46,351 nucleotides of DNA from positions 1 through 46,351 of the forward strand of contig CAIMSU010000194.1 of the NCBI GenBank assembly GCA_903844155.1, written 5' to 3'. The notes beneath the pieces are model-generated. The model was not told the DNA's origin. It saw nothing but the letters and a program-made list of their open reading frames with translations, and made no database searches. Made by a program: the position numbers and the translations under genes. The stretch is from an uncultured Pseudomonadota bacterium. GTDB taxonomy: Bacteria > Myxococcota_A > UBA796 > SXON01. Position 1 is the first letter of the stretch; the number at the start of each line of letters is the position of its first letter. Positions 1 through 46,351 of this stretch are shown here, in pieces.

Positions 1-239
1 CGAAAAATCAACACCGATGCCGGCGCGGTCGGGCGTCCGCGCCCGACGCGGAGCCGCCGGCCGGAGCACTGCGACGGCGAACGCCGACAAGGCGTTCAGG
101 CGGCGTAGCCCGCCCACGGAGGACGCCCGCCAAGGGCGGCCGCGAGAGGGGTGTGCCGAGCGCCGGGATCGGCGGCGGGCCCTCCCCGCGGACCTCCGGC
201 TTATACAGCGGCGCTCGTACCCTTCTCACCGGAGAGTTC
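1..239. other. Gene-free leader upstream of serA with two short hairpins
   Basis: I find no convincing gene here. Two perfect inverted repeats are visible: GTCGGGCG (28-35) pairs with CGCCCGAC (40-47) around a TCCG loop, and GAACGCC (79-85) pairs with GGCGTTC (91-97) around a 5-base loop. Neither is followed by a T-run, so they are not classical terminators. The serA promoter must lie here, but I cannot point to clear -35 and -10 boxes. The SD-like GGAGAG at 231-236 serves serA. Confidence 0.4.
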
Positions 240-1442
240 ATGCGCATCCTCGTCGCCGACAAGCTCGCCCCCTTCGTCCCCGGCCGCTTGCAGGACCTTG
301 GCGGAACCGTCACGGTCGACGCGAAGGCCGAGGGCGAAAGCCTCACGGCGCGCATTGTCGGCCTTGATCCGGACGTCGTCATCGTGCGGTCGACGAAGGT
401 GCAGGCGGCCCAGATCGAGGCGGGGCGGAGCCTGGCGCTTGTGATCCGGGCGGGCGCGGGCGTCAACACCATCGATCTCGAGACGTGCTCGCGTCGGGGT
501 GTCTACGTCGCCAACTGCCCCGGGAAAAACGCCGCAGCGGTCGCCGAGCTCACGATCGGGCATCTCGTGAACCTCGACCGGCGCATCGCGGACAACGTCG
601 CGGAGCTGAGGGCGGGGAAGTGGGACAAGAAGAACTTCGGCGTTGCGCGTGGGCTTCGCGGGCGGACGCTGGCGATCCTCGGCTGCGGGCAGATCGGGCG
701 CGAGGTCGCGAGGCGCGCACGGGCGTTCGAGATGAAGCTCGTCACCTGGGACGTCCACTTGTCCGAATCGGTCGCGCAGGAGCTGGGGATCGAACGCCGG
801 GCCTCACCCGAGGAGGCGGTGCGGGACGCGGACGCCGTGAGCGTCCACATCGCCCTCGCGAAGGAAACGCAGGGCCGAATCGGCGAATCGGTGTTCGCTG
901 CGATGAAGGCGGGCGCCTACTTCCTCAACACCTCGCGCTCCGAGGTCGTCGACCACGACGCGCTCCTCCGTGCCGTCATCGAGAAGAAGATCCGGTGTGG
1001 CCTCGACGTCCTCCCCGACGAGCCGAGCGCCGCGCAAGCCGCCTACAGCCACGCCATCGTCGCCGACCCCAACGTCTACGCGACCCACCACATCGGCGCT
1101 TCGACGGACGAGGCTGAGGAGGCTGTCGGCTACGAGGTCCTGCGCATCGTCCAGGCCTACCGCGACGGCGCGAGCATCCCCAACTGCGTGAACCTCGCCA
1201 CGCGCACGCCCGCCGACCACCAGCTCGTGGTCCGTCACGCCGATCGCGTCGGCGTCCTCGCCCGCGTATTCAACCTGCTCCGGGAGGCCAACATCAACAT
1301 CGAGGACATGCAGAACATCGTCTTCACCGGCGGCCAGGCGGCCTGTGCGCGCATCGGCATCGTCGGTCAGCTCTCCCCCGCCACCCTCGCCAAGCTGGCG
1401 GCAGACGCCGATATCTACTCGGTGTCGCAGATCGGGGTGTGA
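240..1442 (+). CDS. serA: D-3-phosphoglycerate dehydrogenase with ACT domain
   Basis: This enzyme oxidises 3-phosphoglycerate to 3-phosphohydroxypyruvate with NAD+, the first step of serine synthesis in the cytoplasm. The 400-residue protein has the D-2-hydroxyacid dehydrogenase layout. The NAD-binding GCGQIG motif is at residues 148-153. The catalytic triad is visible as Arg70 (RAGAGVN), Glu261 (LDVLPDEPS) and His284 (HIGAST). An ACT domain fills roughly residues 325-400, which in this family usually means feedback control by serine. I chose ATG 240 because the family N-terminus (MRILVADK) begins there and GGAGAG lies just upstream; an earlier in-frame start at 153 would add 29 residues unlike the family. 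serC lies 0.7 kb downstream on the same strand, separated by a GNAT gene. Known by family; reaction not tested. Confidence 0.96.
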   Translation: MRILVADKLAPFVPGRLQDLGGTVTVDAKAEGESLTARIVGLDPDVVIVRSTKVQAAQIEAGRSLALVIRAGAGVNTIDLETCSRRGVYVANCPGKNAAAVAELTIGHLVNLDRRIADNVAELRAGKWDKKNFGVARGLRGRTLAILGCGQIGREVARRARAFEMKLVTWDVHLSESVAQELGIERRASPEEAVRDADAVSVHIALAKETQGRIGESVFAAMKAGAYFLNTSRSEVVDHDALLRAVIEKKIRCGLDVLPDEPSAAQAAYSHAIVADPNVYATHHIGASTDEAEEAVGYEVLRIVQAYRDGASIPNCVNLATRTPADHQLVVRHADRVGVLARVFNLLREANINIEDMQNIVFTGGQAACARIGIVGQLSPATLAKLAADADIYSVSQIGV

Positions 1443-1446
1443 CGAG

Positions 1447-2016
1447 GTGAACGCGCGGTGGGGACAGGCCGCCGACATCCCCGCGTGCCTCGCGCTGACA
1501 ACCCTGAGTCAGGACCACCATGCGCGCCTGGGGGTGGCGGCACGTAGCGCCCGACACTTTTGGCTTCGCCGCCTGCGCGAAGCGGCCCGGTCCGGCCACG
1601 TCCTCCTCGGCCACGGATCGCAGCAAAGAACGGCGGCCTGGCGGCTCATCGTCAGCGAGGATCGCGTCCTCAACCCGTTCGACGACGAAGCCCAACCGGA
1701 GCGCGCGATCGTCGGGATGCTCGTGGCGCACGCGGCTGGACCCGCCGACGCCGCCGGTCGACCCGGCGAACTGACCTGTCACATCGATAATGCCTATGTT
1801 CGACCGATGTTTCGTCGACGAGGCCACACGTCGCGCATGGTCACGCTGCTCGGCGAGTGGGCCACTGGGGCCGGCGCCCCCAGCCTCGACCTGCAGGTCG
1901 CCCGCGTGAACGCAGGCGCGGTCCATGCCTGGTTCTGGCTGGGGTTCCGACTCACGGATGCCCGGGCGGACGACGGCTTCGTCGCCATGTCCATGCCGCT
2001 GCACAGCGAAAAGTGA
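1447..2016 (+). CDS. GNAT-family N-acetyltransferase
   Basis: A 189-residue protein of the GNAT fold, which transfers acetyl from acetyl-CoA to an amine; the substrate cannot be told from sequence. The best signature is the acetyl-CoA pyrophosphate-binding motif near residue 120, VRPMFRRRGHTSRMV (pattern Q/R-x-x-G-x-G/A with the last position changed), followed by a typical C-terminal stretch ending in a GF-x-L strand (WLGFRLTDA). I chose GTG 1447, four bases after the serA stop: an upstream frame start at 1345 lies inside serA and encodes nothing family-like. The SD is weak, so translation may be coupled to serA. The position between serA and serC suggests cotranscription, but no serine-pathway role is known for it. 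Confidence 0.8.
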   Translation: MNARWGQAADIPACLALTTLSQDHHARLGVAARSARHFWLRRLREAARSGHVLLGHGSQQRTAAWRLIVSEDRVLNPFDDEAQPERAIVGMLVAHAAGPADAAGRPGELTCHIDNAYVRPMFRRRGHTSRMVTLLGEWATGAGAPSLDLQVARVNAGAVHAWFWLGFRLTDARADDGFVAMSMPLHSEK

Positions 2017-2129
2017 CGAAGCCGCGCGCCGATCCAGGCCTCGACACGTCAAGGCTTGAAATCGCGGGAGGCGTTTTTGAGCACCGGCGCGATAGATCGC
2101 GGCTTCCTTCCGAAAGCCCGAGGTCCGCC

Positions 2130-3242
2130 ATGTCCACCGCTCCCTACGGCCGCATCCACAACTTCACCGCCGGCCCCGCCGTCCTTCCGCTCTCCGTCGT
2201 CGAGGAGGTGCGTGACGCGCTCCCGAACCTCCATGGCTCGGGCGTCGGTCTGCTCGAAATCTCCCATCGTTCCAAGACTTTTCAGGCGGTCGTCGACAGC
2301 GCCGTCGACCGCGTGCGCCGTGTCCTGACCGTTCCGGCCGACTACCAGATTGTCTTCCTGCAAGGTGGCGCCAGTCTGCAATTCTACATGACCGCCCTGA
2401 ACTTTTTGGTGCCGAACGCCGACGGATCCAAGGGGCAGGCCGACTATCTGGTGACGGGCACGTGGTCGCAGAAGGCGATCAAGGAGGCCTCGCGCATCGG
2501 CGACGCGAAGGCGATCTGGGACGACGCCCCGGGAAAATTCAAGCGTGTCCCGCAGAACGCCGAATATACCGTGCGCGAAGGCGCGCAGTTCCTGCACTAC
2601 ACGTCCAACAACACCATCTACGGGACGATGTATGACCACCTCCCGGACAGCCAGGGAAAGCCGCTCATCGCCGACCTTTCGTCCAACATCGGCGGCGTGC
2701 CGGTGAACATGGCGGCGCATTCGATGATCTACGCGGGCGCGCAGAAGAACCTTGGTCCTTCAGGCGTCGTCCTCGCGATCCTCTCACCGTGGGCGGCCGC
2801 GCGCATCCCGAAGGGGCTCCCTGCGATGCTCGACTACAACGTCCAGATCAAGGACGGGTCGCTCTACAACACTCCGAATTGCTTTGGGATCTTCGTGCTG
2901 GAGCGCGTGTTCGCGTGGATGGAGGCCAACGGCGGCCTGGACGGCGCCATCGCCCGAAACACCGCGAAGGCGGCAGCGCTCTACGGGGAGCTGGACCGCA
3001 GCGGATTCTGGAGCCCACACGCGGCGAAGGACTCGCGATCCTGCATGAACGTAACGTGGCGGTTGCCCACCGAGGAGCTGGAGGAGATCTTCGCGAAGGA
3101 GGCCAAGAAGGCGGGGTTTGAGGGGCTGAAGGGCCATCGTTCCGTCGGCGGAATCCGCGCGAGCCTGTACAACGCGCTCGCCATCGAGAGCGTGCAGGCG
3201 TTGGTCGGGTTCATGCAAGAGTTTGAGCGGAAGAACGGGTGA
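2130..3242 (+). CDS. serC: Phosphoserine aminotransferase
   Basis: This PLP enzyme converts 3-phosphohydroxypyruvate plus glutamate to phosphoserine plus 2-oxoglutarate, the second step of serine synthesis; family members also serve pyridoxine synthesis. The 370-residue protein matches the usual 360-370. It opens with the family hallmark NFTAGPAVLP, contains the substrate-binding segment GVGLLEISHRS, and has the PLP-binding lysine Lys206 in YAGAQKNLGPSG. ATG 2130 is preceded by GAGG (2120-2123) and matches the family N-terminus. The 113-base gap from the GNAT gene contains a 9-bp inverted repeat, GAAGCCGCG (2018-2026) with CGCGGCTTC (2098-2106), of unknown use. The 3' end overlaps the next gene in a GTGA. 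Confidence 0.97.
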   Translation: MSTAPYGRIHNFTAGPAVLPLSVVEEVRDALPNLHGSGVGLLEISHRSKTFQAVVDSAVDRVRRVLTVPADYQIVFLQGGASLQFYMTALNFLVPNADGSKGQADYLVTGTWSQKAIKEASRIGDAKAIWDDAPGKFKRVPQNAEYTVREGAQFLHYTSNNTIYGTMYDHLPDSQGKPLIADLSSNIGGVPVNMAAHSMIYAGAQKNLGPSGVVLAILSPWAAARIPKGLPAMLDYNVQIKDGSLYNTPNCFGIFVLERVFAWMEANGGLDGAIARNTAKAAALYGELDRSGFWSPHAAKDSRSCMNVTWRLPTEELEEIFAKEAKKAGFEGLKGHRSVGGIRASLYNALAIESVQALVGFMQEFERKNG

Positions 3243-4069
3243 GCCGCCCCCGCGCCACGGCTGGCCCTCGGGGACCCGGCGAATTCACGCTCATCGGCGT
3301 CGCCCACCTGCCCGCCCTCCCCGCCGGGCCGCGGGCGTCGGCCGGGTTCGGGCCCGCACGCCTCCGCGCCCTGCACGACGCGGCCGTCCTCAGCGAGGCC
3401 GGCTTCGCCGGCATCATCCTCGAAAACTTCGGTGACTCCCCCTTCACGGCCGGCACCGTCGACCCCCACGTGGCGGCCTTCGTTGCCATCGTGGCCTCGC
3501 AGATCCGCGAGCGCCACCCCCAGCTCCGCATCGGCATCAACCTTCTCCGCAACGACGCCCGCTCGGCCCTTGGCGTCGCCGCAGCCGCCGGCGCCGACTT
3601 CATCCGCGTCAACGTGCATTGCGGCGCGATGCTCACCGACCAGGGCATCCTGCAGGGCGATGCCCACGCGACCCTGCGCTACCGTCGTGAGCTCGGCGCC
3701 GACGGTCCCGGACCCGGTCGCATCCAGATCGCCGCAGACATCCTCGTCAAGCACGCCGTGCCGCTCGGACCCGTGGAGGCGGGCGCGATGGCGGCAGACA
3801 CCGCCCGGCGTGGCGGCGCTGAGGTGCTCATCGTGACGGGCGAGGGCACGGGCAAGCCTGCGGACCGCGAGCGCGTGGCCCGGGTGCGCGAGGCGGTGCC
3901 AGAGGCTAGTGTGTGGCTCGGGAGCGGTGTTACGACCGAGACAATCCGAGGCTGGTCGACCAGCGCGCACGGCGCCATCGTCGGCACCGCCCTGCACGAG
4001 GATGGGGACGTCGCCCTCCCGCTCAGCCTGGCCCGAGCGACCCGGATGCGCGCTGCCGTCGACGCCTGA
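3239..4069 (+). CDS. BtpA/SgcQ-family TIM-barrel protein
   Basis: A 276-residue protein of the BtpA family (PF03437). In cyanobacteria BtpA stabilises photosystem I; in other bacteria the family has no settled role, and SgcQ is linked to sugar metabolism. Family features include the IGVAHLPALP start of the barrel, the segment GFAGIILENFGD, the RVNVHCGAM strand and the C-terminal phosphate-binding-like run IVTGEGTG...SVWLGSGVTTE. The start is GTG 3239, which overlaps the serC stop as GTGA, so the two are very likely translationally coupled. Being fused to a serine operon suggests a metabolic rather than photosynthetic role (inference). No signal peptide. Confidence 0.85.
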   Translation: MSRPRATAGPRGPGEFTLIGVAHLPALPAGPRASAGFGPARLRALHDAAVLSEAGFAGIILENFGDSPFTAGTVDPHVAAFVAIVASQIRERHPQLRIGINLLRNDARSALGVAAAAGADFIRVNVHCGAMLTDQGILQGDAHATLRYRRELGADGPGPGRIQIAADILVKHAVPLGPVEAGAMAADTARRGGAEVLIVTGEGTGKPADRERVARVREAVPEASVWLGSGVTTETIRGWSTSAHGAIVGTALHEDGDVALPLSLARATRMRAAVDA

Positions 4070-4090
4070 GGCGGCCGGCATTTCGCGGCC

Positions 4091-4114
4091 GGCGGGCCCT
4101 GGACCCGGCCCGCC
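4091..4114. terminator. Hairpin after the serine/BtpA operon
   Basis: GGCGGGCC (4091-4098) pairs perfectly with GGCCCGCC (4107-4114) around an 8-base loop. The following bases are GAATAAAAAG, so there is no T-run on the + strand; it may act as an imperfect or factor-assisted terminator, or as an mRNA 3' end stabiliser. The flanking sequence GCGGCCGGC at 4071-4094 resembles an outer box of the intergenic repeat described at 26-29 kb, but the match is too short to call a copy. Confidence 0.4.
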
Positions 4115-4164
4115 GAATAAAAAGCCCCGCCCGCGGTTAGTAGCAGGCAACGTCCGGAGCCCTC

Positions 4165-4998
4165 ATGATCTACGCCCTCCTCGCCACTCTCGTATTTTCT
4201 GGCTTTGCCGACGCGAAAAAGTCCAAGACGCCGCCTCCGCCAATCGTTGGCTGGCATCACGACGAAGGCTGGAAGGGCGACTGCTACTACCCGAAGGACT
4301 GGGCGACGCTGGGGGAGGGCGACAAGCGTGCGGCCCGCGCCGACACCCTCGCAGCGATGCAGACCCAGTGGAGCGGCGGTCGGGACGACGGCGTGAACTT
4401 CGACGCGAACGTCCTCGACGACGTCAACACCACCCTGCTCGGGCGCCCGACCAAGATCGAGGATGTGTCCAGGCAGAACCTCGACTTGTGCGTCGCCGCG
4501 ATGAAGACCGGCGACATGTCCGCGTGGACCGCCTGGATCGGCAGCCTGAACGGCAAGCTCAACGTCGGCGAGTGCAACCACCCGCTCGTCACCACGCGCT
4601 TTGACTACCTCGACATCGGCACCGGCTGGCAGGGCGCGACGAACGTCTGCAAGGGCGACAAGGCGCACATCTTCGCCACGGCCAAAGACCAGTACCGGAT
4701 CACCGAGAAGGGCGCGTGGATCAACGTCGAGGGCACCAAGGATCCCGCGGTCGGTGCAGACTGGCCTTGCAACATCGAGAATTGCACGGTCGGCAAGCTC
4801 GTTGGCAAGTTCACGAGCGAGTCCGGGGTAGAGGTGCTCTTTCCGATCGGGGCCGACTACACCTTCGAAGCCCCCGAGAACGGAACGCTCTACTACACAA
4901 TCAACGACACCACCTGGTACGACAACAAGTGGTATTCAAACGGCCGGATCGAGGACCACGCCGCGGTGACGATCGAGCCGGCCGGCGGCCTGCAGTAG
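4165..4998 (+). CDS. Secreted protein with LecA-like C-terminal domain
   Basis: A 277-residue protein with an N-terminal signal peptide (hydrophobic MIYALLATLVFSGFADA, cleavage probably near residue 17), so it is likely periplasmic or secreted. The middle, residues 25-150, has no family I recognise but carries paired cysteines (GDCYYPKDW, LDLCVAA). The C-terminal 110 residues look like the beta-sandwich of the galactose-binding lectin LecA/PA-IL: a NVEGT strand, GADYTFEAPENGTLYY, then INDTTWYDNKW, an Asp/Asn-rich loop where LecA binds calcium and sugar. The assignment rests on these motifs only. ATG 4165 has GGAG seven bases upstream. The next gene starts immediately after its stop, so the pair is an operon with a putative carbohydrate esterase. 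Confidence 0.7.
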   Translation: MIYALLATLVFSGFADAKKSKTPPPPIVGWHHDEGWKGDCYYPKDWATLGEGDKRAARADTLAAMQTQWSGGRDDGVNFDANVLDDVNTTLLGRPTKIEDVSRQNLDLCVAAMKTGDMSAWTAWIGSLNGKLNVGECNHPLVTTRFDYLDIGTGWQGATNVCKGDKAHIFATAKDQYRITEKGAWINVEGTKDPAVGADWPCNIENCTVGKLVGKFTSESGVEVLFPIGADYTFEAPENGTLYYTINDTTWYDNKWYSNGRIEDHAAVTIEPAGGLQ

Positions 4999-5979
4999 AT
5001 GGCGCGACCAGTAGCCCAGCGGCTGGTCTTCACGGTCGTCACGCTCGGCCTCTTCCTTGGCGGGAGCGAGGTGGCGTTGCGCGTCGCGGGCGTGCCGAAG
5101 AAGGACCCGACGAAGGACTTTACGCACAACGAGATCTACTGGGTACAACCTCCCAACCAGCACCTGGAGCCGCTCACCCACAAGGAAACGGGCGATACGT
5201 TCCGGGTGTCGACGGACGCGAATGGTCTACGCGCGCCCCTGCACCCGCAGGAAAAATCCGGGACAACCTTCCGGATCATGACGCTCGGCTGCTCGACCAC
5301 CTTCGGCTGGGGCGTGAACGACGAGGAGACCTACCCCTACCTCCTGGAGCAGAACCTAAAGGCCGACGGGCACAACATCGAGGTCATCAACGGCGGGCAG
5401 CCCGGCTACACAAGCTTTCAGGGCCTCTGGCTCTGGCAGAAGGAGCTCGCGGCGTACAAGCCCGATCTTGTCATCTTCGGCTACATCGTGCAGGACAGCC
5501 GCTCCGTCGCCTACTCCGACAGCTCGCAGGCGGTCCTCCAGGGCAACCAGGACTTCCTCAAGCGCAACATCCTCTACAACTTCCACCTCTACGTCCTGCT
5601 CGAAAACTGGATCAACGCCTACCGCATGCAGGCCAAGGACAAGCCGACCGAAGGCGGCGTCTTCCGCGTCTCCCCCGAGGAGTACGTCGACAACATCCGG
5701 CAGTTCAAGGCCAACACCGACGCGATCGGCGCGAAGTTGATGCTCTTTGGCTACCCGCTCGAGCGCGAGGGCTACACCGGCACCCACCGCCGAATCCTGC
5801 ACGCCGCCTCGGACAAGCTGGGGCTTCCGCTCTACGACCCCCAGCCCGATTTTGAAACGTACAGCGCGCAAGAAACGCTCTACTTCCCACAGGACCGCGG
5901 CCACGCAAACGCCGCCGGTAACGCCAAGATTGCGGACGGCGTGATGCAGTTCCTCGTCGCGCAGCGGTTGGTGCCGTAG
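4999..5979 (+). CDS. Membrane-anchored SGNH/GDSL-family hydrolase
   Basis: A 326-residue SGNH-fold hydrolase or acyl esterase. Residues 8-30 are hydrophobic and may be a signal anchor, placing the enzyme outside the cytoplasmic membrane. Block I is TLGCSTTFGWG with nucleophile Ser99; block II is NGGQPGYTS; block III lies around VIFGYIVQDS, where the usual GxND asparagine is not obvious; block V supplies Asp299 and His302 in QDRGHANAAG. The family removes acyl groups from sugars, lipids or peptidoglycan; the substrate here is unknown. It begins one base after the upstream stop (TAG then ATG), so it is co-translated with the LecA-like protein. The two may act on one glycan: one binds, one deacylates (inference). 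Confidence 0.85.
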   Translation: MARPVAQRLVFTVVTLGLFLGGSEVALRVAGVPKKDPTKDFTHNEIYWVQPPNQHLEPLTHKETGDTFRVSTDANGLRAPLHPQEKSGTTFRIMTLGCSTTFGWGVNDEETYPYLLEQNLKADGHNIEVINGGQPGYTSFQGLWLWQKELAAYKPDLVIFGYIVQDSRSVAYSDSSQAVLQGNQDFLKRNILYNFHLYVLLENWINAYRMQAKDKPTEGGVFRVSPEEYVDNIRQFKANTDAIGAKLMLFGYPLEREGYTGTHRRILHAASDKLGLPLYDPQPDFETYSAQETLYFPQDRGHANAAGNAKIADGVMQFLVAQRLVP

Positions 5980-5986
5980 CTACGGC
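5973..5986. terminator. Palindrome shared by two convergent stop codons
   Basis: GCCGTAGCTACGGC is a perfect 14-base palindrome. It contains the + strand TAG of the SGNH gene (5977-5979) and the - strand TAG of the next gene (5980-5982). On the + side it is followed by TTCTTCGTGTTGT, a moderately T-rich tract, so it could be a short intrinsic terminator. The stem is only 6 bp with a minimal loop, so the call is weak. Confidence 0.35.
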
Positions 5987-6378
5987 TTCTTCGTGTTGTC
6001 CACCACCAGGGTGAGCCGCGCCACCCGTCTCGCCGGCGACGTCGGCCGTCGCGGCGGCGGCGGATGGGGAGCCAGCCCGCGGCCGATGCGCGAGGCGGCG
6101 TCCAGCACGTTGCTCAGCTCCATGAGCCGGTCGTCCGGGCACGCGTGCATGAACTCCTCGACCACCCCATGGATCCCGCGGTGCGCCTCTTCGTCCGGCG
6201 AAACCGCCGCGGCAAACCAGTCGCACCACATCGACCCCATCGGCTCATCGCTGGCCTCGGCGTAGACGCCCACCACCCCGTTGACGATGTCCCACGCCCA
6301 GTTGAGCGTGGGTTCATCCTGCGTGTCGATCCAGGCTTCGACGTAGAGTCGCGCTGGCTCGTGGCGGAATTCCGACAC
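5980..6378 (-). CDS. Hypothetical protein downstream of ahcY
   Basis: A 132-residue protein of no family I recognise. The first 90 residues look like a compact helical protein rich in Trp, Glu and Asp (EAWIDTQDEPTLNWAWDIVNGVVGVY). The last 35 are proline- and arginine-rich (PHPPPPRRPTSPARR) and probably unstructured. There is no signal peptide or membrane segment. The start is GTG 6378, 13 bases after the ahcY stop, so it is likely cotranscribed with ahcY and would fall under the same control. It converges on the SGNH gene and their stops abut. A real gene seems more likely than not, given the spacing and non-random composition. Confidence 0.5.
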   Translation of the reverse strand: MSEFRHEPARLYVEAWIDTQDEPTLNWAWDIVNGVVGVYAEASDEPMGSMWCDWFAAAVSPDEEAHRGIHGVVEEFMHACPDDRLMELSNVLDAASRIGRGLAPHPPPPRRPTSPARRVARLTLVVDNTKKP

Positions 6379-6391
6379 CGCGGCCCCGGCT

Positions 6392-7951
<1,560 letters not shown>

Positions 7952-8013
7952 GGGATCTCCAGGGGGGTGAGTTCGTTCGCGGACGGAGGGGGGCGGAGAG
8001 CGACCGCCAACTC

Positions 8014-8055
8014 CATCCGTATATCCGCATGGACGGATGAAGCGCAAGCGGATAT
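8014..8055. promoter_or_regulatory. Putative SahR operator between ahcY and its regulator
   Basis: Four copies of the half-site ATCCG/CGGAT lie in about 40 bases: ATCCG at 8015-8019 and 8023-8027, CGGAT at 8034-8038 and 8049-8053. They form nested dyads: CATCCGT (8014-8020) with ACGGATG (8033-8039), and the 8-bp perfect pair ATATCCGC (8021-8028) with GCGGATAT (8048-8055). The block is in the only gap between divergent ahcY and a SahR-type gene, the classic place for an ArsR-family operator. SahR binding to ahcY promoters is established in Desulfovibrio; binding to these bases is inference. Confidence 0.65.
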
Positions 8056-8066
8056 TTGTGAGGAGC

Positions 8067-9017
8067 ATGACGGACCTGGTATACGACCGCCTCGCCATCC
8101 TCTCCGAGCCGATCCGCGTCCGGATCCTTCGGCTGCTTGAACGCGAGGAGTTGGCGGTCGGTGAGCTGGCTCGGGTGGTGCAAGCCCCCCAGCCGACGAT
8201 CTCCCGTCACCTCAAGCAGCTCGACGAGGGGGGCTGGGTGATCCGCAGGAGGGCAGGCACCGCCGCCTACTTCCGGCTCGCGGAGCTCGGGAGCGCCGCG
8301 TCGCTCTGGGACCTCGTGCGGCGCGAGATCGACGCCTCAAGCGCGGCTGAGTCCACGATCTACGCGGAGGATCTCCGTCGCCTCGACGGCGTTCTCGCGG
8401 CGCGCACGTCGGACAGCGCGGAGCTCTTCCGGCGCCTCGGCGGGCGTTGGGACAACGTGCGGAAGGAGCTCTTTGGGGACGGCTACGTGCTCCCCGCGCT
8501 GCTCGCCCTGCTCCCCGCGGACCTCGTCGTCGCGGACCTCGGGTGCGGTACCGGCGCCATGCTGCCCTTGCTCGCGCCCGTCGCCCGGCAGGAAGGCATC
8601 GGTGTCATCGGGGTCGACCGCGAGGCGGCGATGCTCGACGTGGCGCGGGAACGGGCGGCGGGCCTTGCGAACGTGGACCTCCGCGAGGGCTTGCTGGACG
8701 CGCTGCCCATCGCGTCGGGCACCGTGGACCTCGCGCTCTGCGAGCTGGTCCTGCACCATGTTCGGGAGCTCACACCCGTGTTTTCGGATGTGCGGCGCGT
8801 CCTGAAGCAAGGGGGCCGGTGGGTCATCCTGGACATGGTGGAGCACGACCGTGAGGAGTACCGGGACACAATGGGGCACCAGCACCTTGGTTTTTCGCGG
8901 GCGACGATCGAGGCCCTGGCATCCTCGGCCGGGCTTCAGGTCCGGTCGTGGCGCGTTCTCCCCGCCGATCCCGCGGCGTTGGGGCCGGCCCTGTTCGTGG
9001 CGGTGGTCGGGCGCTAG
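8067..9017 (+). CDS. sahR: SahR-like ArsR-family regulator with methyltransferase-type sensor domain
   Basis: A 316-residue fusion of an ArsR winged helix (residues 1-85; [13 protein letters not shown], recognition helix around [13 protein letters not shown]) to a class I SAM-methyltransferase fold (residues 125-316; [13 protein letters not shown] from residue 158, then [11 protein letters not shown]). SahR proteins have this architecture: the methyltransferase domain binds S-adenosylhomocysteine and releases the repressor from SAM-cycle promoters, ahcY being the core target. Here the gene is divergent from ahcY, which fits exactly. I chose ATG 8067 because the family starts shortly before LSEP and because ATG 8037 lies inside the operator-like repeats. 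AGGAG at 8061-8065 is unusually close to 8067, so GTG 8058 or ATG 8037 cannot be excluded. An active methyltransferase is the less likely alternative. Confidence 0.87.
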
Positions 9018-9853
9018 GTCGATCGTGCGGTGCAGACCCGCTCGACGAACGCCTCGTCCACCAGCACATGCGGGACAAGCACGGTGATCGATTCCGAGGT
9101 GCGCCCCTTGCTGTCCGTGGACTGGCGGACCGTGGAGAGGCTTAGCGTGCGCATCCGGGTGCAGGTTGGGCACGTTTGGACGGAGAGACGCTCGAAAATG
9201 GTGGCGCCGGCCGGGGCGGCAGGCACGCGGCCGATCGCCTCCGCGTTCGCAAGATCCACGGCGTTGACCATGCCGGCGCCCGAGGCGATGGCACCGGGCA
9301 GGGCGCGGCGCGTGGTCCACTTCTGGCACGATTCGCAGTACGGGCTGTCCACCAGGTTGAACGCGGTGTACGCTGAAAATCCAACGATCCCGACTGCCTC
9401 GACCAGCCAGATCAGCGCGAGGATGCCTCCGTCCGGGGTCATGCCCTTGAGCGTGAACCACCCGTGATCGTCGAGCGAGCCGATCATCGCCGCATCCACG
9501 CTTGGCAGGAACACCGCCCAAAGCGGCACGTCGGCGCCGGCTTTCGCCACCATCACGCCGAGGAACGCTACCCACGCCGCCCAGAGCGCCGCGAGGCCGA
9601 TGAACGCAGATAATACCATTGCAACCAGGCGATTTCGCGTGTGCGCGTACCGAAGCGCGTGCCCGCCCATCATGCCCGCGGCGAACGCATAGCCAACGAC
9701 CGCCAGAACGGTGGTGATGCCGATGCACGGCGAGTAGATCGTGGCCACCCCGTACAGCAGCGCCGGCGCGAGCATCGCCACCGCCAGGAAGGGCATGAAA
9801 AGGAACGCCTGGGGCGTGAACCGTCCGGAGTGCTGATAGCGTTCTGCGGCCAT
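9014..9853 (-). CDS. Four-helix membrane protein with two CxxC motifs
   Basis: A 279-residue protein I do not recognise. The first 170 residues contain four hydrophobic spans (about 15-35, 43-65, 80-103, 145-165), consistent with an inner-membrane protein. The last 110 residues are soluble and contain CESC and CPTC, spaced as a possible zinc or redox site, followed by a Ser/Thr-rich strand region. ATG 9853 has no strong SD. Its stop overlaps the sahR stop in a shared CTAG (9014-9017). It lies alone between convergent sahR and a gene transcribed the same way 76 bases upstream. Function unknown. Confidence 0.75.
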   Translation of the reverse strand: MAAERYQHSGRFTPQAFLFMPFLAVAMLAPALLYGVATIYSPCIGITTVLAVVGYAFAAGMMGGHALRYAHTRNRLVAMVLSAFIGLAALWAAWVAFLGVMVAKAGADVPLWAVFLPSVDAAMIGSLDDHGWFTLKGMTPDGGILALIWLVEAVGIVGFSAYTAFNLVDSPYCESCQKWTTRRALPGAIASGAGMVNAVDLANAEAIGRVPAAPAGATIFERLSVQTCPTCTRMRTLSLSTVRQSTDSKGRTSESITVLVPHVLVDEAFVERVCTARST

Positions 9854-9929
9854 CTCGGCCCTTATCCGGCTCGGGTGCTGACCGGCGACGTGGGCAGGCG
9901 CCGGCCGCCGATCCGGGGGCCCCGTGCCC

Positions 9930-11495
9930 TCACCGCCCCCCGTTCAGCTTCGCCGCCTCGGTCCAGGCCTTCTGCGCGTCCGTCGCCCGGCCCTGCGCGT
10001 TCTCGATCTCCCCCTCCAGGTTCAGGAGGTTCACCCGGTAGGGGGTGTTCGCGGAGGAGCGCCGCAGCCCGGTCTGCACGGTGGTGAGCGCATCGTCGAG
10101 GCGACCGAGCGAGCGCAGGCATCGCCCGGCGCGCCACGCAGCGTCCTGCGCCACGTCCGTGTGCGCGCTGGCGACGAAGCCAGCGAATGTCGCCAGCGCA
10201 TCCGCGTAGCGCCCGGAGTCCTCGGCGGTCACGGCGGCGCCAAACGCGACGGCCACATCCGAATACGCCTTGTAGAAGCTTGCGTTGTAGTCAAGTGGTG
10301 CCGCACTCCCGGTCACCGTGCCGGTTGTCGACGCGGTCCCGCTGCCGTAGCCACTGCTGCCTCCAGCCGCGGCGCTCGCCGGAGCGGCCTCGTCCATCGC
10401 CGCCTTGGTGCTCGTTTTTGCGCGCCCGGTCGACGCCTTGGCCTTCTCCTCCGTCGCCATCGGCGCTGCTGCCTGCGCGTCCTTCCCGGCAACGTCGTCC
10501 GCCTCACGCGAGAGATCGGCGTTGGGAGCCATCTCGCCCTCGAGGATGGTCGTGTCGGGCGTGGTCGCGTGGGCTGACGCACGGGGCGCCGCGCTGGCCG
10601 AAGGGGCAGCGGATGCCGCGAGCGCCGGCGCCGGTGGGGGCGAGGCAGCGGGCGGAGCGCGGCTCGGCTGGGCGACGGGCGTCGTCGGAGTGGCCCAATC
10701 CGCGGAGGGTGGCGCACCCTGCGGGGCCTGCGCCTCGGCGATGCCCTCACTCTTCTTGTCCGCGTTCCGCTCTGCGGCGTCGGTATTGTCGAGCTTTGCG
10801 GCGGGTGGACCCATGTCGCCTCCCGCGATGTCCCGAGCCGTCGACCCGTCGACGCCCCAGCCGACCGATGTCGCGTTGGTCGGTGCTGCTTGGGCCGGCG
10901 CGACTCGACCCGTCGCCGCGACCGGTTGATCCACCGGCGCCGATTGGGCAGCATCTTCCGGTGGTTGCGCGGGCGCGGCCATCGGTGCGGGCGCCGCAGC
11001 CCCTGGCGCGACCTCGGGCGCCGGCTTGGAGGCCGCGGTCACATCCGGGGCCGAGAACCGCGCCATCTCCGGACTCTGCTCCGCCCCCGGCACCCCGACC
11101 TTCACCACCACCAGCGCCAGCGCCGCCGCCGTCACGGCGATGCCTACGCCCGGGACGGCCCACCACATCGCCCGGCGCCTTTGCGACGGCGCGCGCTCGA
11201 TCCGCGTCGCAGCGGCACGACGCGCGGCCATCGCCTGCCTGCCAGCCGCACCTGCATCCGGAGCCCGCGTCGGCGCGTCGACGGGGGGCTCTGCCGCTAC
11301 ATCCCCAGCGACGAGCGGCCCGGTGGTCAGCGAACCAAGGATGTCCTCGATCGTGACGCGCAGTGGCGGCGCGCGGTCCGGGCGCAGCGCGTACACCCCG
11401 GCGAGCACGTCCGGAGCGAGATCCTCGGGCGCAGGCGTCCCCGGCGGGCTTTGCAGCCAGTCGGCGAGGAGCTGGGCCTGGGTCTCTTCGGTCAC
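9930..11495 (-). CDS. Single-span membrane protein with C-terminal TPR-like region, likely partner of the ECF sigma factor
   Basis: A 521-residue protein placed 50 bases after an ECF sigma gene, the usual spot for an anti-sigma factor. Residues 1-108 are cytoplasmic and lack the zinc anti-sigma HxxxCxxC motif. One membrane span follows at about 109-131 (WWAVPGVGIAVTAAALALVV). Residues 135-390 form a very Ala/Pro/Ser-rich linker that could cross the periplasm. The last 120 residues contain TPR-like helices (SGRYADALATFAGFV, LGRLDDALTTVQTGL, GRATDAQKAWTEAAKL). Start GTG 11495 has CCTCCC on the complement (GGGAGG) ten bases upstream. The anti-sigma role is inferred from position and topology; a structural envelope protein is the alternative. 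Confidence 0.72.
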   Translation of the reverse strand: MTEETQAQLLADWLQSPPGTPAPEDLAPDVLAGVYALRPDRAPPLRVTIEDILGSLTTGPLVAGDVAAEPPVDAPTRAPDAGAAGRQAMAARRAAATRIERAPSQRRRAMWWAVPGVGIAVTAAALALVVVKVGVPGAEQSPEMARFSAPDVTAASKPAPEVAPGAAAPAPMAAPAQPPEDAAQSAPVDQPVAATGRVAPAQAAPTNATSVGWGVDGSTARDIAGGDMGPPAAKLDNTDAAERNADKKSEGIAEAQAPQGAPPSADWATPTTPVAQPSRAPPAASPPPAPALAASAAPSASAAPRASAHATTPDTTILEGEMAPNADLSREADDVAGKDAQAAAPMATEEKAKASTGRAKTSTKAAMDEAAPASAAAGGSSGYGSGTASTTGTVTGSAAPLDYNASFYKAYSDVAVAFGAAVTAEDSGRYADALATFAGFVASAHTDVAQDAAWRAGRCLRSLGRLDDALTTVQTGLRRSSANTPYRVNLLNLEGEIENAQGRATDAQKAWTEAAKLNGGR

Positions 11496-11545
11496 GGTCT
11501 TGGTCCTCCCGAATTCGGGTTTCAGTCGGCGTTCAGGGCGAGGGG

Positions 11546-12139
11546 TCAGTCGGCGGGCGGGGTGTAGACTTTTCGGAAGGCGGCGCTGGCGCGGTGGAGG
11601 ATGACGTCGAAATTACCAACGGTGACCGCCATCTTCTCCGCACATTCCTCGCGCGGGAGGTCGAGGAGCAGCCGAAGCCGGAGGGCCTCGGCGTAGCGGG
11701 GGTTGAGCTGGGAGAGCGCTTGTTCGATCTGCTCACGGGTGTCGTCCTTCTCAAGACCTTCGCCGGGGGTGCCCTCGGTCGAGGCCTCGCCGTGGATGCG
11801 GGCCTCGGTCTCCACCGCCGCTTCGAGGCGACGGGTGCGTTGGTTGGACCGGTGGACGTCCAGGGCGCGGTTGATGGCGATGCGACGAAGCCAGAAGTAG
11901 ATGCTTTTCTGTTCCTCCGGGTGGTATTGATCGATGCGCTCCAGGACGGCGCGGAACGTGTCGCGGAGCACATCCTCGGCCTGTTCCCGGTTCGGGAGGC
12001 GGGGGAGGATGACCTCGCGAAAGAGCGGCGTGCCGTACCAGACGTAGAGGGTGCCGGCGGCCGCACGATCCCCCCGACGCAGCCGTTCGACAACGGCGCG
12101 TTCATCGGGGAGCGGTGCGAGCTCGGCTTCGTCAGTCAG
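11546..12139 (-). CDS. ECF-type RNA polymerase sigma factor with probable CTG start
   Basis: A 197-residue extracytoplasmic-function sigma factor. Region 2 covers about residues 18-90: LRRGDRAAAGTLYVWYG, REQAEDVLRDTFRAV (core binding), then IYFWLRRIAINRALDVHR (the -10 recognition helix). Region 4 covers about 125-190: LSQLNPRYAEALRLRLLLD, PREECAEKM. The first ATG/GTG/TTG in frame is GTG 11971, which would cut region 2 in half. Reading upstream in the same frame gives intact region 2 and no ATG, GTG or TTG before the preceding gene. CTG 12139 sits four bases after a perfect GGAGG, so I take it as the start. A TAAGAT -10-like box is at 12186-12191 on this strand. The partner gene follows. Confidence 0.82.
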   Translation of the reverse strand: MTDEAELAPLPDERAVVERLRRGDRAAAGTLYVWYGTPLFREVILPRLPNREQAEDVLRDTFRAVLERIDQYHPEEQKSIYFWLRRIAINRALDVHRSNQRTRRLEAAVETEARIHGEASTEGTPGEGLEKDDTREQIEQALSQLNPRYAEALRLRLLLDLPREECAEKMAVTVGNFDVILHRASAAFRKVYTPPAD

Positions 12140-12143
12140 AGCG

Positions 12144-12148
12144 CCTCC
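12144..12148 (-). promoter_or_regulatory. Shine-Dalgarno that decides the CTG start of the sigma factor
   Basis: On the - strand this reads GGAGG, followed by CGCT and then CTG 12139. It is the strongest SD in the gap between the sigma gene and the J-domain gene, and no ATG, GTG or TTG follows it at a usable distance in the sigma frame. Confidence 0.65.
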
Positions 12149-12230
12149 AGGGCCGCTCGCACGATCAACGTAGGAGCGCGCCCGGATCTTACAGTGTTCG
12201 CGGCCCCCGCGCCCTGACCAGCCGCCAGGG

Positions 12231-13265
12231 CTAAGCCTTCAAGCGCTTGAGCAAGGCCTTCGCGCCAGCGTGCTCGCGGTCGATGGCGGAGGCGATGATC
12301 GCCAGCTTCCGGGCGTTTTCCTTGAGAGAAAGCCCCTCGTAGACCTCGGCGAGCACGACATGGTACTCCACGTTCCTCGGGTCCTTGACAACGGCCTTGC
12401 GGTACAGTTCCACCGCCGAGCGCATGTCATCCTCCTGGGTCCGGAGGATCTGCGCCAGCCGGAAGAACGCCTTCCCATCCGGCGGATCCAGCTCGACAGC
12501 ACGCCGGTAGTAGGTCTGGGCCTCCTTCGCCTGCCCGTATCCCTCAGCTTGCTCGGCCTGAACGACGAGGTGCGCCGCCCGCGCGTGCCGGCCCCGCGTC
12601 GCCGCCTCCTTGTGGAGCGCCTGGTACTCGATGTTCTGCGGGTCGTACCGGGTCGCCAGGTACAGGTTCCCTTCCGCCTTCACCCAGCTCCCAGCGTCAA
12701 AATCCGCCTTTCCCGAATCAAAGTACCGACGGGCCTGACCGAGCTGGGCGTGGAGCTGCTTGCGGATCTTGTCCACGGCCGAGGGGGCCTTGGACTTCGT
12801 CCGAGGGTTCCCGGTCGCCGCGGCCAACGCGTCCGCCGCCTTGAGGGCGTCCGCGGTGCGCTGGGCCTGCGTCGCCTTGTCCTGCTTTCGAAAAGTGACC
12901 TCAAACCCCGGGGTTTCCTGCCCGCCCTCGCGCACCGGCGGCACCGCGGTCGGGACGGGCGCCCGATTGAAGGCCCGCAGCTCCGCGTCGTAAGCGGCTC
13001 GCTGCGCCAGGTCCCGTAGGACCCGAAACGAACGGGTGACCGCCGCGAAGTTCTCATCGATGACCGTATGCAGCTCGCCGGACTCCCGGTTGAAGAACCG
13101 GTCCGGGTGCCACTGCCGGACGTAGCTGTGGTACGCACCTTCGACGTCCTCCTTCGTCCCAACGAGGTCGACGCCGAGCGTGTCGTAATGCGTACCCTCG
13201 CGGGCGACGGCCTGGATCCGTAGGATCTCCTTCGTCTCCAGCTCGTTCAGCGGCTTGCGTTCCAC
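12231..13265 (-). CDS. J-domain protein with C-terminal TPR repeats
   Basis: A 344-residue cytoplasmic protein. Residues 25-95 form a DnaJ domain (THYDTLGVDLVGTKEDVEGAYHSYVRQW) with the essential HPD motif at residues 53-55, so it can stimulate an Hsp70 ATPase. A charged linker follows (to about 185), then TPR-type helices to the end (KADFDAGSWVKAEGNLYLATRYD, GYGQAKEAQTYYRRAVELD, SAVELYRKAVVKDPRN, LKENARKLAIIASAI). It has no Gly/Phe or zinc-finger region, so it is not a DnaJ/CbpA chaperone but an adaptor type common in myxobacteria. Start GTG 13265 has GGAG four bases upstream. It precedes the sigma gene by 91 bases on the same strand; partner unknown. Confidence 0.85.
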   Translation of the reverse strand: MERKPLNELETKEILRIQAVAREGTHYDTLGVDLVGTKEDVEGAYHSYVRQWHPDRFFNRESGELHTVIDENFAAVTRSFRVLRDLAQRAAYDAELRAFNRAPVPTAVPPVREGGQETPGFEVTFRKQDKATQAQRTADALKAADALAAATGNPRTKSKAPSAVDKIRKQLHAQLGQARRYFDSGKADFDAGSWVKAEGNLYLATRYDPQNIEYQALHKEAATRGRHARAAHLVVQAEQAEGYGQAKEAQTYYRRAVELDPPDGKAFFRLAQILRTQEDDMRSAVELYRKAVVKDPRNVEYHVVLAEVYEGLSLKENARKLAIIASAIDREHAGAKALLKRLKA

Positions 13266-13344
13266 TCTGCTCCTACGGTCACGCTGTGCTCCGGGTCATC
13301 CCATCGATCCTAACGTATTTCTGTCGGTTTGCGGGACCTGCCGA

Positions 13345-14211
13345 TCAACCCCGACCACCCCGCTGAGCGAGCGGGTGCGAGGCCTGCCACGTCTCCCGCA
13401 AGCGATCGAGGTCAATCGCGGCATATCGCTGGGTTGTCGAGAGCGACGCGTGGCCGAGCAGCTCCTGGATGCTCCGGATGTCAGCGCCGTTCTGGAGCAG
13501 GTGCGTGGCGAACGAGTGGCGCAGCGCGTGGGGGTGCACGTCCGCGAGTCCGTTCTTCACACCCGAGCGGTGGACGATGGTGTGGATGCTTCGAGTGCCG
13601 AGGCGGGTCCCGGAAGGGTTGAGGAAGACGGGGCCGGAGGCGCGACCCGCGAGGTACGCGACGAGGGCCTCGATGGCCGGTGGGCCGATGGGGACGCGGC
13701 GGTCCTTGCGGCCTTTTCCCTCGCGGACGTGGACGAGGCCGCCGACGAGGTCGAGATCCCGCACGTCGACGCCGGACAGCTCGGAGACGCGCAGGCCGGC
13801 CCCGTAGGCCAATTCCAGGATCGCCGTGTTTCGAAGCGCGACACCCGGCGCGCCTTCCCGTTCACCACCCGCGGCGTTCTCGACCAGCGCCTCGGCCTCC
13901 GCAGCCTCCAACACCCTCGGCAACGAGCGCTTCACACGCGGGCGCGCGAGCCGCTCCGTGGCGTCCTCCGCCACCAGCCCCTCCCGCATCGCCCATCGAA
14001 AATAGGCCCGTAAGGCTGCGATCCGCTGCGCCATCGTGGCCGAGGAGCCGCCCGCCCGCGCAAGGTAGGTGCGAAGGTCAAACCGCGTGGCGGTGTGCAG
14101 CGCGCGCTCGCCCAGGAGCGCGGAAAGCTCGCGTAGCACCCGGGAATACGCCCGGATCGTGTGCGGCGACGCGTCCTGCTCCGCGCGGAGGTGGGCGAGG
14201 TAGCGGTCCAT
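13345..14211 (-). CDS. xerC: Tyrosine recombinase of the XerC/XerD type
   Basis: A 288-residue site-specific recombinase that resolves chromosome dimers at dif with its XerD partner. The N-terminal SAM-like DNA-binding domain spans residues 1-85 and the catalytic domain about 105-280. All catalytic residues are visible: Arg141 (GAGLRVSE), a Lys in GKGRKDRRVP, the HALRH box, the second His in LLGHASLSTTQ, and nucleophile Tyr263 in RYAAID. Length matches XerC/D (about 300) rather than phage integrases, and no att-like repeats or mobile genes flank it, so I read it as the housekeeping enzyme. Whether it is XerC or XerD needs comparison with the other copy elsewhere in the genome. The stop lies 79 bases before the J-domain gene. 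Confidence 0.9.
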   Translation of the reverse strand: MDRYLAHLRAEQDASPHTIRAYSRVLRELSALLGERALHTATRFDLRTYLARAGGSSATMAQRIAALRAYFRWAMREGLVAEDATERLARPRVKRSLPRVLEAAEAEALVENAAGGEREGAPGVALRNTAILELAYGAGLRVSELSGVDVRDLDLVGGLVHVREGKGRKDRRVPIGPPAIEALVAYLAGRASGPVFLNPSGTRLGTRSIHTIVHRSGVKNGLADVHPHALRHSFATHLLQNGADIRSIQELLGHASLSTTQRYAAIDLDRLRETWQASHPLAQRGGRG

Positions 14212-14250
14212 GCGGCAACTATAACGCGGCCGCGAACCCGCGTATGACTC

Positions 14251-14961
14251 TCACGCGAGCGAGGCGAGGCCCAACCCCACCCAAATTCCCATCGCCACGT
14301 TCGCCGCCATCACCGCCCGGTCCCCAACCACCGACGGCCGCCGGTTGTCCAGCAGGTGATCCGCCAGGAACGGCCCGATCACGGCACCCGTGCACACGCC
14401 GCCGATATGCGCGAGGTTGTCCACCACCCCGGCGAGCGGGATGCCGAGCAACAGGTTGAGCGCGATCCACGGGTAGAGCCGACGGCCAAAAAGTTCGCGC
14501 AGGGGCCCGGGAAGGCGCGCCCGATGCCAGAGTCCATAGCTCACAAGCGCGCCCATCAGCCCAAAAACGCCGCCTGAGATGCCGACCGACCGCTCGACGC
14601 CGCCCCACTGTGACAGGCACCCGCCCCCAAGTGTGCACAGCAGCAGCAACAACAGAAAGCGGCGCCCGCCAAAGACCGCCTCGCACATCCGACCGAGCCC
14701 GAGCAGCGCGAGGCCGTTCATGCCGATGTGGACGAGGTTTGCGTGGAGCCCGCCGTAGGAGAGGAGCCGCCAGGCCTGCCCGCGCGCGAGCGCCCAATTC
14801 GTGCGCGCGCCGAACAGCTCCAGCGTCTCCCGACTGCGCTCGCCAACCAGAAAGCCCAGCCAGTCCGCCCGGTTGTGCCCGACGTCCCAGAGCCCGGTGG
14901 CGGTGTGGACGCCGATCAGCACGGCGAGCACCGCCCACGTCACGCGCGGGGAAAAATCCAC
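14251..14961 (-). CDS. Rhomboid-family intramembrane serine protease
   Basis: A 236-residue multi-span membrane protein that should cleave transmembrane substrates within the bilayer. The rhomboid signature is complete: HANLVHIGMNGLALLG in helix 2 with Asn82, the nucleophile Ser129 in GISGGVFGLMG (GxSG), and the general-base His185 in NLAHIGGVCTG. I count about seven spans. The start is uncertain. GTG 14961 gives a protein that begins just before helix 1 but has no SD. The frame stays coding-like upstream to 15036, where a CTG overlaps the preceding lipoprotein stop as CTGA; that would give 261 residues. No ATG, GTG or TTG lies between. It follows the MopE-repeat lipoprotein gene, so a coupled start is plausible. 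Confidence 0.85.
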   Translation of the reverse strand: MDFSPRVTWAVLAVLIGVHTATGLWDVGHNRADWLGFLVGERSRETLELFGARTNWALARGQAWRLLSYGGLHANLVHIGMNGLALLGLGRMCEAVFGGRRFLLLLLLCTLGGGCLSQWGGVERSVGISGGVFGLMGALVSYGLWHRARLPGPLRELFGRRLYPWIALNLLLGIPLAGVVDNLAHIGGVCTGAVIGPFLADHLLDNRRPSVVGDRAVMAANVAMGIWVGLGLASLA

Positions 14962-15032
14962 GCCCGTGAGGAAGCGCCGGTAGACGCGTTGGGCGTCCCG
15001 GTCCCCCCGCTCCTCCGCCGTGATCTCCGGGA

Positions 15033-17246
15033 TCAGTCGCAGGAGCCGTTGGCCACGCCCGGCGTGCCGTAGTCGGGGTAGCCGCTGTAGGCCGAGGAGG
15101 TGTAGGGGCTCGACCCGGAGAGGCACCAATTGTTCAGGTCGTCGTTGCTCGTCGGGTCCATGGCTGTGTCGTCGAGGATCATGGAATAGTGCGCCGTGCG
15201 CGGCCAGTATCCGTTGGTGTCGTCGTAATACCAGTGCACGGCGTCCATCAGGTTGCCGTCGAGGTAGAGCGCGGCGATGTCCTCGTCGCGCTGCAGGTAG
15301 AACGCCGAGTTGTAGTAGGTCGCCCCTTGACTCGAGTCCGCCCACTGGTAGTCGCACTGGGAGGCGGCCTCAAACCAGGTGTCTTCATAGCAGAGCACCG
15401 CGTAGCCCCCTGGCGCGACCACCAGATCGGCGGCGGGCGAGATGTAGAAGCTGTCACCCGCGTCTTCCTTCAGGCGCCAGCCCGAGAGGTTGATGTCGCG
15501 GTCGCTGGTGGTGTTGTGGACCTCAAACCACTGGGCCTTGTCGTTGCGCGAAAGGCCGTCGCCGCCCGTGTAGACCTGGCGCGCGATCTCGTCGATCACC
15601 ACATCGCCGACCGTGATGAAATTTTCGTCGACGAGCGTGTCGCAGTCGTCGTCGATGTCGTTGTCCGCCTCGGTGGCTGCGGGATTGACGGCAGCGTCGG
15701 TGTCGTCGCAGTCCGAGCCGTCTGCGAGGTAGCCGTCGGGTGCCGAGCACGAGACGTGGGTGTCCGTCTCTGATCCGTAGCCGTCGCCATCGGCGTCCGC
15801 GTGCCAGGTGCTGGCGTCCTCGGCCGAGTCTTCGTCGACCGTGCCGTCGCAATTGTTGTCGATGCCGTCGCAGACTTCGCGCTGGCCGGGGTTGGCCGCG
15901 GTCGTCGTGTCGTCGCAGTCGGTGCTGGTCGCGGCGTAGCCCGCGGGCAAGGCGCAGGCCTCAATGGTGTCGCTGCCGCCGTAGCCATCGCCGTCATTGT
16001 CCACGTAGTACGTGGTGGAACCGGGGGACCCGTTCGGGTCCGTGGTGCCGTCGCAGTTGTTGTCGAGGCCGTCGCAGACCTCGGTGCCAGTCGGGTTCAC
16101 AGACGCGTCGCTGTCGAGGCAATCGGAGCCGTCGGTCGTCCACCCGCTCACCACGGTACACGACGACTCACTGGTGTTCGCGTCCCCGTAGCCGTCGCCG
16201 TCCAGATCCGGGTGGTAGACCTCCGCATCCGGCGAATCGCCGTCGATGACGCCGTTGCAATTGTCATCGATGCCATTGCAGATCTCGGGCGCACCCGGGT
16301 TGACCGCGCCGTCCGAATCGTCGCAGTCGTCGTTGGTCCCGGAGTAGCCGTCCGGTTGGGAGCATTGGGCGACGGTCGCGCCGTTGGAGCCGTACCCGTC
16401 GCCGTCCGCATCCGGGTACCAAGCCCGCGGGTCGGTCGCGTTCTCGTCGACCGTCCCGTCGCAGTTGTTGTCGATGCCGTCGCACAATTCCGGCGCGTCC
16501 GGGTAGGTGAGCGGGTCCGCGTCGTCGCAGTCACCGCCGACATCCACGTAGCTGGCGGGGAGCGAACAGGCGCGAATTGCCGCGGAGTCGTCGCCATAGC
16601 CGTCCCCGTCAAAATCCGGGTAGTACGCCGTACCGTCGACGGGGTCGTTGTCCACGAAGGTGTCGCAATTGTTGTCGATGCCGTCGCAGACTTCATCGGC
16701 TGCCGGGGAGATCGACGCGTCCTCGTCGTTGCAGTCGCCATCCTGCGTCGCCTCGTGGGCGCCGGCCGTGCAGCCGGTGGCGATGGACGGGTCGCGTCCG
16801 TAGCCGTCCGAGTCGTCGTCCGCGTAGAGGGCGACGGCGTCCGTCGCGTTGTCGTCGACGGTCCCGTTGCAGTCGTTGTCGACCCCGTCGCAGACCTCCG
16901 CATTGCCGGGAAACGCGGTGGCGTCGAGATCGTCGCAGTCCGGGCCGACGGGCGCTGCGTCGACCCCGTCGCCGTCCTGATCGTAGTCGTCGTTGCCGGC
17001 GCAGTCGGAGTCAATGCCGTCGTACCACGCGTCCGTGGCGCCTGGGTGGATGGTCGGGTCCGCGTCGTTGCAGTCGTCGCCCCCCGCAGTGGCTGCGATG
17101 TAGCCGTCACCATCGACGTCGACGGGGGCGGCAGAGTCGTCGGTCTGGGCGGGACCGGAGTCCGACTTGCCGTTGCAGCCAGCGAGCGCGCCGAGGAGCA
17201 CCAGAAGCGCGCCGGAGACCGGGGAGGAGAGGGGGGAGACGCGCAT
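15033..17246 (-). CDS. Lipoprotein with MopE-type metal-binding repeats and a C-terminal lamin-tail domain
   Basis: A 737-residue surface or outer-membrane lipoprotein: the signal peptide ends in a lipobox (LGALAGC). Residues 40-535 carry tandem units of about 57 residues, each with a DxDGDGYG calcium-type loop, a paired-Cys DCDD segment and a CDGIDNNCDGTVDEN motif. I count six good copies of the last motif plus a degraded one at each end (WYDGIDSDCAGN, DNDIDDDCDTLVD). These resemble the copper-binding MopE/Kelch-like repeats common in Myxococcota. The C-terminal 190 residues look like a lamin-tail domain: VVIDEIARQV, WFEVHNTTS, LSGWRLKED, and the closing DYGTPGVANG. ATG 17246 follows AGGAA. 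It is divergent from sbcD across 89 bases. Confidence 0.9.
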   Translation of the reverse strand: MRVSPLSSPVSGALLVLLGALAGCNGKSDSGPAQTDDSAAPVDVDGDGYIAATAGGDDCNDADPTIHPGATDAWYDGIDSDCAGNDDYDQDGDGVDAAPVGPDCDDLDATAFPGNAEVCDGVDNDCNGTVDDNATDAVALYADDDSDGYGRDPSIATGCTAGAHEATQDGDCNDEDASISPAADEVCDGIDNNCDTFVDNDPVDGTAYYPDFDGDGYGDDSAAIRACSLPASYVDVGGDCDDADPLTYPDAPELCDGIDNNCDGTVDENATDPRAWYPDADGDGYGSNGATVAQCSQPDGYSGTNDDCDDSDGAVNPGAPEICNGIDDNCNGVIDGDSPDAEVYHPDLDGDGYGDANTSESSCTVVSGWTTDGSDCLDSDASVNPTGTEVCDGLDNNCDGTTDPNGSPGSTTYYVDNDGDGYGGSDTIEACALPAGYAATSTDCDDTTTAANPGQREVCDGIDNNCDGTVDEDSAEDASTWHADADGDGYGSETDTHVSCSAPDGYLADGSDCDDTDAAVNPAATEADNDIDDDCDTLVDENFITVGDVVIDEIARQVYTGGDGLSRNDKAQWFEVHNTTSDRDINLSGWRLKEDAGDSFYISPAADLVVAPGGYAVLCYEDTWFEAASQCDYQWADSSQGATYYNSAFYLQRDEDIAALYLDGNLMDAVHWYYDDTNGYWPRTAHYSMILDDTAMDPTSNDDLNNWCLSGSSPYTSSAYSGYPDYGTPGVANGSCD

Positions 17247-17335
17247 CGGGGTTCCTCAACGCTCACTGTATCCGGGATTTGGACGGCCCCGCGAGCGGCC
17301 TGTCCGGTTAGCCCGCCAGCGGGAGTCTACAGCAC

Positions 17336-18550
17336 ATGCGCATCCTCCACACGTCCGACTGGCACCTTGGACACACGCTCAAAGAGCAGGTTCGCGGCCC
17401 GGAGCACGACGCGTTTCTAGCATGGCTGGTCGCGCAGATCGCCGACGAGTCGCCCGATCTGCTGCTGATCGCCGGCGATGTCTTCGATGCCCCCAACCCG
17501 CCCGCCTCGGCCGTCCGCGCCTGGTACCGGTTCCTGCTGGCCGCGCACAAGGCCCGACCGACCCTCACGGTCGTCGTCATCGGCGGCAATCACGACTCCG
17601 GCGCGCGCCTGGACGCACCGAGCGAGCTCCTCGGCCACTTTCGCGTCCACGTCGTAGGCGCGACCCCGCAGCGCGAGGACCGCAGCATCGACTCCGCGGC
17701 GATGCTCCTCCCCATTTTCGACGACGACGGCCGGCTGCTCGCCCGCGTGGCGGCCGTCCCCTACCTGCGCCCCTCGGACTTGCCCGGGGGCGAGGATCCC
17801 GATCGCTGGGTCGACGCGATCCGCACGGTGTACGCCGATGTCTTCGCGCTCGCGCCGGACGACGGCGTTCCGCTGATCGCCATGGGCCACAGCTACATGG
17901 TTGGCGGCAAGGTCTCCGACCTCTCGGAGCGCAAGGTCCTCGGCGGCAACCTGCACGCCCTGCCCGTCGACATCTTCCCCGAGCGCGTGGCCTACGCCGC
18001 CCTCGGGCACCTCCACCTCGCGCAGAGCGTGGGCAGCCGCGCGTCGGTCCGGTACTGCGGCTCGCCCATCCCGCTCGCGCTGGACGAGCGCGACTACGAG
18101 CACCAGATCGGCGTTGTCGACCTCCTCCCGGCGCAGGCGGCCTCCTACCGGAAGGTGCCCGTACCCCGCACCGTCGCCTTCCCCCGCGTTCCGGCCAAAG
18201 GGAGCCTGCCGCTCTCCGACCTCGTCGCCGAATTGCTCGCGTTTCCGGCCGATACACGCGCGTGGATCGAGGCCTGCGTCACGATCGGGCCGCTGGATGG
18301 CACCGCCCGGGCAGCCGTCGACGCCGCGATGGACCACAAACAGGCGCGCGTGCTGGCGGTTACGACCGAAGGCGGCGCGCCGACCGCCTCCCTCGCCGAC
18401 GTCGCCGACAGCACCTCGCTCGCCGAGCTCACCCCGGCCGACGTCTTCGAAAAGCGCTGGGCCGCCGTTCACCGGGACACCCCGATGGACCCCCTGCTCT
18501 GGAGCCTCTTCCACCAGCTCGTCGAGACGGCGAGCCGGAGCGACGCGTGA
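17336..18550 (+). CDS. sbcD: SbcD nuclease subunit of the SbcCD (Mre11-Rad50) complex
   Basis: A 404-residue Mn2+-dependent nuclease that, with SbcC, opens DNA hairpins and processes blocked double-strand ends. The phosphoesterase motifs are in order: Asp8 and His10 in TSDWHLGH, Asp48 in IAGDVFD, Asn85-His86 in GGNHDSG, then GHSYM and ALGHLHLAQ with the metal-binding histidines. Residues 265-370 form the capping domain. ATG 17336 is the family start (MRILHTSDWH); GGGAG at 17320-17324 is rather far. Its end overlaps sbcC in GTGA, so the subunits are made together. Confidence 0.96.
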   Translation: MRILHTSDWHLGHTLKEQVRGPEHDAFLAWLVAQIADESPDLLLIAGDVFDAPNPPASAVRAWYRFLLAAHKARPTLTVVVIGGNHDSGARLDAPSELLGHFRVHVVGATPQREDRSIDSAAMLLPIFDDDGRLLARVAAVPYLRPSDLPGGEDPDRWVDAIRTVYADVFALAPDDGVPLIAMGHSYMVGGKVSDLSERKVLGGNLHALPVDIFPERVAYAALGHLHLAQSVGSRASVRYCGSPIPLALDERDYEHQIGVVDLLPAQAASYRKVPVPRTVAFPRVPAKGSLPLSDLVAELLAFPADTRAWIEACVTIGPLDGTARAAVDAAMDHKQARVLAVTTEGGAPTASLADVADSTSLAELTPADVFEKRWAAVHRDTPMDPLLWSLFHQLVETASRSDA

Positions 18551-21500
18551 AAATCCTCGCCATCCGCGGGCACAACCTCGCGAGCCTCCCCACCCTCGAC
18601 CTCCCCCTTGCCACCGGCCCGCTCGCCAACGCCGGCACATTCGCCATCTGCGGCCCGACCGGCGCCGGAAAAACCACGATCTTCGACGCGCTTTGCCTCG
18701 CTTTGTTCGGTCGTACCCCGCGCTACAAGGGGACCGGCCACGCGCTGGGCGGGGGCGGGTCGGACGGCGACGAAAAGGACCTGGAGCGCTCCAACGACCC
18801 CCGCGGGATCCTGCGGCGCGGCACCGGGGAAGGCTGGGCAGAGGCCGATTTCATCGCACTGGACGGCAAGCCCTACCGAGCGGTGTGGACCGTCGCGCGC
18901 GCGAACAAGAAGCCACGGGGAAAGCTCCAGCCCGCGCGCCAGACGATCACGCCGATCATCCCGGGCGAGGACCGGAAGGACGCGAAGCCGACCCACAGCG
19001 GGGCACGCGAGGTGGCCGACTGGGTGCAGGCCAACGTCGGCCTGAGCCTGGAGCAGTTCATGCGCTCGGTGTTGCTGCCACAGGGCGACTTTGCCGCGTT
19101 CCTGGAGGCGAACGTCGCGGACCGGGCGGAGCTGCTGGAGAAGGTGACCGACTCGCGGATCTACCGGAGGATCGGAAAGGCGGCGTTCGACGAGGGGAGG
19201 TGCGCGGAGGCGGCGTATGCGACCGCCGAAGCCGAGCGAGGGGCGATTGACGTCATGACGGATGAGGCACGCGCGGCGACGGAGGAACGCCGTGCCGAGG
19301 CCGCAACGGCTGCGCATGAGGCGAACCGGGCGGTGGCCGAGGCGGCCGGGCGCGTGGCCTGGTTCGCGGAGGAAGGGCGGTTGCAGGCTGCGCTTGCGGC
19401 GGCGACAGCCGCGCTGGCCGACGCCCGGGTAGCCTGGACAGAGGCCGCAAGCCTGCGGTCCGAGGCGGCGCGCAATGCCGAGGCGGACACGCTGAGGCCG
19501 GCTGTAAACGCCGCGAACGACGCTGAGCTGCGGGCGACGGGGGCCAGGAAGACGGGCGACGACGCGACCGCTGGGGCGAATGCCGGAAAGCTGGCGGCGG
19601 CCGAGGCGGCCGGGATCGCCGAACGGGCAGAGGTCGACGCCAACCGGGCAACCGCGGCGCTGGCGGCAGCGCGGCCCGACCTGCAGGCTGCCGCGCTCTG
19701 CGACGCGCGGATTGGACAGCTTGATACCGCAGCATCGGCGGCGACGGCCGGCGCGCTGGCGGCCGAGAACGAGGCGCGCGCTGCCGCGACGGAGGCAGAG
19801 GCGGCGAGAAGCCGACTCGCAGCGCTCCGGGCGGACCTGGATGGCGCGGTGGGCTGGCTCGCCGCGCATCCAGCCGTCGCCACGCTGGCGGCGGAGTGGA
19901 CCCTGGCGGAGAAGCTCATCGGCGATGTCATCGGCGCCAGGGCCGAGGCGGCGCGGTTGGTTGCGGAGCGGGGCACGCTCTCGAATCGCGTTCTGACGGC
20001 CCAGGAGGCGCTCAACCGGGCGGAGACGGCGCTGGCGACCGCTGCGGCCGTGCACAGCACCGCCGAAGCCACATTATTGGCCGCAGACGCGAATGTTCAG
20101 CTACACCCGACCTCCGGCGTGGCGGAAGCCCGCGCGGCGCTGGACCTCGCGCGAGCGGCCCTCGACCGCCTCGCCAGCCTCGCCCGGGACGCGGAGCGCG
20201 AGGCCACCGACGCTCAGCACGCCAGCACGGACGCTGGGAATGCCCACGCCGTCGCCGCCGAACAGGCCCGGCAGGCGGAGGCCGCCGCTGCCAGCGTGGC
20301 TGACAACCAGATCCGGCTGACGGAGGCCGAGCGGATGCGGGATCGAGCCCGGCAGACCGCCGATCAGGCCGTCCATCGCGCCACGCTCGTTGACGGCGAA
20401 CCCTGCTCGTTGTGCGGTGCCCTCGACCACCCGTTCGCCGCAGCACCGCCCGTCGTCGACACGCTCCTCGCCGAGCTGGAGGACCGCGTAGCCACCTTGT
20501 CCCGGGCGATCCGCGCCGAAACCGAGGTCAGAACCACCGCGCGAACGCTCGCGGACTCGGCGGTCGCGGCCGCTGCGGCTGCAACGCTACGACGGGACGC
20601 GCACGCCAACGCCATCGCCCGGATCACCGCGGCCTGGCGTGCCGAGGGCCGGTCTGACGCCCCGTCCCCGTCGGCGCTGGACCCCGACCAAGCGGGGCTC
20701 GCCGCGTTGAACGCCCGTGTTGGGACGCTGGACGCCGCGTGCACCAACGCCCAGCGGCACGCCGAAGCGGCCCGAAAGGCCGAGTCCGCGGCGCGCGCCG
20801 CCAGGGAGGCGGCGGAACGGCTGGCCCGCGCGGCAACCCAGGCCGCGCAGGAGGTCGCCTCGGCGGTGGTGAAGAACACGGATGCCGCGGCGGCCGCAGC
20901 GCGGCGGGACGAGGAGGCGCTTGCCAGCCTGGCGCCGTTGGTGGACGGCTGGACGGGCTGGCGCGGGGCGCTCGACAGCAATCCGAGCGGCTTCCGGTCG
21001 GAGCGACAGGTCGAGGTGCGCCTGCATCGCGCGCACGCGGAGACCCGCGCGCAGACCTCCGAGCAGATCGGGCGCGTCGACGAGGCGCTGGCGGGCCTGA
21101 ATCGTCGCCGGGTGGAGAAGGACGGCGTCGTGGCGCGCGCCCTGGCCGAGGCCGCGTCCGCCCGGCAGACGTTGCAGGGGGCCCGGAGCGAGCGCGCGGG
21201 CCTGCTCGCGGGCGAGGCCGTCGCGGTGGCGGAGGCCCGGCTGGCCGGGGCAGAGACGACGGCCATCCGCGCGGCAACGACCGCAAAGGCGCGCGCGGCC
21301 CGGGCCGAGAGCGCGTCCGCAGCCCTGCACGCGACGGCGAACGCGGCAATGGAAGCCGCTCAACTCGCCCGGGACGCCGCCCTCCTCGCGACCTCCGCGC
21401 GGGACCAGGCGCTCGATGCCGGTGGATTCACGCTCCCCGACATCGTCGCCCGACTCAGCATCGACCCGGACACGCGGCGCCGCGAGACCGAGTCCCTGGC

Positions 21501-22281
21501 CGGGCTGCAGCGCGCGCTCGACGGTGCCCAGCGCGATCTCGACGTCCGCACCCTCGACCTCGCCCCCCACCGAGCGGGCGTGCGCCCGGACGGCACCGCG
21601 GCGGAGGCCCAGGTGGCGCGAGATACCGCCCAGGAATCGTTGACTGCGCACACGCGGGCGCTGGGCGCGCTCGACGAAGCGCTCCGCCGGGATGACGCCG
21701 AGCGGGCCCGAAAGGCGGGGTTCAGCGAAAAACTTGCACCCCTGGAGCAGACCCGGGACCGGTGGCGCTCGCTCGTTGCGCTCGTGGGGGACAGCGAGGG
21801 CAACAAGTTCTCCAAGTTTGCCCAATCGATCACGCTGGATGTCCTCCTGGCCCGCGCCAACCAGCACCTCAAGGAGCTGGCCCCGCGTTACCGCCTCCAG
21901 CGCGTTCCCGGGCTCGATCTGGACCTTCAGGTCATCGACGGCGACAACGCGGATGAGGTCCGCAGCCTCGCCAGCCTCTCCGGCGGCGAGACGTTCCTCG
22001 CCTCGCTCGCCCTGGCCCTGGGCCTCGCGTCCATCACCTCAAAGAACCTGCGCATCGGCTCGCTGTTCATCGACGAAGGCTTTGGCACGCTCGACCCCGC
22101 GACCCTCGCCCTGGTCGTGACCGCGCTCCAGGGCCTGCACGCGACCGGCCGGCAGGTGGGGGTGATCTCGCACGTGGAAGGCCTCGCTGAGCAGCTTGGC
22201 GCCTGGGTCTCGGTGGAGAAGCGCACGGCGACGCGGAGCGAGGTCCGGGTCGGCGTCGGCCGGCTCACAGCCGACGACTGA
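18547..22281 (+). CDS. sbcC: SbcC ATPase subunit of the SbcCD (Mre11-Rad50) complex
   Basis: A 1244-residue SMC-like ATPase. The N-lobe has Walker A GPTGAGKTT at residues 36-44 and a Q-loop region around QFMRSVLLPQGDF. Very Ala/Glu-rich coiled coils run to the zinc hook CSLC near residues 619-622, where two molecules join through zinc, then return to the C-lobe with the signature LSGGETFLASLALALG and Walker B FIDEGFGTLD. GTG 18547 overlaps the sbcD stop; the open frame continues far upstream but only as a shadow of sbcD. The coiled coil is unusually alanine-rich, as expected at this G+C. Length is at the upper end for bacterial SbcC. Confidence 0.96.
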   Translation: MKILAIRGHNLASLPTLDLPLATGPLANAGTFAICGPTGAGKTTIFDALCLALFGRTPRYKGTGHALGGGGSDGDEKDLERSNDPRGILRRGTGEGWAEADFIALDGKPYRAVWTVARANKKPRGKLQPARQTITPIIPGEDRKDAKPTHSGAREVADWVQANVGLSLEQFMRSVLLPQGDFAAFLEANVADRAELLEKVTDSRIYRRIGKAAFDEGRCAEAAYATAEAERGAIDVMTDEARAATEERRAEAATAAHEANRAVAEAAGRVAWFAEEGRLQAALAAATAALADARVAWTEAASLRSEAARNAEADTLRPAVNAANDAELRATGARKTGDDATAGANAGKLAAAEAAGIAERAEVDANRATAALAAARPDLQAAALCDARIGQLDTAASAATAGALAAENEARAAATEAEAARSRLAALRADLDGAVGWLAAHPAVATLAAEWTLAEKLIGDVIGARAEAARLVAERGTLSNRVLTAQEALNRAETALATAAAVHSTAEATLLAADANVQLHPTSGVAEARAALDLARAALDRLASLARDAEREATDAQHASTDAGNAHAVAAEQARQAEAAAASVADNQIRLTEAERMRDRARQTADQAVHRATLVDGEPCSLCGALDHPFAAAPPVVDTLLAELEDRVATLSRAIRAETEVRTTARTLADSAVAAAAAATLRRDAHANAIARITAAWRAEGRSDAPSPSALDPDQAGLAALNARVGTLDAACTNAQRHAEAARKAESAARAAREAAERLARAATQAAQEVASAVVKNTDAAAAAARRDEEALASLAPLVDGWTGWRGALDSNPSGFRSERQVEVRLHRAHAETRAQTSEQIGRVDEALAGLNRRRVEKDGVVARALAEAASARQTLQGARSERAGLLAGEAVAVAEARLAGAETTAIRAATTAKARAARAESASAALHATANAAMEAAQLARDAALLATSARDQALDAGGFTLPDIVARLSIDPDTRRRETESLAGLQRALDGAQRDLDVRTLDLAPHRAGVRPDGTAAEAQVARDTAQESLTAHTRALGALDEALRRDDAERARKAGFSEKLAPLEQTRDRWRSLVALVGDSEGNKFSKFAQSITLDVLLARANQHLKELAPRYRLQRVPGLDLDLQVIDGDNADEVRSLASLSGGETFLASLALALGLASITSKNLRIGSLFIDEGFGTLDPATLALVVTALQGLHATGRQVGVISHVEGLAEQLGAWVSVEKRTATRSEVRVGVGRLTADD

Positions 22282-22324
22282 ACGATGCCGCCTGGGCCGC
22301 GCGCGGAGCGGTTAGCGGCATCGG

Positions 22325-23440
22325 ATGCAAACCCTCCCCGGCGCGAAGTGGTCCTGTCACGGTTGTGGTGCTTGCTGCCGGGATTTTCGGCTCGGACCGG
22401 TGGAGCCGGAGGTCGTCGCAGCCCTGAAGGCGCGAGGAGCAGACGCGCTCGTGGCGGAGCTCTCCGGACCAGCGGACTGGGTCGTGCCCGAGGCGGGTCC
22501 GGGCGGCGAAACCGGGCTTTTCCTGCGACACGTCGACGGGCACTGCGTCTTTCTCCTGCCGGACAACCGCTGCGCCGTGCACGCGCGCTGGGGCGGTGAG
22601 GCGAAACCCGGCTTCTGTCAGGAGTTTCCCTACCGTCGCCTGCGCGACCCGAACGGCGAGGTCCTCGTGATCCGCGCCGAATGCGGGGGCCTCCACGCCT
22701 CGCACGTCGACGGCGACCCGCTCGCAGCCCAGACCGCCCTCGCCAGCGCCCTCCCCACCCTCCGGCCGACCCCGGAATTTCGCCCCGAAGCCGTGGCCAT
22801 CCTTCCCGGCGTCGGCGCGTCGCTGGCGGATTGGATGGCGCTGGAACGCTCGTTGCTGGCGTGCTGGGAGGCCGTCGACGCCGATGCCGCGGAGCCCGAG
22901 GACACGGCGCGCGCGTTGGCGCGGGCGGCGGTTCAGGCCGTTGGACGTTCCCTTCCTCCAGGTCGCACCGCGCTTGCGGCGGACGCGGTCCGCGAAGCGA
23001 TGCGGATGGTGGCCAACGCGGCGATCGCGCAGGAGACGCCAGCGACCGAAGCGTGGCAGCGGACCCTGGTGCGGCAGACGAACCTGTTGTTTGACCGAAA
23101 GATCGCCCGGTCTGCCGAGGGATCGGACGGCGCCCGCCGGCTGAGCGAAGCGACGAAGCGGTACCTGCACACCCTGCTCGGGCAAGCAATCCTCGGCAAG
23201 CACCTCGTCGCCGCCGGCGGATTCGTGGCGATGCTGGGACGTTTTGTGTTTGAATGCGACCTCGTCCGCTCCTCGGCCGGATCAGGACAGGTGACACCGG
23301 CCGAGGCCAGCGCAGTCCTCGTCCCGTGGCTGCGATTCGCCGACAACCCCATGGTGCTCGGCATGCTCCGCCGGGCCACACCCGCGCTCCTGGAGCTGGC
23401 CGCCCCCCCAGCGCGCGACGTTCCCACGATCGCCCCTTGA
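22325..23440 (+). CDS. YkgJ-family cysteine-cluster protein
   Basis: A 371-residue protein with the N-terminal Cys cluster of the YkgJ/UPF0153 family (PF03692): CxxCxxCC at Cys11, Cys14, Cys17 and Cys18, then CVFLL...CAVH and a later GFCQEFPYR, together a likely zinc or iron-sulfur site. FliB flagellin lysine methylases have a similar Cys layout, but the rest does not let me assign that role. Residues 150-371 are helical with no recognised domain; two mildly hydrophobic helices occur near the end. The ATG 22325 start places the first cysteines exactly where the family has them. It stands 43 bases after sbcC on the same strand. Function unknown. Confidence 0.8.
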   Translation: MQTLPGAKWSCHGCGACCRDFRLGPVEPEVVAALKARGADALVAELSGPADWVVPEAGPGGETGLFLRHVDGHCVFLLPDNRCAVHARWGGEAKPGFCQEFPYRRLRDPNGEVLVIRAECGGLHASHVDGDPLAAQTALASALPTLRPTPEFRPEAVAILPGVGASLADWMALERSLLACWEAVDADAAEPEDTARALARAAVQAVGRSLPPGRTALAADAVREAMRMVANAAIAQETPATEAWQRTLVRQTNLLFDRKIARSAEGSDGARRLSEATKRYLHTLLGQAILGKHLVAAGGFVAMLGRFVFECDLVRSSAGSGQVTPAEASAVLVPWLRFADNPMVLGMLRRATPALLELAAPPARDVPTIAP

Positions 23441-23486
23441 CCCTGCGGGCGAGATTGCTATACGCGCGGCGCTTGGAGACTTCCCC

Positions 23487-23894
23487 ATGATGCAACTTCC
23501 CCACGAGCTCCGCGACACCGTCGTCGAGCAGCTCGACGAGTACCTCGAGAGCCAGAACGGCACGCCGGACGCCGAGGCTGTCGCGGCCTTCGTCGTGGAC
23601 CTGTTGGGAACCGCGGCCGAGGAGCTGAAACTGCCGGACGCGGACGACATCATCGTCAAGATGGAGACGTCCGGGGAGCTCGAGGCCTCGCTGCTCGAGC
23701 TGCTCGAAGAGCATTTTGAGTCCTCGGAGGACCTTGAACTGACCGCCGAGGACATCCTGGCGCTGATCGAGAAGGTCTGCGACGTCGAGTGGACGACGAA
23801 AGACGACGACGACGTCGAGGACGAGGACGACGAGGACGATCCGGACGGCTTCTTCGACGACATGGGCGGCGGGGACGAAGACGAGGACATGTAG
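23487..23894 (+). CDS. Small acidic protein with Asp/Glu-rich tail
   Basis: A 135-residue cytoplasmic protein of unknown function. Residues 1-95 are predicted helical and acidic (LPHELRDTVVEQLDEYLES, ASLLELLEEHF). Residues 100-135 are nearly all Asp/Glu with a few Gly (KDDDDVEDEDDEDDPDGFFDD), like the disordered acidic tails of chaperones or DNA mimics. ATG 23487 has GGAG at a good distance. It is flanked by a YkgJ-type gene and a multi-domain signalling gene on the same strand, with gaps of 46 and 108 bases. No homology is claimed. Confidence 0.75.
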   Translation: MMQLPHELRDTVVEQLDEYLESQNGTPDAEAVAAFVVDLLGTAAEELKLPDADDIIVKMETSGELEASLLELLEEHFESSEDLELTAEDILALIEKVCDVEWTTKDDDDVEDEDDEDDPDGFFDDMGGGDEDEDM

Positions 23895-24002
23895 GCGTCG
23901 CATCCGGATGGCGATGCAGCCGCCGGGCGAACCGCGTTACCCTTGACCTGTGCCCCTCCCAAACGCACCAGCAGCGCGCCCCCACAGCACGGCTGAGCGC
24001 GC

Positions 24003-26000
24003 ATGAGCCATACGCCGCTGGGTGAGGTCTGCCTCTCGTTGGGGCTCATCCAGGCCGAGGGCGTTGAGCGCGTGCTGGCGCAGCTCCGCGAGGGCCGCCG
24101 CGCGCGCTTCGGCGAAGTGGCGATCGAGATCGGCATCATCGACGACGAGGGTCTGGCCAGAGCACTCGCCCACCAGTTCCGCCTGAACATGGTGCCCGCC
24201 GAACGCCTCGAAAAGATGACGATCCCGGCGGATGTCCTGGGGATGCTGCCGCCCGGCCTCATCCGCGATCGCCTGCTCGTCCCGGCCTCGTTTGACAGCG
24301 AGAAGAAGGTGCTCTCGGTCATGGTCGCCGACCCGACGGACATCCCGTCGTTGCGTGCCGTCCAGACCGCAGCCCGTGCAGCCCGCTTGCGCCTTTTTGT
24401 CGCCCCCCGCGGCCCCCTGCGCGCGCTTGTCGAGCGGCTGCTGCCCGCCACTGATCTCCCGACGACCACGCGCGACGGCCTCGACGAGCTGCAGGCCCCG
24501 GCACCCAACGGCGCCACGCTGGTGTTCGAGCCCGACGCCGAGCGCGCCGCGGCCCTGCTGGCGCTTGAGGCCTGCGAGCAAAGCGGCGTCGAGATCGTCT
24601 CCGACCCGGACCAGGTCTCCGCGTTCATCGAGGCCAACCAGGCAGACCGCATCTTCTTCCGCCGCGCCGTCGCGCACGACGTGGACGCCTACGTGCCCGC
24701 GTGGAAGCGCCTGCGGCCGAGCCTGCAGATCGCCCAGGTCGAGGGCTTTGGCCCCGGTCGGCAGTCCACGGTGCCGTTTGGCCAGGCCCGCGACTTCCTG
24801 CTCGGCATCACCGAATTCCTGTTGTTGTCCCGGCGGGATGCGCCGCAGGAGGCCCGGAACCGCGTGCGTCGCACCGTCCGGCTGTCCCGCGACCTCGCCA
24901 GCCAGCTCGGCCTCGCCTCAGAGCTCCGCGACGCCGTGACCATCGCCGCATTGTTCGCCGATCTCGACGAGCTTTCCCTCTCATTTTTGGACGGCCTCTC
25001 GCTCGATGGCCGCCGCTTCGGGCTGCCCGTCGCGCTCCTGGCACCGTTCGGCCCGCCCTGGGACCTTCCGGGGCTGTTCGAGGCGCTGGAACGCCGGGTC
25101 TCGGGCGAGGAAGGCCCCGGGCTGAACGCCGCGGTGGAGGTGCTGTACACCGCCCGCGCGGTTGCCCGCACGGCCCTGAAGGACGGACAGGATCCCGTCG
25201 AGGCGCTCGGGAGCGAGGCCGCGAGGCACGACGGGGCCACCCTGCGCGCGCTCGCGGACGTGTGGCGGAAAAAGGGGCTTCGGCACCTCGTCGCCGCAGG
25301 GGAGGGCGCCAGCCAGAGCATCGTGCTCGCCGGGCCGGACGACGCCCTGGTGACCGCTGTGGCGGACCGCCTGGCGCGGGCCGGGTTCGAGGTCTCGATC
25401 GCGACGGACGGGGAGGACGCGCTGAACTTCGCGAAGGCACTGGAGCCTGCTGCGGTCCTGGCCGGGTTGAGGATGGGGCGTCGCGACGGCATCAGCCTCA
25501 TCGTCGAGATGCGCCGGGGCGTGTCGACGCGCGGAATTCCCGTGCTGCTGACGGCCGAGGGCGCCGATCCCGCGGACGTCACGCGCGCGCTGGAGATGGG
25601 CGCCGAGGATGTCATCGAGCTGCCGACGAACGTGGACGTGATCGTCGCCCGTGTGCGACGGGCGATCGGGCGTCGGGCGAGCGACGATGAGGCGATCGGG
25701 GGTCGTCTCGCCGATCTGCCGCTGCAGGAGCTGCTACAAACGCTCACGCTCGGCGGTCGGACCGCGCGGGTGAAGATCCAGGGGGCGATCGAGACCGGGA
25801 TCGTCCAGGTCCGCGAGGGCCAGATCGTCGCGGCCCACTACGGCACCCGCACGGGTGAAGACGCGTTCTACGCGATGGTCGGCCTCGACGAAGGCAGGTT
25901 TGAGGCACGCTTTGTCGACGATGGCAAGAACAACCTCGCGCGGTCCTCGGACTACCTGTTGCTGGAGGCGCTCCGGCGCCGGGACGAGGGGCGGGGGTAG
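24003..26000 (+). CDS. MshEN / degenerate HD-GYP / pseudo-receiver / DUF4388 protein
   Basis: A 665-residue cytoplasmic protein with four modules. Residues 1-150 are an MshEN/GspE-N pair (LGEVCLSLGLIQAEGVERVL; DEGLARALAHQFRLNMV), a fold that can bind cyclic-di-GMP in pilus ATPases; there is no ATPase here. Residues 250-430 resemble an HD-GYP domain (RRTVRLSRDLASQLGL, AALFADLDELSLSF) but the metal-binding HD is AD. Residues 438-555 are a receiver fold whose phospho-acceptor Asp is replaced by Gly (VLAGLRMGRRDG) and whose conserved Lys is missing (VIELPT). Residues 565-660 look like DUF4388/PATAN. So it probably binds partners rather than catalyses or accepts phosphate. Such MshEN-DUF4388 combinations occur in myxobacteria. 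A gene-free 384-base region follows. Confidence 0.82.
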   Translation: MSHTPLGEVCLSLGLIQAEGVERVLAQLREGRRARFGEVAIEIGIIDDEGLARALAHQFRLNMVPAERLEKMTIPADVLGMLPPGLIRDRLLVPASFDSEKKVLSVMVADPTDIPSLRAVQTAARAARLRLFVAPRGPLRALVERLLPATDLPTTTRDGLDELQAPAPNGATLVFEPDAERAAALLALEACEQSGVEIVSDPDQVSAFIEANQADRIFFRRAVAHDVDAYVPAWKRLRPSLQIAQVEGFGPGRQSTVPFGQARDFLLGITEFLLLSRRDAPQEARNRVRRTVRLSRDLASQLGLASELRDAVTIAALFADLDELSLSFLDGLSLDGRRFGLPVALLAPFGPPWDLPGLFEALERRVSGEEGPGLNAAVEVLYTARAVARTALKDGQDPVEALGSEAARHDGATLRALADVWRKKGLRHLVAAGEGASQSIVLAGPDDALVTAVADRLARAGFEVSIATDGEDALNFAKALEPAAVLAGLRMGRRDGISLIVEMRRGVSTRGIPVLLTAEGADPADVTRALEMGAEDVIELPTNVDVIVARVRRAIGRRASDDEAIGGRLADLPLQELLQTLTLGGRTARVKIQGAIETGIVQVREGQIVAAHYGTRTGEDAFYAMVGLDEGRFEARFVDDGKNNLARSSDYLLLEALRRRDEGRG

Positions 26001-26030
26001 GGCCTGCGGTCCGCGAACGGTGCCAAATCG

Positions 26031-26076
26031 GCGGCCGGCCCGGACCTTTCCGCGACGGCCCGGGGGCAGGCGCGCC
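26031..26076 (+). repeat. Intergenic repeat, copy A (lacks the two central hairpins)
   Basis: The left box GCGGCCGGCCCGGACCTTT (26031-26049) is identical to that of copy B. After a few bases the right-hand sequence GGCCCGGGGGCAGGCGCGCC (26057-26076) matches copy B with one change. The roughly 80 bases of paired structure between these boxes in B are absent. It looks like a deletion derivative or a minimal form, 62 bases from copy B in the same orientation. Confidence 0.7.
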
Positions 26077-26137
26077 CCGCGCCCTGCAGCGAGCGGCCGG
26101 AGCCGTGCACGCCGTTGCCCATGCAGGTGGGAAACGT

Positions 26138-26295
26138 GCGGCCGGCCCGGACCTTTGCTCCGCCGCCCGGCCGTACTCGGCCGCTTGCGGCGGAGCAAAG
26201 TCGCTGGATTCGCCCAAGCGAATCGAGTTAGGGCCCGGCCCGGGGGTAGGCGCGCCGCGCGCGCCGGAGGGGGCCGCCGGATAGGCGGCCCCCTC
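26138..26295 (+). repeat. Structured intergenic repeat, copy B (full length, four hairpins)
   Basis: Order: box GCGGCCGGCCCGGAC; stem 1 CTTTGCTCCGCCGC (26153-26166) paired with 26187-26200; inside it CGGCCG-TACT-CGGCCG (26168-26183); box TCGC; stem 2 GATTCGC (26207-26213) with GCGAATC (26218-26224), loop CCAA; box GTTAGGGCCCGGCCC (26227-26241); a small stem GGCGCGC/GCGCGCC (26249-26265); stem 3 GAGGGGGCCGCC (26267-26278) with 26284-26295, loop GGATA. All stems pair perfectly. Copy C, in inverted orientation 2.6 kb away, keeps boxes and folds with different stem sequences. Confidence 0.9.
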
Positions 26296-26384
26296 AGAAA
26301 GGACGGTAGCGCTTTCATCGGAACACGATCAACCGGCAACCGTCCCACCCGGTTTCTGATTAACCGCACGCCCCCGGAGTCCCG

Positions 26385-27251
26385 ATGATCACTGACCTGT
26401 TGAACTGGAAGCCGCTCCCCGTCGGGACGCCCGCCACACCGCTCTCCCTCACGGCGGACGAAGGCACGTGGATCAAGCTCGCAGACTTCAAGGGCCACCT
26501 CAACGTGGTCCTGATCTTCTTCCGGCGCATGGACGAGAACACCACCGAGACCTTCCTCCGGGCGATGCAAGCCGAGCAGGCGCGCTTTGAGGAGCTCGAG
26601 TGCGGCATCTTCGGCGTCCACACGGCGCGCACCGATCGCCTCCGCGAGTTCCGGGCCAAGATCGGGATTCAGTTCTTCCTGCTCTACGACCCCTTGGCCT
26701 TCGCCGCGCGCGGCTTTCGCGCCTCGGGACGGGTCCGCCCGATCTGCAAGGACAACGTCGTCCTGATCGGAAAGGACGGCAACGTGCTCTACGCGCAGAA
26801 GGGGTTTCCGGACGTCGAGGAGCTCCTCGCCGTCCTCGCCCGTGCCGAAGGCAAGCCCGTCCCCGCGCGCGCAGCCCCTGCTGCGGCCCATCACACCTCG
26901 TCGGCGACCCTGCGCGACCCGGGGCGCGGCCCCGCTGCCGTGCGCGATGTCGAGTCCGCCGAAGCGATCCGCCTCCTCCAGGAAAAGGACTCGCCGTACA
27001 TCCTCGTCGACGTGCGGACGAAGCCCGAGTGGGAGCGCGAGCACTCCCCCCTCGCCCGCCTCATCCCCGTTGACGAATTGCCCCATCGCTACGCCGAGCT
27101 CAAGCAGACGACCCACGTCATCTTCGTCTGCCAGGGCGGCGGTCGAAGTGCGGCCGCGGCCGAGTTCATGACCAGCATCGGCGCCTCGGACATCTGCAAC
27201 GTGCTCGGCGGGATGTCGGAATGGACCGGTCCGAAGGTCCCTGGCGCATGA
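26385..27251 (+). CDS. Redoxin-like domain fused to rhodanese
   Basis: A 288-residue protein. Residues 1-150 have the AhpC/TSA thioredoxin fold (GTPATPLSLTADEGTWIKLADF, NVVLIFFRRMDENTTETF, YDPLAFAARGF, VLIGKDGNVLYAQ), but the peroxidatic Cys position after the FF strand has none; the only cysteines in this half are in ELECGIF and RPICKD. Residues 185-288 are a rhodanese with active Cys249 in the loop CQGGGRS, adequate for sulfur transfer or persulfide handling. The first domain is therefore probably not a classical peroxidase. ATG 26385 has GGAG five bases upstream. Copies of a structured repeat lie on both sides of this gene and its two followers. Confidence 0.85.
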   Translation: MITDLLNWKPLPVGTPATPLSLTADEGTWIKLADFKGHLNVVLIFFRRMDENTTETFLRAMQAEQARFEELECGIFGVHTARTDRLREFRAKIGIQFFLLYDPLAFAARGFRASGRVRPICKDNVVLIGKDGNVLYAQKGFPDVEELLAVLARAEGKPVPARAAPAAAHHTSSATLRDPGRGPAAVRDVESAEAIRLLQEKDSPYILVDVRTKPEWEREHSPLARLIPVDELPHRYAELKQTTHVIFVCQGGGRSAAAAEFMTSIGASDICNVLGGMSEWTGPKVPGA

Positions 27252-27315
27252 TCGCGGTCAAACCTGTGGCGCGGGGTTGCCTACCCCCCCTCGACCCTGC
27301 TACCCTGCCCACCTC

Positions 27316-28275
27316 GTGACCAACAAGCCCGCCATCGTCGCCACGGCGTCGTGCCCGTTCTGCAAGGGCAAGGTCGCGGACGACGTCCTCCAGTTCGGCG
27401 GGAACTGCCCGCATTGTCTCCTGGAGATCCCGGGGGAGGAGGCGCCGACGGACCCCGGCCTGATCGCGCGGAAGAAGCTGGAGGCTGAAGCGCTCCTGAA
27501 GGCGCGCGCGCTGAAGAAGACGCGCGTGAAATGGGGGGTGCTCGTCGCGCTGGCGTCCTGCGTCGGCATCGGGATCCTCGCATGGAACGCCGAGCAGGAC
27601 AAAGAAGCCCGCACCTACGAACTTCCGGACGATCTGTACTTGCCGCCGCTCCAGGAGGCCGCCGCGCCCGGCGTCACCCCCGCCGCCACCCCGACGCCCG
27701 GCCAGGCGGTCCCGACGCCCAGGCACCCCGGCATGCCGGCGGTGAACCCCGCGAACCCGCTCGCCACCCTCGCCAACAGCGCACCCGCGCCCATCGGCGC
27801 GATGCCCGACATCGCCTCAAACACGCCCGCGCCCGTCGCCCCGCCAACGCTCTCCGGCCCCAAGCACTCGACCGCAGATGCCGCGACCGACGTGCAGGTG
27901 GCCATGTCCGGTTCGCCGAGCGCCAGCGAGGACATCGCGGATGTCCCGATTCCCGCCATGGGCAGCGCAGTGCTGACCTCCGACGACGAGATCCTCGGCA
28001 TGATCAAGGAGGTCACGTCGCGGTACACGCCGCAGGTGCGAGCCTGCTACGAGTCGCGGCTAAAACTCAACGAGAACCTGGCCGGCGCGTGGTCGCTCTC
28101 CTTCGTCGTGAAGAAGGATGGGTCGACGGCGAGCGTGGCGGTCACGCCGCAGGGCCGGAAGGACGCCGACCTGGAGTCCTGCATCGCCAAGACCGTCGGC
28201 GCCTGGAAGTTCTCGCGCATCGCGCGGGACCAGCCGGTCACCAAGACCGAACGCTTCGGGGCCGCCGGCTTCTGA
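27316..28275 (+). CDS. Zinc-ribbon, single-span protein with AgmX/PglI C-terminal domain
   Basis: A 319-residue protein. The N-terminus has two CxxC knuckles (CPFC, CPHC) forming a probable zinc ribbon. A membrane span follows at about residues 60-80 (WGVLVALASCVGIGILAW), then a Pro/Ala-rich periplasmic linker of about 130 residues. The last 90 residues match the AgmX/PglI C-terminal domain (TSRYTPQVRACYESRLKLNE, GSTASVAVTPQG, LESCIAKTVGAWKFS), related to TonB-type domains and named from Myxococcus gliding-motility proteins. I chose GTG 27316; TTG 27277 would add 13 Pro-rich residues and has no better SD. Probable role: link a cytoplasmic signal to envelope machinery (inference). Confidence 0.82.
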   Translation: MTNKPAIVATASCPFCKGKVADDVLQFGGNCPHCLLEIPGEEAPTDPGLIARKKLEAEALLKARALKKTRVKWGVLVALASCVGIGILAWNAEQDKEARTYELPDDLYLPPLQEAAAPGVTPAATPTPGQAVPTPRHPGMPAVNPANPLATLANSAPAPIGAMPDIASNTPAPVAPPTLSGPKHSTADAATDVQVAMSGSPSASEDIADVPIPAMGSAVLTSDDEILGMIKEVTSRYTPQVRACYESRLKLNENLAGAWSLSFVVKKDGSTASVAVTPQGRKDADLESCIAKTVGAWKFSRIARDQPVTKTERFGAAGF

Positions 28276-28326
28276 TCGCGCGGGAGTGGGCTATTCTCCC
28301 GCCCACAGAGCCCGGAGCGAGCAGCC

Positions 28327-28932
28327 ATGGCACGCAAGGAGAAGGTCGACCGCATCGTCGGAAACGACATGGACGAGGTGGAGCAGAAGATGTTCCTCCT
28401 CAAGATCGAGTACGAGAAGTACTTCTCGGGCATCGAACGCATCGAGCCGCTCCGGGAGCGTGAGGAGATCCGGCGGATCATGCGGGAACTGTCGCTGGAG
28501 CCGATGACGGCCGCGACGCAGCGGTTTCGCTACCAGTCGCTCAAAGCGCGGTTTCAAAGCCTGGAGCTGTACTGGACGCGCAACCTCATCCAGATCGAAC
28601 GCGGCACCCACCCGAAGATGAAGTTCCGGGCGGACGCCAACGCAAAGCTGGCGACGGTGCAGCCCGAGGCGCTCTCGGTCGAGCAGCAGGAGGTCCTGCG
28701 CCAGCGCGCCGAGAAGTCCGAGCGCGAGGAGCGTGCCTACAAGCTCGTGTTCGACAAGTACATGGAGGCCCGTGCCAAGTGCGGGCAGTCGACGGAGCTC
28801 TCGTTCGAGGCCGTCCGCGAGGCGCTCCACAAGCAGGTCCGCCTCATCAAGTCGACCTACCAGACCGAAAACGTGAAGTTCCGGATCATGATCGAGGAGG
28901 GGAAGGCGAAGGTGAAGGCGGTGCCGCAGTAA
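28327..28932 (+). CDS. Coiled-coil protein similar to the MXAN_5187 C-terminal region
   Basis: A 201-residue, highly charged, mostly helical cytoplasmic protein. The segment KIEYEKYFSGIERIEPLREREEIRR and the following RFRYQSLKARFQSLELYWTR are the kind of sequence found in the family that NCBI names after the C-terminal domain of MXAN_5187; I recall this from memory and cannot confirm it. No catalytic motif is visible. ATG 28327 has GGAG upstream. It lies 51 bases after the AgmX/PglI-domain gene on the same strand and is the last gene before a structured repeat in the opposite orientation. Function unknown; a scaffold seems likely. Confidence 0.72.
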   Translation: MARKEKVDRIVGNDMDEVEQKMFLLKIEYEKYFSGIERIEPLREREEIRRIMRELSLEPMTAATQRFRYQSLKARFQSLELYWTRNLIQIERGTHPKMKFRADANAKLATVQPEALSVEQQEVLRQRAEKSEREERAYKLVFDKYMEARAKCGQSTELSFEAVREALHKQVRLIKSTYQTENVKFRIMIEEGKAKVKAVPQ

Positions 28933-28935
28933 TTA

Positions 28936-28962
28936 CTGGGGGGCGCCACGGGCGCCCCCCAG
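28936..28962. terminator. Strong hairpin directly after the MXAN_5187-like gene
   Basis: CTGGGGGGCGCC (28936-28947) pairs with GGCGCCCCCCAG (28951-28962) with a 3-base loop, starting 4 bases after the stop codon. There is no T-run. It is also stem 3 of repeat copy C, so the element may have been adopted as a transcription end or mRNA stabiliser. Confidence 0.55.
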
Positions 28963-29073
28963 ACCCCCAGGGCCGGGCCCTAACGGCGTTCGCCGAAGCG
29001 AACGCCGCGACTTTGCGCGGACGCGAGCGCGCGAGTACGCGCGGGCGTCCGCGCAAAGGTCCGGGCCGGCCGC
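28936..29073 (-). repeat. Structured intergenic repeat, copy C (full length, inverted relative to B)
   Basis: Read on the - strand it has the copy B order: box GCGGCCGGCCCGGACC (ends 29073); stem 1 CTTTGCGCGGACGC (29011-29024 with 29045-29058), nested CGCGCG-TACT-CGCGCG (29028-29043); box TCG; stem 2 CGGCGTTCGC/GCGAACGCCG (28984-29007); box GTTAGGGCCCGGCCC (28970-28984, identical to B); stem 3 (28936-28962). Compared with B, eight of fourteen stem-1 pairs, the nested stem and parts of stems 2 and 3 are rewritten while pairing stays perfect. Confidence 0.9.
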
Positions 29074-29088
29074 GGGTGTGGGCTGGGA

Positions 29089-30039
29089 TCAGCACGCGTC
29101 GAGGTAGAACCAGGTGGAGGTGCTGTAGATGCCTCCCCACCACTCGGTGAGCTGGGTCAGCGGGTTCCCAGCGGCGTCGTAGGTGGTGACGTAGTTCAAT
29201 TCGTTCCCGTCCGCATCGAAGTCCTCCTCGGTCACGGTCATCCCGTCGGCCGAATGCACGTAGGTCCACGTGTCCCAGTATTCGGTGGTGCCATCCGCGG
29301 CGGTCTGCACCCAGAGGTAGCGCGTGCCAGCACCGTCGTAGGTGGACGTCTGCACAAACTTGAGGTCGAGGGCGTTGCCCGTGTACTCGGTCAGCGTCAA
29401 CAACCGGTTGTCGGCGTCGTACACGGAGACGTCGGTGTGGTCGAGCGTGTCCACATCGGAGTAGTACGAGAAGCTGAGGACGTTCCCGGCGTGGTCGTAG
29501 GTGTACTTGAAGTACGTCCAGCCGTCGCGGACGTAGTCGACCTCGCTGAGATACCCGTCCGCGTAGAGGAAGTACTCCACCGGGGGAGACGTGCCGCCCG
29601 CCACGGTGTCCATCTCAGCGACCGTGCCGTCCGTATTGTAGAGGTACACCCAGCTTTCCCCGGTGTAGGCGTCGACGAAGCTGAGCAGTTTGCCGTCGGC
29701 GTCGTAGGTGTACAGGTAGTTTGTTCGGTACTCAGAGCCCAAGTCCTGCCAGCGCAGCAGCCGGTTCTCAGCGTCGTAGCTGTAGAGCTCGTCATCGCCG
29801 GAGCCGTCCTCGGTCTCCTCGGAAAGGTCGTAGTCATCCCACACGAGGCTACACCCCGGCGCCCAGTCCGGCGGCGTCGCCTCGCCAGCCTCCTCCGCCG
29901 CCGCCGCCGCCGAGTCCAGCACCGAATCGCCGCCGCTGTCTGCGACCAGCGCAGAACTATCCCCATCCACCGCCGACTCCGTCGACGCTGCAGGCTTACC
30001 CGCCACGCACCCGACGACGACGGCAGACCACAGCAACAT
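29089..30039 (-). CDS. Lipoprotein with YD/RHS-like repeats
   Basis: A 316-residue protein. A short hydrophobic N-terminus with VVVGC and Cys11 looks like a lipobox, although it lacks positive charges. An Asp/Ser/Ala-rich linker follows. From about residue 80 it is made of repeats of the YD/RHS type: LYSYDAENRLLRWQ, LYTYDADGKLLSF, KYTYDHAGNVLSFSY, VSVYDADNRLLTL, TTYDAAGNPLTQ. In RHS proteins such repeats form a beta-shell, but here there is no toxin tip or core box, only about ten repeats. ATG 30039 lies 8 bases after the flippase-like gene stop; a longer frame upstream is a shadow of that gene. It is the last gene of the 8-gene block. Confidence 0.85.
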   Translation of the reverse strand: MLLWSAVVVGCVAGKPAASTESAVDGDSSALVADSGGDSVLDSAAAAAEEAGEATPPDWAPGCSLVWDDYDLSEETEDGSGDDELYSYDAENRLLRWQDLGSEYRTNYLYTYDADGKLLSFVDAYTGESWVYLYNTDGTVAEMDTVAGGTSPPVEYFLYADGYLSEVDYVRDGWTYFKYTYDHAGNVLSFSYYSDVDTLDHTDVSVYDADNRLLTLTEYTGNALDLKFVQTSTYDGAGTRYLWVQTAADGTTEYWDTWTYVHSADGMTVTEEDFDADGNELNYVTTYDAAGNPLTQLTEWWGGIYSTSTWFYLDAC

Positions 30040-30047
30040 GCCCGATC

Positions 30048-31010
30048 CTACTCGCCTTTCCTCGCCTCCGTCAACGCCTCGGGAAGCCGAATCCGCGTCG
30101 CCAGGCCGACCAGCATCAGCTCCACCGTCGACAGCATGATCCGGTGCCCCAACGCCCACGCCAGCGCGATCGCCGCCGGGACCTGCCCGGACAACCCCGC
30201 CACGATCAGCCCCTCGCGCACCCCGATGCCCGCGGGCACGACGCTCGCAAGCTGCCCGCCGACGTAGCTGGCGACGAACCAGGTCACGAGCATCGCCACG
30301 CTCGGCGTCGTCACCCCGTCGGGCGAGGTCGCGGCGCAGAAACAGGCGAAGGACGCCCCGAGCAGGCCCCACGCGAGGGCGTTCCCAGCCACCAACGCCA
30401 CCTGCGCGACCGGCGAGACGTTCAGGACCATGCCGGGGAGCCGCGCCGCGAGCGACGGCACCCGGCGCGCCACCTGTCGCAACACCGGCCACAGGACGAT
30501 GGAACCCAGCAGGGAGACGAGGGCGAGGCCTGCCACGGCGGCGCCCGATACGGGTTCGTCGCCATGTCTGGGCAAGAAAAGAAGGCCGCCACCGCCGAGC
30601 AACCCCGCCCCGGCCATCAGCAGCAGGCTCTCCCAGACGACCAGCATGACGCTCGCGGCGCGGGGCACCCCGAGCAGCTCCCCGAGCCGCACCCGTTCGA
30701 CGACGAGCACGAGCTTCCCAGGGATGTACCGGTAGAAATAGCCCTGGAACCAGACCCGGAGCCAGCCCGTCCAGAACTGCCTGTCGCCCGCGCCGAGGCC
30801 CGCCGCGCGCGCCCCGACCGCCGAGACGGTCGCCAGACAGCCAAGCGCGAGGCCGCCCATCGCCACCGCCGCCGCCAGAAGCGCCGGTCGAAGCACGAGG
30901 TGCGCTGTCGCCAGGGAGCCCCAGGACGACCGGATCTGCCAGGCGCTGTAGCCGACGATCGCCGCCGCAAGCCCCCAGCGAACCCACGCAAACCACCGGC
31001 CGGCGTTCAA
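30048..31010 (-). CDS. Flippase-like membrane protein (lysylphosphatidylglycerol synthase TM family)
   Basis: A 320-residue integral membrane protein with about eight spans of the UPF0104/LPG-synthase TM family (PF03706; AglD-type 'flippase-like' proteins). Family features are the FYRYIPGKLVLVVERVRLGE segment with its conserved Gly/Arg and the late SVVPAGIGVREGLIV motif. Members move or support lipid-linked products at the membrane. I place the start at TTG 31010, which overlaps the upstream stop as TTGA; GTG 31061 would add 17 residues inside the upstream gene. The neighbours (GT2 synthase and two GT-C-like proteins) support a role in lipid-linked glycan handling. Confidence 0.82.
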   Translation of the reverse strand: MNAGRWFAWVRWGLAAAIVGYSAWQIRSSWGSLATAHLVLRPALLAAAVAMGGLALGCLATVSAVGARAAGLGAGDRQFWTGWLRVWFQGYFYRYIPGKLVLVVERVRLGELLGVPRAASVMLVVWESLLLMAGAGLLGGGGLLFLPRHGDEPVSGAAVAGLALVSLLGSIVLWPVLRQVARRVPSLAARLPGMVLNVSPVAQVALVAGNALAWGLLGASFACFCAATSPDGVTTPSVAMLVTWFVASYVGGQLASVVPAGIGVREGLIVAGLSGQVPAAIALAWALGHRIMLSTVELMLVGLATRIRLPEALTEARKGE

Positions 31011-32758
31011 GGTCCCACGCTCGGCAACACCTTCTGCGGCGGCGCCGGGAGCGCGATGCACGTCGCGGGTCGGGGGACGAACGCGGCACAGCGCGGGGCG
31101 TAGACGCGCGTGAGCTTCGGCTTGGCGCTCACCTCGGCGTCGTCGTCCTCGCCGGCGCTGCTCTCGGCGAACGTGATCACGGGCGCGAACCGCAGCGCGA
31201 AGGTCGGGTCGTCGGCGAACGTCGCGTAGTGGATGTCGTCAAAATCAACGATGTAGGCGACACCGAGGTCGTGAACCATCAGGGCCAGATCGCCGACGGT
31301 GGTGGTGTCCGAGAGCCAGTGGAAGCCAACGCCCGGGGTCCGCCAGGCGAGACGCTGGGCTTCAGGGCGTTCGACCGCGACAGTCAGCGAGCCGAGTCGG
31401 GCCCGCTCGCTCTCAAAGAAGCTCCGGAGCTGGGACCGGTAGCTGGTCAGCGCGGGCGACTTCTGGGCGTTCAGGCACTGATCGTTGGCTTCCAGGGCCA
31501 GCGCGCGCCACCCGTCGTACGCGCCGACCAGGAGGAGCCCGAAGCCAACCACCTTGAGCCCGAGCAGGCCGGGGCTCCGCGCGCGCAGCAGGAACAGCAC
31601 GCTCGTGCCGACCAGGAACAGGGACGGGATCGCGTGACGGCTGCCAAACACCCAGGTTGATCCGTAGACCTTGTGCACGGTGTGCAGCGAGAGCAGGAGG
31701 CCGATGGCCGAGACGGTGAAGAACAGCGCGTTGGGCGCGGCGCGCGTACGGGCAAACCGCAGGAGCAGGGGGAGCTTTCGCCAGCGCCACGCGAGGACCC
31801 CGACGGCGATGGGTAGCGCGTGAATGAACGCGTGGTGGAGATGGAAGTACGACGTTGAGGTGTCATACAGCGCGAACGCGAGCGGGAAGCCGCCGGCGAG
31901 GTCGACGAGGTGGTCCCACGTCGAGCCCGTCTCCACCATGATCGGGATCGCGGAGAGGCCGCTTGGGACGCGCGCGAGGTCAAAGCGGATGTAGGTGGTG
32001 AGCGTGGGATCCGGGAGAAACGTGCCGACCCAACCGATGTAGATCGTCCACACGCCCGCGATGATCAGAAGAGCCATGGCGACGAACGGAATCGCAGAGC
32101 GCGGGCGCGCCCAAAGCGCGAGGGGCGCGGCGACGAGCGCACCGAGGGCGACGACCACAAGCTGACTCCGCGTGAGGAACAGCGCCATCAGCCACGCGCC
32201 GAACTCCAGCCCGGCGAGCGGCCCGAGCCGGAGCCAGAGCGCGGGCGCGCGCAGGAACAGCGCGAACACCAGCGTGTAGGCCAGCCCCTCGGTGTACGGG
32301 CGCGCCGTCGCCGATGAGAGCTCCGAGGTGAGCGCGGTCACGAGCAGGAACGCGTGCCCGCCGTGCAGCCCGAGGCCCGCGGGGCCCATCCAGCGCTCCA
32401 GACCCAGCCGTGGCGCGAGGCGCCGACCGACGGCGAACGCCAACCCCAGGATGACAAAAAAAAGCGTCGTCGGCAGCCACACGCCGACCACGGAGATGGG
32501 CCCCAGATGCGCGAACAGGCCGTAGACCAGCGGCCAGATCGGGTAAACGGGTGTCGGGAACGGGAAGTGTGGAAAGCCCTGGTGGAAGATCGAGACGTCG
32601 GTCTGGAGCCCAAGACCATCGCGGACATTCTCGGCGATGTCGCTGTAATATCCGCCATCCGCCCCGAAGTCGGTGACGCAGAGCGAGAGCGCCAGGTGCG
32701 GGAGCGCGAGCAGGAGCGCGACCACCGGCACCCAAAAACGCTGCCCGCCGCGGGTCAT
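31007..32758 (-). CDS. GT-C-like multi-span membrane glycosyltransferase, paralog 2
   Basis: A 583-residue membrane protein with about ten spans and a soluble C-terminal domain of about 130 residues. The first periplasmic loop has DGGYYSDIAENVRDGLGL, the place where GT39/PMT-type enzymes carry their catalytic acidic residue, and PYTEGLA occurs in the middle. These enzymes use polyprenyl-phosphate sugars. It shares many motifs with the gene just upstream (34473-32755): DGGYY, VRDGLGL, HFP-x-PT, YTEGLA, AWRT-x-x-VG-x-HW. The two are tandem paralogs. The start ATG 32758 overlaps the upstream stop (ATGA) and its own stop overlaps the next gene (TTGA). Confidence 0.78.
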   Translation of the reverse strand: MTRGGQRFWVPVVALLLALPHLALSLCVTDFGADGGYYSDIAENVRDGLGLQTDVSIFHQGFPHFPFPTPVYPIWPLVYGLFAHLGPISVVGVWLPTTLFFVILGLAFAVGRRLAPRLGLERWMGPAGLGLHGGHAFLLVTALTSELSSATARPYTEGLAYTLVFALFLRAPALWLRLGPLAGLEFGAWLMALFLTRSQLVVVALGALVAAPLALWARPRSAIPFVAMALLIIAGVWTIYIGWVGTFLPDPTLTTYIRFDLARVPSGLSAIPIMVETGSTWDHLVDLAGGFPLAFALYDTSTSYFHLHHAFIHALPIAVGVLAWRWRKLPLLLRFARTRAAPNALFFTVSAIGLLLSLHTVHKVYGSTWVFGSRHAIPSLFLVGTSVLFLLRARSPGLLGLKVVGFGLLLVGAYDGWRALALEANDQCLNAQKSPALTSYRSQLRSFFESERARLGSLTVAVERPEAQRLAWRTPGVGFHWLSDTTTVGDLALMVHDLGVAYIVDFDDIHYATFADDPTFALRFAPVITFAESSAGEDDDAEVSAKPKLTRVYAPRCAAFVPRPATCIALPAPPQKVLPSVGP

Positions 32759-34473
32759 GGCGCCTCCAGCGGGCCGGTCACCGGGGACCCTCCGGACCCG
32801 GGCCCTTGCCGCGCGTAAACGGTGTAGCCGAGCGGTGGATTCCGGTCGCGCACCCAGTCCCTTCGGAACGCGGCCGGCTCATCCTCCTGGAAGTCCCAGT
32901 CGTGAACGCCAACCCGGGTGATGATGTAGGTCGCACCGAGTGAATCGCTCATTGTCTGCACGTCGTCGTAGGACGTGTGCTCGTCGAACCAATGGTAGCC
33001 GACCGTGGTGGTCCGCCAGGCCACGCGCTGCACGATCTCGGCGTCCATGATCACCACGAGGGGCCCACTTCCCGCCTTCTGCTGAGCCGCGTCCGTCTCC
33101 TTGAGCCACGTCACGAGCGGCCCGAAGTCATCCGAGACGCGGGTGTCCGCCTTGGTGTCCTCGGCCTCGAGCATGACCTCGTGGATCCCGCTCATGAACG
33201 AGCTGCCGAAGAAGGTCACGCCAAAAAGCAGGGACAGCCCCCGCGTCTCCACTCGGGCGGCTCGAAGAAGCCACCAGAGCGACAGGGCGAACGCCGGCAA
33301 TGCCACGAGGTCCTGCCGTTTTGCGAAGTACCACGACCCGTTGTAGTGCTTGTGCGCGAGCTGCAGCGAGAACACGCCGCCTAGCGAAAGGGCCACCAGG
33401 GCAACCCATACGAAGGCCTCTGGCCGTCTCAGCCCCTCGACCCCGCCCCGCACCGACTCACGCCACCCCACTGTCCGGACGGACACCACCATGGTGTGCA
33501 ACAGCAGCAGCAGTGCTCCGGGCAACGCCCAACACGCACCGTAGAACGCCAGGTAATAGCTGCTCGCTCCACCCATGTCCCAGCCGACGCCGAGCCCCTG
33601 GATCCGATCCCACAAAAACGCGAAAACGCCGTTCGTCCCAACGATCACGTCGATGGGGGCCAGCAACGCGTTCGTGCGGTTCTGGTCGAAGCGCAAGAGC
33701 GAGAGCAGGCCGGCGTCCATCACGAACCCGCGGATGTAGAGCCACCAGCCGAACAGCGCGAGCCCGGTGACGCCGAGGGCCACGCCCGCGTGCGCCGTGA
33801 CGCGGCCGCGGTCTGGACCGATCGCGATGCGCAGCGCGTAGGCGCAGGCGATCGCCATCGCCACGACAATGAGCTGGGCACGCGCGAAGTACAGCAGCGC
33901 AAGCCACACCCCGGACTCCACCGCGGACCCGAGCCCCAGCCGCGGGCCGTTCGCGGCGAGGCGCCACAGGAACCCGAAAAGCAAGGTTTCCGCGAGGCCC
34001 TCCGTGTAGGGAATCGTGGTGAAAACCACGAATTCCCGCTGCATGGCCAGCGTGATCCCGAACACGTGGCCCATGTGCAGCCCCGGCACGACCGACGGGA
34101 AGAGCTCCCTCGGCGCCAGGCGCCGGCCGAACCCGAAGGCGGCCATGATCGCCGTGAAGTAGAATCCCAGCGGCAGCCAATGGGCGAGGCGGTTCAGGTC
34201 CCCGAGCCGCGCTGCGTACCCGAGGACCAGCGGCCAGAGCGGGTAGATGCAGGTTGGATAGGGGAAATGCGTGTAGCCCATCTGGTAGAGCGACACGTTG
34301 GTGGTGAGGCCGAGGCCGTCACGAACGTGCCGAGCCACCTCGGTGTAGTAGCCGCCGTCGATGGCCATCCAGCGCTGCGTCCAGCAGGCGGCGATGCGGG
34401 CGGGGAGGAGGGCGACGAGGAAGACGCCGAACAAGCGCAGATCCGCCGGTGTGCGACGCCAGAGCGTGATCAT
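32755..34473 (-). CDS. GT-C-like multi-span membrane glycosyltransferase, paralog 1
   Basis: A 572-residue membrane protein with about ten spans. The first loop reads MAIDGGYYTEVARHVRDGLGL, followed by GYTHFPYPTCIYPLWPL, then IPYTEGLAETLL and a C-terminal soluble part (AWRTTTVGYHWFDEHTSYDD, LGATYIITRVG). The overall design is that of GT-C enzymes that transfer a sugar from a lipid-phosphate donor on the outer face of the membrane. ATG 34473 overlaps the methyltransferase stop in ATGA; the frame extends upstream to 34539 but those residues are not family-like. The lipid-phosphate donor could come from the GT2 protein encoded two genes upstream (inference). Confidence 0.78.
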   Translation of the reverse strand: MITLWRRTPADLRLFGVFLVALLPARIAACWTQRWMAIDGGYYTEVARHVRDGLGLTTNVSLYQMGYTHFPYPTCIYPLWPLVLGYAARLGDLNRLAHWLPLGFYFTAIMAAFGFGRRLAPRELFPSVVPGLHMGHVFGITLAMQREFVVFTTIPYTEGLAETLLFGFLWRLAANGPRLGLGSAVESGVWLALLYFARAQLIVVAMAIACAYALRIAIGPDRGRVTAHAGVALGVTGLALFGWWLYIRGFVMDAGLLSLLRFDQNRTNALLAPIDVIVGTNGVFAFLWDRIQGLGVGWDMGGASSYYLAFYGACWALPGALLLLLHTMVVSVRTVGWRESVRGGVEGLRRPEAFVWVALVALSLGGVFSLQLAHKHYNGSWYFAKRQDLVALPAFALSLWWLLRAARVETRGLSLLFGVTFFGSSFMSGIHEVMLEAEDTKADTRVSDDFGPLVTWLKETDAAQQKAGSGPLVVIMDAEIVQRVAWRTTTVGYHWFDEHTSYDDVQTMSDSLGATYIITRVGVHDWDFQEDEPAAFRRDWVRDRNPPLGYTVYARQGPGSGGSPVTGPLEAP

Positions 34474-35135
34474 TTCCCGCCGGTGCGCGTGTAGCGGGCG
34501 ACCATGTAGATGGCGAGCGGTCCGGGGAGGGGGATCCACGACCGCTCCGCGACGTCGAAGCCGGACCCCAGGAGCACGGTGTGGAGATTCGACGCGTTGT
34601 GGACGTGAAAATGCCCGTCAAACCCCGCCATCCGACGCCCGAACTTGTATGCGCGGTTCTCGGTCGGCAAGCTGACGAGCAGGGAGCCGCCCGGCTTGAG
34701 CACGCGCCGAAACATCGCCAGCGTCGGCGCAGGCTCGTCGATGTGCTCGAGCACCTCAGCCGCGACCACCACATCCACGCTCGCGTCCGCGACCGTCGCA
34801 TCGACCTCCGGGGGTGTCAGCAAGGTCACGGCCTGCAGGTTGCGTCGGCTCTTCCACAGCTTTGCCGCCCCAAGGACGAGATCCACGCCGACGACCGCAC
34901 CCGCCTTCGTCAGCGCGGCCTCGAACAGTACGCCCGTCCCGCACCCGTAGTCCAGCACCGTCCCGCCCTGCGGACACACGCGCTCGAGCATCCGCGCGAC
35001 GACCTCTACGCGTCGCCAGGCCATCCAGCGCAATGCCGGATTCTTGTGGAGAAAGCTTGGGATTGCCATCTCATCACGATCCTCCGCGGCGAGGATCGCG
35101 CCCATCTCGCGGAGCGTTTCAGCGTCGATGCGCAT
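34470..35135 (-). CDS. Class I SAM-dependent methyltransferase
   Basis: A 221-residue methyltransferase of the Methyltransf_11/UbiG type. The SAM-binding glycine motif LDYGCGTGVLFE is at residues 61-72, with VVGVDLV as the acidic strand end and AAEVLEHIDEP as the post-II motif. The substrate could be a sugar, a lipid or a quinone. Its start (ATG 35135) lies inside the end of the GT2 gene (16-base overlap) and its stop overlaps the GT-C gene, so it is embedded in the glycan operon and a sugar O-methylation is the simplest idea (inference). Confidence 0.85.
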   Translation of the reverse strand: MRIDAETLREMGAILAAEDRDEMAIPSFLHKNPALRWMAWRRVEVVARMLERVCPQGGTVLDYGCGTGVLFEAALTKAGAVVGVDLVLGAAKLWKSRRNLQAVTLLTPPEVDATVADASVDVVVAAEVLEHIDEPAPTLAMFRRVLKPGGSLLVSLPTENRAYKFGRRMAGFDGHFHVHNASNLHTVLLGSGFDVAERSWIPLPGPLAIYMVARYTRTGGK

Positions 35136-36216
35136 CGTCGTCCTCCGGAGCAGGTGGCCGGGAGATGGGGACCTCGGCCGTCACCGGATCGGGCGTCGGC
35201 CCATCCGGCTCGCCCAGCCGCGGGAGATACCGGCGGATGAGGTACAATTGTCGCTCCTGCACGCTCCGCAGGCGCGCGATCATCTCCGCGACCTGGCCAA
35301 TGCCGAAGGTGATCGCCGCGAGGCCAAAAAGGAAGGCGGAGACGAAGCCGGCCCAGATGTGGGGGCTGAACTGCCCGGAGACGATGCGATGGCCGAGGAA
35401 GAAGGTCGCGAGCGCGAGCGAGAGCGCGAGGAAGAAGGCGGCGGTGTTGTTGAAGAGCACACCCGGCGAGTAGTCCCGGATGAAGCTGAACATGATGCCG
35501 ACGGTACGCTTGCCGTAGCGGAACAGGTTGGACGCGACCCGGCTCTGCCCATGCTCGCGCACCCCGCGCACGCGCATCGGCATCTCCTGCATGCGCAAGC
35601 CCTGGCGCGAAAGCACCAGAAAACTCTCCTGCGTGTACGTGAATTGCCCGAGCAGCACCAGGTGGAGCAGCGCCTCGCGGCTGTACGCGCGAAAGCCGCA
35701 GCTCACGTCTGCGAACCGCTGCCCGACCAGCCCGCTCACGATCCGCGACATCCCCCAGTTGCCCCACAGCTTCACCCGCGGCATCTCGGGCACCAACGCC
35801 GGATCCTTGAACCGGGACGCCGTCACGAAGTCTGCTCGCCCGTCCAGCACCGGCCGAGCCAGCGTCGGGATGTCCTCTGGCGAGAATTGCCCGTCCGAAT
35901 CGATGTTCACGGCGATGGTCACACCGCGCCGGATGGCCTCTGCCACGCCCGTTTGCAGCGCAGCGCCGACGCCGAGGTTTCGACCGTGGGAGAGCACCGA
36001 GGCCCCCGCCTTGAGCGCCAGAGCCACCGTCGCGTCCGTCGACCCATCGTCGATGACCAGGATCTCGACGCTCCCCACGCCCGGGATCGACCGCGGGATG
36101 CGCGCCAGGACGGCGGCGATCGACGCCTCTTCGTTCAGCGCTGGCATCATCACCAGCATGCGGTGGACGATCGCGTTGTTGGCGCCGGCGAAGCTGGGAT
36201 CGGGAGAGGACGGCAT
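35119..36216 (-). CDS. GT2-family polyprenyl-phosphate sugar synthase-like protein
   Basis: A 365-residue enzyme with a cytoplasmic GT2 domain (residues 18-240) and two C-terminal spans (about 260-285 and 295-320). It resembles dolichol-phosphate mannose synthase and ArnC/GtrB-type proteins: MMPALNEEASI, VIDDGST at 54-60, the RNLGVGAALQTG acceptor loop, and the metal-binding region NIDSDGQFSP (residues 104-113). It should move a sugar from a nucleotide donor onto a polyprenyl phosphate, which the GT-C proteins can then use outside. ATG 36216 has no good SD; ATG 36159 (MLVMMPALNEE) is an alternative start. The C-terminus overlaps the methyltransferase start. Confidence 0.87.
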   Translation of the reverse strand: MPSSPDPSFAGANNAIVHRMLVMMPALNEEASIAAVLARIPRSIPGVGSVEILVIDDGSTDATVALALKAGASVLSHGRNLGVGAALQTGVAEAIRRGVTIAVNIDSDGQFSPEDIPTLARPVLDGRADFVTASRFKDPALVPEMPRVKLWGNWGMSRIVSGLVGQRFADVSCGFRAYSREALLHLVLLGQFTYTQESFLVLSRQGLRMQEMPMRVRGVREHGQSRVASNLFRYGKRTVGIMFSFIRDYSPGVLFNNTAAFFLALSLALATFFLGHRIVSGQFSPHIWAGFVSAFLFGLAAITFGIGQVAEMIARLRSVQERQLYLIRRYLPRLGEPDGPTPDPVTAEVPISRPPAPEDDDAHRR

Positions 36217-36239
36217 CGGGCGCGAGGGCTAACCGACTG

Positions 36240-37655
36240 TCAAGGCGATGGGGACACCGGGGGCGCCGAGCCATCCCCCGCGGGTGGGGCATCCGGCACA
36301 GGCTCCGGCGGCTGGGCTGCGTCCGTGCCCGGCGCGGGGTCCGGAGGGCTGGCTTGAGGGTCCGGTCCTTGCGCAGCCGCCCCCGACCCCTCCGAGCGGG
36401 CACCGACCGACTGTGCCGGCGCCACCCGCGCCCGCGCGCGCTCGATCTGGTGCAACGTCTCCTCGGGCATCGTCAGCCGGGGCGAGTAGTAGAGCTTGGC
36501 CTGCTCGCTCGCGATCCACCCGATCCGTGCGGCCGTGTCGTACCCGATCCGCACGTCGAACAGGCTCTGCACCTCGCTCTCCTCGGTCGGGCCGGTGGGC
36601 CGATCGACCGCCATCAGCTCGGCCCAATGCTGGGGCCAGAGCGGCGTCGCGAACGGCTCGACGTACCCCTCCGGCCAGTGGGAAAGGAAGCTGCCCTCAT
36701 CGTAGTTGTCGACCGCCCCGAGGATGTGACAGAGCTCGTGGGCAACGCTGACAACGGAGTATCCAAGGTTCGGCTCATCCGTCGACAAAAAGGCAATTCC
36801 AACGCGGCCCTTTCGCGAGCCCCTGGAGTCTCCGGCCACGTCACCGCTCGCGTTTGACCACACCACGTACATCCGCGCGCCGAAGTCGTCCGGCTCGATG
36901 CCCTCATCCCGGGCGAGCCCGTGGAAGTACCGCGGGTACTGCCACGCCGTCCAGAGCAGCTTCCACCAGGGCGGCTCGCGATCGAGCACGACCGGAGGGT
37001 GTACTTGCGTTGCGAAGGGACCGCGGATGGTGACGGAGATGGGGGCGTCGCCGCCCCCGGTGTACCGGGTGTACTCCTGCTGGTAGAACGCGCCAATGTC
37101 GTAGAGCGAGCGTCCCGCGCCGTCGTCCGGCTGGTTCATGGCCAGCAGCGCAGGGCTGGCCATCAGCTCCGGCGGGGCGAACTCCACGATGACGACCTTT
37201 ACGGGCGGCACCAGCGCATCCGCCTCACGTCGCAAGTAGGAGGCGACCTCGAACAGGAAGACCGAGAACAGGAAGATCGCGAACAGGTTTCGCAACCGGC
37301 GGGCACGGCGGAGCTCGGTGGCGCGCTGCCGACAGTTCGGGCAGATAGCGGCGCCGCGCGAGGCCGCCCGACACTCCGCGCAGATTGGCCGGTCACAAAG
37401 GGCGCAATTCCGGCCCGCAATCTCCGCGGGATGCGTCTCGCACGCGGTGCCCTCGGGCATCACGGCGGCGTCAGCGCCGACGGCCCGGAGCTGGTCGACC
37501 AGGTCCGTTGCAGCCTGCCAGGAGAGCTCGCCTTTCAAGGAGCGCGGCAGTCCCGCAGGCGCCGAGCCGCCGATCGCATCGATCACGGCGTGCGCATCGG
37601 CCGTTGCGGGCGCTCGCGCGAGCACCACCCGCCAGATGCCGGAGCGCCGCGTCAC
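36240..37655 (-). CDS. L7/L12-like domain, zinc finger, membrane span and metzincin-type protease fusion
   Basis: A 471-residue protein with an unusual order of parts. Residues 1-60 resemble the C-terminal domain of ribosomal protein L7/L12 (WRVVLARAPATADAHAVIDAIGG, DLVDQLRAVGADAAV). Residues 70-105 form a B-box-like zinc finger (CETHP, CALCDRPICAEC, CPNC). A single span lies at about 122-140 (LFAIFLFSVFLFEVAS). The outer part contains HELCHILGAVD at residues 306-316, an HExxHxxGxxD metzincin motif with Asp as third ligand, as in snapalysin. The last 100 residues are Pro/Ala-rich. Start GTG 37655 lies one base after the upstream stop. Probably a membrane-bound zinc endopeptidase controlled from the cytoplasm (inference). 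Confidence 0.8.
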   Translation of the reverse strand: MTRRSGIWRVVLARAPATADAHAVIDAIGGSAPAGLPRSLKGELSWQAATDLVDQLRAVGADAAVMPEGTACETHPAEIAGRNCALCDRPICAECRAASRGAAICPNCRQRATELRRARRLRNLFAIFLFSVFLFEVASYLRREADALVPPVKVVIVEFAPPELMASPALLAMNQPDDGAGRSLYDIGAFYQQEYTRYTGGGDAPISVTIRGPFATQVHPPVVLDREPPWWKLLWTAWQYPRYFHGLARDEGIEPDDFGARMYVVWSNASGDVAGDSRGSRKGRVGIAFLSTDEPNLGYSVVSVAHELCHILGAVDNYDEGSFLSHWPEGYVEPFATPLWPQHWAELMAVDRPTGPTEESEVQSLFDVRIGYDTAARIGWIASEQAKLYYSPRLTMPEETLHQIERARARVAPAQSVGARSEGSGAAAQGPDPQASPPDPAPGTDAAQPPEPVPDAPPAGDGSAPPVSPSP

Positions 37656-37656
37656 C

Positions 37657-38718
37657 CTAGCTGCCGCAGTCGACCATCTGCACGTCGTACGCGATCGCAG
37701 GCGTGACTCCGGAGACGGCAACGTGGTAGGTCTTTCCCGCCGCGCTCTTCCAGCCGCTGGGCACGAACCGGATCGCGTAGTTGCTCCCATAGTAGGCATC
37801 AAGCTGCGTCACGGTGACCGCCTTGGAGGAGCCGCCTTCCGTGACCGTCACGCTCGCTCGTCCGAGATCGATGGTGTCCGACTGGATGCTCCACCCCACG
37901 GTGTCGACGCCGTCCGTCCCCGTCCCCATCGCGGAGAGCGGGAAGGGGCCCGCGGAGGGCCACGCGGTGTACGCGGCCCCGTCGGCACCGGTCCCATAGA
38001 GCACCCACATGCACGAGAAGCTGCTCGTCGAGCCGACCCCCATCGGCCCGAGCGTGTTCGAGAGGATCCAGCGTCGGTGCCCGAGGGACGTGGAATTCCC
38101 GCTCCCGAAGTCCTCCATGTACAGGTCCACCGCCTCAACGGCGGCGGTGGTCGCGATGTTGGACTTTCCGGCGGCATCCGCCCCCGTGGCATCGTAGCAA
38201 GTCCAGGTTGAATCTGGGGTATGGGAAAGGGAGCCGTGCGCATCCTCCATCAACGCGCACTCTTGCGCCGCCGCGTTCCGGGTGTCGTCGAGCGTGACGG
38301 CGGGGAGATCGGCGAGCCACCGATAGAGGTTCACCTGCGTGAGGACCCGGCCGCGCCACGCCGCGTCCATGTCGCCCGCATCGCACGTCGAGACCTTGCC
38401 GTGCCAGGTACCTTCGGAGAGATCGGCACGGTCAGCGGTCCACCGGGCGCACATCGCCGCGCCGTCGCTCCCCGTGTCTGCATCGGTGTCGGTGTCGGTG
38501 TCCGTGTCGGTGTCGGTGTCCGTGTCGGTGTCGGTGTCCGTGTCCGTGTCGGTGTCCGTGTCCGCGGAGGTGTCCGCGGTGGAGGCCGAATCACCCGACC
38601 GAACGGGCCGCTCCTTGCGGGGGACGGGACCGCTGGCGGTGTCGACGCACCCGGCGGCGAGGAGCATGGCCACGAGACCGGCGGAGCAGATGAGGCGGGT
38701 GGACGGACGAGGGCGCAT
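37657..38718 (-). CDS. Lipoprotein with CAP/SCP-family domain
   Basis: A 353-residue lipoprotein: signal peptide with lipobox MLLAAGC, then a disordered region containing a long Thr-Asp repeat (residues about 53-78). From about residue 120 it resembles the CAP (SCP/PR-1) fold: RVLTQVNLYRWLADLPAVTLDD, AAQECALMEDAHGSLSH with a candidate His, and GHRRWILS, a typical CAP signature with a second His. CAP proteins bind or cleave extracellular ligands; some bacterial members need both histidines. The C-terminal 100 residues are beta-rich (VTVTEGGSSKAVTVTQL). ATG 38718 follows GGAGG. It is the first gene of the - strand block and probably has its promoter in the 77 bases shared with the divergent gene. 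Confidence 0.85.
   Translation of the reverse strand: MRPRPSTRLICSAGLVAMLLAAGCVDTASGPVPRKERPVRSGDSASTADTSADTDTDTDTDTDTDTDTDTDTDTDTDTDADTGSDGAAMCARWTADRADLSEGTWHGKVSTCDAGDMDAAWRGRVLTQVNLYRWLADLPAVTLDDTRNAAAQECALMEDAHGSLSHTPDSTWTCYDATGADAAGKSNIATTAAVEAVDLYMEDFGSGNSTSLGHRRWILSNTLGPMGVGSTSSFSCMWVLYGTGADGAAYTAWPSAGPFPLSAMGTGTDGVDTVGWSIQSDTIDLGRASVTVTEGGSSKAVTVTQLDAYYGSNYAIRFVPSGWKSAAGKTYHVAVSGVTPAIAYDVQMVDCGS
38485..38562. repeat. Hexanucleotide repeat GGTGTC/CGTGTC inside the CAP lipoprotein gene
   Basis: About thirteen 6-base units, GGTGTC or CGTGTC, stand in tandem. On the coding strand they give GACACC or GACACG, a run of Asp-Thr. Units differ only at one position, the signature of slippage. 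Changes in unit number would keep frame, because each unit encodes two residues. Confidence 0.9.
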
Positions 38719-38795
38719 CTCCTCCGGTATCCTGACGGACCGTGACGAGCCGCGGGCTGACCCCGCCCCACCGGGCGTGCTTACATTGCGGTGCC

Positions 38796-39764
38796 ATGCC
38801 GTTTGCGCCCATTGCCCTGTCCATGTCCCTGGCGCTCACCGCCCTCCTGCCGTCGGCCGCCGCGTATGAGACCGACCAGATCACCGACCGCCTGCTCCCG
38901 CTCCGTGATGCGGGCGTCGAGGCCGACGGCGAGGTCGCCAGGCGCCTGTCGGCGGCAATCCAGCGGACGAACCAGCAAACCGGCTGTCGCGCCACGACCG
39001 AAGTCACACGACGCACCCTCGCCGAAAAGATCTACGACCAGATGGCGTTTCCGACGTACGTGAAGGGTCGGGGCGAGCTGGCCGGGCTCGGGTATGGTGC
39101 CTACGCGGCCTGGCTGGAGACGTCGCCCAGCGTCGACCGTCGCAGCGTCGAGTACTACGGCGACATCTACGCCCGCACGCGCCCGCAGGACTCCCTGGTA
39201 CTGAGCACCGTCGGCGTCTGCAGCACCATTCTCCTCGCGGGAAGGTTGATGGGGACGGACAAGCCGGACCACTTCTGGGCGCAGGGGTACGAATACCTCC
39301 TCGCCTCCCACCACGGTCTCAACGACGACGACGCCATCGCGTGGGGCGACGCAAGTGAGAAGGGCGCCTACGGCTTTGCGACCTCCGGAGTCTACAGCTA
39401 CGCGGATCTGGCTGCGAACTGGGAGGGCTACCAGTTCTACAAGGCGTTGCTGACCGATGACAGCCCGCTGGAGCGCGGCGGCGACGGCTGCGTGGTTCTG
39501 GCCCGGCCGTTCCGCTGGGCGGACTGGATCACCGATGCGCTGGATGAGGTGCTGAACCCGCCGCAGTACGTGGAGCGCGTGGAGACGGCCGTACGCGCGC
39601 AGCTCGCCGGGGAGCGCACGACACTCTGTGCGGCGTACAAGGTCTGGGGGCGGACCGCGGAGGCGCAGCGCGCGAAGGTCATCGTGGCCGAGGCGCCGCA
39701 CCTCTCACCGCTCGCGCCCCCCCGGGAGGACGAATGGCAGTTGGACGCGCTGTGCGCCTCATGA
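38796..39764 (+). CDS. Periplasmic protein with [13 protein letters not shown] motif
   Basis: A 322-residue protein with a signal peptide ([23 protein letters not shown], cleavage near residue 23) and no further span except one mildly hydrophobic helix ([18 protein letters not shown]). The motif [15 protein letters not shown] followed by [21 protein letters not shown] recurs, as I recall, in uncharacterised secreted proteins of Gram-negative bacteria; I know no function. ATG 38796 fits the signal peptide; an earlier GTG at 38742 would put 18 residues before it. It converges with the hybrid kinase, overlapping its 3' end by 6 bases. Confidence 0.78.
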
Positions 39765-41843
39765 CTCCGGGGTAAGCGGCGCGGGAGGCGGGTGGACGAG
39801 CGCCCGAAGCGCCTTGAGCGTGATCGGCTTGGTCACGTACGCGTTCATGCCCGCGGCCAGTCCCCGCTCGCGGGCCTCAGCCGTCGCCGCGCCGGAGAGC
39901 CCGCACATCCGCAAGCTCGGGCCGTGTTCGGCGCGCAGCCGCCGGGCAAGGGTGTAGCCGTCCACGCCGGGCATGTGAACGTCGAGCAACACGAGATCCC
40001 AGGCCTCCAGCCGTGCCTCCACAAGCGCCCGCTCAGCGTCTGCGCAGTGGCGCACCCGGCACCCGATGTGCTCCAGCATCGCGAGGACCACGGCGGCGAC
40101 AGCGGGATCGTCGTCGACCACGAGCACCTTCGGGCCCCCGGCCACAGCACCCCGGGTTGGCGCATCCGGGGGCAAGCTCACCGGGCCGGCCGACGGGAAC
40201 GGAAGCCGGACCGTGAAAACCGTGCCAATCCGGGGTGTCGACTGCACCGCGACGTCCCCGCCCATCGCCGTCAAGAGCTCGCGGGCGATGAAGAGGCCCA
40301 GGCCGGCGCCGCCGTAGGCGCGGGTGGTCGAAGAGTCCGCCTGAACGAACGGCTCGAAGATGCGGGCGACGACCTCCGGCGCCATGCCGATTCCGGTGTC
40401 CTCCACCTCGAATCGGACGCCCACGGGATCCGGCTCGATCCGAAGCGTGACCGAGCCTTGCGCCGTGAACTTCAGGGCGTTCGTCAACAGGTTGACCAGC
40501 ACCTGGCGCACCCTCGACAGGTCCCCGAGCCCGCGCGCGGGAACGCCATCGCCCCAGACCACGGTGAGCGTCAGGCCGCGGGCCTCCGCGCGCAGACCGA
40601 CGAGGGCACGGAGCTGGTGGACGAGCGCCTGCGTTTCGATGACCTCGCGCACCAGCGTCAACCGGCCGGACTCGATTCGCGACAAGTCGAGGACGTCCTC
40701 GACGACCGCAAGCAGCGCGCGCGAGCTCGACGACGCCATCTCCACCAGCCGGCTTTGCTGGGCGTCGAGTCGGGTCTCGCGCAGCAATTCGACAGCCCCG
40801 AGGGCAGCTGTCAACGGTGTCCGCATCTCGTGGCTCATGACCGCCACAAACTGGGACTTCATCTTCGACGCCGCTTCGGCGGCGCGGGTGGCCTCCCGCA
40901 GCGCCGCATTCTCGGCGTCCCGGGCCACGGCGAGGCGCTGCGCCTCCTGCACGTCCAGACGCGCGCGGAGGTTGGTGATGTGATGCGTCAACTCCTCTCC
41001 CGCGAGCGCCTCGCGCAACCCGGCCGCCTGCCGCGCGAGGCCGTAGGCCGCCTCCCAGGCCCCGTCCGCTGCTCGCACCCGCGCGGAGAGGTCGACGAGG
41101 TCCGCATCGTGTTTGCGCAGCCCGATGAGCGCCGCCAACGCCAACCCCTCGCGAATCTCGGCACGCGCCCGGTCGGTGTCCCCCCGCGCGAGCGCCAGGC
41201 GAGCCAACGACACCCGCGAGCCGACGATTCCGCGGCGATGCAACGCCACAACCCGCAGCCCAAAGGCGCGTGACGCCTCCTGCCAGGCCCCCTCCACATC
41301 GCCCTCGGCCTCCAGCGCGTCTGCGAGGTTCGCCAGGACGTTGGCCTGGAACACGCGGTCGCCTGCGGCCTCCACAAACGGCAACGCCCGATGGTAGAGC
41401 GCGATGGCCGTCGCCCGCTGCCCCTCCTCTTCCGCGACGAGCCCGAGGCTGTTCAGCGTGTTCCCGATCGCGCGCGCGTTCCCCGAGGCCTCGAAGATGG
41501 GCAGCACGGCCTCAAAATCGGCACGGGCACGCTCGAGATCGTGGATCCGCCAGTGCACGAGCCCGAGGTTGCTCCGGGCTCGGGCGCCTCCATCAACGTC
41601 CCCCGCGCGCACGAACCCGTCCGCCGCCGCCACGAAGTGCTCAGCCGCCCGGCCGTAGTCGCCCCGTTCGAGGTGGACCGACCCGGTCACGTTGTCCGCG
41701 TCCGCCCGGGCAGACTCGTCGCCGACCGCTTGGAACCCCGAGCGCGCGGCCTCCGCTTCCGCGAGCGCCGCGTCGTACCGCCCCTCCTGGAACGCAGCCC
41801 GCGCTGCCGCGAGACGCAATGCTGGCCCGAGTACCGCTTCCAT
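39759..41843 (-). CDS. Cytoplasmic TPR hybrid histidine kinase with receiver domain
   Basis: A 694-residue kinase without membrane spans. Residues 1-300 are TPR repeats ([52 protein letters not shown]), the probable input surface. A short coiled coil leads to the HisKA dimerisation helix with His338 in MSHEMRTP, an HATPase domain with N-box [14 protein letters not shown] and [10 protein letters not shown], and a C-terminal receiver with phospho-acceptor Asp621 (LLDVHMPG), acidic pair VVDDD and Lys in TKPI. All catalytic residues are present. ATG 41843 has GGGAG four bases upstream. It is divergent from pilC across 85 bases; a link to pilus control is inferred from position only. Confidence 0.88.
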
Positions 41844-41928
41844 GGTGCTCCCGGCCGGAACATAGCAACGGTCCGCCATTCGTGTATGATACGGCTCTGA
41901 TCTTCCCGTCCGAACAGGAGCAGGTTCC
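41844..41928. promoter_or_regulatory. Divergent control region between the hybrid kinase and pilC
   Basis: The 85-base gap holds TATGAT at 41885-41890, a plausible -10 box for pilC with only a weak -35 partner, and the pilC SD GGAG ten bases before ATG 41929. No sigma-54 type GG/GC pair at the right spacing is visible here. The kinase SD GGGAG lies at its left edge. Confidence 0.4.
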
Positions 41929-43143
41929 ATGGCACAGTTCAAATACGAAGGTCGGTCCGCGAACGGCGAAGTTCGAAATGGAACGATCGAGGCGAAGGAT
42001 CAGGCGACGGCCCGGGCCTCGTTGCGCGAGCAGCGCATCACCGCCAACACCATCGTCGAGGCAAAGGGGATGAGCCGGGAGTTGAAGCTCCCGGCGTTCT
42101 TCGACCCGTCGATCACCACGCGCGACCTCGTCATCTTCACCCGACAGTTCGCGACCATGATCGACTCGGGCCTGCCCCTGGTGCAGTGTCTGGAGATCCA
42201 GTCGTCGCAAGCGGAGAACCCGACGCTTCGCAACCAGCTCAAGGTGATCAAGGACAAGGTCGAGTCCGGCTCGACCTTCGCAGAGGCTCTGAAGACCTAT
42301 CCGCGCACGTTCGACGACCTGTTCGTCAACCTCGTCGCGGCCGGCGAGGTCGGCGGCATGCTCGACACGATCATGACCCGACTGGCGTCCTACCTGGAAA
42401 AGAGCCAGAAGCTCATCCGGCAGGTCAAGGGCGCGATGACCTACCCGGTCATCGTCATCGTCGTCATGGCGATCGTCACCACCATCCTCCTCGTGAAGGT
42501 CGTCCCGACCTTCGAGACCATGTTCGCGGGCATGGGCGCCCAGCTCCCGGCACCCACGCTCTTCGTCCTGTGGCTCTCCAAGTTCCTCCAGGCCAACTTC
42601 GTCTACATCGGCGTGGGCATCTTCGCGGTCGTCTGGGGCACCCGCCGGTGGTACGCCACCACGAGCGGGCGACTTGTCCTCGACCGGCTGCTCCTCGCGC
42701 TCCCCGTCTTCGGGGACGTGATCAAGAAGGTCGCCGTCGCACGGTTCTGCCGCACGCTGTCGACGATGCTGAGCTCCGGCGTGCCCATCATCGAGGCCCT
42801 CGGGATCTGCGGGCGCACGGCCGGAAACGTCATCATCGAGAACGCGATCACGGCGGTGACCGTCAGCATCAGCGAGGGCCGGACGATCTCGGAGCCGCTC
42901 GCGGAGTCAAAAGTGTTCCCGCAGATGGTCTGTCAGATGATCAGCGTTGGCGAGGCCACGGGCGCGCTCGACACGATGCTCGGGAAGATCGCCGACTTCT
43001 ACGACGAGGAGGTCGACGTTGCCGTGGAGTCGATGACCGCGATGATGGAGCCGATGATCATGGCGTTGATGGGCATCATCGTCGGGGGTCTGGTCATCGC
43101 CATGTACATGCCGATCTTCGAGATGGCGACGCATATCAACTAG
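41929..43143 (+). CDS. pilC: Type IV pilus inner-membrane platform protein PilC
   Basis: A 404-residue GspF/PilC-family protein of the inner membrane that couples the pilus ATPases to pilin assembly. Two T2SSF domains are visible (residues about 68-190 and 270-395): [42 protein letters not shown], and [21 protein letters not shown] with [21 protein letters not shown]. Three spans occur, around 170-195, 215-235 and 370-398, ending at [14 protein letters not shown]. The genes pilB and pilT, which often precede pilC, are not here. ATG 41929 has GGAG at 10 bases. pilS follows 12 bases after the stop. Confidence 0.95.
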
Positions 43144-43155
43144 TGCCGTGGCTTC

Positions 43156-44697
43156 ATGACTGACCGTTTGCGGCGGTACGCCGTTGTTCGCCTCGTGGTC
43201 GCGTGCGCCATGCTGCTCGGCACGACTGTGGTTGCGCTGCGCGGGGGCTGGACCAGCTCCGACCTCGGCGCGGTGCTTCGGGCGTGCGCGCTTGGGCTCG
43301 TGACGGTCGCGGGATCGAGCTGGTGGGCGCTCCGGCGGGCCCCGCACGGTCCCGGGTTCATCTACACGCAGCTCGCGGTGGACTCGTTGGTGACGTCGCT
43401 CCTGTGCGAGGTCACGGGGGGCGTCCAGACCCCGTTCCTCCTCCTCTACGCGCCGTCCATCCTCGCCGGCGCGTACCAACTGCGACTCTCCGGCGCGCTG
43501 GCTGCCGCCGGCTTCGCCAGTCTGGGCCTGATCGGAGTAGCCGCCGCGAACCTGGGCGACCCGCAAAACCAGGGCACGCTGCTCCTCACCACCGTGACCG
43601 CGCGCGTGCTGGCGTTCTTCATGGTGGCCACCCTGGGAGGCCAGCTCGCAGAGGAAGGGGAGCGCAGCGGTCGCGCGTTGGCCGCGGAGAAGAAGAGCTC
43701 GGCGATCCTGGCGAGCGAGCATGAGATGGTGCTCGACCGGGTTCGGGCGGCCGTCCTCACGTTGGACCGACTGCAGCGCATCGTCGGCATGAACCCCTCG
43801 GCGTTGCGCCTGCTCGGCGACGTGGCCGGCTTCTCCGTTCGCGACGTGCTGACGGGCTCGCCGGCTCAAGGCACCTGGGAGGAGGCCCGGGATGGCGGCC
43901 GGCGCTGGCTGTGCTGCGCAGACCCGCTCCCCGACGGCGGGCGCGTCATCGTCATCGAGGACGTGACAGAGCTGACGCGGATGCGCGAGGTCGCGACGCG
44001 CGATGAGCGCCTCGTCGGCGTTGGGCGGCTGGCCGCGAGCATGGCGCACGAGATCCGAAACCCGCTCGCAAGCCTGACAGGCAGCTTGCAGCTCATCGCG
44101 GAGGACGCCGTCGGGAAGTCCGGCGACGCCCCGAGCCCACGCCTCGTGGACATCGCGTTGCGCGAGACCCAGCGGCTCAACCGCCTCGTCGAGGAGTTCC
44201 TCTCGATGTCGCGCAGCCAGCGCGTCGAGCCGCGCCCGACCGAGCTGCACACCATGGTGGATGAGGTCATCGCGGCGTTCGCCAGCGACCCCCGGTTCCG
44301 GGAGACCGTCCAGGTTGCGCGCGGCGGGGGCCCGGCGGTCGCCTCAGTGGACCCGGACCGCGTGCGGCAGGTGCTCTGGAACCTCGTCCTCAACGGCGCG
44401 CAGGCGATGCCCCGGGGCGGTCACATCCAGGTCACGGTCGAAGAACGTGAGGAGTACGAGCAGGGCCCGGACGGCGTCGAGATCGTCGTGGTCGACCAGG
44501 GTCCCGGCATCTCCGAGGCCGACCGCAAGCGCATCTTCGACCCGTTCTACACCACCCGCTCAGGGGGAAGCGGCCTTGGCCTGGCGCTCGTCGAGCAGGT
44601 CGTCCGCGCGCATGGCGGTCGAATTGCCGTGCGCGCGCCAGCGGAAGGGGGTACCGCGTTTGTCCTGTGGTTCCCCAAGGAGGCCCATGTCGGGTGA
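43156..44697 (+). CDS. pilS: Sensor histidine kinase PilS
   Basis: A 513-residue membrane kinase. Six hydrophobic spans fill residues 8-170, the PilS-type sensor, followed by a PAS-like segment (LDRVRAAVLTLDRLQRIVGMNPSAL). The HisKA domain has His298 in SMAHEIRNP and the HATPase domain has N-box LVLNGAQAM, DQGPGI and GSGLGLALV. In pseudomonads and myxobacteria PilS senses pilin in the membrane and phosphorylates PilR to tune pilA expression. The order PilC-PilS-PilR supports the names. The stop overlaps the pilR start by 11 bases. Confidence 0.92.
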   Translation: MTDRLRRYAVVRLVVACAMLLGTTVVALRGGWTSSDLGAVLRACALGLVTVAGSSWWALRRAPHGPGFIYTQLAVDSLVTSLLCEVTGGVQTPFLLLYAPSILAGAYQLRLSGALAAAGFASLGLIGVAAANLGDPQNQGTLLLTTVTARVLAFFMVATLGGQLAEEGERSGRALAAEKKSSAILASEHEMVLDRVRAAVLTLDRLQRIVGMNPSALRLLGDVAGFSVRDVLTGSPAQGTWEEARDGGRRWLCCADPLPDGGRVIVIEDVTELTRMREVATRDERLVGVGRLAASMAHEIRNPLASLTGSLQLIAEDAVGKSGDAPSPRLVDIALRETQRLNRLVEEFLSMSRSQRVEPRPTELHTMVDEVIAAFASDPRFRETVQVARGGGPAVASVDPDRVRQVLWNLVLNGAQAMPRGGHIQVTVEEREEYEQGPDGVEIVVVDQGPGISEADRKRIFDPFYTTRSGGSGLGLALVEQVVRAHGGRIAVRAPAEGGTAFVLWFPKEAHVG

Positions 44698-46099
44698 ACG
44701 CGTCCTCATCGTCGACGACGAGCTCTCGCTGCGCGAGTTCCTGTCCATCCTGCTGGAGCGCGACGGCTACGTGGTGCGCGCCGCGCCATCCGGCGAGCGC
44801 GCCCTTGATGCCTTCGACGGCTTCGCCCCCGACCTCGTCATCTCCGATTTGAACATGCCCGGCATCGACGGCATCGAGCTGCTGCGGCAGGTCAAGGCCC
44901 GGGCGATGAAGGCGGGGCGGGACGTGCCCTTCATCCTGGTGACCGCCTACGGCTCGGTGGCCAACGCCGTCGCCGCCACCAAGGAGGGCGCGTTCGACTA
45001 CGTCGCCAAGCCCTTCAACAACGACGAGCTGCGGCTCATCGTCCGGCGCGCCCTGGCCATGCGCCAACTCGAGGCGGACAACGCCCGCCTTCGCGCGGAG
45101 TTGGGCGAGAGGTTCCAGCTCGGCCAGTTTGTCGGCACCTCTCCGAAGATGCAGGCGGTCTACGCCCTGGTACGGCGCGTCATGGGCACGCGCATCAACT
45201 GCCTCGTGTGCGGAGAGAGCGGCACCGGCAAGGAGCTGCTGGCCCGCGCGATCCACTACGGCAGCGAGCGCGCGCAAGGGCCGTTCATCGCGGTGAATTG
45301 CGGAGCGATCCCCGAGAATCTCATCGAAAGCGAGCTGTTCGGGTACGTGAAGGGCGCGTTCACCGGGGCGAACCACAACAAGGTCGGCATGTTCAAGGCC
45401 GCCGCCGGGGGCACCCTCTTTCTCGACGAGATCGGGGAGATGCCAGCCTCTGCCCAGGTGAAGGTCCTTCGAGCGATCCAGGAACGCAAGGTCTTGCCCG
45501 TCGGCGGAAACGTGGAGGAGGCGGTGGACGTGCGGATCGTCGCCGCCACAAACCGGGACCTCCAGGTGGAGGTGGCACAGGGGCGGTTCCGGGAGGACCT
45601 CTACTACCGGCTCAACGTCGTCCAGATCGACATGCCGCCGCTCCGGGAGCGGCCGGAGGACATCCCCGCGCTGGCCCAGCACTTCACCAAGAAGTTCGCC
45701 GAGGAGCTCGGCAAGCCCATCCGGGCCGCGTCGCCGGAGTGCCTCCGCTTGCTCCAGAACTACCCCTACCCGGGGAACGTCCGCGAGCTCCAGAACGTCA
45801 TCGAGCGCGCCGTCGCGTTTGAGCTTGGGACCGTGCTGACGCCAAGCTCCTTGCCAGAGCGGTTGCACGGCAGCTTTCCCCCCATGAGCGAGGAGCGCGG
45901 CGAGCTCGACCTTCCGCCAGGCGGGGTGGACCTGGAGGCGCGCATCGCGACCATCGAGCGGCGCTACCTCGAAAAAGCGCTGGAAGTCACGGCTGGAAAC
46001 CGCACCCAGGCCGCAAAACTCCTTGGCATCACGTTCCGCTCGCTGCGGTATCGCCTGGTGAAGTTCGGGATGGACGCTGGGGATCTGTCCGAGGGCTAG
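44687..46099 (+). CDS. pilR: Sigma-54-dependent response regulator PilR
   Basis: A 470-residue NtrC-type activator. The receiver occupies residues 1-120, with acidic pair DD (10-11), phospho-acceptor Asp54 (VISDLNMPG) and Lys in AKPF. The AAA+ domain spans about 140-375, with Walker A GESGTGKE, the sigma-54 contact loop GAFTGA at 223-228, Walker B GGTLFLDEIGE and arginine-finger region. The Fis-type helix-turn-helix closes the protein (LEVTAGNRTQAAKLLGI). ATG 44687 fits the receiver start; a longer frame upstream is a shadow of pilS. Known targets are sigma-54 pilin promoters; none is seen in this window. Confidence 0.94.
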   Translation: MSGERVLIVDDELSLREFLSILLERDGYVVRAAPSGERALDAFDGFAPDLVISDLNMPGIDGIELLRQVKARAMKAGRDVPFILVTAYGSVANAVAATKEGAFDYVAKPFNNDELRLIVRRALAMRQLEADNARLRAELGERFQLGQFVGTSPKMQAVYALVRRVMGTRINCLVCGESGTGKELLARAIHYGSERAQGPFIAVNCGAIPENLIESELFGYVKGAFTGANHNKVGMFKAAAGGTLFLDEIGEMPASAQVKVLRAIQERKVLPVGGNVEEAVDVRIVAATNRDLQVEVAQGRFREDLYYRLNVVQIDMPPLRERPEDIPALAQHFTKKFAEELGKPIRAASPECLRLLQNYPYPGNVRELQNVIERAVAFELGTVLTPSSLPERLHGSFPPMSEERGELDLPPGGVDLEARIATIERRYLEKALEVTAGNRTQAAKLLGITFRSLRYRLVKFGMDAGDLSEG

Positions 46100-46263
46100 A
46101 TAGCCCCGAACCACCTGGCCGCGTGCTCAATGGGCCGCACGCCGATGCAGACCTGCCCCGGCTCGAGCCCGAGCACGGCCGCCGGGTCCCCGACAGGCGC
46201 GCCTGCGCGAATCAACCCGCCATATTCGTGCCAGAAGAGTGGTACACCCTCTGAAAACGGCAT
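46096..46263 (-). CDS. Possible small hypothetical protein, convergent with pilR
   Basis: An open frame of 55 residues from ATG 46263 (or 71 from ATG 46311) reads PLFWHEYGGLIRAGAPVG... and ends CIGVRPIEHAARWFGAI. It shares CTAG with the pilR stop. The composition looks protein-like, but there is no clear SD and the longer version would collide with the + strand start at 46310. I keep it as a weak candidate; the alternative is that 46100-46309 is simply the leader of the next gene. Confidence 0.25.
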   Translation of the reverse strand: MPFSEGVPLFWHEYGGLIRAGAPVGDPAAVLGLEPGQVCIGVRPIEHAARWFGAI

Positions 46264-46309
46264 AGAACCGGGTTGATCTCTCGATCCAACTCGTTCCGGA
46301 AGGTGTGCC

Positions 46310-46351
46310 ATGGGTGAAGCGTATCACGGCCCGATCCCGCTCTTCAACGCC
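46310..46351 (+). CDS. Start of a gene cut by the window end
   Basis: ATG 46310 is preceded by GGAAGG (46298-46303), and 14 residues (MGEAYHGPIPLFNA) are visible before the window ends. The upstream 50 bases are less G+C-rich than the surroundings, as expected of a promoter. There is no pilin-type leader in these residues, so it is not pilA. Function cannot be told. Confidence 0.5.
   Translation, partial: MGEAYHGPIPLFNA

Follow-up and report, generated by a model that had tools for sequence, protein, structure and literature searches.

Two inverted copies of an intergenic sequence in the window (the whole 46,351-nt stretch of DNA analyzed here) raise the question of what kind of element retains an elaborate fold while the sequence of its stems changes. 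An earlier note on this DNA had located the two copies (copy B, 26138-26295, + strand; copy C, 28936-29073, - strand), and direct comparison of the sequence recovers both, with all boxes and paired changes at these positions; the order and spacing of the boxes are alike in the two copies, and the stems differ through paired changes. The GGCCGGCCCGGACCTTT box occurs three times in the window, compared with 0.50 occurrences expected by chance, and folding of the cores relative to shuffled sequences gives z = -6.2 for copy B and z = -7.0 for copy C.

The core is a closed three-way junction

The copies had been pictured as a row of hairpins. These hairpins are present, but their arrangement is a different one: the outer boxes, GGCCGGCCC..GGACC on one side and GTTAGGGCCCGGCC on the other, together form a stem that is interrupted by one bulge and one mismatch. 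Hence, the core is a single closed three-way junction. It is approximately 110 nt long and has 42 pairs, distributed over an outer stem formed from GC-rich boxes, stem 1 with its nested hairpin and TACT loop, and stem 2, which follows a TCGC linker. A 1x3 internal loop, a G-U/G-C pair, and a mismatch in the outer stem are conserved in the core, and the loop GGTACTCC is common in both core hairpins.

Copies B and C are equivalent in this 42-pair core but not in the parts downstream of it, which are of different types. The stems previously listed for copy B hold, whereas a hairpin behind a GTAG tag (26249-26265) and the tail that follows had been overlooked. The features of the window are given below, together with matches to the covariance model of the core (R1) where these define them.

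26020..26130, +, copy A, a degenerate tandem copy upstream of copy B in which the left box GCGGCCGGCCCGGACCTTT persists (26032-26049)
26131..26135, +, GAAAC at the left terminus of copy B, matched by the reverse complement GTTTC that closes the tail (26352-26356)
26131..26251, +, core of copy B, type I, three-way junction (R1 match of 125.7 bits; pair counts)
26140-26152/26227-26240, +, outer stem of copy B (pair counts)
26153-26166/26187-26200, +, stem 1 of copy B, spanning 26153..26200 (sequence, alignment, and folding)
26168-26173/26178-26183, +, hairpin nested in stem 1 of copy B, with loop TACT at 26174-26177
26205..26226, +, stem 2 of copy B, GATTCGC/GCGAATC with loop CCAA (sequence and alignment)
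26246..26265, +, GTAG tag (26246-26249) and hairpin 3, GGCGCGC/GCGCGCC (26249-26265), REP-like (sequence and alignment)
26266..26295, +, GGAG tag and hairpin 4, 12 bp, 26267-26278/26284-26295 (sequence, alignment, and the right-module model R2)
26296..26356, +, conserved tail CAGAA..GGTAGCGC..GAAC..GATC..GGTTTC, of near-constant length to the -10-like box among copies
26357..26363, +, -10-like box TGATTAA, belonging to the redoxin/rhodanese gene; the element-free congeners show GGATAA/GGATAC about as far from the ATG
26385..27251, +, AhpC/TSA and rhodanese gene downstream of copy B, with orthologues 83-88% identical in four of four congeners
28936..28962, -, 12-bp hairpin after copy C, CTGGGGGGCGCC/GGCGCCCCCCAG, adjoining the 3' end of a convergent gene (28327-28932)
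28960..29080, -, core of copy C, type I, the same three-way junction with loop TACT (R1 match of 113.4 bits)
29089..30039, -, RHS/YD-repeat lipoprotein gene that ends beside copy C and is absent from the gene order of congener G001 there

Copy A matches R1 weakly (26024-26071, 16 bits, E 0.22), and R2 matches copy B at 26238-26363 with 132.0 bits. What the earlier note called stem 3 is hairpin 4 of copy B. Copy C is core-only, with neither the GTAG hairpin nor the tail; the hairpin at its end is of the same kind as that at the end of another copy in the genome, L076.

A dispersed family confined to one genome

Copy counts come from model searches of the genome assembly, a fragmented draft of 8.1 Mb in 375 contigs with an estimated contamination of 4.98%; they are approximate because roughly every second copy is located at a contig end, where some may be duplicates. 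R1, which represents the 42-pair structure and was built from 24 aligned cores, detects 42 copies at a cut-off of E<=0.001 and 44 at E<=0.01, so that the covariance-model search proposed earlier yields further copies, at least 44 in this genome. The assembly contains 37 occurrences of the 15-mer GGCCCGGACCTTTGC and none of its reversed control, and the 15-mer is absent from 37 relatives searched. Only one of the 44 type I copies falls outside intergenic DNA according to gene calls based on codon statistics trained on the window, and the family includes tandem, chimeric, degenerate, and truncated copies.

R1 has no match in 57 relatives, the four congeners included, and in a class-level search of 71 genomes it matches this genome only. 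Collections of viral, plasmid, phage, and other-species sequences, which may omit this genome's own records, contain no true R1 match; exact-motif scans gave three matches in genomes of other species and two in viral contigs, all attributable to chance on inspection and by the model. BLAST searches of plasmids and phages, again in collections that may omit this genome's own records, found no match, nor did Rfam 15 at gathering or relaxed thresholds, where no gathering threshold was exceeded. The suggestion of a fold under selection, mobile or selected and possibly a novel family, is thus supported by the 44 copies, their covariation, and the lack of an Rfam match or of similarity outside this genome.

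The covariation is extensive. Pairing is kept in 97.7% of pair cells among the 24 aligned cores, with two-sided changes at 14 pairs, values that no shuffle or slide approaches; for 38 distinct copies, the figures are 96.6% of cells and 20 pairs. Sliding the partners leaves 27-48% of cells paired, a control that is biased in favor of the structure since the structure was derived from these same copies, and none of 500 shuffles, a control not free of relatedness, reaches the observed covariation. The covariation score of 0.216 against 0.066 lies far outside both controls. Although two copies are insufficient to demonstrate selection on the fold, as had been claimed for B and C, the 38 distinct aligned copies do demonstrate it.

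The right module abuts -10-like boxes

In complete copies, the core is followed by GGGGGTAG, hairpin 3, GGAG, hairpin 4, CTCAGAA, a tail of approximately 65 nt and nearly constant length, and the box TTTCnTGATAG, the tail ending directly on this -10-like box. R2 finds approximately 65 strong copies of this right module in the genome; R2 was built from copies picked partly by the -10-like box, and the box consensus is to that extent selected, while gene positions were not used. The GTAG tag with hairpin 3 and the GGAG tag with hairpin 4 are present in most right-module copies. Many right modules are joined to other structured left parts, namely type II (CCACCGGGCGGCGC...GCGCCGCTCGGTGG), type III (two hairpins in a junction closed by GTCGAC), and type IV (another structured core).

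The position of these modules relative to genes is strongly one-sided downstream. Of 56 right modules, 42 are followed within 130 nt by a co-directional gene and 5 by an oppositely oriented one, and in 9 the gene is absent or further away. Upstream, 17 genes are co-directional and 18 opposite, and the orientation of the upstream gene is random. In 18 of the 42 cases, the putative -10 box, recognized from sequence alone, lies 8-10 nt from the start codon, which would imply nearly leaderless transcripts with the element outside the mRNA. The tail contains no canonical -35 that we recognize. Copy C, L076, L089, and some copies in the congener G004 do not face a start codon. By eye, the right module at L184 faces an apparent tRNA gene.

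Two simple roles can be set aside on these grounds. A leader RNA of the downstream gene is rejected because the -10-like box stands between element and start codon, often 8-10 nt from the latter, and a general role as terminator of the upstream gene is rejected because of the random upstream orientation. The structured RNA that had been considered is not favored: complete copies lie upstream of the -10-like box and half have a divergent gene on their other flank, so that they are not 5' leaders. In the literature, we found nothing similar to a promoter-abutting family of structured repeats.

Orthologous promoters lack the element

The element is absent at all eight promoter loci compared in congeners, copy B and seven more. 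The gene pair that flanks copy B is conserved in G001, where the short gap between the two genes contains GGATAA and no element; in G002, G003, and G004 a GGATA box precedes the same gene, again with no element. The seven further loci were compared through one chimeric query, with 140 nt before the start inspected, and no element is present within these 140 nt in the congeners. A -10-like box occurs at a similar distance from the start at most loci (B, L092, L088, L086+, L087, and L081); for the acyl-CoA synthetase gene, G004 has TTGATAG and this genome GAGTTAG. Identity to the congeners is ~55-91% in the compared proteins, too low for base-by-base intergenic alignment, and the empty sites hence show absence rather than the exact junction or any target duplication, and the -10-like boxes there are putative orthologues.

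Shared changes are mostly compensated and private changes mostly are not

Changes of pair state differ according to how many copies carry them. Of 15 changed states common to at least three copies, 13 are paired (12 by double changes) and 2 broken, whereas of 52 states private to one copy, 17 are paired and 35 broken (Fisher p = 0.0003, with states treated as independent). The two shared broken states are adjacent and form a tandem G-A/A-G mismatch inside one subfamily. Seven of 11 private compensated changes sit in a single divergent copy, L076, and 33 private one-sided states are left uncorrected. Compensation thus predominates among shared changes and breakage among private ones. Since this is so, the fold would be selected in the spreading lineage rather than at each site, and the pattern fits a source lineage that needs the fold while spreading, with copies decaying after insertion. 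Variants of stem 1 and stem 2 combine in mixed fashion, which indicates that hairpins have been exchanged between copies.

The same comparison bears on whether the element could instead be cis-regulatory or insulating, a structured DNA or read-through RNA that blocks upstream transcription or aids the downstream promoter and whose fold is maintained in place at each site. Such a role would agree with the strict position of the element against -10 boxes, the nearly constant length of the tail leading to them, and the co-directional downstream genes, which include an apparent tRNA gene and a glmU-like gene. If every copy were kept folded in place, however, private changes would be expected to be compensated, and they mostly break pairs. 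In addition, half of the upstream genes are divergent and leave nothing to insulate from, the downstream genes are without evident common function, and the congener orthologues manage without the element. We consider a regulatory role of this kind unlikely.

Comparison with known repeat elements

The nearest known comparison is with REP, BIME, and REPIN elements (PMC3116915). A REP is a palindrome of 20-50 nt that follows a tetranucleotide, most often GTAG (PMC8266576, PMC3733652), and the GTAG tag before a hairpin is the signature of the class (PMC8266576, PMC3733652, PMC2817692). With these elements and their RAYT (TnpA_REP), the present family shares an intergenic location, high copy number, species specificity, palindromes, and a GTAG directly 5' of a perfect hairpin. 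It differs from them in the ~110-nt three-way-junction core before the GTAG hairpin, in units of ~230 nt, in that no RAYT linked to it was found, and in its position upstream of promoters. The view that REP and BIME elements are much simpler is true of the core; the GTAG- and GGAG-tagged hairpins of the second module are REP-like, and it is in this module alone that a 20-50-nt palindrome follows a GTAG-type tetranucleotide.

Could the GTAG hairpin then be a true REP, mobilized by a RAYT of this genome, with the core as accessory cargo? GTAG and GGAG stand directly 5' of perfect hairpins in two species, intergenic copies are numerous, and the genome has two Y1/RAYT-like genes, albeit weak ones (Y1_Tnp, 30.3 and 22.6 bits; cut-off 23). 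No copy of the element flanks either gene on inspection, however. REPs, moreover, are reported mainly downstream of coding regions (PMC3733652), whereas a co-directional start lies ahead of 42 of the 56 right modules, and there are core-only and tandem copies that lack the GTAG module. This origin is doubtful.

MITEs (RUP, NEMIS, ERIC, Nezha, and EFAR) are likewise non-coding, 70-300 bp long, gene-adjacent, and foldable, with short inverted termini (here GAAAC/GTTTC), and the present copies are dispersed and absent at the orthologous loci of relatives. In contrast to MITEs, they have no clear terminal inverted repeats of 15-30 bp, only a short GAAAC(C)/(G)GTTTC match, and no target-site duplication was seen by eye at the copies inspected; their fold is multi-branched and covarying. 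The terminal match is longer in L188 (CTATCATGAAAC).

Some IS elements carry an outward -35 that forms hybrid promoters with a native -10. The right end of the present element similarly adjoins a native -10 box, for which it may provide the upstream promoter half, but it differs in the missing canonical -35, in its very many copies in the same phase, and in having no transposase. Integron attC sites recombine as folded single strands and combine a conserved structure with variable stem sequences. The element is like them in structure conservation and stem variability, and its GTTAGGG box resembles GTTRRRY; it has a three-way junction instead of one imperfect hairpin, and scattered copies rather than cassette arrays. 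An attC site is rejected because there is no RYYYAAC partner (the 5' partner is GGCCCGGACC) and because of the three-way-junction fold.

A parallel family in a congener

R2 gives weak matches in G004. When up to two mismatches are allowed, CAGCCSGCTCGCGGGGGTAG is matched at 11 places in this congener and at none in the remaining four genomes of the genus, and most of the G004 places are copies of a related element. Cores in G004 have another sequence, with a three-way junction in two of three folded and a related multi-branch fold in the third. The copies keep the order of GGGGGTAG, hairpin, GGAGGGGG, and hairpin (GTAG, then GGAG), several run directly into a -10-like box and start codon, and the outer stem shows a compensated C/G swap between copies.

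This similar topology in other sequence also bears on a mutational origin of the compensatory changes. Template switching between the arms of a quasi-palindrome, which corrects one arm to the other, yields double changes without selection; near-perfect long stems favor it, and a few private compensated changes do exist. Most private one-sided changes have escaped such correction, however, as have the 1x3 internal loop, the G-U/G-C pair, and the outer-stem mismatch, and we regard template switching as an improbable account. Even less probable is that the copies are non-coding RNA genes driven by promoters of their own: the covarying junction and its shared hairpin loop would suit it, but no shared promoter-like sequence is seen upstream of the cores, Rfam offers no match, and many copies are degenerate, tandem, or truncated.

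Discussion

Our preferred reading, to which we assign a probability of roughly 60%, is that this is a lineage-specific, non-autonomous REP/MITE-like mobile element that has spread within the species by inserting against promoter -10 boxes. A complete copy would then comprise a ~110-nt three-way-junction core, a GTAG hairpin, a GGAG hairpin, and a ~65-nt tail placed against a native -10 box. Against this reading count the absence of a transposase within or next to any copy examined, the two Y1 genes that the element does not flank, the lack of a recognized target-site duplication, and the copies that face no start codon. Copies may move as a folded single strand, with the enzyme acting in trans. 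Insertion or retention would be favored at -10 boxes, perhaps at the single-stranded edge of the open promoter bubble, and the tail may take the place of the displaced upstream half of the promoter and so make the insertion tolerated. Selection would keep the fold in the spreading copies, and copies would decay once inserted; the evidence suggests that the fold serves spreading and not a function at the individual site.

A more far-reaching possibility, which we put forward tentatively, is a new kind of mobile DNA: a three-way junction that enters active promoters at the upstream edge of their transcription bubble, forms the upstream promoter half from then on, and diversifies through exchange of whole hairpins, giving rise to similar folds with unrelated core sequences in sister species. 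Here, we describe the family as a miniature mobile repeat, a variant whose unusual property would be promoter-abutting insertion.

Short palindromic repeats are common in bacteria, and the reason for their folding and choice of site is unsettled. Within one genome, this family appears to separate two pressures, that of spreading, seen in compensated shared changes, and that of decay after insertion, seen in broken private ones. Its insertion also appears tied to promoter -10 boxes, which opens the targeting of promoters to direct testing; if this is confirmed, dozens of promoters of one species would have been rebuilt by a single family of elements.

Additional modules of the repeat family

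A second structured core (type II), with the pattern CCACCGGGCGGCGC...GAAAC...GCGCCGCTCGGTGGCYGGGAATTCAT, is joined to the same right module as the type I three-way-junction core, and type II cores also occur in tandem, immediately 3' of the -10-like box on which other copies end. A third module, GTCGGGCGTCYTCGCCCGACGCGSAGTC...GGCGCCGCTGGCGCC, is present in both the source genome and its congener G004, and its sequence conservation between the two is much higher.

Loci carrying the type II core or the third module
Type II core: L165, L167, L168, L169, L178, L179, L183, L093, L054
Third module, source genome: L166, L186, L187, L055
Third module, G004: L226, L235

Near the right-module copy in locus L188, the right-end GTTTCATGATAG recurs as an exact reverse complement within CTATCATGAAACTGGCGGCC, a hint that some copies may have longer inverted termini.

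Other repeats and neighbouring genes

The Y1-transposase gene in locus L037 has its own flanking repeats, TATCAAAAGCGACGACGTCA..TTTTGATA (at ~1400-1500 and 2300-2350), which are unrelated to the element. In the relative G017, the reversed control pattern of the pattern scan gave 13 matches per strand, which suggests that another palindromic repeat family may be present in that genome.

At 22310-22325 of the window, where the element is absent, GGTTAG lies nine bases 5' of the ATG of the gene at 22325 and, judged from its sequence, exemplifies a native promoter whose transcript would have almost no leader. Copy C, a type I core at 28960-29080 (-), is adjoined by an RHS/YD-repeat lipoprotein gene (29089-30039); because this gene is missing from the matching gene order of the congener G001, the two may have arrived together.
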